Virus record (IMG/VR): IMGVR_UViG_3300046777_000904 | Span: 1 to 36,205 of that record | DNA: 36,205 nucleotides | Source of the DNA: a virus | Direction: 5' to 3' (one strand) | Shown here: positions 1 to 36,205 of the stretch, piece by piece | How positions within the stretch are numbered: position 1 is the stretch's first letter | Layout: the number at the start of each line of letters is the position of its first letter | Made by a program: the position numbers and the translations under genes | Notes under the pieces: model-generated | The model's input: only the letters and a program-made list of their open reading frames with translations | What the model was told of the DNA's origin: nothing | The model's database searches: none

Positions 1-28
1 AAAAAACAGAATCCAAAATGAACAATGA
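1..28 (+). CDS. 3' end of the RecT/Bet-like annealing protein gene (partial)
   Basis: This is the last part of the gene that is complete at 35349-36095. The reading frame ends NRIQNEQ with a TGA at 26-28. It is present here only because the window repeats its first 138 bases at the other end. The next small gene starts inside it at position 18. Confidence 0.7.
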
Positions 29-107
29 GATTGCTATTGCCTTCCTTGTTGGATGGGCATGTGCCGTGGCAGCACAGATTTTTATGGAAAAAATTAACCA
101 AGATTAA
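18..107 (+). CDS. 29-residue single-span membrane protein
   Basis: The reading frame encodes 29 residues starting MNNEIAIAFLVG. Residues 5-22 form one hydrophobic stretch rich in Ala, Ile, Phe, Val, Trp and Cys, followed by a short charged tail, so a single transmembrane helix is likely. Its ATG lies inside the end of the annealing protein gene (11 nt overlap). It is followed after 12 nt by the next gene, which has the A-rich leader AAAAACCAAAAACC before its ATG. A second identical copy sits at 36085-36174 because of the terminal redundancy. I do not recognise a family. Its position in the early operon points to an accessory or host-takeover role, but that is inference. Confidence 0.5.
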   Translation: MNNEIAIAFLVGWACAVAAQIFMEKINQD

Positions 108-119
108 AAACCAAAAACC

Positions 120-548
120 ATGAGCACTTTAGAAATCCTGTCCCGTGTAGGGGACATCCAGCCAACAAAGTACGGAATTGACCTTGTTGCCGAAAGCATC
201 GCTGAAATAGTCAACGGGGGGCATCACAACCCCCTGGAAGTCCTTGTAAGGCTTAATGCCATTGAAGCCCTTTGTAAAGCCGTCAGGGATAAATTATCCG
301 ACACGGCACAGGCTGAATTGGATAAGTACCCGAAGGCAAAGGCTGACATCTTAGGGGCATCTGTTAGCCGGATGGAATCCGTGAAATATGACTACACCAC
401 TTTCCCGGAATGGGTCGAAGCCGAAAAGCAGATTGCCGAATTGAAAGAAAAGCAGAAGGCGATTGAAGAAGAAGAAAAGAAGTGGCGAAGGGGCGAATTG
501 GCAGTTAAATCAGTTACATCCACATTTAAAATCCAACTTGCAAAATGA
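120..548 (+). CDS. Hypothetical early protein with C-terminal coiled coil
   Basis: The product has 142 residues. Residues 1-95 look globular and mixed alpha-helical. Residues 98-125 are a run of Glu, Lys and Gln (KQIAELKEKQKAIEEEEKKW) that should form a charged coiled coil. I do not recognise the family. It follows the annealing protein gene across the contig join, so it may act with recombination or early DNA metabolism, but nothing catalytic is visible. The start is supported by the A-rich leader and by a stop that overlaps the next ATG (ATGA at 545-548). The other copy of its start, at 36187-36205, encodes Asn rather than Thr at residue 3. Confidence 0.8.
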   Translation: MSTLEILSRVGDIQPTKYGIDLVAESIAEIVNGGHHNPLEVLVRLNAIEALCKAVRDKLSDTAQAELDKYPKAKADILGASVSRMESVKYDYTTFPEWVEAEKQIAELKEKQKAIEEEEKKWRRGELAVKSVTSTFKIQLAK

Positions 549-922
549 AACAGAGATTGAAAGCTAATGCAAATTATTACGCATACATTTATGATGTATA
601 TGCTAAGTGTATGCGCAGAATACCTTTTACATTGTCGGAAGTACAAGCATATCATAGGATCGGTAAAAATATCAATACTACAATTCAAAAGTACATTCAC
701 AAGGATAAAGATGTACATAGGTCCACATGGACATGGATTGCGCCGGAACTTAATGATTCAATTATTTCTGATATCATTACAGAATATCAGAATGATACAA
801 AAAAAAGGAATCAAAAAACCACTTTTAAAATCAATATTGAAGAAGAAGTGGCAATGCAAGATGATCTCAAAATGTTTATGGCGTTTAAGGAATTTATGGA
901 AAATCAATCTAAAGCAAAATGA
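545..922 (+). CDS. Hypothetical early protein
   Basis: The product has 125 residues, is basic in its N-terminal half (MKQRLKANANYYAYIYDVYA) and acidic toward the end (EEEVAMQDDLKMFMAFKEFM). I recognise no family and see no catalytic motif, signal peptide or membrane segment. It overlaps both neighbours by the four bases ATGA, so translation is probably coupled along this operon. The middle part is richer in A and T than the gene before it. A second frame from 567 to 1004 is open over the same bases but lacks a plausible start and is treated as a shadow. Confidence 0.75.
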   Translation: MKQRLKANANYYAYIYDVYAKCMRRIPFTLSEVQAYHRIGKNINTTIQKYIHKDKDVHRSTWTWIAPELNDSIISDIITEYQNDTKKRNQKTTFKINIEEEVAMQDDLKMFMAFKEFMENQSKAK

Positions 923-1176
923 AGGATTCAAAAGTAGTCCAGGAACTATACGCAGATGGCATGTCCGTCACGGACATCGCAAAGCGTACCGGGTGGCATA
1001 TTGACGATGTGATGCTATCCTTGAAATCTCAATTATGCCAACGCAATAGGTCGCTGGTGGCTGAATACAAAGCGGAACAGGGGTTCTTCAACGTTGATGA
1101 TGAACCCGATTGGCTTGTATCTCATACGGACGTAAAAGGAAATAAAATACATAACGTAAAACGTAACACATGGTAG
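919..1176 (+). CDS. Small helix-turn-helix protein
   Basis: The product has 85 residues. Residues 5-35 (VVQELYADGMSVTDIAKRTG and the following helix) match a resolvase- or transposase-type helix-turn-helix: a first helix, the turn DGMS, then a helix VTDIAKRTG with a second recognition helix DDVMLSLKS. The rest shows no other domain. It is probably a DNA-binding regulator or a DNA-binding accessory protein of the early operon. It starts within the stop of the upstream gene (ATGA) and ends with TAG overlapping the next gene by 7 nt. The HTH call is from pattern; the role is inference. Confidence 0.7.
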   Translation: MKDSKVVQELYADGMSVTDIAKRTGWHIDDVMLSLKSQLCQRNRSLVAEYKAEQGFFNVDDEPDWLVSHTDVKGNKIHNVKRNTW

Positions 1177-1382
1177 TAAACTTTTCAGATGTACCAAACC
1201 CCACATTTGAGCCCTTGCATCTTTCGGTTTTAGCCTTTATCTTAGTATTGTCTTTGGGGATTAAGGCATGGATTAAAAGGGCAAGGCAAAGGAAACTTAA
1301 CAGGCAAAACCTTACAAAAACTTACAACAATGAAAAAGGCAATTTTGATCTGCGCAGTTTTGATGGCAGTAACTTCAACTGA
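1170..1382 (+). CDS. Small single-span membrane protein
   Basis: The product has 70 residues. Residues 18-34 (LSVLAFILVLSLGIKAW) make one clear transmembrane helix, followed by a strongly basic stretch (KRARQRKLNRQ) that should stay in the cytoplasm. The remainder is polar. It overlaps the HTH gene by 7 nt and runs 53 nt into the next gene in another frame, so part of the tail may be dispensable. Its function is unknown. Small basic membrane proteins in phage early operons are often involved in host takeover or exclusion, but nothing here proves it. Confidence 0.55.
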   Translation: MVVNFSDVPNPTFEPLHLSVLAFILVLSLGIKAWIKRARQRKLNRQNLTKTYNNEKGNFDLRSFDGSNFN

Positions 1383-1545
1383 TGCCGAAGCCTGTTCCAT
1401 CTGCAACAGGGTGACCAGCGCATGGGATAGTTTCACGGCATGGCTGGAAAGGAAAGCGTGTGAAAGCGCACAATTCCACTACAAGCGTATATCCGGGAAG
1501 GATGGAATCTGCGAACATGCGAACAAGCATAAAGCGAATTATTAA
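1330..1545 (+). CDS. Small exported cysteine-rich protein
   Basis: The product has 71 residues. Residues 1-21 are a classical signal peptide: MKK, a hydrophobic core (AILICAVLMAV) and a small-residue end TSTDAEA. The mature part holds four cysteines (positions 22, 25, 44, 61), with Cys22 and Cys25 in a CSIC motif. Two disulfides in the periplasm are possible. The Cys directly after the predicted cut site raises the alternative of a lipoprotein, although Glu at -2 fits poorly. It starts inside the previous gene (53 nt overlap) and its stop overlaps the next ATG by one base. I know no family for it. Confidence 0.55.
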   Translation: MKKAILICAVLMAVTSTDAEACSICNRVTSAWDSFTAWLERKACESAQFHYKRISGKDGICEHANKHKANY

Positions 1546-1799
1546 TGGTACAGACACCATTAGAACAAGTCATAGGTGCCCTGCAAAGGGAACTTGCAAG
1601 ATACCGGGCGCATGACATTGTTAAGAATATCCAGCGATGTATTGACATTGCACATCTATACCACGAGATTGAAAATGAGTACACATTAAAAGTCTATGCG
1701 GATGGTTTTAAGGATGCCGTCAGAATTAAAGACCGTGATGCGGTTGAGAAAGAGAAGGCGGCGCAGCAACTAACGAAAGGCCGCAAGGCTGGACGTTAA
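1545..1799 (+). CDS. Hypothetical alpha-helical early protein, last of its operon
   Basis: The product has 84 residues, is highly charged and predicted helical throughout (for example LEQVIGALQRELARYRAHDI). The C-terminus is basic (KGRKAGR). I see no known domain. Its ATG overlaps the previous stop by one base (TAATG), the signature of coupled translation. It is the last gene of the early operon before the tRNA-derived elements and the terminator at 2058-2087. Confidence 0.65.
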   Translation: MVQTPLEQVIGALQRELARYRAHDIVKNIQRCIDIAHLYHEIENEYTLKVYADGFKDAVRIKDRDAVEKEKAAQQLTKGRKAGR

Positions 1800-1805
1800 A
1801 AGGTT

Positions 1806-1895
1806 TCCCGGTTGGCGTAAACGTGAATGAATAGCGTTGTAAAGGTAACGCCCTACATTGTGTAGGTGATGCTGGTTCGAATCCAGCACCGGGAA
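1806..1895 (+). tRNA. tRNA-derived element 1, abnormal anticodon loop
   Basis: Four cloverleaf stems can be read. The acceptor is TCCCGGT (1806-1812) with ACCGGGA (1888-1894), seven perfect pairs. The D stem is GCGT (1834-1837) with ACGC (1848-1851) around a GG-containing loop, preceded by the usual T8-A9 (1832-1833). The anticodon stem is CTACA (1853-1857) with TGTAG (1861-1865). The T arm is GCTGG-TTCGAAT-CCAGC (1871-1887). The variable loop is a normal 5 nt. Two things are wrong for a working tRNA: the anticodon loop is only 3 nt (TTG) rather than 7, and 19 extra bases separate acceptor and D arm. No CCA is encoded. It is either a decayed tRNA or a tRNA mimic. Confidence 0.4.
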
Positions 1896-1902
1896 CGGAA
1901 TA

Positions 1903-2026
1903 GTCAGGGTGGGCAATTGGTAGGCCCTAGGGATCGACTTCGCCTGAGCAATTTGATTAATACGAAGCGATATGCAAACTATATCTTCGAAAGCTTTGCC
2001 TGATGGTTCGAATCCATCTCCTGACA
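1903..2026 (+). tRNA. tRNA-derived element 2, expanded anticodon domain
   Basis: The ends are tRNA-like. The acceptor is GTCAGGG (1903-1909) with TCCTGAC (2019-2025), one G-T pair. The D arm is GGC-A-ATTGGTA-G-GCC (1912-1926). The T arm is GATGG-TTCGAAT-CCATC (2002-2018). Between D and T arms lie about 75 nt instead of the usual 22 to 40. They contain a hairpin, CGAAG (1963-1967) with CTTCG (1985-1989), extended by ATAT/ATAT around the loop GCAAACT. The same CGAAG can also pair with an earlier CTTCG (1938-1942). No anticodon with T33 can be placed. It follows element 1 by 7 nt and shares its T loop. It may be a tRNA mimic, a tRNA with an insertion or a decayed gene. Confidence 0.35.
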
Positions 2027-2057
2027 CGGATTTTTCATAAGCAGTTGTTTAGTCCGG

Positions 2058-2087
2058 ACGGGGGTTTCTACCCCTGTTCCTTTTTTT
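2058..2087 (+). terminator. Rho-independent terminator of the early operon
   Basis: An 8-bp stem, ACGGGGGT (2058-2065) with ACCCCTGT (2070-2077), closes on the loop TTCT and is followed by TCC and seven T. One pair is G-T. It ends the early operon and the tRNA-derived elements. The terminator at 25714-25746 uses the same TTCT loop. Confidence 0.85.
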
Positions 2088-2090
2088 GAC

Positions 2091-2107
2091 TTGTCATTTT
2101 TTGACAA
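2091..2107. promoter_or_regulatory. Inverted repeat, candidate operator of the replication operon
   Basis: TTGTCA (2091-2096) and TGACAA (2102-2107) are perfect inverted copies separated by TTTTT. The site lies just after the terminator and about 40 nt upstream of a possible -7 box, where an operator or activator site would be expected. It also resembles a weak hairpin. The HTH proteins at 919 and 34856 are candidate binders; this is inference. Confidence 0.35.
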
Positions 2108-2146
2108 AAAGATTTTACAAAAAAAAGTTATTATACGATTGCAAAT

Positions 2147-2155
2147 TTATACTTC
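2147..2155 (+). promoter_or_regulatory. Possible -7 promoter element for the replication operon
   Basis: The bases TTATACTTC resemble the Bacteroidota -7 box (TAnnTTTG). The core TTATACTT is identical to the one in front of the early operon at 34638-34645. No convincing -33 TTG lies at the right distance. The surroundings (2088-2170) are very A/T-rich and otherwise empty. Confidence 0.25.
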
Positions 2156-2170
2156 AACCTTTTTAATATT

Positions 2171-2269
2171 GCATCATATCATTCCGCATGATGCCCCCAC
2201 CTTCATTCGGAATTTTTGCGAATAGCAAATAGGTCGTTCATCGTGGGGATGGGCGGCCTTTTTTATTTT
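2171..2269 (+). promoter_or_regulatory. Structured leader with attenuator-like hairpin
   Basis: Several pairings compete in this stretch before the ATG at 2270. GCATCAT (2171-2177) pairs with ATGATGC (2188-2194). ATTCCG (2181-2186) pairs with CGGAAT (2208-2213), excluding the first stem. AGGTCG (2231-2236) pairs with CGGCCT (2254-2259) and is followed by a run of T (2259-2269), like a weak terminator. CCCCAC (2195-2200) can pair with GTGGGG (2243-2248) in the loop of that last hairpin, forming a possible pseudoknot. The layout suggests attenuation or translational control of the replication operon. The pairings are visible; function is inferred. Confidence 0.4.
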
Positions 2270-2467
2270 ATGTCATATATAACATATAGTTTGAATTTTA
2301 TTACAGATGAAGATGAGTATTTTGAATTAAACATTAAACACGATGGCGTTAGAATAGATGATATAAATGGCGGTAAGCTTCCGATGAGTATATGCCGGGC
2401 TGATTGGGAAGAAATTGTAAAGTTTGTACAACATGAATTTTCTAAACTTGATAAAGAAAACCAATAA
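2270..2467 (+). CDS. Small acidic hypothetical protein
   Basis: The product has 65 residues from the ATG at 2270 (MSYITYSLNFITDEDEYFEL). Frames opening further upstream at a TTG (2216) or ATG (2249) would read through the attenuator hairpin and are less likely. The protein is acidic with no signal peptide or membrane span. No family is recognised. It is the first gene of the replication operon and sits only 3 nt before the initiator-like gene. Confidence 0.6.
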   Translation: MSYITYSLNFITDEDEYFELNIKHDGVRIDDINGGKLPMSICRADWEEIVKFVQHEFSKLDKENQ

Positions 2468-2470
2468 CCT

Positions 2471-3175
2471 ATGGCACACGATAAAAAGTCCTTTATTCTT
2501 TACGCTGATATTTTGCATACAGTCAGACAACTGACGAAGGAAGAAGCCGGCGAATTGTTCATGCACATACTTTCTTATGTCAATGATGAAAATCCTGTAA
2601 CTGATAACAAGTTTATTGCGATAGCATTTGAGCCAATCAAGCAGCAACTTAAAAGAGACCTAAAGCATTGGGAATCAACTAAAGAGAAACGTATAAAGGC
2701 TGGACAAGCAAGTGCTGAATCTCGTAAACACAACTCAACAAATTCAACACATGTTAACACATGTCAACAAGAGCCAACAAATTCAACTGTAAATGATAAT
2801 GTAAATGTAAATGTTAATGTAAATGATAATGTAATACTAAAGAGTACTAATAGGCGGTTTACACCGCCAACGCACGGAGATGTAATTCAATACGCACAAG
2901 AAACGGGTAAAGGAAGCAGGGCAACACCGGGGGAATTCCACGATTATTACACGAGTAACGGATGGAAGGTTGGTAAGAACGGAATGAAGGATTGGAAGGC
3001 AGCATATCGCAAATGGGTAACAAACGAAAAAAAATATGAAACGAATCAGCGAACTAATCAAAACACAGAAACTGCCCAGCAACGAAAAGAACGAATCTAC
3101 CGGCAAAGCGGTAGCACTATCGGTCGAGGAGGAGAGTTTCTTGACATCTTTGCAATCCCCCACGATATCCAATAG
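2471..3175 (+). CDS. Replication initiator / replisome organizer-like protein (DUF6291-type N-terminus)
   Basis: The product has 234 residues. Residues 1-68 (MAHDKKSFILYADILHTVRQ, then AGELFMHILSYVND and IAFEPIKQQLKRDLKHWE) match the DUF6291 pattern known from phage replication proteins. Residues 85-125 are a low-complexity linker of Asn, Ser, Thr and Val. Residues 130-185 (FHDYYTSNGWKVGKNGMKDW) resemble the C-terminal domain of DnaT and replisome organizers. It probably binds the origin and recruits the host helicase machinery. The linker DNA carries short repeats that may be the origin itself. The last 140 nt overlap the next gene in another frame. Confidence 0.75.
   Translation: MAHDKKSFILYADILHTVRQLTKEEAGELFMHILSYVNDENPVTDNKFIAIAFEPIKQQLKRDLKHWESTKEKRIKAGQASAESRKHNSTNSTHVNTCQQEPTNSTVNDNVNVNVNVNDNVILKSTNRRFTPPTHGDVIQYAQETGKGSRATPGEFHDYYTSNGWKVGKNGMKDWKAAYRKWVTNEKKYETNQRTNQNTETAQQRKERIYRQSGSTIGRGGEFLDIFAIPHDIQ
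2736..2834. repeat. Short direct repeats inside the initiator gene, candidate origin
   Basis: The 13-mer CAACAAATTCAAC occurs at 2736-2748 and 2775-2787. Between them AACACATGT occurs twice with a 10-nt period (2746-2754, 2756-2764), one helical turn apart. Then follows an A/T-rich run of GTAAAT and GATAAT units (2789-2834). In lambda the origin iterons lie inside the initiator gene O, so this is a plausible origin. It could equally be a codon repeat of a flexible linker. Confidence 0.4.
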
Positions 3176-3806
3176 TACCGACCAGGCATTGATACAAGTC
3201 ATAAAGCGTGGATGCTTACTAATGGGAATTAATGACAACCGTCTGCCAATGGATGCGGAATACTTGCTTATCTGCCAAAACCTTCGGTCATTTCACGGGC
3301 GGCTCAAATTCAAGGAACTTTACCTTGCATTTGAAATGGCAGCAGCGTTGAAACTTGACTTCGACCCACAACCGTATCAGAACTTTTCAGTACTTTACCT
3401 AAACAATTTGTTAGCGGCTTACAAACGCTGGAGCGCACAGGCTTATGAGCAACTTCGACCAGGGGGCGATCCGGCTGATGAAAGGGAGAAGCCGGACTAT
3501 TCATATCGCATCTATGACCGTAAGTCTGCCAATGAATTGCGAAGGGATATTCAGCAAGGGTTTGAAAACTTTAAAAGCGGCATACTATCACATTACGCAT
3601 ACATACCTTACGAATGGTGGCAAGTGCTTGTTGATGACGGATATATCGAACACGATGAAGATGCCACGGTTTATGAGAATGCGAGGGTCAACGCATTGAC
3701 GGCAGATGATAAGCGCAAACTAAGAAACGGGCAGCAAATGGTGTGGCTGCTATTTGAACAGGCGGTAAAGATGCGGAAGCCAGCTTTGTATGTTGCATAT
3801 TTTTAA
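3036..3806 (+). CDS. Replication-associated protein of unknown family
   Basis: The product has 256 residues from the ATG at 3036 (MKRISELIKTQKLP). The first 47 codons overlap the preceding gene in another frame. No earlier ATG removes the overlap, and the N-terminal residues look protein-like. The body is alpha-helical (LKFKELYLAFEMAAALKLDF, then LYLNNLLAAYKRW). I see no Walker motif, so it is not an ordinary DnaC-type loader. Its place directly after the initiator-like gene suggests a helicase-loader or lambda P-like partner; that is inference from position only. Confidence 0.65.
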   Translation: MKRISELIKTQKLPSNEKNESTGKAVALSVEEESFLTSLQSPTISNSTDQALIQVIKRGCLLMGINDNRLPMDAEYLLICQNLRSFHGRLKFKELYLAFEMAAALKLDFDPQPYQNFSVLYLNNLLAAYKRWSAQAYEQLRPGGDPADEREKPDYSYRIYDRKSANELRRDIQQGFENFKSGILSHYAYIPYEWWQVLVDDGYIEHDEDATVYENARVNALTADDKRKLRNGQQMVWLLFEQAVKMRKPALYVAYF

Positions 3807-3825
3807 ACACATAAAATAAAATAAC

Positions 3826-4035
3826 ATGTCAGAACAAACGGCAGTAGGGTGGTTATACCAAAAACTTTCAACCGCATCATCGGAAGAATTAGTGGGAAGC
3901 ATTAACGCATGGTTTGATTTTGCTAAAATTATTGAGAAGGAGCAGATTGCGCATGCTTACACACAGGGAAGTTACGATATGACAGATAAAGAATTCAGAC
4001 CAGAACAATACTATAAAGAAACATATGGAAAATAA
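3826..4035 (+). CDS. QTAVEW-family small protein, copy 1 of 3
   Basis: The product has 69 residues. It opens EQTAVGWLYQKL and ends with IEKEQ in the middle and EQYYKETYGK at the end. The next two genes share these three blocks, so this is the first of three tandem paralogues. Such small acidic proteins occur widely in Bacteroidota phages, with no function known to me. No membrane span or catalytic motif is visible. The codons for the final Thr-Tyr-Gly (ACATATGGA) contain the ATG of the next copy. Confidence 0.75.
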   Translation: MSEQTAVGWLYQKLSTASSEELVGSINAWFDFAKIIEKEQIAHAYTQGSYDMTDKEFRPEQYYKETYGK

Positions 4036-4252
4036 CAAGCAGACGGCAGTAGAATGGTTTTTTGATACATTGGTTGAAAAGGGATATTTTAAGAAATTGC
4101 CCATAGCTGAATATCATGAAGCCAAAGAGATCGAGAAGGAACAACACGGTAACACTTGGATTTATGGCAGGATTGAGTGTCGTTGTTATGTTTATTTAGG
4201 TAAGGAAAAAACATATGAAGAATACTATAAAGAAACATATGGAACAGAATAA
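4025..4252 (+). CDS. QTAVEW-family small protein, copy 2 of 3
   Basis: The product has 75 residues. The shared blocks are KQTAVEWFFDTL at the start, KEIEKEQH in the middle and EEYYKETYG at the end. The segment between the last two (WIYGRIECRCYVYLGK) is unique and has two cysteines. It starts within the ETYG codons of copy 1 (11 nt overlap), and copy 3 starts within its own ETYG codons. This repeated arrangement implies tandem duplication of the whole unit, with translational coupling kept. Confidence 0.75.
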   Translation: MENNKQTAVEWFFDTLVEKGYFKKLPIAEYHEAKEIEKEQHGNTWIYGRIECRCYVYLGKEKTYEEYYKETYGTE

Positions 4253-4505
4253 ACAACAAACGGCAGTAGAATGGTTACATCAAATGATATTACCAAAAGA
4301 TACACAAGCAGTATTTTTGTTAGCAAAAGATATAGAAGTATTATTTGAACAAGCAAAAGCAATGGAGAAAGAGCAGATGATTGGTTTGTTGGATTGGATG
4401 AATAAGATTGCATCTGAGGAACCTATGCGTTTGGAAACTGACCATGATGACATAGTAGAACAATACTACAACGAAAGATACGGCAATGAACAAAGGAGCA
4501 AGTAG
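4239..4505 (+). CDS. QTAVEW-family small protein, copy 3 of 3
   Basis: From the ATG at 4239 the product has 88 residues: QQTAVEWLHQMI at the start, KAMEKEQMIGLLDWM in the middle and EQYYNERYGNEQ at the end. An ATG eight codons upstream (4215) is in frame but would put an unrelated extension before the conserved opening, so I chose 4239. It is the longest and most divergent copy. Its final part again contains the start of the next, unrelated gene (4486). Function is unknown. Confidence 0.75.
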   Translation: MEQNKQQTAVEWLHQMILPKDTQAVFLLAKDIEVLFEQAKAMEKEQMIGLLDWMNKIASEEPMRLETDHDDIVEQYYNERYGNEQRSK

Positions 4506-4827
4506 CGTGGTCAATGCCTTGATCGCATTGCGACAGGCAAAGGAACATTTTGCAGATGCGTTGCGTGACAATCCCGGCAGCATTGCGGAGCGGTTGATAA
4601 AGCCGTATATTCGGAAGATAGAATGGATTTACACGGACATAATAACCTATCCGCATTTCCCTGACATTGTCCGTACTGGCATACGGATTGAATGGGATAG
4701 CGATGCGTTCACAACACCAGCGATTGTAGAAAAGATTGCCAAACTGCGACCTGAAGAACGGGAGGCCATTGAAGTGATCATTGATAAGGTAATTGCCGGG
4801 GATACTATAAATGTTGAAATGTCATGA
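4486..4827 (+). CDS. Hypothetical protein
   Basis: The product has 113 residues. It is mostly helical at the start (VVNALIALRQAKEHFADALR) with a C-terminal charged helix (KLRPEEREAIEVIIDKVI). No domain is recognised and no catalytic residues stand out. Its start overlaps the third QTAVEW copy by 20 nt, and its stop overlaps the next start (ATGA at 4824-4827). It belongs to the replication and accessory operon. Confidence 0.7.
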   Translation: MNKGASSVVNALIALRQAKEHFADALRDNPGSIAERLIKPYIRKIEWIYTDIITYPHFPDIVRTGIRIEWDSDAFTTPAIVEKIAKLRPEEREAIEVIIDKVIAGDTINVEMS

Positions 4828-5198
4828 CATACACAGAGATGAAACCAATAGTCACTCGATTGCATCAATTAGGGTTCACGCTTGATTCAGCAATGGGGTA
4901 TTCCTTGCAATCCATCATTCACGAAACGCTTGACATTGGACACATTGCCCGTCTGCCGTCAATACGCAATATGTATCTATCCCGGTACAATGCATCGGTC
5001 AAGTATGGTAGATTGGTGCCAATCGAACAGATAGACCATTTCGATAAACTGATGTATTGGCACGAAGCCAAAAAGTATGCAGCCGACAGGCAGTTGCGGA
5101 AAGAGATGGCGATTGTTCTATACACAATTAATTACCTTTGTACTAAGCATGAAAATTTATTAATCAATCAAAATAAAAAAAACCATGGAACAGTTTAA
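4824..5198 (+). CDS. Hypothetical protein
   Basis: The product has 124 residues (MTYTEMKPIVTRLHQLGF at the start). It is soluble and rich in His, Arg and Tyr, with no motif I recognise. The last 15 residues are rich in Asn and Lys (LLINQNKKNHGTV), where the DNA turns suddenly A/T-rich. This may mark the left edge of a transferred segment that includes the next gene. It ends 14 nt inside the next gene. Confidence 0.65.
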   Translation: MTYTEMKPIVTRLHQLGFTLDSAMGYSLQSIIHETLDIGHIARLPSIRNMYLSRYNASVKYGRLVPIEQIDHFDKLMYWHEAKKYAADRQLRKEMAIVLYTINYLCTKHENLLINQNKKNHGTV

Positions 5199-5526
5199 AG
5201 AATCAAAATGTTATGTAAAAATTAAAAATGAATTGCATTCATTGCAAATTGAAAAAGAAATAGCAAATTTTGATTGTTACGTGGACAATATTTTTTCCTA
5301 TTATTATTATCACGATGACAATCTGATGCATGAATTTTCCATTATTTGTGATGATATAATGCTTTCAAAAATGCACATATTAGAATTGTTAGAATTAAAA
5401 CACATTTTATATTTTAGTCATCGAGTTTATGATATTTCAATTCCAAATTCACATGAAAAATTATTAGCAAAAATAGAATGGAAAGATGGAGATAATGAAT
5501 ATCTAAAATTATATGAGCAAAACTAA
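5185..5526 (+). CDS. A/T-rich hypothetical protein, likely recent acquisition
   Basis: The product has 113 residues. It is rich in Tyr, Ile, Asp and His (IFSYYYYHDDN) and ends acidic. No family is recognised. The base composition is strikingly A/T-rich compared with the genes before and after, with A or T in most third codon positions. This suggests a recent transfer from a lower-GC genome. The start ATG follows an A-rich leader (AATAAAAAAAACC). Its stop overlaps the nuclease gene by 14 nt. Confidence 0.65.
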   Translation: MEQFKESKCYVKIKNELHSLQIEKEIANFDCYVDNIFSYYYYHDDNLMHEFSIICDDIMLSKMHILELLELKHILYFSHRVYDISIPNSHEKLLAKIEWKDGDNEYLKLYEQN

Positions 5527-5833
5527 CAAACTGACACAATGGGCGATTGATGTTCTGTCCGCTGATGGGTCGCAAGTGTGGCGGCATAATAACCTTGCAG
5601 TAAAAGGGCGCAAATTTACAGGCCGCAAAGGTGTGCCTGATATAATTGGTTTTAATAAAGATGGGATATCAATTTATTGCGAGGTAAAAAGTGGCAAAGA
5701 CAAATTGAGTGAAGAGCAAAGTGAATTTATGGTAAACGCTACAAGCATGGGTTGTAAAACTTGGATAGCAACTGACAAGGATGGCGATTATAAGATTGTA
5801 AGTTTTAACGAATATTATACTGCCCGGATGTGA
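5513..5833 (+). CDS. VRR-NUC-type nuclease
   Basis: The product has 106 residues, close to the usual size of stand-alone phage VRR-NUC proteins. The PD-(D/E)XK core is clear: GRKGVPDIIGF with Asp43, then ISIYCEVKSG with Glu57 and Lys59, then EEQSEFM with Gln69 on the following helix. These residues bind the metal and cleave DNA. Such enzymes are structure-specific nucleases, proposed to cut branched or Holliday-type DNA during replication, recombination or packaging. It lies at the end of the replication region, in keeping with that role. Confidence 0.85.
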   Translation: MSKTNKLTQWAIDVLSADGSQVWRHNNLAVKGRKFTGRKGVPDIIGFNKDGISIYCEVKSGKDKLSEEQSEFMVNATSMGCKTWIATDKDGDYKIVSFNEYYTARM

Positions 5834-5976
5834 CACCCCAGCAAGAACTTGCCATTGTGATTGAGGTACTGCGGAAGGTCATTGTGATAGACGAGCCGGA
5901 CGAAACGCATCTAAGGGCGTTAGGGTTATTGGCAGAGGCGATAAAAAAGTATAGCGAATTATCCCAACTAAACTAA
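5830..5976 (+). CDS. 48-residue hypothetical protein with GTG start
   Basis: A GTG at 5830 overlaps the stop of the nuclease gene (ATGTGA) and opens a frame of 48 residues ending SELSQLN. The product is one or two acidic helices (ELAIVIEVLRKVIVIDEPDE). The coupled start and normal codon use support it, but nothing else does. It fills what would otherwise be a gap before the next gene. Confidence 0.5.
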   Translation: MTPQQELAIVIEVLRKVIVIDEPDETHLRALGLLAEAIKKYSELSQLN

Positions 5977-6005
5977 CTTTATGGGCAAGGACAAAATTAT
6001 AAACA

Positions 6006-6344
6006 TTGCCACGGTCATCATCGTTCCCGGCCCAATGCATCCAAAACCGATCAGCACCCCCAACCTTCCACCAGCAGGATGTAATAGAAAGCCTATGGCG
6101 TTCAAAAAAACTGAACGAAGCAATAGGCAAGATGGATCCCGTGGAATTAAGGGCAGACCTAAAAAGTGAAGTCATATTGATCATCATGGAAAAATCCACG
6201 GAACTGATAACAAAATTGCACAGGAATAATCAACTTGAATTTTTTGCTATTCGCATAATGCTAAATCAGATCAAAAGCAAAACAAGTCCTTTTTACCGAA
6301 AATTCAGAATCCAGCATGATGAATTGGATGAACGAAGAACTTGA
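6006..6344 (+). CDS. Possible sigma-like regulator; start uncertain
   Basis: The product has up to 112 residues. The part from VIESLWRSKKLNEAIGKM through ADLKSEVILIIMEK to LEFFAIRIMLNQI and TSPFYRKFR recalls a family I associate with Bacteroidota phages. Its helices resemble sigma factor region 2, but the match is from memory and weak. No ATG precedes the conserved part: the only candidate is TTG at 6006, with an in-frame stop at 6000. Another frame opens with ATG at 5981 and overlaps it to 6169. A run of seven A (6109-6115) lies in both, so a +1 slip joining the two frames is possible. Confidence 0.5.
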   Translation: MPRSSSFPAQCIQNRSAPPTFHQQDVIESLWRSKKLNEAIGKMDPVELRADLKSEVILIIMEKSTELITKLHRNNQLEFFAIRIMLNQIKSKTSPFYRKFRIQHDELDERRT

Positions 6345-6705
6345 TATAGATGCAGCCAATGAGCGGATACAGGAGATTATAGGCGAGATGCGACACTATG
6401 ATCGGGAATTGTTCACACAATTCGTAAAGTTGGGCAGCATACACAAGTTGAATGAATGGATAAAAGGGAAGTACCGGGGAAGGACTAAGAAGAGCATCGA
6501 GAAGGACATCAAGCGGATACGGAAGTACATAGCGGACAGATACACCGGGAAGGCTAAACCTTATACGGCATCAATAGAGATTCAGTTCTATCATAGCGGA
6601 AACATTGATGACATCATGTACCACCTTGAGCAGATTGATAGACATATGGTGGGAATGTTGTCGGAGTATAGATTTGGAAACTATATACAAACCATTTTAA
6701 AATGA
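6316..6705 (+). CDS. Hypothetical protein
   Basis: The product has 129 residues and is highly charged and helical: an acidic N-terminus (LDIDAANERIQEIIGEM) and a very basic middle (KGKYRGRTKKSIEKDIKRIR) that could contact nucleic acid. ATG codons at 6316 and 6319 are both possible starts. It overlaps the previous gene by 29 nt and the next by 4. No family is recognised. A role in late transcription control together with the preceding gene is only a guess from position. Confidence 0.65.
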   Translation: MMNWMNEELDIDAANERIQEIIGEMRHYDRELFTQFVKLGSIHKLNEWIKGKYRGRTKKSIEKDIKRIRKYIADRYTGKAKPYTASIEIQFYHSGNIDDIMYHLEQIDRHMVGMLSEYRFGNYIQTILK

Positions 6706-6932
6706 TAACTATAATCTTTGCAGCCCCGGCTTTTGCTTACCTTTTAATCCTTGCCTACCGCTGGCATGAACGTTTCCCGTTTTTAAACCGCAAACCCTTT
6801 AACTGCGTGGTATGCCTTTCCGCTTGGATTGGCATATCACTTTTCTTTTTGCCTGATGTTGTGGCACAAGCGGTCGCAGCGTTTAGCCTTTCAGGGATAC
6901 TTGGAAAAATAATGTATAACAATATCAACTGA
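6702..6932 (+). CDS. Small membrane protein with CxxC motif (DUF1360-like)
   Basis: The product has 76 residues. Hydrophobic stretches at residues 1-18, 40-52 and 54-70 suggest two or three membrane spans. Between the first two sits NCVVCLSAWIG (Cys35, Cys38), a CxxC-x3-W pattern like that of small phage membrane proteins of the DUF1360 type. The motif may bind metal or be redox-active. It is translationally linked to the glycosyltransferase behind it (one-base overlap), so it could help anchor surface modification at the membrane; this is inference. Confidence 0.6.
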   Translation: MITIIFAAPAFAYLLILAYRWHERFPFLNRKPFNCVVCLSAWIGISLFFLPDVVAQAVAAFSLSGILGKIMYNNIN

Positions 6933-7939
6933 TGCGCTGCCTGTTCATTGGTGAAAAGAATAACGGATGCGACTATCATCGAATTGTCCTTCCAGCTGCG
7001 TACATGAACGGAGCGGAGCGGAAACTAATCACTAATGACTTGAGTGTGGACAGACTGAAAGAAGGATGGGATGTTGTAGTATTAAATCGTGGTCATGCTG
7101 AACATGATGCACAACAGATAGCAGAGTGGCGCAAAGAGTTTGGTTTTAAGGTTGTGGTGGACACGGATGATTATTGGCACCTTGACCCAAGCCATGTACT
7201 TTACGAAACATATGTAGCCGGGAATACGGCAAAAATCATGTCATTCCTTGAGATGGCAGACATGGTAACGGTGACACATGACAGACTTCAGGAGTTGGTC
7301 AGACCTATTAATGCCAATGTCTATGTGATGCCGAACGCTATACCCTTCGGTGAAATGCAATACACGGAAACTCATAGACCTTCAAAGGTTGTGCGTGTTG
7401 GTTGGTGCGGCAGCATAACCCATGACAAGGACATGGAGTTGTTGCGAAACCCTATGAAGCGATTCATAGGCAGGAAGGATATGATGTGCGTGGTAGGTGG
7501 CTATAACAATGACAACATAGAAAGTAAATTGCTATGGGATAAGATAGTCTCAGCGTTTACTTGTGGGTTGCGAATTGAAAGCCTTATACTTCCGTCACAA
7601 AGTCCGTGGGAGTACATGACCATGTATGAACATATGGATATTGTGGTTATTCCTTTGCTGCAATCTCTTTTCACAGGGATGAAGTCGAATCTGAAAGTGT
7701 TGGAAGCAGCAACAAAAAAACTGCCCGTCATAGTTCCAAGGATACATCCATACCTTGACTTCCCCGATGACATAGTATGCTATGTCGACCGACAAGCTGA
7801 TTGGTACAAGCACATCAACAGGCTGGTTAATGATCCGTATGAATGTGCAGCACGGGGGCAGTTGCTTTATGACTTCTGCAAGAAACATTATAGCATTCAA
7901 AACTTTAACAGATACGAACTTTATAAAACCATGTTATGA
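6932..7939 (+). CDS. Glycosyltransferase, GT-B fold (GT4-like)
   Basis: The product has 335 residues, normal for a compact GT-B enzyme. The N-terminal half has a Rossmann start (MRCLFIGEKNNGCDYHR) and the segment VVVDTDDYWHL (74-84) typical of one GT4 group. The linker strand VVRVGWCGSITHDKD (153-167) opens the C-terminal domain. SNLKVLEAATKKLPVIVP (252-269) is the sugar-nucleotide binding helix of the family. It should transfer a sugar from a nucleotide donor to an unknown acceptor in the cytoplasm. It is the first of three transferases next to each other, so modification of virion proteins, phage DNA or host surface glycans is likely. Confidence 0.85.
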   Translation: MRCLFIGEKNNGCDYHRIVLPAAYMNGAERKLITNDLSVDRLKEGWDVVVLNRGHAEHDAQQIAEWRKEFGFKVVVDTDDYWHLDPSHVLYETYVAGNTAKIMSFLEMADMVTVTHDRLQELVRPINANVYVMPNAIPFGEMQYTETHRPSKVVRVGWCGSITHDKDMELLRNPMKRFIGRKDMMCVVGGYNNDNIESKLLWDKIVSAFTCGLRIESLILPSQSPWEYMTMYEHMDIVVIPLLQSLFTGMKSNLKVLEAATKKLPVIVPRIHPYLDFPDDIVCYVDRQADWYKHINRLVNDPYECAARGQLLYDFCKKHYSIQNFNRYELYKTML

Positions 7940-8256
7940 GTCCGAACAATGTCGCATACTTAACCGAACATTATCACATTTGGCAGACCCTACGGGATGG
8001 GGGCTATTGCCGCAACTTGTCCAATGGCATCAAAGAAGAACTGCTAAGGATATACCGGGAGGAATGGGATAGCCGGATGATGGCTAATCTTGCGTGTGAT
8101 AGTTGCGTGGCTGATCTTGTCCGGGCAACTTTTTATCAGTTCGACATCTATTTGAACGAGAAAAAAAAAGAACCACCGGTACAAGAGTTGGGCATAAGGG
8201 AGCTTGCAAAGGTTGTGGAACATAAAAAAAATAAACCAAAAATAAACCAAAAATAA
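7936..8256 (+). CDS. Hypothetical protein inside the glycosyltransferase cluster
   Basis: The product has 106 residues. A helical core (LLRIYREEWDSRMMANLACD, then SCVADLVRATFYQFD) contains two cysteines three residues apart. The C-terminus is a lysine-rich tail (HKKNKPKINQK). I recall similar short proteins in Bacteroidota phages but know no function. It overlaps the upstream gene by ATGA and is followed by a strong RNA hairpin, so it may close a transcription unit. Confidence 0.65.
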   Translation: MSPNNVAYLTEHYHIWQTLRDGGYCRNLSNGIKEELLRIYREEWDSRMMANLACDSCVADLVRATFYQFDIYLNEKKKEPPVQELGIRELAKVVEHKKNKPKINQK

Positions 8257-8260
8257 AAAG

Positions 8261-8301
8261 ACCCGACCGGGTGCGCTGATCCTACGGGTAGCGTGTCGGG
8301 T
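8261..8301 (+). promoter_or_regulatory. Strong imperfect hairpin in the spacer before a glycosyltransferase
   Basis: ACCCGAC (8261-8267) pairs with GTCGGGT (8295-8301). Inside, GCGCT can pair with AGCGT and ATCC with GGGT, giving a long compound stem. No T run follows, so it is not a standard terminator. It could be a processing or mRNA-stability element or a regulatory leader. The rest of the 77-nt spacer is A/T-rich and otherwise empty. Confidence 0.45.
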
Positions 8302-8333
8302 ACTGTTAAACTTAAATATAAAACCATAACAAA

Positions 8334-9131
8334 ATGAAGGAAGTATTAATTGCAATGGCGGTTCATAATACCGAAGAAAATAAAAGATTTGAAACAACAT
8401 ATCAATGTATAACTAAATTATTAAGACATTTAATGAGTAAGTACCATGAAATTAATATTATAAATAATGGTAGCACTTGCGTAAAAACAAATAAATTTCT
8501 TGAAAGAATAGAGGAAATTTTTATTTATAAAAACCATATTAACGTCATTTCACAACCCGAAAACATTGGCACGGCTGCCGCAATCAACCAAGCATGGCGG
8601 CATCGGAAACCGGGGCAGCATTGTATAAAGATGGATAATGACGTTATCATACATTCGGATACATGGATTGATGACATGGTGGAAGCAATCGAACGGGAAC
8701 CTAACATAGGCATCATAGGTCTAAAACGGAAGGATTGCTGGGAGCATCCGGCACATGTGAACCCTGACCTTAGAAGCCAATTAATAATGCTGCCCAAAAA
8801 AGGCCATGAGAGATGGATGATAGTTGAACGGGTCTTTCATGTTATGGGCACTTGCCAAATGTATAATTCAGCATTGCTTGATAAGATTGGATATTTATAT
8901 CAGCCGGGCTTGTATGGTTACGATGATGTGTTAGCGGCGCACAGATGTCATAAAGCGGATATGTGGAGCGTGTTTCTACCACATATAGACATTGACCATA
9001 TCGACCCCGGTGATACCCCTTACCAAACTTGGAAAGAAAGGACTGCCGGGGAAAAGACCAATGAAGTTGTAAGGATAGCAGCGCAGTATCGTAGTGGGGA
9101 AAGGTCAATTTATTATAACCCATTTGAATGA
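8334..9131 (+). CDS. Glycosyltransferase family 2-like (GT-A fold)
   Basis: The product has 265 residues. The start VLIAMAVHNTEENKRFETTY and the block NVISQPENIGTAAAINQAW (70-87) match the nucleotide-binding part of GT2 enzymes. CIKMDNDVII (97-106) supplies the metal-binding DxD motif as Asp101-Asn-Asp103. A late GYDDV segment (about 204-208) fits the acceptor side. It should use a nucleotide sugar with a divalent metal. The first 70 codons are much richer in A/T than the rest, so the gene appears to be a mosaic with a junction near 8545. It overlaps the next transferase by 4 nt. Confidence 0.8.
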   Translation: MKEVLIAMAVHNTEENKRFETTYQCITKLLRHLMSKYHEINIINNGSTCVKTNKFLERIEEIFIYKNHINVISQPENIGTAAAINQAWRHRKPGQHCIKMDNDVIIHSDTWIDDMVEAIEREPNIGIIGLKRKDCWEHPAHVNPDLRSQLIMLPKKGHERWMIVERVFHVMGTCQMYNSALLDKIGYLYQPGLYGYDDVLAAHRCHKADMWSVFLPHIDIDHIDPGDTPYQTWKERTAGEKTNEVVRIAAQYRSGERSIYYNPFE

Positions 9132-9742
9132 AAGTCATTTATATAAGCGATAGTTACGACCATCCGGGGCAGAAGAAACTTGTTGAATCCTTGAACAAGT
9201 ACGGGTGGCAGCATCATCATATTTATGCCCCGTTTCGTGGTTTGGGTTATAAAATAACGGAGTTATACAACTATCTCAAGACCAGCGGTGACGAGGAATT
9301 TATCATGATGGATGCCTTTGATACTTACTGCATTGATTACCCGGATGAGTTTAGCAAGGTTGGTTTTACGCATAGGCTCATGGTATCAGGCGAAAAGCAT
9401 TGTTACCCTGACCCCACGAAGGCGCATTACTTCAATGATCCGTCACCGTGGCGTTATGTTAATTCAGGGCAGATATGGGGCGAAACGGATTTTTTTTTGC
9501 GGTTGGTTGAACAGTTTCCTTTTCCTGAATCAGAGAATGACCAAGAGTGGTACACGGACATGGCGATACAAGACAGGATCGGGATAGACTATAATTGCAT
9601 GAATTTCCAATCAGTAGCCTTTGAAGCCGAAGGTGACTTCAGAATAGAATGGCCTATGTTTTGGAACGATGTAACAGGCACCTTGCCAATCTTTCTGCAT
9701 GGAAACGGAAAGACACCAATGGATAAATTCTACGAGATATGA
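9128..9742 (+). CDS. PLOD-type glycosyltransferase
   Basis: The product has 204 residues, the length of a single PLOD-like glycosyltransferase domain. Recognisable parts are EFIMMDAFDTY with the DxxD metal motif (62-65), GEKHCYPDP (88-96) and YVNSGQIWG (110-118), which match the lysyl-hydroxylase-linked and procollagen galactosyltransferase pattern. The late HGNGK motif supports the fold. It probably transfers a hexose to a protein or glycan. It sits between the GT2 gene and a methyltransferase with 4-nt overlaps on both sides, so the products likely act in one pathway. Confidence 0.8.
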   Translation: MKVIYISDSYDHPGQKKLVESLNKYGWQHHHIYAPFRGLGYKITELYNYLKTSGDEEFIMMDAFDTYCIDYPDEFSKVGFTHRLMVSGEKHCYPDPTKAHYFNDPSPWRYVNSGQIWGETDFFLRLVEQFPFPESENDQEWYTDMAIQDRIGIDYNCMNFQSVAFEAEGDFRIEWPMFWNDVTGTLPIFLHGNGKTPMDKFYEI

Positions 9743-10434
9743 AGCAGCATAAGGATGTTTTGATGCATATGCTTGTTCAGAATTGGACAAGGCTGGTGAA
9801 CGAGGATAAGCAGTTGAAAGCGTACAGGGATTGGATAGAAGGCAATATGTTCGGATTTGGTGAGCGTTGCTTTTTGTGGATGTGGAAAGAGTTGGTGGAC
9901 ATTATGCCCGTTCAATTCAGTTTTCTTGAGGTAGGCGTGTTCCGTGGACAAATCATCGGACTGATGCGGATACTTGCTGACAGAAGGAAGAAGCTTGTAA
10001 CCCGTTATGGGGTCACACCTTTGGATTCATCGGATGGGCATTGGGAAAGTGACTATGCGATGGACATTGAAAGGCTGCACAAGGAGTTCAACATACCTAT
10101 GCGTGATCTGACCATTATACAAGGATTGTCAACGGATAAGTATGCCAAGAACAAAGCCGGGGAACAGTTGTATGATATTGTATACATAGATGGCGGTCAT
10201 GCCTATGATGTGGTCAAGTCGGACCTTGCCTTTTATCCCAACTTAGTCAAGCCGGGAGGATACCTTGTGATAGATGACTGCAACAACAGGCTGGAGATGC
10301 CGGAAGGATATTTTCGTGGTATTGAAAGCGTGAGCAAAGCCGTGGATGAAGTCATGCCACCCGTTGCGTTGAATGACAAGTGGGAGCATATCTTAGACCT
10401 TGTGCATATACGAGTACTTAAACGGATAGCATGA
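9739..10434 (+). CDS. SAM-dependent methyltransferase (class I, Methyltransf_24-like)
   Basis: The product has 231 residues. FLEVGVFRGQ (62-71) is the SAM-binding motif I. YDIVYIDGGHAYDVVKSDL (145-163) is the acidic strand and helix typical of sugar O-methyltransferases. KPGGYLVIDD (171-180) is the next core strand. The family usually methylates hydroxyl groups on sugars or small molecules. As the last gene of a block of three glycosyltransferases, methyl capping of the added glycan is the likeliest role; that is inference. It overlaps both neighbours by 4 nt. Confidence 0.85.
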   Translation: MKQHKDVLMHMLVQNWTRLVNEDKQLKAYRDWIEGNMFGFGERCFLWMWKELVDIMPVQFSFLEVGVFRGQIIGLMRILADRRKKLVTRYGVTPLDSSDGHWESDYAMDIERLHKEFNIPMRDLTIIQGLSTDKYAKNKAGEQLYDIVYIDGGHAYDVVKSDLAFYPNLVKPGGYLVIDDCNNRLEMPEGYFRGIESVSKAVDEVMPPVALNDKWEHILDLVHIRVLKRIA

Positions 10435-10784
10435 TAACGCTACCAGCGATAATAGAGGGTATAACATCACGGAAAGATAAAACTATCCGGATAACTATTG
10501 GCACCCAAGAACTATCCCCGGTGAACGCTGCCGACATCTTTTCGATGGCTGGAGGGTATGCATATGTGGCGATTAAGCGTGAAGATTTTACGGCATGGGA
10601 GGTAAAAGAGATTGACGAATTAAAGGCCGACCTTGATACTATCAAGTCACCTTCGCAAAGGTTAAGGGCGATACTTTACAGGAATTGGGAACAGGATGGG
10701 CAAGGGTATAAGGATTTCACAACGTATTACTTGATGCAGATGGATAAAATCTGTCAGCATTATAAAAACAAGTTAGATGGGTAA
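10431..10784 (+). CDS. Hypothetical protein before the terminase
   Basis: The product has 117 residues. A helical C-terminal half contains SPSQRLRAILYRNWEQ and YYLMQMDKICQHYKNKL, a pattern I recall from proteins encoded next to terminase genes in Bacteroidota phages. No function is known to me. It overlaps the methyltransferase by 4 nt and the small terminase by 8 nt, so it is probably expressed with the packaging genes. Confidence 0.7.
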   Translation: MITLPAIIEGITSRKDKTIRITIGTQELSPVNAADIFSMAGGYAYVAIKREDFTAWEVKEIDELKADLDTIKSPSQRLRAILYRNWEQDGQGYKDFTTYYLMQMDKICQHYKNKLDG

Positions 10785-11223
10785 AGAGAAAAAGGCAAAG
10801 GTTGGAAGACCTAAGAATATTGAATCAGCTGATAAAATGCAGCAATACTTTCGTGCTTATATAGAATTTACAAAACAAAGGCCGTTTCTTGTTAATGACT
10901 TTGTAGGAAAGGATGCAACCGAAGTTATAAGGCAAAAGGAGAGACCATTGACAATGGAAGGTTTTGAGGATTGGCTTGATATACATGGCATCATAACTGA
11001 TGTAAGCGATTATTTTGAAAATAAAGAAGGGCGCTATAAAGAATTTGTCCCTGTCTGTCGTGCGATAAAGCGAAAAATTAGAAAGGATCAGATAGAAGGC
11101 GGCATGGCTGGTATTTATAATCCATCCATTACGCAGCGGTTGAACAACTTGTCCGAACAAACTAAACAGGAGCAGTCAGGTACCTTGAACGTAATTTATA
11201 GCCGTGCGGATTCTACTAAATGA
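10777..11223 (+). CDS. terS: Terminase small subunit
   Basis: The product has 148 residues. It starts with a basic segment (KEKKAKVGRPKNI), a frequent opening of small terminases. Then follow a helical DNA-recognition region, the phrase KERPLTMEGFEDWL (75-88) and QIEGGMAGIYNPSITQRLNN (105-124), typical of the family in Bacteroidota phages. It recognises the packaging site on phage DNA and hands it to the large subunit. The large subunit gene starts inside its last 20 nt, which strongly supports the call. Confidence 0.8.
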   Translation: MGKEKKAKVGRPKNIESADKMQQYFRAYIEFTKQRPFLVNDFVGKDATEVIRQKERPLTMEGFEDWLDIHGIITDVSDYFENKEGRYKEFVPVCRAIKRKIRKDQIEGGMAGIYNPSITQRLNNLSEQTKQEQSGTLNVIYSRADSTK

Positions 11224-12373
11224 GTTCCATATAAATCAGCGCAAAGTGTACGATGAACGGAAAAGGTTCAACGTATTGTCGTGCGGTAGAAGGTTCGGAA
11301 AGTCTGCAATGGCGGTAAATCTTACCCTTGAACCAGCGATCGAAGGTAAACCAACGGCATATTTCACCCCGACTTACAAATTGCTGCAAGGAACATTCGA
11401 TGCCATTTATTCAGCATGTGCGGAAGCGGTTGTAAAGAAACACGATCAGCAATTCATAAACCTTGTGACGGGTGGCAGCATAGAATTTTGGTCACTTGAT
11501 AACCCCGATGCTGGACGTTCAAGGAAGTATAGCCGTGCAATTATAGACGAAGCGGCCTTTGTGAAGAACCTATGGACGGCATGGACGGAAGCAATAAGAC
11601 CAACCTTGACAGACCTAAAAGGTGATGCGTGGTTTATGTCAACGCCTAAGGGAAAGAATGACTTCTTTAAACTTTATAGCAGGGGAAAAGCAGAGGAAGC
11701 AAATTGGGCGAGTTGGCAGATGTCCACCTATGCCAACCCATACATTGACCCGGCAGAACTTGACGATGCACGGGCAGACCTTCCCGAACTTGCCTTCAGC
11801 CAGGAATATCTTGCGGAGTTTAACGATAATGTTGCCAACCCCTTTGGCATTGCGTTTATAGATCAATGCACCTATCCGCTATCAAACCAACCAGCCGTAA
11901 TCTTTGGCGTTGACCTTGCAAAGTCACAGGACTTCACGGTTATAATTGGCATAGATGCAGGGGGTCAAGTGTGTCACTTTGAGCGGTTTCAGAATGATTG
12001 GAGGATGACAACGGAAGCGATTCTAAGGCTGCCGGGAAGGGTTCCGATTGTCATAGATAGCACAGGGGTAGGTGATCCAATCGGGGAGGATGTTGCCCGT
12101 CACAGGCCGTCACAGGTGGAACTATTTAAGTTCACCGCACCATCCAAGCAGCAACTTATGGAGGGATTGGCACTTGCCATCCAACAAAGGAAGATAACGT
12201 TCCCGGCAGGGCACATAACGGAGGAACTGAAAAACTTTGAATTTGAATTTACCCGGACGGGGGTCAAGTATTCCGCACCGACAGGGTTGCACGATGACTG
12301 CGTGATGGCGTTGTCGTTGGCATGGCGTGGATGGGGCGCACATAAAGGGTCGGGTTCCTATTCTATCATCTAA
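11204..12373 (+). CDS. terL: Terminase large subunit, ATPase and nuclease
   Basis: The product has 389 residues from a GTG at 11204; no in-frame ATG fits better. The ATPase domain has Walker A CGRRFGKS (27-34), Walker B AIIDEAA with Asp115-Glu116 and coupling motif STPKG (146-150). The RNase H-like nuclease domain has FGVDLAK with Asp237, IDSTGVGD with Asp285 and HDD (363-365). It drives DNA into the prohead and cuts it. It is short for the family but all catalytic residues are present. It lies about 14 kb from the portal gene, which is unusual. Its stop codon is part of an 18-nt sequence repeated before the protease gene. Confidence 0.95.
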   Translation: MRILLNEFHINQRKVYDERKRFNVLSCGRRFGKSAMAVNLTLEPAIEGKPTAYFTPTYKLLQGTFDAIYSACAEAVVKKHDQQFINLVTGGSIEFWSLDNPDAGRSRKYSRAIIDEAAFVKNLWTAWTEAIRPTLTDLKGDAWFMSTPKGKNDFFKLYSRGKAEEANWASWQMSTYANPYIDPAELDDARADLPELAFSQEYLAEFNDNVANPFGIAFIDQCTYPLSNQPAVIFGVDLAKSQDFTVIIGIDAGGQVCHFERFQNDWRMTTEAILRLPGRVPIVIDSTGVGDPIGEDVARHRPSQVELFKFTAPSKQQLMEGLALAIQQRKITFPAGHITEELKNFEFEFTRTGVKYSAPTGLHDDCVMALSLAWRGWGAHKGSGSYSII

Positions 12374-12384
12374 TATTTATACAT

Positions 12385-12531
12385 ATGAGTAGTTTCAAAA
12401 TTGCAATCCTTTACGCTCTTTTCATGCTGCTTTTTGTCAGCGGCATATCCGGGCAATACCTTTGGACATTTCTTTCGGGTGCTGCCATCTTTGCCATCCT
12501 AATTCATCATTACTACGGACGGCACGAATGA
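12385..12531 (+). CDS. 48-residue membrane protein
   Basis: The frame from ATG 12385 gives 48 residues (MSSFKIAILYALFMLLFVSG at the start). Two hydrophobic stretches, residues 5-20 and 26-41, suggest one long or two short membrane spans. The tail is HHYYGRHE. Its leader TATTTATACAT-ATG is identical to that of the prohead protease gene at 22942. Its stop overlaps the next gene by ATGA. No family is recognised. Confidence 0.55.
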   Translation: MSSFKIAILYALFMLLFVSGISGQYLWTFLSGAAIFAILIHHYYGRHE

Positions 12532-13166
12532 AGTGGAAGGCGATAACCATCCGGCAATTCCAAGAATTGGCACAAATTGAAAAAAGTGCCGGAGATGACT
12601 TCGACATCAAGGTGGCAAAGGTCGCACACCTTGAAGGCAAGACATTGGCAGACATGGATCAGTTGTCCATCGGTCAGCTGAATGACCTATTCCGCAAGTA
12701 TGCTGACTTGTTCAACGATGTCGCACCCGACAAGACCATGAGGGAATGGTATAAAGACGGAATAAAGTATAAACTGATAGCCGACATCCGTGATATAAAC
12801 GCAGGGCAGTATAATGAACTTATACATTTCAGCAAAGGGGGAGACATTGTCGGCAACCTTCACAGGCTGATGGCAACACTTGTGATGCCGATGGAGCGCA
12901 AGTATTTCAGATGGGTACCGATGAAAAAAGACCATGCAAAGGTGTCCGACATCATGCTGGATGCACCCTTCCACCTATGCCTTAAATCTGCGGTTTTTTT
13001 TTGCAAGGTCTTCACAACATCATTGAAGAATTTGAGTCCTTATTTAGCGCAGGAGTTGATGAACCAGGAGATGACGAAGTCCGAAGCATTGGAGGCGATG
13101 GAGGCTTTATCAGCGCTTATGGATGGTATTTTAATGCCAAGCAAGTTGCCGACTTCGAAAACATAA
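12528..13166 (+). CDS. Tail assembly chaperone, zero-frame product (gpG-like)
   Basis: From the ATG at 12528 the product has 212 residues (MKWKAITIRQFQELAQIEKS). An upstream in-frame TTG at 12462 would overlap the small membrane gene and is rejected. The N-terminal domain reads like a tape-measure chaperone of Bacteroidota phages. At codons 157-158 a run of nine T sets the zero frame as T-TTT-TTT, a canonical slippery site. A -1 slip leads into the frame open to 13288. Without a slip, translation continues 54 more residues (helical EAMEALSALMDG). The two products would be the G and G-T analogues. The gene lies far from the tape measure gene at 21404, which is odd for such a chaperone. Confidence 0.65.
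   Translation: MKWKAITIRQFQELAQIEKSAGDDFDIKVAKVAHLEGKTLADMDQLSIGQLNDLFRKYADLFNDVAPDKTMREWYKDGIKYKLIADIRDINAGQYNELIHFSKGGDIVGNLHRLMATLVMPMERKYFRWVPMKKDHAKVSDIMLDAPFHLCLKSAVFFCKVFTTSLKNLSPYLAQELMNQEMTKSEALEAMEALSALMDGILMPSKLPTSKT
12994..13002 (+). other. Slippery T run, probable -1 ribosomal frameshift site
   Basis: Nine T follow GCGG. In the frame of the 12528 gene they are read GTT-TTT-TTT-TGC, so T-TTT-TTT fits the X-XXY-YYZ heptamer. After a -1 slip, decoding continues TTG-CAA-GGT in the frame that is open to 13288. RNA polymerase slippage on the same run would also produce both proteins. Confidence 0.6.
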
Positions 13167-13288
13167 CCGTATCACAGGCATTTGAATTAAACGTTATACA
13201 ATACCTAAACATCTTGTCCTATTTGAAAGCCAAGAGTGAATACGATGCGGAACAACAGAAGAAAATGATGAAACGCTATGCCCATTAA
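13001..13288 (+). CDS. Tail assembly chaperone, -1 frame extension (T part)
   Basis: This frame encodes 95 residues after the slip and has no ATG before its conserved part. The segment GWYFNAKQVADFENITVSQA and the following helix (VIQYLNILSYLKAKSEYDAE) look like real protein and resemble the T part of such chaperones. Joined to the first 158 residues of the 12528 frame it gives a product of about 253 residues. The fusion would bridge the tape measure and tail tube during tail assembly. It overlaps the zero-frame tail over 166 nt and the next gene by 11 nt. Confidence 0.6.
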   Translation: MQGLHNIIEEFESLFSAGVDEPGDDEVRSIGGDGGFISAYGWYFNAKQVADFENITVSQAFELNVIQYLNILSYLKAKSEYDAEQQKKMMKRYAH

Positions 13289-13940
13289 TATCAGACGGTC
13301 GCAGAAGGAAGCCTTAAGCGAAGGATTTTTGGACACATTGGGCAGCGAAAAGACCGATGAGGGAATAAGCATTGCCACCACGGAAGATGTGCTGATAGCA
13401 TGGGCAGGGCAGTTTATTCGTCAGGCACAGGCAAATCTTGACAGGGCTGATGCCGTTTCAAGCGGTGAACTTGCGGCATCTATGAAGTTTAACATAACGA
13501 TTGCTGCAACTAAGTACAAGCTTGACATCAGCATGGCTGACTACTATGACTTCGTGAACAAAGGGGTACGGGGCATCGAATCCGCTGCAAAGGCACCGGG
13601 ATCACCTTATCAGTTTAGGAAGAGGTCAGTATCTAAGGCGTTCCTTGATGCGCTGACTAAATGGGTCAGACGGGAAGGGTTGAAAAGTCGCATCATCCCT
13701 GAAGCAGCGGTAACGGAAAGGGTGTATAAACGCAAGGCAAAGGTGCTGGGAGTTCAAGATAAGGAGCGGCAGTTGGCATATTTAATCGGCAGAAGTATAA
13801 AGCGGAAAGGCGTAAGGCGAACGGGATTCTTGGATGATGCTTATGCAAAGTTGTATCCGCAGCTTGGAGAGGACTTGGCGAAGGCGTTGGGCGAAGATGT
13901 TAGCAACACATTCAGAAGGTTGCAAACCAAAATTGGGTAA
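13278..13940 (+). CDS. Tail or neck completion protein (HK97 gp10-like)
   Basis: The product has 220 residues. The segments SGELAASMKFNI, YYDFVNKGVRG and the Gly-rich loop with YQFRKRSVSKAF, followed by RRTGFLDDAY, follow the layout of gp10-like proteins. These are beta strands around a repeated aromatic Tyr-Gly signature and end with a helix. Such proteins sit at the head-tail joint or tail end. The assignment rests on pattern and on its place after the chaperone. I see no enzymatic motif. Confidence 0.5.
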   Translation: MPINIRRSQKEALSEGFLDTLGSEKTDEGISIATTEDVLIAWAGQFIRQAQANLDRADAVSSGELAASMKFNITIAATKYKLDISMADYYDFVNKGVRGIESAAKAPGSPYQFRKRSVSKAFLDALTKWVRREGLKSRIIPEAAVTERVYKRKAKVLGVQDKERQLAYLIGRSIKRKGVRRTGFLDDAYAKLYPQLGEDLAKALGEDVSNTFRRLQTKIG

Positions 13941-13942
13941 GT

Positions 13943-15148
13943 ATGGCAATGACTATAAAGAGCAATCCGGCAACTGATGCCGCTGGTCACAATGACATGA
14001 TTTACGTCATTGATTCGACTAACAAGGCGCAGTCCAACTATCAGTATATACTGACCATCCGCATCGGTGGGGTTGTCATTGCCACCCTAAAGAATAGACC
14101 GAATCCAGCCTTTTCAAATTACGGGGTGTTTAACATATCATCGGTCATTCAGAATTATCTCAATAGTGACTATTTTAAACCATCAGCCACCCAAGAGGAT
14201 GTGGCACCGAAGGTTATGTATCAGGTGCGCCTATCCGAATCCTATGGCAGCACAACCAACACGGATGTGGTAACTGATGCCTATCGTTACGCATGGAACG
14301 CAGCATTGCCTTATCTTGATAGTGTCCAGGTGACGAACTATGCGACATTCGTGCAGAAGTTCATCACCGAAAGACCTAACGAGTTTATAGAAGTTGACAC
14401 CAATGAAGATCATTATGTGTGCGCATTCGGTGCGGGATATGAAGCAGTACATGTGAAGTATTACGCCAACAAGAACGCAAGTGGTTTGCCTTCATCAACG
14501 GCATACTACAACGTGACGGCATCCACCAACGTTTCCGCATTCGTTCAGTTTAGCGGAAATACCATCATAAACGTAGGTACCAAGCGGTTCAACCCAGGCA
14601 GCAATCAATCCTATACCGTCAGCCTTGCAAGTGGATTCAATGGGTTGGCATCATCCATCACAAGCATCGGAAACCCTTTGCGGTTTAATGTCACGGCTTG
14701 TCATCCTTATGAACCCGTTGTCCTTCATTTTATGAACAGGCTTGGCGGTTATGAAACCATGCACTTTAGGTTGAAGTCACGGAAGCGATTGAACACGGAA
14801 CGGAAGAAAACGGGTAGGCTGGGGTATCAGGTGACATCAGCCGGGGGCATAGGGTATAAGGATTCACGGAATGTTATATACGATACTGAAAGGGTATATG
14901 CTGCGACATATCGCTATCAGTTGGCATTGAATAGCGCAGCCTTGACGGATGCGCAGTTTGAATGGCTGGAGGACTTAATTACTTCCCCGGTGGTCTATGT
15001 TGAGCAATATGTTCAGAGTGGCACTTTATATGTTCCCGTTCAGTTGACCACAGACGAGTATGAGTTTAGAAAGCGCATCAATGATAAGGTCAGCATCATG
15101 AGCATTAACATTCAGTTTAGCGAACCTAACGCATCACAACTGCGATGA
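13943..15148 (+). CDS. Tail structural protein, distal tail/baseplate-like
   Basis: The product has 401 residues and is beta-rich with many Tyr, Asn, Ser and Thr. The block EPVVLHFMNRLGGYETMHF (about residues 258-276) is a signature I recall from tail proteins of Bacteroidota phages and phage-tail-like particles. No signal peptide or catalytic site is visible. It precedes the large hub-like protein with a 4-nt overlap. A distal tail or baseplate role is the best guess. Confidence 0.6.
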   Translation: MAMTIKSNPATDAAGHNDMIYVIDSTNKAQSNYQYILTIRIGGVVIATLKNRPNPAFSNYGVFNISSVIQNYLNSDYFKPSATQEDVAPKVMYQVRLSESYGSTTNTDVVTDAYRYAWNAALPYLDSVQVTNYATFVQKFITERPNEFIEVDTNEDHYVCAFGAGYEAVHVKYYANKNASGLPSSTAYYNVTASTNVSAFVQFSGNTIINVGTKRFNPGSNQSYTVSLASGFNGLASSITSIGNPLRFNVTACHPYEPVVLHFMNRLGGYETMHFRLKSRKRLNTERKKTGRLGYQVTSAGGIGYKDSRNVIYDTERVYAATYRYQLALNSAALTDAQFEWLEDLITSPVVYVEQYVQSGTLYVPVQLTTDEYEFRKRINDKVSIMSINIQFSEPNASQLR

Positions 15149-17178
15149 TACGAACGGAGATATACGTTGAAGGCAACCAATTGGATGTCACCGCTGACCT
15201 TGATGCCGTGCTGACATTTAGCATTGATGACATAAAGGATTTCAGCCAACGGACTACCAAGTATTCCAAGACGATTGTGATACCCGGCACGAATCAAAAC
15301 AACTTCGTTTTTGGAAACTTGTTCGATGTATCGGTATATAATTCTTATGATGCCAACCTTGACAACGTAGGATATAACTATAACGCTGCAAAGGCGGCAT
15401 CTTGTGAGGTGTATGTTGATCGTGTGCAAGTGTTCAAGGGCGTTATTCGCATCCTTGAGATAACTGTTGTGAATGGAGTGGTCGAATATGAGACGGCAAT
15501 CTTTGGCGATCTTGGGGGGTTCATTGCGGCATTGGGTGATTCATTGCTGGAGACCTTGGATTTTTCATCCTATAACCACACATTTAACGAGAGCAATATT
15601 CAGAATAGTTGGGCAGCAACACCGGGGGCATCCTATTACTATCCGCTGATAGACTATGGATATACTACGGATGGCACTAACTATGACATTGTGAACTTCC
15701 GTCCAGCACTTCATGTAAAGGAGTATATAGACAAGATAATGTCAGGAGCCGGGTACACTTATACTTCATCCTTTTTTGATACCGCACAATTCAAGAAACT
15801 TATCATTCCGGCTAATGTTGATGTGGCATATACGGAGGTTAATACCCTGTTTAGCCGTGTCCTTACAAGCGCATTGACTACCATTACACCACCCCACAAA
15901 ATCACTTACACTTCATCCATCGGCACCCAATATGCCACGGATGTCAGCGGTACAATAACCTATTCCCGGACGGGCAATATCAATGTGCTGGTCAGCGGAA
16001 CCGCTGGAATTTATGTAGAGAATGGCGGCAGCGACATCACGGCAAGGCTTGGCATTTACAAAAACGGAACGCTGATAGGTGACGAGTTTAGCACTACCAT
16101 TCCGGGTGGTATAAACGCTGCAAGGTCTTTGAGTGTGTCAACCTTTGTTGCACTTGCACCATCCGATTATCTTGAATTAAAGATAGCGGCAGATAGCGGA
16201 TACACTTTATTTCAGCTGGGAGATGCGACATTTAAGGCAGAAGGGCAGCCTGTCTGCAAGTTTGCACTTGCCTATGGCGATACGCTCAATATGCAAGGCT
16301 TTATCCCGAAGGGCGTTAAACGGGTGGACTTTTTTAAGAATATCGTTGAGATGTTCAATTTGTACATCACCGAAGATGCCACGAAGGACAAGCACTTAAA
16401 CATCACCCCGTATAAAGACTTCTACGATGCAAACCTATCCAATGCCATAGATTGGACGTATAAGGTTGACCATATCAAGCCTGTAAAGGTTAAACCGATG
16501 GGCGAACTGAATGCAAAGGCCTATGAGTTTAAGTATAAAGATGATAGCGACTTTTATAACGAATCCTATAAAAACAAGTATTCGACAGGATACGGCACAA
16601 GATTATACGATACAGGACTTGAATTTGTCAATGACACGGCACAAGTGGAACTCATTTTTGCTGCATCGGTATTGGTGCAGTATAGCGGCACGAATAGAGT
16701 TGTTCCGGCTATCTACAAGTCAACCAACAATGTCAAAGCGCAGTATAATAGCGTTATCCGCATCCTGTATCGTAAGACAAGCAATACGGCCTGTTCAGCG
16801 TGGAATTTGAAGAATGGCGGCACTACCCTTGTATCGCCTACGGACTACCCTTATGCCGGACACATTGATGATCCGCTCGATCCTACCCTGGACTTGTTGT
16901 GGGGTGCGCCTAATGAGTTATACTATGATGCGGATGCCTACCCGGTGGCAAATCTCTTTAACGTCTATTGGGATGACTATATCTTCGAAATTACCAGCAA
17001 GGATAGCAAGTTAGTGACGGCATACGTTAAGTTGTCACCCGTTGATATTTTAAACCTTGACTTTAGCAAATACATATTTATAGGTGGGCAACTATTCCGG
17101 CTTAACAAGATAACAGACTATAATGCCCTAATGCCCGACACCACTAAATGCGAACTACTAAACGTAATTGATATATGA
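15145..17178 (+). CDS. Large tail hub/baseplate protein
   Basis: The product has 677 residues. The N-terminal pattern YVEGNQLDVTADLDAVLTFS, SIDDIKDFSQRTTKYSKTI and VIPGTNQNNFVFGNLFDV is characteristic of a large tail protein found in many Bacteroidota phages. The blocks VFKGVIRILEI, VEYETAIFGDLGGFIAALGD and LDFSSYNHTF continue it. The middle and end are beta-rich with YIDKIMSGAGYTYTSSFF. I assign it to the tail tip or hub, where adsorption is triggered. No muralytic motif is visible. It shares ATGA junctions with both neighbours. Confidence 0.7.
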   Translation: MIRTEIYVEGNQLDVTADLDAVLTFSIDDIKDFSQRTTKYSKTIVIPGTNQNNFVFGNLFDVSVYNSYDANLDNVGYNYNAAKAASCEVYVDRVQVFKGVIRILEITVVNGVVEYETAIFGDLGGFIAALGDSLLETLDFSSYNHTFNESNIQNSWAATPGASYYYPLIDYGYTTDGTNYDIVNFRPALHVKEYIDKIMSGAGYTYTSSFFDTAQFKKLIIPANVDVAYTEVNTLFSRVLTSALTTITPPHKITYTSSIGTQYATDVSGTITYSRTGNINVLVSGTAGIYVENGGSDITARLGIYKNGTLIGDEFSTTIPGGINAARSLSVSTFVALAPSDYLELKIAADSGYTLFQLGDATFKAEGQPVCKFALAYGDTLNMQGFIPKGVKRVDFFKNIVEMFNLYITEDATKDKHLNITPYKDFYDANLSNAIDWTYKVDHIKPVKVKPMGELNAKAYEFKYKDDSDFYNESYKNKYSTGYGTRLYDTGLEFVNDTAQVELIFAASVLVQYSGTNRVVPAIYKSTNNVKAQYNSVIRILYRKTSNTACSAWNLKNGGTTLVSPTDYPYAGHIDDPLDPTLDLLWGAPNELYYDADAYPVANLFNVYWDDYIFEITSKDSKLVTAYVKLSPVDILNLDFSKYIFIGGQLFRLNKITDYNALMPDTTKCELLNVIDI

Positions 17179-17516
17179 GCAACTGTATAGAAGGCGTAAA
17201 TTTTGATGTTGGGCAGATTGTGCCAATCCGGGCAGTCAAGTCGCAGACTGACAAGTTATCCTTGACACTAACGGAAGATGACGGCACGCCTACCAACCTA
17301 ACGTCAAATTCCTTTTCCTTCACCATTCATGCGGATGAGACTTCAGCGGCACTTTATACCGTTGCCGGAACTATTGCATCAAACGTGGTGACCTTTGCAT
17401 TGGCAACCCCATTGGCTGCTATAACTGTCGGGAAATACTATTACAAGGTCATCCGCACTTATGCGACAAGTGACACATTAAGGATAATCCACGGAAACTT
17501 CAAAGTAGTATTCTGA
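17175..17516 (+). CDS. Small Ig-like baseplate protein (BppU N-terminus-like)
   Basis: The product has 113 residues and is all beta: a sandwich with LSLTLTEDDGTPTNLTSNSF, FTIHADETSAALYTV and the closing strands LRIIHGNFKVVF. This is the fold and length of the N-terminal domain of upper baseplate proteins that dock fibres. It lies between the hub and the fibre gene, which fits an adaptor for the fibre. The overlap with the fibre gene is one base. Confidence 0.6.
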   Translation: MSNCIEGVNFDVGQIVPIRAVKSQTDKLSLTLTEDDGTPTNLTSNSFSFTIHADETSAALYTVAGTIASNVVTFALATPLAAITVGKYYYKVIRTYATSDTLRIIHGNFKVVF

Positions 17517-19819
17517 TGTCTAATATCAATATATCCGTCACGGAACAAGACCCAATTAATGTATCCATTGCATCACCGGAAGTGCAGAATGTAGATGTCA
17601 CAGGGCAAAGCATATCCGCATCGGTGCCGGACGGAGACAAGGGCGATATTATTGTAAGCGGTAACGGAACGATATGGACACTTGACCCGAATGCTTTGGC
17701 AACACGGGTACCATACACCGGGGCAACGGCTGATGTCAATCTCGGCGAGTTCGGTCTCCTTACGGGCAACATCGAGTTCGACACATCACCCACCAACGCA
17801 CCAACGGGGGCAGGAAGCATGGTGTGGAACGATACGGAGGGAACTGCTGACTTGATGTTGAAAGGTGGAAACGTCAACCTTCCGATCGGTCAAAAGCAAG
17901 TCCTAAGGGCGGTAAACGGCACAGGGGGCAACCTTACACGTGCGGCATATAGGGCGGTGAAGATAACAGGCGCACAGGGTCAGCGGTTACAGGTCAGCCT
18001 TGCCCGTGCGGACAATGATGCGAATAGTAAGGACACTATCGGACTTGTCGCAGAGGACATTGGCAACAATCAAGAAGGGTTCATCGTAACATCGGGAACG
18101 ATTGCGAACATCAATACAACGGGGTCGCTTCAAGGCGAGACATGGTCGGATGGTGACACTTTGTATCTAAGCGGTACGACATCAGGCGTTATTACCAACG
18201 TCAAGCCGTCAGCACCAACGCACACGGTCATCTTGGGGTTTGTTATCTACGCACATCAAAATAACGGCAAGATATACGTTAAGGTCGATAACGGATATGA
18301 GTTAGATGAACTCCATAACGTCAACGTTTCAACGGCTGCGAGTGGTGATTATTTGCGTTACAACGGCACGGTGTGGGTGGATTCCACTATAGGCGCAGCA
18401 GACCTTCCGAGTTCAATAGATGCTGCGAAGATAGGAGCAGGATTAGTCAGCAACACGGAGTTCGGGTATCTTGATGGTGTTACATCATCCATCCAAACCC
18501 AACTGAACGGCAAACAGGCAACACTTACGAATCCTGTAACTGGAACGGGTACGACTAACTACATCGCAAAGTTCACGGGTACGAGTGCGGTGGGGAATAG
18601 TTTAATATATGACAATGGAACAAATGTAGGAATTGGAAATACAAATACAACATATACGTTTGACGTAACGGGTAGCGGTAGGTTTTCTGGTACACTTTAT
18701 ACAAGAACAGGAACCAACGTTGCCATTGAGATGGCATCTACATCAGCATTGCGTAATTTAGGTACGTTTTATGTTGATTTTGCGTCAAGCGTTTCGGGTT
18801 TGTATCGAATAAGGGGTGGCACAAATTTACTTGATTATCTTACAATAAAGGATACGGGTGAGGTAGGGATTAGTAATACATCTCCGTCATATCTCCTTGA
18901 CGTTTCAGGCACACTAAGAAACACCACATCAGCATACTTTGCAACAAGTTCGGGAGGGGTAGGCATTGGAATTACATCCATTGCACCACAAGCAGCATTG
19001 GAAGTAAAGGGGCAAGTTTGGTTAAGTGAATCAACAAGAGTGCAATATCTTAGCATAGTACCAACCTTGACTGAAAATACAATTTATTCAAACTATACGG
19101 GCGGAGGTAGTGATAAGCCTATTATTATTGGAACATTTGCGAATAGAACGAATCAACTTTATTTAGCAACATCAGGGTCGGTAGGAATAGGAACGACATC
19201 GCCAATATTCACATCATTCGCTCAATTAACAGTTAGTGGAACACAGGGTGGTATTGTCATAAGGGCGAGTGCATCTGGTTATTCAAGATTGTTTTTTGCA
19301 AAGGATGACACAAGTGGCGTAGAGGGAGTGATACGTTATTTTCATACTGATAACAGTATGCAATTTTTTACTAACTCAAGTCAGAGATTAGTAATTACAT
19401 CAGCTGGTGATTTTGGCGTAAATAATTTAACGCCATCATATAAGATGGACATTATCGGTACTTTGCGTAGTACTAATGATGCATACTTTGCAACAAATAC
19501 AGGAAATGTAGGTATTGGAACTGTTACACTTGGCACATCCGCTAATAGGGTCATTGGAATTATAAACGGAACGGCACCGACAACATCACCAACCGATGTT
19601 GTGCAGATATATGCGAATGATATAACCGCTGGTAATGCTGCACTTCATGTCCGCACGGAAGGCGGTGCGGTGATTAAACTGTATCAAGAGACAACGGCTG
19701 TAGGTACAGCAACCTTTGTTCAGAATAGTGTTAATGCAGTTTATGAGGATAGTACATTCGATGGATATACTTTGAAACAAATAGTTAAAGCCCTTCGCAA
19801 TAACGGGTTACTTGCTTAA
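17516..19819 (+). CDS. Tail fibre / receptor-binding protein
   Basis: The product has 767 residues. The first 270 carry a shaft-like region with many Gly, Thr, Asn and Ser. The rest has repeated units built on VGIGTTSP, YLLDVSGTLRNT and AYFATSSGGVGIG, typical of trimeric beta-helical fibres. Two units of about 30 residues (near nt 18860 and 19410) are almost the same. It ends FDGYTLKQIVKALRNNGLLA, with no S74 intramolecular chaperone. The DNA from about 18600 to 19560 is clearly more A/T-rich than both flanks, so the receptor-binding half may have been exchanged. Confidence 0.8.
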   Translation: MSNINISVTEQDPINVSIASPEVQNVDVTGQSISASVPDGDKGDIIVSGNGTIWTLDPNALATRVPYTGATADVNLGEFGLLTGNIEFDTSPTNAPTGAGSMVWNDTEGTADLMLKGGNVNLPIGQKQVLRAVNGTGGNLTRAAYRAVKITGAQGQRLQVSLARADNDANSKDTIGLVAEDIGNNQEGFIVTSGTIANINTTGSLQGETWSDGDTLYLSGTTSGVITNVKPSAPTHTVILGFVIYAHQNNGKIYVKVDNGYELDELHNVNVSTAASGDYLRYNGTVWVDSTIGAADLPSSIDAAKIGAGLVSNTEFGYLDGVTSSIQTQLNGKQATLTNPVTGTGTTNYIAKFTGTSAVGNSLIYDNGTNVGIGNTNTTYTFDVTGSGRFSGTLYTRTGTNVAIEMASTSALRNLGTFYVDFASSVSGLYRIRGGTNLLDYLTIKDTGEVGISNTSPSYLLDVSGTLRNTTSAYFATSSGGVGIGITSIAPQAALEVKGQVWLSESTRVQYLSIVPTLTENTIYSNYTGGGSDKPIIIGTFANRTNQLYLATSGSVGIGTTSPIFTSFAQLTVSGTQGGIVIRASASGYSRLFFAKDDTSGVEGVIRYFHTDNSMQFFTNSSQRLVITSAGDFGVNNLTPSYKMDIIGTLRSTNDAYFATNTGNVGIGTVTLGTSANRVIGIINGTAPTTSPTDVVQIYANDITAGNAALHVRTEGGAVIKLYQETTAVGTATFVQNSVNAVYEDSTFDGYTLKQIVKALRNNGLLA

Positions 19820-19830
19820 AATATAAAACA

Positions 19831-20082
19831 ATGGAAATACAATCTGTTTTAGTATGGAAAGACGGCATAAAAAAATCAGCCGTGGATTTGGTCATTCATT
19901 CAGAGTTCGATGATATGGAAAGCCGTGCAAAGTTTGCTTACCGCCTGTTCACGAAGGATGCGGAACAAGTGGCAAGTGGCTATGTCGATCTTGACGGGTC
20001 GGACTACCTGGCATGGGATGGCAGCAATCAGGGCGCCTACGAATATGTTGCAACATCATTAAACCTAAAACCAGTTATATGA
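19831..20082 (+). CDS. Small protein after the tail fibre
   Basis: The product has 83 residues (MEIQSVLVWKDGIKKSAVDL at the start) and is beta-strand rich with acidic patches. I recall short proteins like it directly after fibre genes in Bacteroidota phages. It could be a fibre chaperone or a small structural protein. No motif proves either. The start follows the A-rich leader AAATATAAAACA, and the stop overlaps the next ATG (ATGA). Confidence 0.6.
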   Translation: MEIQSVLVWKDGIKKSAVDLVIHSEFDDMESRAKFAYRLFTKDAEQVASGYVDLDGSDYLAWDGSNQGAYEYVATSLNLKPVI

Positions 20083-20243
20083 ACGAGAAACTAATCGAAC
20101 TGAAAGCAAAAGCCTATGATGCGCTCGCAATGGTGGAAGCATGGCAGAGGGAATTGCAGAGCATCAACGCACAAATAGCAGAGGTTCAAAAGGCAATTAA
20201 CGAAACAAAGCAGGATGCCGCCAATCGGGATAAAGACCAATAA
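20079..20243 (+). CDS. Small coiled-coil protein
   Basis: From the ATG at 20079 the product has 54 residues. It is one long amphipathic helix (LIELKAKAYDALAMVEAWQR, then ELQSINAQIAEVQKAINETK). A longer in-frame version from 20013 would run through the previous gene and is rejected. Coiled-coil proteins of this size and place may assist the fibre or tail. Its last 29 nt overlap the start of the broken phosphoesterase gene. Confidence 0.6.
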   Translation: MNEKLIELKAKAYDALAMVEAWQRELQSINAQIAEVQKAINETKQDAANRDKDQ

Positions 20244-20373
20244 GGCAAGGGAATACAGGGCAACTCATGGATGGGAGATGCCCACCCTAAAACTTGCACG
20301 TATCCTTTACAATGAGAACAAATTGATGTTCAAAAGTGTGGAGGATGCAAGGGATAATCTGCGATACATTTAG
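20215..20373 (+). pseudogene. 5' part of a metallophosphoesterase gene, closed by an in-frame UAG
   Basis: From the ATG at 20215 the frame encodes 52 residues: a basic start (KTNKAREYRATHGWEM), then LKLARILYNENKLMFKSVED and ARDNLRYI, then TAG at 20371-20373. The same frame continues without interruption (GKNAKGHKRST) into the phosphoesterase domain starting at 20407. In related proteins known to me this N-terminal piece is fused to the enzyme, with Glu expected where the TAG lies. A single GAG to TAG change would explain it. The result is a split gene, a pseudogene, or readthrough of UAG to a 328-residue protein. Confidence 0.6.
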
Positions 20374-20406
20374 GGTAAGAATGCAAAAGGACATAAACGT
20401 AGTACG

Positions 20407-21201
20407 GTGAAGGTAGTACCTGACAGGCCACGGAATCCATACAAGTTGCCGGAGAGTGAGGATGTACCATATACTCCTTTTGCTATAAAGGCAAAAAGGG
20501 TATTAATACTTTCAAACATCCACATTCCCTATCATTCAGTTGAAGCATTAACGGCAGCCTTTGATTTTGCAAGAGATGAAAACCCGGATGCCGTTTTATT
20601 GAATGGGGATACAATAGACTTCTATCAACTTTCAAGATTCGGAAAAGACCCTAAAGCGAGATCATTTGCACATGAATTAAAGTCATTTCAAGAGTTTTTT
20701 GTCTCGTTACAGGCAGTATTTCCGAAGGCGCAGATATATTTTAAACTTGGGAATCATTGTGAAAGATACGAGCATTATTTGTGGATGAAAGCTGGTGAAC
20801 TTGACGGGGTTGAAGAATTTAAATTGGATAATATAATCAAATCAAGGGCACAAGGTATTGAATTGATAAAGGACAAAAGGATTGTAAAACTTGGGCATTT
20901 AAATGTGGTACACGGTCATGAGTTTGGCGGTTCAATCTTTAGCCCTGTCAATGTCGCAAGAGGTTTGTTTTTGCGTGGTAAAGTTTCCGCTTTGCAGGGT
21001 CACAATCACCAAACGTCAGAGCATACCGAACAAAATATGAACGGAGAAATTACCACGACTTATAGCGTTGGTTGCTTGTGCCATTTAAGTCCAGCATATC
21101 TACCTATAAATAAATGGAATCATGGTTTCGCTATTGTTGACATTGATAACATGAACTTTCATGTTCGTAATTATAGGATACATAAAGGTGTTGTCTTATG
21201 A
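20407..21201 (+). CDS. Calcineurin-like metallophosphoesterase domain, motif I altered
   Basis: From GTG 20407 the product has 264 residues. Metallophosphoesterase motifs are visible: NGDTID with Asp68, LGNHCER with Asn116-His117, VVHGHEFG with His169 and QGHNHQT with His199 and His201. In motif I the metal ligand Asp of the usual DxH is Asn37 (SNIHIPYH), which should weaken metal binding. The family cleaves phosphate esters and includes DNA and RNA phosphodiesterases. The gene is preceded in frame by the UAG-closed 20215 piece, so it may start by re-initiation, by readthrough, or not at all. Enzyme activity is doubtful. Confidence 0.75.
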   Translation: MKVVPDRPRNPYKLPESEDVPYTPFAIKAKRVLILSNIHIPYHSVEALTAAFDFARDENPDAVLLNGDTIDFYQLSRFGKDPKARSFAHELKSFQEFFVSLQAVFPKAQIYFKLGNHCERYEHYLWMKAGELDGVEEFKLDNIIKSRAQGIELIKDKRIVKLGHLNVVHGHEFGGSIFSPVNVARGLFLRGKVSALQGHNHQTSEHTEQNMNGEITTTYSVGCLCHLSPAYLPINKWNHGFAIVDIDNMNFHVRNYRIHKGVVL

Positions 21202-21404
21202 CCGAAGAAATAATCTTTGAACAGGCTGAAGATATAAGTGAGGTCAATGAAACTATTTCCATCATTGAAAATCAGATTATGGTTATCAATGAAGTGGTCG
21301 CCATGCCTTCAGATATTTATAACAGCATGGATGAGCATAGGATTAAGGCGGTGGTGAATGCGTTCAAGGTCATAAATAAAATGCAGCAAAAACTTCTGAA
21401 ATAG
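21198..21404 (+). CDS. Small acidic protein before the tape measure
   Basis: The product has 68 residues and is acidic and helical (EDISEVNETISIIENQIMVI), with a basic end (INKMQQKLLK). No domain is recognised. It overlaps the phosphoesterase gene by ATGA, and its TAG overlaps the GTG of the tape measure gene by one base. In position it is where many phages have a chaperone gene, but the sequence does not support that by itself. Confidence 0.6.
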   Translation: MTEEIIFEQAEDISEVNETISIIENQIMVINEVVAMPSDIYNSMDEHRIKAVVNAFKVINKMQQKLLK

Positions 21405-22930
21405 TGGCTGAAACTAAAGTAGCAATATCGGTCGAAGCCAATGTGGGCAGTTTGCGGTCGCAGATAAAACAAGCGACTGCGGAAGTCATTGCATTGTCCA
21501 GCAAGTTCGGTGAGTTATCTCCTGAAGCCGTCAACGCTGCTAAGAGGGTAGCGCAATTAAAAGACCAACTGCAAGATGCCCGTGAGTTGGTGGATGCGCT
21601 TGATCCCGGCAAAAAGTTTGCTGCCGTATCATCAGCCATTAGGACGGTTACGGGTTCCTTCGCAGCATTGCAGGGTGGTCTTGCCTTGTTCGGCGTTGAA
21701 TCAGCGGAAGTCGAAAAGCAGCTGCTAAAGGTACAGGCGGCACTTGCCTTATCGGAGGGTGTAAGTACCATCCTTGATGCATCACGTTCATTTAAAGTCT
21801 TAGGTGCCATCATCAAGACCCAAGTAGTCACGGCACTAACTACCCTTCGTGGTGCGCTGATTGCCACGGGAATTGGAGCCGCTGCGGTAGCGGTCGGTTT
21901 GCTTGTTGCCAACTTTGAGAAGGTCAAGGAAGCAGCCTTTAACCTTATCCCTGGTTTGCAGCGTGTCGCTGACTTCGTGGGAAGATTGGTAAACAAGGTC
22001 AAAGAGTTTACAGGCATTGCAGCATCGGAACGGGCAAAGGCTGAAATTGATGCCCGTGATGCACTTGCAAAACGTGAAGAAGATGCACAGGCAGCGGCAG
22101 CAGAAGCAGAGAAGAACAGGCAGAAAGAAGCACAACAGGCAGCGGAACAGAGAGCAAGGGAACGGGCGCAAGAACGTGAGCGCATAAGGAGAGAGCAGGA
22201 GCAACAAGCAGAGGAAGAACGTAAACGCAGACAGGAGCGCAATGATGAAGCGTACTTCGATGCCCGTCAGGTAGGCAACCAAGTTGCTGAAGATGAAAAG
22301 CAGCGCATTGCGGATAGCAATGTTTTTATCGCTGGGGCATTATCCGAAAGGCTTGTATTGTTATCCCAACAGGCACAAGCGGAAAAAGCCATAAACGAAC
22401 AAAAGGCAAGGGATAAGGAAGCGGCAGACTTTATCGAGATACAAAGCGAACGCAACAAACAGGCCGTAATTGGTGAAACATCTGCGCTGATAGGTGGATT
22501 GGCAGACCTTGCCGGAAGGCAGACGGCAGCCGGGAAAGCACTTGCAATAGCACAGGCAACAATCGATACTTATGCAGCCGTATCATCCGTATTCTTTCAG
22601 GCAGCAAAAAACCCCGTAACCATAGCCTTCCCAGCATATCCTTACATACAGGCAGCTGGGGCATTGGTTGCTGGTATTGGTCGTATAAAGGCGATAACTG
22701 CCGTAAAGGTTCCAGGTGGTGGCGGTGGAGGTGGAGCAATCCCGGCGAACGCAAACGCACCATTGACACCAACGGCACCCGTTCCACAGGTTGGCGTTAC
22801 CCGTCTTGATGCCCAAACCGTAAACAATCTTGGTAACAAAGCCGTAAGGGCATACGTCCTTGAAACTGACATAACCGACCAACAAACCCGACAAAGAAGA
22901 ATAGAACGTGCCGCAGTATTGGGCGGTTAA
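21404..22930 (+). CDS. Tape measure protein
   Basis: From GTG 21404 the product has 508 residues. The start VNAAKRVAQLKDQLQDAREL is the coiled opening I know from tape measures of Bacteroidota phages. A hydrophobic segment (TLRGALIATGIGAAAVAVGL, near 145-170) and a long Ala/Glu/Arg/Gln coiled coil (about 220-290) follow. Near the C-terminus lie a second hydrophobic stretch and a Gly run before NANAPLTPTAP. It sets tail length: at about 1.5 angstrom per residue this implies roughly 75 nm. The long open frame on the minus strand is a shadow of the coiled coil. Confidence 0.85.
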   Translation: MAETKVAISVEANVGSLRSQIKQATAEVIALSSKFGELSPEAVNAAKRVAQLKDQLQDARELVDALDPGKKFAAVSSAIRTVTGSFAALQGGLALFGVESAEVEKQLLKVQAALALSEGVSTILDASRSFKVLGAIIKTQVVTALTTLRGALIATGIGAAAVAVGLLVANFEKVKEAAFNLIPGLQRVADFVGRLVNKVKEFTGIAASERAKAEIDARDALAKREEDAQAAAAEAEKNRQKEAQQAAEQRARERAQERERIRREQEQQAEEERKRRQERNDEAYFDARQVGNQVAEDEKQRIADSNVFIAGALSERLVLLSQQAQAEKAINEQKARDKEAADFIEIQSERNKQAVIGETSALIGGLADLAGRQTAAGKALAIAQATIDTYAAVSSVFFQAAKNPVTIAFPAYPYIQAAGALVAGIGRIKAITAVKVPGGGGGGGAIPANANAPLTPTAPVPQVGVTRLDAQTVNNLGNKAVRAYVLETDITDQQTRQRRIERAAVLGG

Positions 22931-22941
22931 TATTTATACAT

Positions 22942-23682
22942 ATGAAAAAGAACATTCCTGTTTATCAAGCAATCCTGTCTGAAGATGACACCGATGGAAT
23001 CTTTGCCGTGGCACTTGTCGAATCCCCGGCAATAGAACGAAACTTCCAAGCATTCAGCCAGGCGGAACAATTTGTAGAACCGGGGCAATCGGAAAGCCAA
23101 GAGGAGTTCGTAAGTCGCTGCATCGGTGTCCTTGTGGGCGATGAAGGATATGAGCAAGAACAGGCCGCAGCGGTTTGTTACTCAAAGTGGGAAAACCGCA
23201 ATAAGATGTCAGCCATGCAGTTCAGTATCCAAGATGCAGATCGTAGGATTATAAGCGGTGCGCTGATGTTGGCAGATACCCCCATTTATAGAAATGATGA
23301 GCAGATGGGAGAATATTATCTGACATTTTCCGCTGATGAAATTTACAAAGGAGTGCAGAAATTCTTCCGCAATAACAGGCAGTCAGCCTTGAATATCGAA
23401 CACAATCAAGACACGTACCAACAGGGTGTTACAATGTTTGAATCCTTTATAGTGGATAGGAAAAGGGGCATCATGCCCATGAAGGGCTACGAAGATGTGC
23501 CGGATGGATCGTGGTTTGGTTCGTTCAAAGTGGACAATGAAAAGGTGTGGAATGCGGTCAAGGAAGGAACGTTTAAAGGCTTTAGCATCGAGGGAATATT
23601 ATCTACCCGACCCGTGGAAATGAGCAAGGAAGCAGCGTTGATAAATGCCATCAAACGCATTGTTAATCAGATAGTTACATAG
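22942..23682 (+). CDS. Prohead protease (XkdF-like)
   Basis: The product has 246 residues. Residues 1-40 are an N-terminal strand and helix (VALVESPAIERNFQ). Residues 54-86 hold a Cys-containing insert (FVSRCIGVLVGDEGYEQEQA, then AVCYSKWEN). The protease core follows: ISGALMLADTPIYR, YYLTFSADEI, NIEH with a candidate catalytic His, VTMFESFIVD and GSWFGSFKVDNEKVW then FKGFSIEG. This is the layout of the PBSX XkdF family. It matures the prohead by cutting scaffold and capsid subunits. It starts the head module and lies before the scaffold gene. Its leader is identical to that of the gene at 12385. Confidence 0.75.
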   Translation: MKKNIPVYQAILSEDDTDGIFAVALVESPAIERNFQAFSQAEQFVEPGQSESQEEFVSRCIGVLVGDEGYEQEQAAAVCYSKWENRNKMSAMQFSIQDADRRIISGALMLADTPIYRNDEQMGEYYLTFSADEIYKGVQKFFRNNRQSALNIEHNQDTYQQGVTMFESFIVDRKRGIMPMKGYEDVPDGSWFGSFKVDNEKVWNAVKEGTFKGFSIEGILSTRPVEMSKEAALINAIKRIVNQIVT

Positions 23683-23720
23683 TTTTTTATACCCATAATT
23701 TATAATCAATATTTAATCAC

Positions 23721-24164
23721 ATGAACTTTAAAGAAGCAATCGACCAAATCCGTACACTTCTTGCAGATGAAAAGCCAACCGAAACCATTGTAGAGATGGC
23801 AGAAGTTCCGGCCGTCCCCCCGGCAGAAGCTCCGGTACCCGAAGCAGCACCAGCGGAAGTTGCAGCAGATCCAATGGCTGCGATGGAAGCAAGGGTAATG
23901 GCACTTGAAGAAAAAATCAATGCGATCATCGCAAAGATCGAAGAAGAAGCGCAGCCGGAAAGCGTAATAGAAGATATGCAAAGCCAACAGGCAGCCTTCA
24001 AGTCAGCCATTGCAAAACTGACTGATGTAGTAGACCAGCTTTCACAAACGCCTTCCGAAGAGCCAAGCAACGTGCAAACGTTCAGCCTTCCAAAAACCAA
24101 AAAGGATCACCTTGCATCAATAGCCGACAACATAAAATCAATTAAAGAACAATTCAAAAAATAA
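23721..24164 (+). CDS. Scaffold protein
   Basis: The product has 147 residues. After a short helical start (MNFKEAIDQIRTLLADEK) comes a Pro/Ala/Glu-rich hinge (VPAVPPAEAPVPEAAPAE). Then follow two helical, coiled-coil-like stretches (MEARVMALEEKINAIIAKIE; SAIAKLTDVVDQL). The C-terminus is basic (ASIADNIKSIKEQFKK), the usual capsid-binding end of scaffolds. Its position between protease and major capsid gene supports the call. Confidence 0.75.
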   Translation: MNFKEAIDQIRTLLADEKPTETIVEMAEVPAVPPAEAPVPEAAPAEVAADPMAAMEARVMALEEKINAIIAKIEEEAQPESVIEDMQSQQAAFKSAIAKLTDVVDQLSQTPSEEPSNVQTFSLPKTKKDHLASIADNIKSIKEQFKK

Positions 24165-24167
24165 ACG

Positions 24168-25121
24168 ATGGCATTTTCAGTAACAGCATTAACCGACTAC
24201 ACCCGGGAATTTGAGGGTAAACTCGTTACTTCCCTTCTTTTCGCTCCCAAAACCGCACAAGTAATTGAGCAAATTGGAAACGTTCAATCAGGTATTAAGT
24301 CCACCGAGAAAATCACCATTCACGATACTGATGCCATCTTCCAAGTGGGCGGTACTTGTGGATTCCTTTCAAGCGGCGCTACCACCTTTACGCAGAAAAC
24401 TATCAGCGTAGGTAAAATCAAGGTGCATGAAAGCATCTGCCCGAAGACCCTTGAAAGCAAGTACTTGCAGAAGTTCCTTGCCGCTGGTTCGCAGTACACA
24501 ACTTTTGACTTTGCTGCTGAATATACCGCAAAGAAAGTTGCTCGTATCGGTGCCCAACTTGAGACTGCCATATGGCAAGGTTCTACCGCATCGGTAAACG
24601 TTAACCTTAACAAGTTTCAAGGATTAAAAACCCTTGCTGCTGCTGATGGTACCGTGGTAAACGCTAATAGCACCACATACTATGGCGCAGCACTTACAGG
24701 AGGTTTCACCGCTGCCACGATTATCAATGCAGTAAATGCAGTTTACAAGGCATTTCCCCCTGAGCAACTCAACAGGACTGACCTTGTAGTATTCTGCGGA
24801 TGGGATGCCTTCAGGCTTTACGGAACGGCTCTGACCGAAGGAAAATACTTCGTGAATTGGAGTGCTGATATGCCTTCTGGGGAAATGATGATACCTAATA
24901 CCAATGTCAAACTCATTGCGGTGAATGGTCTCAATGGTACCAACTTTATGTTTGGAACGTATGGCGAAAACCTGTTCTTGGGTACCGACCTTCTCAATGA
25001 GGAAGAGCGTTTCGAGCTGTTCTTCGCCAAAGAAGCCGATGAACTGCGCTTTATGGCAGAGTGGAAGTATGGCGTTCAGTATGCCTTTGGAGATCAGGTA
25101 GTGAAGTTCGATGCAGCCTAA
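24168..25121 (+). CDS. Major capsid protein
   Basis: The product has 317 residues, normal for a mature HK97-fold subunit without a long delta domain. The start ALTDYTREFEGKLVTSLLF and KTAQVIEQIGNVQSGIKSTE, the AIFQVGGTCGF strand and the late LIAVNGLNGTNFMFGTYGEN fit a capsid protein of Bacteroidota siphoviruses. The end RFMAEWKYGVQYAFGDQVV closes the fold. The neighbours are scaffold upstream and a tail-tube-like gene downstream. The codons are the most regular of the window, with C and T preferred in third positions, as expected for a highly expressed gene. Confidence 0.9.
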   Translation: MAFSVTALTDYTREFEGKLVTSLLFAPKTAQVIEQIGNVQSGIKSTEKITIHDTDAIFQVGGTCGFLSSGATTFTQKTISVGKIKVHESICPKTLESKYLQKFLAAGSQYTTFDFAAEYTAKKVARIGAQLETAIWQGSTASVNVNLNKFQGLKTLAAADGTVVNANSTTYYGAALTGGFTAATIINAVNAVYKAFPPEQLNRTDLVVFCGWDAFRLYGTALTEGKYFVNWSADMPSGEMMIPNTNVKLIAVNGLNGTNFMFGTYGENLFLGTDLLNEEERFELFFAKEADELRFMAEWKYGVQYAFGDQVVKFDAA

Positions 25122-25133
25122 TTATCTATAACC

Positions 25134-25157
25134 GGGGGTGGCCTGTAAGCCATCCCC
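25134..25157 (+). promoter_or_regulatory. Stable hairpin directly after the capsid gene
   Basis: GGGGGTGGC (25134-25142) pairs with GCCATCCCC (25149-25157) through nine pairs, one of them G-T, around the loop CTGTAA. No T run follows. It probably protects the 3' end of the capsid transcript or slows transcription into the next gene; this is inference. Confidence 0.55.
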
Positions 25158-25172
25158 ATATTATACCTATCT

Positions 25173-25691
25173 ATGTGTTCATTAACATCAAATTATACTC
25201 TTGGAGCGTGTAAGGATGGCATAGGTGGTTTGGCTGAAGTTTACTTCATCGAAAAAGCAAACATATCATCCTACACCAAGGCATCAGGTGTCATTACTGC
25301 GCTGACAAAAGCCACAGGCAAAAAGTTTTACAAGTACGAACTGCAAAGGAATACCAGCACGTTTACCGAAACGATTGAAGGAAACCCGGACAACGGAACG
25401 GTGGCGTACAATCAGGAACTTGTTATAATCCTTAACAGGTTGTCTGTTGCCGTTCGCAATGAAATACTTTTGCTGGGCAAGAATCTTCTTGTCGCAGTCG
25501 CAAAAGATCGCAATGGAAACTTTTGGATGCTTGGAGAGACGGGCGGCATAGACCTTACCGCTGGAACCGCATCACCCGGAACAGGGGCAACCGATCGAAG
25601 CGGTTATAGTTTAACCTTTAGCGGTGTTGAGCCGGAACTTGCAGCATCCGTTAGTTCGGGAGTTGCTGCCGCACTTACAACCGCTGGATAA
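25173..25691 (+). CDS. Tail-tube-like structural protein, copy 1
   Basis: The product has 172 residues. LGACKDGIGGLAEVYFIEK opens it. YKYELQRNTSTFTETI (about 53-68), then GTVAYNQELVIILNRLSV and VAVAKDRNGNFWMLGETGG form the strands of a tube-like fold. The gene at 29097 shares the pattern (NFQLQRNTASYSEQ; LVYNQSFDLVIN; VVVKDNNGNYWLIG), so the two are paralogues. A tail-tube or capsid-decoration role fits. Its place next to the capsid gene leaves both open. It is followed by a terminator. Confidence 0.65.
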   Translation: MCSLTSNYTLGACKDGIGGLAEVYFIEKANISSYTKASGVITALTKATGKKFYKYELQRNTSTFTETIEGNPDNGTVAYNQELVIILNRLSVAVRNEILLLGKNLLVAVAKDRNGNFWMLGETGGIDLTAGTASPGTGATDRSGYSLTFSGVEPELAASVSSGVAAALTTAG

Positions 25692-25713
25692 TAGTTTTCA
25701 TGGTTTTTTTGAT

Positions 25714-25746
25714 AAAGGGCGGCATTTCTATGCTGCCTTTTTCTTT
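25714..25746 (+). terminator. Rho-independent terminator after the capsid operon
   Basis: An 8-bp stem, GGCGGCAT (25718-25725) with ATGCTGCC (25730-25737), closes on TTCT and is extended by A-T pairs to 25714 and 25741. A T-rich tail follows. One stem pair is G-T. It separates the capsid part from the portal part of the head module. Confidence 0.85.
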
Positions 25747-25758
25747 GTTGCATATATT

Positions 25759-25766
25759 TATCTTTG
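25759..25766 (+). promoter_or_regulatory. Candidate -7 promoter box for the portal operon
   Basis: TATCTTTG matches the Bacteroidota -7 consensus TAnnTTTG exactly and lies 13 nt after the terminator and 32 nt before the ATG at 25798. No good -33 TTTG is found at the usual distance. Position and match make it the best promoter candidate in the late region. Confidence 0.45.
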
Positions 25767-25797
25767 TAGAACTTAATCAGCAATATCAATCTTATTG

Positions 25798-26172
25798 ATG
25801 CTAATAATCAACAAAAATCAGGCAACTAATATAATCTGCACCCTTTCTGAAAAAGAAGTGAGCGGAACCTATTGGCTATTTGTGTTTTCATCCCGTACTA
25901 CCAATGACGTTGTGAATTGGATTGTTGCTAAGTCTGCCGACCTATCATCATATACCACACGTTACAACAAGTTCAGCGTTCCGGCAAGTGTGTTCCAAGG
26001 GCGCACTATTGGAATGTACGGGTACAAGGTCTATGAGCAATCAAGCGCAACTAATACCGACACAACAGGCTTGAATATGGTGGAGGAAGGATTTGTTAAG
26101 TTGGTCGGAACGACTACAAGCAATGAAATATATACTGATGGTAATGTGCCATTTTCCGTGTACCAATCTTAA
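25798..26172 (+). CDS. Conserved structural protein of Bacteroidota phages
   Basis: From the ATG at 25798 the product has 124 residues and is all beta. ATNIICTLSEKEV, GTYWLFVFSSRTTNDVVNW, TTRYNKFSVPASVFQGRTIG and YGYKVYEQSSATNTD form a pattern I recall from small proteins encoded near capsid or tail genes in this phage group. It probably is part of the virion. The exact role is not known to me. The portal gene follows after 3 nt. Confidence 0.6.
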   Translation: MLIINKNQATNIICTLSEKEVSGTYWLFVFSSRTTNDVVNWIVAKSADLSSYTTRYNKFSVPASVFQGRTIGMYGYKVYEQSSATNTDTTGLNMVEEGFVKLVGTTTSNEIYTDGNVPFSVYQS

Positions 26173-26175
26173 TAA

Positions 26176-28080
26176 ATGGACAATCTTATATTCATAGAGT
26201 TAGCCGAAGCAGTCCAGCCAATCTTTGTCGAACGAAAAGGCCGGGAATGGATCAGTTACGGAGAGGATAACTTGTATCCGAACTATCTGCTTGAGTTGTT
26301 TAACAAGTCCGGCAAACATGGTGCGATAGTCAAAAGCAAGGCTAACTACATCACAGGGGAAGGATGGACAGGCGATGTTGCATCCATTGGTTCTTTCGGT
26401 CAGGACATTGATAGTCTGACACGCCAATGCGCTATGGACATGGAACTATTCGGAGGCTTTTATGTTGAGGTTGTATGGGATATGATGGGGCGTGTTGCAT
26501 CCGTTAGGCATTTAGACTATACCAAAATAAGAAGCAACAAAGAGAACACGAAGTATTATATCAAGGACGAGTGGAAAAACAATCGTGATAAAGAGATAGA
26601 AGTACCCGGATTCAACCCAGCGTTTAAGTCTAAGCGGCAGATTCTGTATTACAAGGAATACACACCCGGAGATGGAACCTATGCCATCCCTTCTTACATG
26701 GGTGCGCTTAACTACATCAACGCAGAGATAGAAGTAGGAAAGCACGTTTATAACAATGCTCTTGTAGGTTTTACTCCTTCTAAATTAGTCAACTTCAACA
26801 ATGGCGAACCTTCACAGGAAGAAAAAGCCATGATTGAAAAGGCGATGAAGAAAAAGTTTACGGGATCCGATGGCTGGAAGTTCATACTGTCCTTCAACAA
26901 GTCGGCAGAAGTCGCACCTACTATTCTTGATTTGGGCGCAAGTGATTTGACTAAGGAAGATTTTGGAGCGGTTGACAAACTGATTAGCGAAAATATATTT
27001 GCTGGTCATCAAGTAACGTCACCAATGTTGTTTGGTATCCGTGTAGAAGGCCAATTAGGTGGCACTACCGAAATGCAGGATTCATATGAAATTTTCAAAC
27101 GCACCTATATTTCCGGCAAGCAGCAGCAAATCGAAAAGGTGTTTAACAAGTTGGCAAGTTACAACGGTGTTTCATGTGGAACAATTATTCCGCTTTATCC
27201 GCTGGAGGTTGCCCCGGTTGCTGCTGATGTTGTGGTAAATCAATCCGAACAAGGCACAGCAAATGAGCATCTTCGCAACTTGTCGGGCAAGCAGAACATC
27301 AACCTTCTGCGTATAATTAGGCAATTCGATCAAGGTAAAATCACCCGTGAAATTGCGATGACATTATTGCGTTCAGGGTTTGGTTTGACTGATGATGAAA
27401 TCGAACAGATGCTACCACAATCCGTTGCAATGTCATCCGTGTCATGGTGGGATGAGGAAGAAAAATCCGTTCAGTTCTTCAGCGAGTACGGGCAGCCACG
27501 GGCAGACCATTTTATTGCCCGATCCACCCCGTTTAAGTTTACAAGTGATGCTGATATGGTGCGTTTTGAGATGGCTGAAAAGGCGTTATCTGCATCAGAA
27601 GCCAATATCCTTGAACTGATAAAGAAAGACCCACGAATCACCCCGGAAATACTTGCAGATATCTTGAACATAAGTGTAGCGGATGTGAACGCTATGCTGG
27701 ATGAATTGGAAAGTGCCGGGAAGTTGGCGAAGCGAACGGTGAAGATTGGGCGTGACGAGTTGATTGAACGCAGCATTCCTAAGTCAGTCCGTCCACAAAT
27801 ATCAGAAGCGAATCCTGTCACCCGTGAAATATCTATAAAGTACGGATACGAAGCAAAGCCCGGACTTGCGCCTGTTATTCCGACTACCCGCCCGTTTTGC
27901 AGAAAACTTATACAACTTGACAGGCTATACACAAGGAAGGAGATAGAAGCGATGTCCATCCGTTTAGGTTACAATGTATTTGAGCGAAAAGGCGGCTGGT
28001 GGGGTCAAGGCGAAGGAAAGCCAGCTAAGGAGGAATGTCGGCATAGATGGATGGCGTACACGATTGTAAAAACAAAGTAA
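26176..28080 (+). CDS. Portal protein with C-terminal fusion
   Basis: The product has 634 residues, longer than usual for a siphovirus portal. Residues 1-415 hold the portal fold: GREWISYGEDNLYPNYLLEL at 22-41, YITGEGWTG, FGGFYVEVVWD, the NIFAGHQVTSPMLFGI wing and GGTTEMQD near 295-302. Residues 472-522 read as a winged helix (ANILELIKKDPRITPEILAD, then INISVADVNAMLDELESAGK in part). Residues 571-634 are a separate domain, TRPFCRKLIQLDRLYTRKEI ... GGWWG ... CRHRW, often found at the end of minor head (MuF-like) proteins. The portal thus seems fused with what other phages make as a separate minor capsid protein. It forms the DNA channel at the capsid vertex. Confidence 0.85.
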   Translation: MDNLIFIELAEAVQPIFVERKGREWISYGEDNLYPNYLLELFNKSGKHGAIVKSKANYITGEGWTGDVASIGSFGQDIDSLTRQCAMDMELFGGFYVEVVWDMMGRVASVRHLDYTKIRSNKENTKYYIKDEWKNNRDKEIEVPGFNPAFKSKRQILYYKEYTPGDGTYAIPSYMGALNYINAEIEVGKHVYNNALVGFTPSKLVNFNNGEPSQEEKAMIEKAMKKKFTGSDGWKFILSFNKSAEVAPTILDLGASDLTKEDFGAVDKLISENIFAGHQVTSPMLFGIRVEGQLGGTTEMQDSYEIFKRTYISGKQQQIEKVFNKLASYNGVSCGTIIPLYPLEVAPVAADVVVNQSEQGTANEHLRNLSGKQNINLLRIIRQFDQGKITREIAMTLLRSGFGLTDDEIEQMLPQSVAMSSVSWWDEEEKSVQFFSEYGQPRADHFIARSTPFKFTSDADMVRFEMAEKALSASEANILELIKKDPRITPEILADILNISVADVNAMLDELESAGKLAKRTVKIGRDELIERSIPKSVRPQISEANPVTREISIKYGYEAKPGLAPVIPTTRPFCRKLIQLDRLYTRKEIEAMSIRLGYNVFERKGGWWGQGEGKPAKEECRHRWMAYTIVKTK

Positions 28081-28668
28081 ATGGCAAAGAACGTACTTCT
28101 CATATCTCCGCAACTTATCAAGGATAGGTCACCTATTAGCGACAACATTGACGATAAACAATTAGTCTATGCCATCAAGGTAACACAGGATATTCAGCTG
28201 GAGCCAATTTTGGGTACCACCTTTTATCAAGGGTTGCAGGATCGGATAGAAAACGGAAACTTAACATCGTGCGAAGAAACGCTCATAAATGACTTCATCC
28301 ATGATGTCTTGATTCATTATACACTTGGCGAATTGGCTACCAGCAATTCAATAAAGATGTGGAACAAGGGAACGTTTCAAAAGCAAAGTGACAATGCCAT
28401 TGTGCCGACCATTAACCAAACCATGCAGATTGGGGAGTTTTACAAGAATAAAGGTGAATGGTATGCTCAACGTTTAATCAATTATCTGCGTGAGAATGAA
28501 TTAGATTATGACGAGTACAGGAATTGGCGAAATGGTCTTGATGTCATCAACCCGTCATTGATGTCATATAGTACATCAATATATTTGGGTGATAACGGAA
28601 ACGGTAGCTGCGAATCTAAGGGCGAGTTTTCAAAGTATTACCAAGGCAATAACTTCCGCAATCCATGA
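28081..28668 (+). CDS. Head-tail connector (DUF6712-like)
   Basis: The product has 195 residues. LISPQLIKDRSPISDNIDDK, KVTQDIQLEPILGTTFYQGL and the helical part IHDVLIHYTLGELATSN match the pattern of the DUF6712 family, the Bacteroidota version of the gp6-type adaptor that sits below the portal. It starts right at the portal stop (no gap) and overlaps the next gene by ATGA, in line with a connector module. No enzymatic motif is seen. Confidence 0.7.
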   Translation: MAKNVLLISPQLIKDRSPISDNIDDKQLVYAIKVTQDIQLEPILGTTFYQGLQDRIENGNLTSCEETLINDFIHDVLIHYTLGELATSNSIKMWNKGTFQKQSDNAIVPTINQTMQIGEFYKNKGEWYAQRLINYLRENELDYDEYRNWRNGLDVINPSLMSYSTSIYLGDNGNGSCESKGEFSKYYQGNNFRNP

Positions 28669-29093
28669 CACTTAACGGACTGCTAAAACTTATAAAGGAC
28701 ACGGCTGAAAACCATGCACAAGTCCACAACTATCACTTCGGTGATGTTTGGGAATACTTGCAGCAGGGCAAGGTGAACCATTGCAGCGTATTATGCACCT
28801 TGAACAATGTTCGGTTTAGCGTGTCACAAGCGGTATGCACCTTTAGTATATACGTCATGGATTGGGTTGCAAATGACGAAAGCAATGAACAAGAAGTGTT
28901 ATCTGATACGTTGTCAATTATCCGTGACATTTACGCTGAATTGCGAAACGATAGCCTTGCCATTGATGTTGACGAAGCACCATCCTTGACCCCATTCGTT
29001 GAAGCCTTTGAGGACTTTCTTGCAGGGTTTAAGATGGATATAGACATTGCCTTCGACATGGAACTTGATAGGTGTGCCGTACCAACTGATTAA
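28665..29093 (+). CDS. Tail terminator/completion-like protein
   Basis: The product has 142 residues. The segments HAQVHNYHFGDVWEY, VCTFSIYVMDWVANDESNEQ and EVLSDTLSIIRDIYAEL, and the end AFEDFLAGFKMDIDIAFDME, give the alpha-beta layout of tail terminators known from this phage group. It would cap the tail tube where it meets the head. The context, connector before and tail-tube-like protein after, supports this. It ends 3 nt before the next gene. Confidence 0.6.
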   Translation: MTLNGLLKLIKDTAENHAQVHNYHFGDVWEYLQQGKVNHCSVLCTLNNVRFSVSQAVCTFSIYVMDWVANDESNEQEVLSDTLSIIRDIYAELRNDSLAIDVDEAPSLTPFVEAFEDFLAGFKMDIDIAFDMELDRCAVPTD

Positions 29094-29096
29094 ACT

Positions 29097-29738
29097 ATGG
29101 GTTGCGCTTTAACAACAGGATATACTATTGGGTGCAAAGTTGCCGGGGGTTTGCGTTCAGCGTGGATTATACCGACCGCCAACATCACGAATATAGTTGA
29201 GGAAGATGGCATTGCCGTATCCATTGACGTGAATGCCCCGTGGCTAAACTTTCAACTTCAGCGCAACACGGCATCTTATAGCGAACAGATGTCAAGGGAT
29301 GAACAGACAGGCTTGTTAGTCTATAATCAATCCTTTGACCTTGTCATTAACAGCACCAGCGCATTTATCCGGCAGTCACTTCGCAGAGTGATGAACAAGG
29401 TTATATCAGTTGTTGTAAAAGACAATAACGGAAATTATTGGCTAATTGGTGCATATTCCGGGATTATAGCATCTACACACGATATTGGAAGTGGCAAGAC
29501 AATCACCGACAGGCACGGGCATACGATACAATTTACAGGGCAAGAAACCGAAATGGCCTTGCAACTTTCCGAAGGTGCAGCGGCATCCATCGACATTGAA
29601 GGATCGGGCGTGTGTCTTGTGGTGGATGGTGATGGAAACTACATTGTAGATGCGTTAGGTGACTACTTAGGATTCCTTTGTGAAGGAAATGCCGACTTCG
29701 TAACAAGTGACTTTGAAATATCTGATTTTAATATTTAG
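29097..29738 (+). CDS. Major tail-tube-like protein, copy 2
   Basis: The product has 213 residues. Residues 1-165 are paralogous to the 25173 product: FQLQRNTASYSEQM, LLVYNQSFDLVIN and ISVVVKDNNGNYWLIG stand at matching distances, and both carry a TDRxGxxxxFTGxE-like strand. Residues 166-213 form an extra acidic tail (VDGDGNYIVDALGDYLGFLC, then FEISDFNI) absent from copy 1. Following the tail terminator it is the better candidate for the actual tube subunit. The extra tail may be exposed on the tail surface. Confidence 0.65.
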   Translation: MGCALTTGYTIGCKVAGGLRSAWIIPTANITNIVEEDGIAVSIDVNAPWLNFQLQRNTASYSEQMSRDEQTGLLVYNQSFDLVINSTSAFIRQSLRRVMNKVISVVVKDNNGNYWLIGAYSGIIASTHDIGSGKTITDRHGHTIQFTGQETEMALQLSEGAAASIDIEGSGVCLVVDGDGNYIVDALGDYLGFLCEGNADFVTSDFEISDFNI

Positions 29739-29743
29739 AGCAA

Positions 29744-30958
29744 ATGGCTGGAGAAAAAAAAATAATTAAGGATTATACCGAAAGCACCAATCCCACATCA
29801 TCATGGTTTGTCCTTGTTGATGACGGTACGGGCAATTACTACAAGGTAAAACTTTCAAACCTTCCAGGAGGTGGTGGCACTCTTACACAACTGTCAACCC
29901 CTACCCTGACGGCAACGCCTTCAAGCAGTACGGTCATTGGTCTTTCATGGACTAACGTAGCAAACGAAAGCAGTTACTTGCTTGAATGGTCTGCAAATGG
30001 CACAACGGGATGGACACAAATAGGCGGCACCATTGCAGCCAACACTACAACCTATTCCCACACGGGTCTGAATCCGGGCACTCTTTATTACTATCGTGTG
30101 AAGGCGATAGGTGACAATGTAACGTATAGTAATAGCAACTATTCACCCGTCACATCCACTACAACATCGGCAATAGATAGCGATGCACAAGCGTTTCTGA
30201 CGGCAGCTGCTATTACGGATGAAACGATTAGCAATGCAATCAATGCGCTGGTGGTGAAGATGAAGGCAGACGGCATATGGACGAAGATGGATGCGGTTTA
30301 TCCGTTCGTGGGTGGTTCATCTTCTTCCCATGCGGTCAACCTTAAAAACCCCGGTACGTTCAACTTGACATTTAACGGAACGTGGACACATAGCGTTACG
30401 GGTGGTAAGCCAAACGGAACAGATGGGTACGCAGACACAGGGTACATTCCACGGGTCAACCTTACGCAATTCAGTTCTGCAATAGGTTTGTATTCCCGTG
30501 ACAATCCGACCCTTACTGCAAGTGAATACAGGGTTATGATGGGCGTGCAGAAGGCTGGGATAGATACATCTTTAGTTTACTACAACGCATCCAGCACGGA
30601 TAGGCTATTTGGTGCAGCCGGATCAAACACTAATTCGGGTTATAACGAAGGTGTATTGGAGAACCCGAAGACTTCCTATAATCGTTTATTAGTAATTTCC
30701 CGGACAGGCGCATCCGTTATTAAGATGTTCCGCAACGGGTCGCAGATAAGCACAACCAACACAACCACAACGGCAGAAAATAACCCTGAAACGTATAAGG
30801 TATATTTGGGAGCGCAAAACGTGGATGGAACGGCATCATACTTTTCCAACATCGAATTTGCCTTCGCTTTCATGGGTGATGGATTGGCTGATGCAGAAGT
30901 TAGCAATCTTGCAACTGCCGTAAATACATTGCAAACCACTTTGGGGAGGAACGTATAA
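29744..30958 (+). CDS. Virion appendage protein with FN3 domain
   Basis: The product has 404 residues. Residues 1-45 (KKIIKDYTESTNPTSSWFVL, then YYKVKLSNLPGGGG) are a docking segment often seen at the start of phage appendages. Residues 50-140 form a fibronectin type III domain (IGLSWTNVANESSYLLEWSA, LNPGTLYYYRVKAIG). The remaining 260 residues are beta-rich and lectin-like, with many Thr, Ser, Asn and Gly. It could bind host glycans. The next gene, a beta-propeller, follows without gap, so both may form one adsorption structure. Confidence 0.7.
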   Translation: MAGEKKIIKDYTESTNPTSSWFVLVDDGTGNYYKVKLSNLPGGGGTLTQLSTPTLTATPSSSTVIGLSWTNVANESSYLLEWSANGTTGWTQIGGTIAANTTTYSHTGLNPGTLYYYRVKAIGDNVTYSNSNYSPVTSTTTSAIDSDAQAFLTAAAITDETISNAINALVVKMKADGIWTKMDAVYPFVGGSSSSHAVNLKNPGTFNLTFNGTWTHSVTGGKPNGTDGYADTGYIPRVNLTQFSSAIGLYSRDNPTLTASEYRVMMGVQKAGIDTSLVYYNASSTDRLFGAAGSNTNSGYNEGVLENPKTSYNRLLVISRTGASVIKMFRNGSQISTTNTTTTAENNPETYKVYLGAQNVDGTASYFSNIEFAFAFMGDGLADAEVSNLATAVNTLQTTLGRNV

Positions 30959-31924
30959 ATGAAGTTATACTTCGGAAATAACGCAATACAGGGAAGCGGT
31001 ACTGCATCCTACACGTGGGAAGAAAGAACACCCACAGGCCGACCAGCGGCAAGGGATGGATCGTTCGGTTTTAGTATTGGCGGAAATGACTACATAGCGT
31101 TCGGATGGACAGGCAGCAACAATAGTCTGCAAGACTTTTACAAGTCCACGGACTTAGGTTTAACATACACAGCACAGGCAACACTTCCTTTCGAAAAGCG
31201 GCACACGGTAGCAACTTACATCCTTTCAGATAGTGTGTATCTTGTCGGTGGTGATGTATTCTATCCCGGCACGGATAGCTGGACATTCAACGGCACCACA
31301 TGGACACAAAAGGCAAGTAACTGCGGCATAGGTGTGCGGTCATTGATGGGCGCAGTATATCACAATGGAGCATTTTATATCGTGGGCGGTCAGGTCGACA
31401 GGCTTATATCTGCCGGGAAGTATGACAACGTTCTGAGATCAACTGATAACTGCGTGTCCTTCCAGCAGATTGCAACCACTCCCTTTGTGTGCGGTAATAT
31501 GTGGGGCGCAGTCGCATCTTATAAGGGTCGCATATGGAAGATAGGGGGCGGCATATACGATGATGGAAGTTTGAACAATAGAACATATCCTAAAGAAATA
31601 TATAGCAGCGCAGACGGCATCACATGGGTATATGAAGGAATCTTCCCCGGCAGCGGAAGGCAGTATCATCAGACCATTGTATGGGATGATAAGTTGTGGG
31701 TCATCGGTGGTTTCTATAATGTCGGCTCAACACTTGACAACCTGGGCGATACATGGTATTCAACTAATGGAGTTGATTGGGTTGAAAAGACAGGCACCAA
31801 AATCACCGATCTTCATGCTCTGACGGCATGGGTTGCAGCGGATGGCAACGTTCATACATCGGGCGGTAGCACGGATCCGGGCACACAAATCACGAATAAA
31901 TATCACGTTCTAAAACGTTCGTAA
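30959..31924 (+). CDS. Kelch-like beta-propeller protein
   Basis: The product has 321 residues. Repeated blades are visible, each with a Trp-x-x or Thr-Trp step and a Gly-Gly pair: VYLVGGDVFYPGTDSWTFNG, FYIVGGQVDRLIS, IWKIGGGIYDDG, LWVIGGFYNVGSTLDNLGD and YSTNGVDWVEKTG. Several also carry BNR-like STDxGxT elements (KSTDLGLTYTAQ, RSTDNCVSFQQ). Five or six blades fit the length. Such propellers bind sugars or proteins. There is no signal peptide, so it is probably part of the virion, at the tail or as a receptor-binding protein. Confidence 0.75.
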   Translation: MKLYFGNNAIQGSGTASYTWEERTPTGRPAARDGSFGFSIGGNDYIAFGWTGSNNSLQDFYKSTDLGLTYTAQATLPFEKRHTVATYILSDSVYLVGGDVFYPGTDSWTFNGTTWTQKASNCGIGVRSLMGAVYHNGAFYIVGGQVDRLISAGKYDNVLRSTDNCVSFQQIATTPFVCGNMWGAVASYKGRIWKIGGGIYDDGSLNNRTYPKEIYSSADGITWVYEGIFPGSGRQYHQTIVWDDKLWVIGGFYNVGSTLDNLGDTWYSTNGVDWVEKTGTKITDLHALTAWVAADGNVHTSGGSTDPGTQITNKYHVLKRS

Positions 31925-32322
31925 TGTCTTATAAATCGAAGTCTAATTTTAAACAGGAAAACACCGATGCCTTCACGTCAGGCAGCAATAAGTGGACAGG
32001 CGATGAGGTACAAAGTGGCTTTGCCAATGTAGCCGATTCGGCTATGTGGATTGACGAGAAAGTGACAATGGCTGCCCTTAATTATGACTGCTCATTGTCA
32101 TCTTTGCAAGAAAAAACGTTGACAGTTAATAGTGCGCTGACCATCAGCAACCCCGTTGCCGGGCAATACTATACGCTGATAAAAAAAGGAGCGTACACCC
32201 TTACCCTTCCGGCCGGGTTCAGCGCATCGGGCAGCGTTACAGGAACAGGCACAACGGTCATCACGTTCATGTATGATGGCACATCCTATTATTTCAACTT
32301 CGCAACTTATAGTGTGGTATGA
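31924..32322 (+). CDS. Small beta-rich appendage protein
   Basis: The product has 132 residues. The N-terminal part (SGSNKWTGDEVQSGFANVAD) is soluble. The second half is a row of beta strands with QYYTLIKKGAYTLTLPAGFS and TVITFMYDGTSYYFNF, a pattern seen in stalks and C-terminal parts of phage fibres. It is probably structural and linked to the two appendage genes before it. The start overlaps the previous stop by one base and the stop overlaps the next ATG. Confidence 0.6.
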   Translation: MSYKSKSNFKQENTDAFTSGSNKWTGDEVQSGFANVADSAMWIDEKVTMAALNYDCSLSSLQEKTLTVNSALTISNPVAGQYYTLIKKGAYTLTLPAGFSASGSVTGTGTTVITFMYDGTSYYFNFATYSVV

Positions 32323-32534
32323 CGAAGGAAATGATGTTGACGATTATAATCCAAACATTAGGCTTTGGAATCGGCCTGTTCAAAATATACACCGACATGA
32401 AGGTAAAATTGAAGGAGTTGGACATCCGCTTGTCACAAGTGGAAAAACAGGATGATGAAATTTATACCAAACTTGACAAGATTATGGACAAACTTTCGGC
32501 ACTTGAATTAAAAATGGAGCGTAATAATCATTAA
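32319..32534 (+). CDS. Membrane-anchored coiled-coil protein of the lysis cassette
   Basis: The product has 71 residues. Residues 5-23 (MMLTIIIQTLGFGIGLFKIY) form one membrane span. Residues 26-68 are a coiled coil (KLKELDIRLSQVEKQDDEIY, then LDKIMDKLSALELKMER). This resembles XhlA-type lysis proteins turned around, with the helix first. It opens the lysis cassette and may work with the holin. The overlap ATGA ties it to the upstream structural gene. Confidence 0.6.
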   Translation: MTKEMMLTIIIQTLGFGIGLFKIYTDMKVKLKELDIRLSQVEKQDDEIYTKLDKIMDKLSALELKMERNNH

Positions 32535-32537
32535 CAT

Positions 32538-32822
32538 ATGTCTGAACAAACTAACAAAATCATTAGCCTTTTTATCTTGTTTATCGTCCTTGGCGGTCTT
32601 GTTGTAGGCATCACAACTCCCGGTACTATCATGCACGATAGCATTGTAAGTACCCCGTGGTATCTTCATGCGATTGGTGGCGTAACACTTTGCGCTGCTT
32701 TGTATGTTTTTTACAAACTGATTAAAAGCGAATGGGAGGGCATTGCTTATATTATTGCCATTGCCGTCTTGCTTATCTTTTCCCTGTCAGCATTTATGGG
32801 GTTTGGTAATTATGTCATATGA
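32538..32822 (+). CDS. Holin candidate, three membrane spans
   Basis: The product has 94 residues with three clear hydrophobic spans (about 8-27, 42-60 and 69-90), the layout of a class I holin. The N-terminus is short and polar (MSEQTNKI). It would form lesions in the inner membrane that let the endolysin out. Its position between the coiled-coil protein and another membrane protein, three genes before the endolysin, supports the call. No exact family is recognised. Confidence 0.55.
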   Translation: MSEQTNKIISLFILFIVLGGLVVGITTPGTIMHDSIVSTPWYLHAIGGVTLCAALYVFYKLIKSEWEGIAYIIAIAVLLIFSLSAFMGFGNYVI

Positions 32823-33058
32823 CTAAGTTCGGACTTGATCAAATCGAATCCCCACCCCCTAAGTGGTGGCGTAAATTGGAAAGGGCGGTCATCATCGGCA
32901 TTGCCCCCGGCATAACTGCCATGATGATGTCCGTCATTAAAGATGCCGAAAATCAGGCCGTTGCAGTTTCATGCGTGACCTTGTTTACAGGGATGGTGAA
33001 GGCGGTAGGTATATTTTTGGGTAACGGAGATCAGTATGCAGATGCGGACAATATTTAG
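32819..33058 (+). CDS. Second holin-like membrane protein
   Basis: The product has 79 residues. After a polar start with PPPKWWRKLERA come two hydrophobic stretches (23-40 and 47-66), suggesting two spans as in class II holins. The tail is acidic (GDQYADADNI). It may be the holin, an antiholin or a pinholin beside the 32538 product. The next gene, a spanin, starts inside its last 23 nt. Confidence 0.5.
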   Translation: MTKFGLDQIESPPPKWWRKLERAVIIGIAPGITAMMMSVIKDAENQAVAVSCVTLFTGMVKAVGIFLGNGDQYADADNI

Positions 33059-33491
33059 CATCATAGTAATTTTATCCTTTGCGTCTTGCAACCCCGTCAA
33101 AAAGGTATTGCAATCCCCAGCAATGACCGAACGGGTGGTAGTGGAATATCTGAAAGCCAACCCACCAAAGACACAAACATTTTACCTTCCGGGGAAAGAT
33201 ACCACAATCATAAAAGATACGATAATATACGATTCTATACGATTGCCGTACCCTGTCAATCACAAGTACACGGAGATACGATACGTTGACAGGCTTGTTA
33301 GGGATACCATCAAAATAGTGGATCGTTCCTTTGATTCATTGTACATCCGCAAGATTAATGCGCTGGAAGCCATTGTGAGCCAATTACAGGCCGACAATAA
33401 GGATATGCGGAAGGAAATATGGACATGGCGAATAGTGGCAGCCATAGCCTTTATTTTGCTCATGTTTGCGGTTTATAAATTATTTCGTTAG
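33036..33491 (+). CDS. Unimolecular spanin (u-spanin)
   Basis: The product has 151 residues. The N-terminus is a lipoprotein signal (FSIIVILSFASC, lipid-modified Cys18). The body is extended and charged, with repeated DTI and DRL units that can span the periplasm. Residues 132-149 (RIVAAIAFILLMFAVYKL) form a C-terminal membrane helix. A lipid anchor in the outer membrane plus an inner membrane helix in one chain is the layout of the phage T1 u-spanin. It would fuse both membranes in the last step of lysis. Phe at -3 of the lipobox is not ideal. An alternative start lies at the second Met (33042). Confidence 0.7.
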   Translation: MQMRTIFSIIVILSFASCNPVKKVLQSPAMTERVVVEYLKANPPKTQTFYLPGKDTTIIKDTIIYDSIRLPYPVNHKYTEIRYVDRLVRDTIKIVDRSFDSLYIRKINALEAIVSQLQADNKDMRKEIWTWRIVAAIAFILLMFAVYKLFR

Positions 33492-33512
33492 GTTTGCCTT
33501 AAACCTTACAAA

Positions 33513-33998
33513 ATGATACATACAGTACAAAAGAACCGCCACCGCTTTCTGCCCTCAATCTTCGGTCTATTCTTTAAGAAAAAAATCTGCTACGATGTTT
33601 GTTTCCTTGAGGGTAGCGAATACGATATAGACACCGACCAGGCCGACATCAACAAGTTGTTCGGTGTAGGATTCTTTCCGCACCATCATATACATTCAGC
33701 ACGTTTCGGATGGCGGTACAACCCGGACAAGGTAGCCATTGAATTGATGGCATATTTTTACGATAACGGAGTTCGAAAATCCGAATACGTAGGCGAGTGC
33801 ATGATAGGTGAGATTGTTCGCTGCGAGTTGACCATTTCCAAAAGTTACTACATCTTTGGCGTTCGTCATCGTTACGGGCGATACAAGTATTCCTTCAAGC
33901 ATATCAGTCCATCTTTTAAAGCCATAGGTTATAAGCTGGGGCCATATTTTGGAGGAAACCGCACGGCACCACATCGTATAAAAATCATGCTCAAATGA
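33513..33998 (+). CDS. Conserved protein of unknown function in the lysis cassette
   Basis: The product has 161 residues. After a basic start (QKNRHRFLPSIFGLFFKKK) the pattern is FFPHHHIHSARFGWRYNPDK, IELMAYFYDNG and, near the end, YKLGPYFGGNRTAPHRIKI. I recall this beta-rich family from Bacteroidota genomes and phages, but its function is not known to me. The His-rich HHHIH might bind a metal. It lies between spanin and endolysin and overlaps the endolysin start by ATGA, so a role in lysis or envelope breakdown is possible but unproven. Confidence 0.65.
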   Translation: MIHTVQKNRHRFLPSIFGLFFKKKICYDVCFLEGSEYDIDTDQADINKLFGVGFFPHHHIHSARFGWRYNPDKVAIELMAYFYDNGVRKSEYVGECMIGEIVRCELTISKSYYIFGVRHRYGRYKYSFKHISPSFKAIGYKLGPYFGGNRTAPHRIKIMLK

Positions 33999-34504
33999 AT
34001 CAGCAATACATTATTCAAATAGCCGAATCCTATCTTGGCGAACAGGAAACACCGGGGAATGGTGGATGGACTGACAAAGATTTTGAACGTCAGATGCGAA
34101 ATGTGGGATGGCAACCCGGACAAGCATGGTGCAGTTACTTCTGCGAATTGGTGATGAAGAAAGCCTATGCTGGGAATCCCATGCTATTAAATGCATTTGA
34201 CAAATTGTTTTCACCATCAGCAACCGCAACCTTCAGTAATTTTGCAGGATCAAAGATGTTCCCTGTACTTAAAAGACCGGAGCCGGGGGCATTGGTTGTT
34301 TGGAGATATGGCACAGGATGGACGGGGCACATTGGTATAGTCACGAGCGAATTGCAGGGCAGCAGCTTTAAGACGATTGAAGGGAATACCAATAAGGCCG
34401 GAGAGCGTGAAGGAATGTTCGTGATGCGTAAGACCAGGGTGCATGGAGCAACGGTATTAAGTAAAGGATTGAACCTATTGGGTTACATAAAGGTGGCAAG
34501 ATAG
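33995..34504 (+). CDS. Endolysin, CHAP/NlpC-P60-type peptidase
   Basis: The product has 169 residues. QAWCSYFCELV (43-53) carries the catalytic Cys46, GHIGIVTS (111-118) the catalytic His112, and TIEGNTN (127-133) the third polar residue, Glu129 or Asn131. This is the papain-like peptidoglycan amidase/endopeptidase core, with no separate binding domain. A signal peptide is missing, so export depends on the holin. It ends the lysis cassette and the long late operon, 34 nt before the terminator. Confidence 0.85.
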   Translation: MNQQYIIQIAESYLGEQETPGNGGWTDKDFERQMRNVGWQPGQAWCSYFCELVMKKAYAGNPMLLNAFDKLFSPSATATFSNFAGSKMFPVLKRPEPGALVVWRYGTGWTGHIGIVTSELQGSSFKTIEGNTNKAGEREGMFVMRKTRVHGATVLSKGLNLLGYIKVAR

Positions 34505-34538
34505 TCTTGTGATGTTCATTTTGTTTGGTTTCATATTT

Positions 34539-34571
34539 CCCCCCTGCCGTGTCCACGGTGGGGGTTTTTAT
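34539..34571 (+). terminator. Rho-independent terminator of the late operon
   Basis: CCCCC (34540-34544) pairs with GGGGG (34560-34564). The stem is continued, past one bulged T, by GCCGT with ACGGT around the loop GTCC. Then TTTTTATTT follows. It marks the end of the late genes and the border to the early operon. Confidence 0.85.
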
Positions 34572-34572
34572 T

Positions 34573-34587
34573 TGCAACAATGTTGCA
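34573..34587. promoter_or_regulatory. Perfect palindrome, candidate operator of the early operon
   Basis: TGCAACA-A-TGTTGCA is a 15-bp perfect inverted repeat around one central base. It lies between the late terminator and the presumed early promoter, about 50 nt upstream of the -7 box. The small HTH protein at 34856 is a candidate binder. It could also be part of the terminator region by chance. Confidence 0.4.
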
Positions 34588-34621
34588 GAAATAAGTATAA
34601 AAAATCTATAAAAAAATTAGG

Positions 34622-34648
34622 TTGGTATATAGAAACCTTATACTTTAG
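34622..34648 (+). promoter_or_regulatory. Candidate early promoter
   Basis: TTG (34622-34624) and TATACTTTAG (34639-34648) lie 19 to 26 nt before the first early ATG at 34667. The second block approximates the Bacteroidota -7 box, and its TTATACTT core recurs at 2147-2154. The spacing to TTG is shorter than the consensus. The whole stretch 34588-34660 is A/T-rich. Confidence 0.35.
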
Positions 34649-34666
34649 CATTCTAAATCAAACAAA

Positions 34667-34837
34667 ATGAAAAATTATCGTCTCGTTATCGACCATCAGA
34701 CTACAAACTTTTACGCCGACAGCTTTGAAACTTTGCACATTCAAGCGCACAGCCGTAACGAAGCCATGCAATATGCAAGGCGAATTTCCCGTCAGAACAA
34801 CTTTGCAAAAATTGTTTCTCTTCGTTTAATTAAATAA
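34667..34837 (+). CDS. 56-residue early protein
   Basis: The frame encodes 56 residues (MKNYRLVIDHQTTNFYADSF at the start). The layout is a beta strand, a second strand (LHIQAHSRNEAMQYA leading into a helix) and a basic end (ISRQNNFAKIVSLRLIK). It resembles a small ferredoxin-like or Arc-like fold, but I recognise no family. It is the first gene after the candidate early promoter, so its product would appear first after infection. Confidence 0.55.
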   Translation: MKNYRLVIDHQTTNFYADSFETLHIQAHSRNEAMQYARRISRQNNFAKIVSLRLIK

Positions 34838-34855
34838 CCTAAACCCAATTAACAA

Positions 34856-35059
34856 ATGGAAATTTCGGAAGTATTGTTTGACAAGTTCACAGCATTGCGT
34901 AAGCCATCAGATGCGGCAGAGATTGCCAAGATTAACGGGTGCAGCAAGATTTTAATTTACAAGGCATTGCAGACCCGTAAATGCTCCCAGCGTGTCCTTG
35001 ATATGCTGATAGCATTCTATGCCGAAAAAGAGGAATCAATTAAGTCAATCACCAACTAA
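34856..35059 (+). CDS. Small HTH regulator
   Basis: The product has 67 residues. Residues 18-46 (SDAAEIAKINGCSKILIYKA, then LQTRKCSQRVLDML) give a helix-turn-helix of the Cro/LacI-like kind. A short acidic tail follows (AEKEESIKSITN). It probably binds an operator near the early promoter; the palindrome at 34573-34587 is a candidate. With no integrase nearby, a transcription switch within the lytic cycle is more likely than lysogeny control. Confidence 0.65.
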   Translation: MEISEVLFDKFTALRKPSDAAEIAKINGCSKILIYKALQTRKCSQRVLDMLIAFYAEKEESIKSITN

Positions 35060-35076
35060 ACCTAAAACCAAAAACC

Positions 35077-35352
35077 ATGAACATTTCACAGGACTTTATC
35101 GACTACGTACAAGAAAGCGGTTATAATTTATACCGCTCTGAACGTGCTTGTCATTTTAGCAACAATGGCAAGTACATCATCATATACGATGATGGCGATC
35201 TGTCACATAATGTTGAGGGTGTAACTGTCTGCATTTACAAGCACGTTAACCGCATGAGTCTTTTCACATTTGCCCTTCTTCTTCATGCCATCGGTGCAGT
35301 TGACATGAAGGAAAATTTCCGCAAGGTTAAAACAGGGGAGGTCACTATATGA
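35077..35352 (+). CDS. Hypothetical early protein
   Basis: The product has 91 residues (MNISQDFIDYVQESGYNLYR at the start). It is mixed alpha-beta with an acidic loop (YIIIYDDGDLSHN) and a helix SLFTFALLLHAIGAV that is hydrophobic but probably not a membrane span. I do not recognise it. The leader CCTAAAACCAAAAACC before its ATG is the same A-rich type as at 105-119. It overlaps the annealing protein gene by ATGA. Confidence 0.65.
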   Translation: MNISQDFIDYVQESGYNLYRSERACHFSNNGKYIIIYDDGDLSHNVEGVTVCIYKHVNRMSLFTFALLLHAIGAVDMKENFRKVKTGEVTI

Positions 35353-36095
35353 AAAAGCAAGAAGTATCTAAAAAAGACGAATCAGTAGTTGCATCCCTTA
35401 TTCTGGCCGGGGACTTGTCAAAGATGTCCGCAGATGATAAGGTTAGATATTACAACGGGTATTGTGAACGTTTGGGTCTCGACCCGTTCACAAAGCCATT
35501 TGACCTTCTCCGTCTATCCGGCAAAGAGATATTGTACTGCACCAGATCGGGTGCGCAGCAGCTTAACAAACTGCACAATGTCAGCCATGCTATAACTTCC
35601 CGTACCGTCATTCCTGATGCCGGGGTGTACGAGGTAACTGCCCGTGCGTGTCTGCCCGATGGTCGCTGCACGGAATCCATCGGTGCCGTGAGTATCATAA
35701 ACCTTAAAGGTGAACAATACGCTAACGCCGTCATGAAAGCCGAAACAAAGGCTAAACGCAGGGCAACCCTTGACCTGCTCGGATTGGGTGTGCTGGATGA
35801 AACCGAAGCCGAAAGCATAATGCCGAAGCAGCAACCGCAGCAACCGCAACTAAAGGTCAATGTGCAAACGGAAGAACAAGTCTTGAGCGTAACGGCAGAG
35901 GAAGTAGACGATGCGGAACAAATGGATTGGACGGCAAAGTATGATGATGTAAAAGGTTTGCTAATTGCCTTGAACGCAACCGAAACCATCCAGCAATTGA
36001 ATTCCGTGTATGTCAACAACCACGATCTTGTAGAGCGTGAAAAGCTAAGGAACAAATTTACCGAACAAAAAAACAGAATCCAAAATGAACAATGA
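35349..36095 (+). CDS. RecT/Bet-like single-strand annealing protein
   Basis: The product has 248 residues. The N-terminal part with YYNGYCERLGLDPFTKPFDL, LSGKEILYCTRSGAQQLNKL, the strands around YEVTARACLPDG and AVMKAETKAKRRATLDLLGL then GVLDETE follows the annealing core of the RecT/Bet group. After residue 160 comes a Gln/Pro hinge (PKQQPQQPQ) and an acidic helical tail. It would pair complementary DNA strands during phage recombination and replication. No matching exonuclease is obvious nearby. The VRR-NUC nuclease is the only nuclease of the early half. The family call is by pattern. Confidence 0.6.
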   Translation: MKKQEVSKKDESVVASLILAGDLSKMSADDKVRYYNGYCERLGLDPFTKPFDLLRLSGKEILYCTRSGAQQLNKLHNVSHAITSRTVIPDAGVYEVTARACLPDGRCTESIGAVSIINLKGEQYANAVMKAETKAKRRATLDLLGLGVLDETEAESIMPKQQPQQPQLKVNVQTEEQVLSVTAEEVDDAEQMDWTAKYDDVKGLLIALNATETIQQLNSVYVNNHDLVEREKLRNKFTEQKNRIQNEQ

Positions 36096-36174
36096 GATTG
36101 CTATTGCCTTCCTTGTTGGATGGGCATGTGCCGTGGCAGCACAGATTTTTATGGAAAAAATTAACCAAGATTAA
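36085..36174 (+). CDS. 29-residue single-span membrane protein (second copy at the contig join)
   Basis: This is the same gene as at 18-107, repeated by the terminal redundancy. It starts within the last codons of the annealing protein gene. In the circular genome there is only one copy. Confidence 0.5.
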   Translation: MNNEIAIAFLVGWACAVAAQIFMEKINQD

Positions 36175-36186
36175 AAACCAAAAACC

Positions 36187-36205
36187 ATGAGCAATTTAGA
36201 AATCC
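36187..36205 (+). CDS. 5' end of the early coiled-coil protein gene (partial)
   Basis: The first six codons (MSNLEI) repeat those of the complete gene at 120-548, which reads MSTLEI. The gene runs off the window here. Confidence 0.7.

What the first reader, a model, noticed from the sequence alone, without database searches (positions are those of the whole stretch)
1806..2026. Two tandem tRNA-derived elements with abnormal anticodon domains
Both elements keep a full acceptor stem and a canonical T arm with TTCGAAT, and D arms are readable. Element 1 has an anticodon stem of five pairs but a loop of only three bases (TTG) and 19 extra bases after the acceptor. Element 2 has about 75 nt between the D and T arms with two mutually exclusive CTTCG/CGAAG stems. 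Neither can decode in the normal way, yet acceptor pairing is intact in both, which argues against simple decay. They could be mimics that bind synthetase, RNase P or Tu, or precursors whose insert is removed.
Basis: partly seen in the sequence, partly recalled or inferred. Interest (0 to 1): 0.62.

Follow-up and report, generated by a model that had tools for sequence, protein, structure and literature searches.

The report
Phage tRNA look-alikes that cannot decode
This uncultivated phage carries two side-by-side RNA genes shaped like transfer RNAs but with no usable anticodon; the first belongs to a large, strongly conserved and apparently undescribed phage RNA family, which suggests that many phages make tRNA impostors for something other than reading the genetic code.

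Summary
Element 1 (1806-1895) belongs to a phage RNA family. At least 120 IMG/VR contigs match its D-loop signature, and 55 non-redundant members align over their full length. All five helices covary (covariation score 0.813; shuffled 0.246; shifted 0.10-0.18). That includes an extra hairpin inserted in the D loop (invariant loop GAAURAAUA) and a shortened 'anticodon' hairpin. The tRNA core is kept (U8, A14, A15, G18G19, A21, U48, T loop, 7-bp acceptor), but no short-form member has a normal-size anticodon arm, so the RNA is tRNA-shaped and non-decoding. Rfam 15 has no family for it, and I found no description in the papers searchable here.

Element 2 (1903-2025) follows the plan of a second, multi-copy phage type: a fixed acceptor, D-arm and T-arm frame holding a hypervariable domain in place of the anticodon arm (182 distinct elements). 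Its own membership is likely but not proven. Unannotated tRNA-like elements of similar plan also lie just upstream of the transposase gene in Porphyromonas gingivalis phages.

Best mechanism: stable tRNA decoys, processed like tRNAs, that occupy host factors recognising the acceptor, T arm or elbow, perhaps tRNA-cutting defences. The structure is well supported. The function is inferred.

The parts
1806..1895 (+). Element 1: type-1 non-decoding tRNA-like RNA gene (N73 = A1895, C74 = 1896)
   Evidence: R1 covariance model 88.8 bits, E 3.6e-19 (the window is one of the 55 sequences the model was built from); RF00005 38.7 bits; 55-member alignment with covariation
1806..1812 (+). Element 1 acceptor stem, 5' strand (pairs 1888-1894)
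   Evidence: sequence; 7 bp, 6 of 7 pairs with compensatory changes in relatives, the seventh (7:66) invariant because the search pattern fixed T7
1815..1818 (+). D stem 5' strand (pairs 1848-1851)
   Evidence: helix 2
1821..1837 (+). Extra hairpin inserted in the D loop between A15 and G18G19: ACGT-GAATGAATA-GCGT, conserved loop 1825-1833
   Evidence: 100% of cells paired, 4 of 4 pairs with changes on both sides in 55 sequences; 86 of 88 own vs 14% foreign partner
1852..1866 (+). Shortened 'anticodon' hairpin CCTACA-TTG-TGTAGG, no usable anticodon loop
   Evidence: 10-18 nt in all short-form members, loop sequence not conserved, stem covaries
1871..1887 (+). Element 1 T arm GCTGG-TTCGAAT-CCAGC
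1903..2025 (+). Element 2: type-2-like tRNA frame with an enlarged anticodon domain (A73 = 2026, C74 = 2027)
   Evidence: acceptor, D arm and T arm read from sequence; same plan as the 182 type-2 elements; only the T arm is reached by Rfam tRNA (12.9 bits)
1912..1926 (+). Element 2 D arm (GGC-A-ATTGGTAG-GCC core, G18G19 present)
   Evidence: sequence; resembles type-2 D arm TGGCGGAATTGGTAGACGC
1927..2001 (+). Element 2 enlarged domain replacing the anticodon arm; alternative CTTCG/CGAAG stems; possible pseudoknot GATAT 1969-1973 / ATATC 1981-1985 with loop GCAAA 1974-1978 facing TTTGC 1995-1999
   Evidence: sequence positions; pseudoknot is inference
2002..2018 (+). Element 2 T arm GATGG-TTCGAAT-CCATC
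2056..2089 (+). Intrinsic terminator closing the transcript
   Evidence: 10-bp stem then CTTTTTTTGA (consensus match only)
1545..1799 (+). 84-aa ORF ending 6 nt before element 1; probably co-transcribed, so the RNAs would be cut out by tRNA-processing enzymes
   Evidence: no Pfam or PHROG match

Best explanation
Positions 1806-2026 encode two tandem small RNAs that fold as tRNAs but do not decode. They are probably cut out of an early-region transcript by the host's own tRNA-processing enzymes (RNase P at the 5' end, 3' trimming, CCA completion) and persist as stable L-shaped molecules. Element 1 keeps the tRNA core and elbow, carries an extra hairpin on the D loop with a fixed loop sequence, and has its anticodon arm cut down to a plain hairpin. 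Element 2 keeps the acceptor, D-arm and T-arm frame but shows a large domain where the anticodon arm should be. Most likely they act as tRNA mimics: decoys that occupy host factors which recognise tRNA by its acceptor, T arm and elbow (for example tRNA-cutting anti-phage nucleases), without entering translation. Shown here: the folds, the non-decoding arm and selection on structure for element 1's family, and spread through many phages. Inferred: transcription, maturation, the partner and the anti-defence role.
For: Covariation in all helices of 55 relatives. Own versus foreign partner tests. The anticodon arm of short-form members is always shorter than canonical, with no loop motif, while U8, A14, A15, G18G19, A21, U48 and the T loop are kept. 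The base after the discriminator is C, as in ordinary tRNAs of the same contigs: type 2 172/182, canonical 353/376, type 1 54/90. In type 1 the -1:73 positions pair in 38/55 (shuffle mean 20.4, maximum 32 in 5000). 55 of 70 type-1 loci of at least 5 kb have no ordinary tRNA gene beside them, so a role in codon supply is unlikely. Phage-borne: only 1 of 395 sampled Bacteroidota genomes has a strong match, and it is the centre genome of that search. Type-2 frames are near fixed while the inserts in one contig are no more alike than shuffled sequence (0.397 vs 0.397). [quoted passage not shown]
Against: No expression, processing or charging data. The most conserved part of type 1 is the D-loop hairpin, which no known tRNA-cutting defence is reported to read; it may be a site for one specific partner rather than a general decoy surface. 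Variable acceptor sequences in type 1 do not point to one enzyme. Element 2 shows no unusual fold stability, and no close relative of its D arm was found.
Confidence: 0.4

Rival explanations
1. tRNA frame as a scaffold: the acceptor, D and T arms give stability and processing, and the inserted domain (D-loop hairpin in type 1, variable domain in type 2) is the working part, binding a protein or pairing with target RNAs.
For: Type-2 frame 0.94 identical versus insert at shuffled level within the same contig, up to eight elements in one fetched locus; conserved insert subfamilies; invariant GAAURAAUA loop in type 1.
Against: Inserts are only mildly more stable than shuffled sequence (mean z -0.85) and show no closing stem beyond chance. 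No target was identified, and complementarity to targets was not tested.
Confidence: 0.25
2. The RNAs are aminoacylated and donate the amino acid outside translation, or sequester a synthetase.
For: Intact acceptor and T arm; in type 2 a Leu-like D arm and A73 in 161/182.
Against: In type 1 the acceptor and discriminator vary freely (N73: A 32, T 21, C 20, G 17). No synthetase or transferase gene was recognised among the window ORFs that were scanned, which is only part of the genome.
Confidence: 0.1
3. Cis-acting punctuation: tRNA-like folds that make RNase P/Z cut or protect the phage mRNA, with no function of the free RNA.
For: Element 1 starts 6 nt after a stop codon and a terminator follows element 2.
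Against: Processing signals would not need a conserved D-loop hairpin loop, and type-2 copies sit among ordinary tRNA genes in several large phages.
Confidence: 0.12
4. Precursors of ordinary tRNAs whose inserts are spliced out (for element 2, ARAGORN intron mode offers tRNA-Leu(CAA) with a 54-nt intron).
For: ARAGORN -i output.
Against: That stem has three G-U or U-G pairs; the same run also calls a spurious intron tRNA on the opposite strand. No Rfam intron match. Type-1 members have no normal anticodon arm to restore.
Confidence: 0.05
5. Decaying tRNA genes or chance.
For: Odd anticodon region.
Against: Covariation and own-versus-foreign tests in relatives.
Confidence: 0.03

Closest known systems
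Canonical tRNA (Rfam RF00005), phage-encoded tRNAs
   Same: 7-bp acceptor, T arm with TTCGAAT, D stem, U8/A14/A15/G18G19/A21/U48, N73-C74 end
   Different: No 7-nt anticodon loop; extra covarying hairpin in the D loop (type 1) or a large domain replacing the anticodon arm (type 2)
tmRNA
   Same: tRNA-like ends with a large insert in place of the anticodon arm; possible pseudoknot in element 2
   Different: Has a D stem, no G3-U70, ARAGORN finds no tmRNA, no Rfam tmRNA match above threshold; much shorter
Phage T4 stable RNAs 'species 1 and 2' (RNA C/D), known to me from memory only
   Same: Non-decoding stable phage RNAs beside tRNA genes, function unknown
   Different: Not compared here; no sequence relation shown
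Phage tRNAs that neutralise tRNA-targeting defences (T5 and T6 tRNA-Tyr; PMC11555353, PMC13096335; anticodon-loop variants, PMC10264068)
   Same: Proposed role: supply or decoy against host tRNA cleavage
   Different: Those are real decoding tRNAs; these cannot decode

Membership tests
Canonical decoding tRNA | 7-bp acceptor and 5-bp T arm with conserved T loop | tested here: met
Canonical decoding tRNA | 5-bp anticodon stem with 7-nt loop and U33 | tested here: not met
   element 1 loop TTG; all 55 short-form relatives 10-18 nt for 26-44 instead of 19
Canonical decoding tRNA | D loop 8-11 nt without internal hairpin | tested here: not met
   covarying hairpin insert
Type-1 phage tRNA-like family (defined here) | TGGYGTAA, 4-bp hairpin with GAAURAAUA loop, short anticodon hairpin, tRNA acceptor and T arm | tested here: met
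   window 1805-1895 scores 88.8 bits with R1, of which it is one of 55 training rows; all defining features read directly
Type-2 phage tRNA-like family (defined here) | AGTCAGG acceptor, TGGCGGAATTGGTAGACGC D arm, ACAGG T stem, variable insert | tested here: inconclusive
   element 2 shares AGTCAGG (register shifted by one pair), AATTGGTAG and insert size, but the T stem is GATGG and no direct relative was found
tmRNA | G3-U70, mRNA-like tag region, recognised by tmRNA models | tested here: not met
   ARAGORN tmRNA 0; best Rfam tmRNA 9.3 bits against a cut-off of 84
Intron-containing tRNA | self-splicing intron inside a normal anticodon arm | tested here: not met
   no Rfam intron family; no normal anticodon arm in element 1 relatives
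Anti-defence tRNA decoy | RNA reduces damage by a tRNA-targeting defence | not testable with these tools
   needs infection assays

The most novel reading that the evidence does not exclude
Phages widely use the tRNA fold as a presentation scaffold: a conserved, host-processed acceptor, D-arm and T-arm frame that displays a fast-evolving RNA domain (several different ones per phage in type 2) or a fixed hairpin (type 1), forming a large class of trans-acting RNAs that act in the phage-host conflict and never decode.
Probability: 0.35. Interest if true: 0.92.

Novelty: new variant of a known kind. Interest (0 to 1): 0.8.

Why it matters
If right, many sequences listed as odd or undetermined phage tRNAs, or not annotated at all, are a separate class of structured RNA with its own function. 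That would show phages exploiting the tRNA fold without translation. It also gives a concrete, testable lead on why phages carry tRNA genes, next to codon supply and anti-defence. Similar elements in cultured P. gingivalis lysogens make direct RNA tests possible.

Tried and rejected
ARAGORN tRNA-Tyr(GTA) for element 1: rejected because it needs mismatched stems and splits the conserved hairpin. ARAGORN intron mode for element 2: rejected, see rivals. Exact searches for close copies of element 1 or 2 in viral contigs: none. BLAST of the window region and of the type-1 core in GenBank phages and plasmids: no true type-1 isolate; one search did lead to the Porphyromonas phages. Looking for a helper gene among the first ORFs: only DUF6291, glycosyltransferase, methyltransferase and structural genes. 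Hankyphage p00: no gap for such an element upstream of its transposase. A closing stem in type-2 inserts: not above shuffled. Of the 30 bacterial or archaeal genome contigs hit by the type-1 pattern, only L215, L219, L221 and L231 are real members. Literature searches: no description found. The library holds only open-licence PMC papers, so prior description elsewhere cannot be excluded.

Full report
What the sequence holds. The window is a 36,205-bp IMG/VR phage record whose first bases recur near its end with about one mismatch, so it is probably a complete circular map. It has a terminase, portal and tail tape-measure protein and no ordinary tRNA gene. At 1806-2026 two tRNA-like elements lie head to tail, 7 nt apart, starting 6 nt after the stop of an 84-aa ORF and followed by a terminator-like hairpin at 2056-2079. 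Both are followed by A73-C74-GGA.

Element 1. The acceptor, D stem, T arm and T loop are those of a tRNA (Rfam tRNA 38.7 bits). The anticodon arm is CCTACA-TTG-TGTAGG.

Relatives. Terminase relatives of the phage contain long Rfam tRNA matches with the same extra hairpin. Almost all continue into a tRNA-like acceptor and T arm. Among bacterial and archaeal genome contigs, four real members were found: one in a Verrucomicrobia MAG, and three nearly identical ones in MAGs labelled Lishizhenia, Chitinophaga and Flavobacteriales. A covariance search of 395 Bacteroidota genomes gave one strong match, in the centre genome. So the family is essentially phage-borne in what I could search.

Covariation. 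In 55 non-redundant members (alignment A1) 95.3% of pair cells are standard; the covariation score is 0.813 against 0.246 +/- 0.012 for shuffles and 0.10-0.18 for shifted structures. Acceptor, extra hairpin, anticodon hairpin and T stem each have several pairs with changes on both sides; the D stem has one (T-A versus C-G) plus U-A/U-G and G-U/G-C changes. Caution: members were extracted by requiring at least 6 acceptor pairs and 4 T-stem pairs, and the pattern fixes T7, so those two helices were partly selected; the extra hairpin's 3' side and the anticodon stem were not. A selection-free test on 88 distinct pattern hits gives 73% with a full acceptor plus T arm against 0.8% for foreign acceptors, and 86 of 88 hairpins against 14%.

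No decoding. Positions 26-44 take 10-18 nt in the 55 members, against 19 in a tRNA; best-paired loops are mostly 3-6 nt and have no common sequence. Members with longer arms, left out of this count, have a kinked hairpin with a recurring ATAGYAT...TTAA motif rather than an anticodon loop.

Second type. Element 2 resembles a second plan found next to type-1 elements and in many other phages: AGTCAGG acceptor, Leu-like D arm TGGCGGAATTGGTAGACGC, T arm ACAGGTTCGAATCCTGT, and a middle of about 20-140 nt (median 57.5) in place of the anticodon arm. The T arm, which the pattern did not fix, is conserved at most columns (commonest base 77-100%), U48 is present in 162 of 182, and C74 in 172 of 182, like ordinary tRNAs of the same contigs (353 of 376). 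Within one contig the frames are 94% alike while the middles are no more alike than shuffled sequence (43 pairs). Some middles form conserved subfamilies across phages. Strict type-2 frames lie within 600 nt of type-1 elements in 7 of 102 loci against 1.6% for random positions. Element 2 itself is only a probable member: its acceptor is the same sequence shifted by one pair, its T stem differs, and two scans found no direct relative.

A cultured parallel. In ten Porphyromonas gingivalis phage records the 3' part of an unannotated tRNA-like element is 93-100% conserved just upstream of, or overlapping the annotated start of, the transposase gene, with the middle either a tiny hairpin or a domain of more than 50 nt (BK068093, BK068090, BK068091). 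In several of these the first acceptor pair is mismatched. The paper that describes these phages discusses tRNA genes only as insertion sites in the passages I could find.

Mechanism. Shown: structure, non-decoding arm and selection for type 1. Inferred: transcription, cutting out by tRNA-processing enzymes, trans action. The parts kept are those read by RNase P, CCA-adding enzyme, EF-Tu and by tRNA-targeting defences such as Cas12a3, which engages tail, acceptor and T arm and tolerates loop removal. I therefore prefer a decoy or sponge role, at 0.4, with a scaffold role for the inserted domain second. The fixed GAAURAAUA loop is not explained by a general decoy and is the best handle for finding the partner.

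Novelty. Rfam 15 has no family for it: type-1 members reach only weak RF00005 scores or nothing. I found no description in the literature available here. tRNA mimicry as such is known, so I rate it a new variant of a known kind, with a broader scaffold reading left open.

Noticed in passing
L242:1408-1527 (BK068093 3407-3526); L371, L373, L376: Unannotated tRNA-like element just upstream of the transposase gene in Porphyromonas gingivalis transposable phages, with a tiny or a greatly enlarged anticodon domain on a conserved frame.
   Followed up: partly
L184:4228-4320(-), L197:4491-4583(-), L246: Leu-like phage tRNAs with AGTCAGG or AGTTAGG acceptors, class-II variable arm and 8-nt anticodon loops (ARAGORN reads caag or aaag).
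   Followed up: no
L103:8333-8475(-), L121:2410-2551(+): A third enlarged tRNA-like plan of about 142 nt (GCTCGTATAACAGGTAGTGTGGTAGCTCC...) inside tRNA arrays.
   Followed up: no
L159, L339, L341 (AGTCAGGTGGGCGTAATGAGGGA...): A fourth plan with the same acceptor but a different D arm.
   Followed up: no
L053:3022-3159, L359 (133-nt element), L095:1690-1825(-), L088:1429-1578: Type-2-like elements that also carry a hairpin or insert at the same D-loop position as type 1 (conserved GGTGTCC apex in L053 and L359).
   Followed up: partly
L079-L081, L084, about 0.4 kb upstream of terminase: tRNA-Gly(TCC)-like sequence with a degenerate T loop (TTCGGAG) conserved in several terminase relatives of the window phage.
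   Followed up: no
L099, L120, L128, L138, L155, L158, L176, L184, L196, L203: Long-arm type-1 members share a hairpin NNRAT-AGY-ATYNN followed by TTAA inside the anticodon arm, with compensatory changes by eye.
   Followed up: no
window 1-200 and last 200 bases: The start of the record recurs near its end with about one mismatch, so the record is probably a complete circular or terminally redundant genome although IMG/VR does not flag it.
   Followed up: no
window 1770-2027 (-): An 85-aa antisense ORF covers both RNA elements; probably chance.
   Followed up: no
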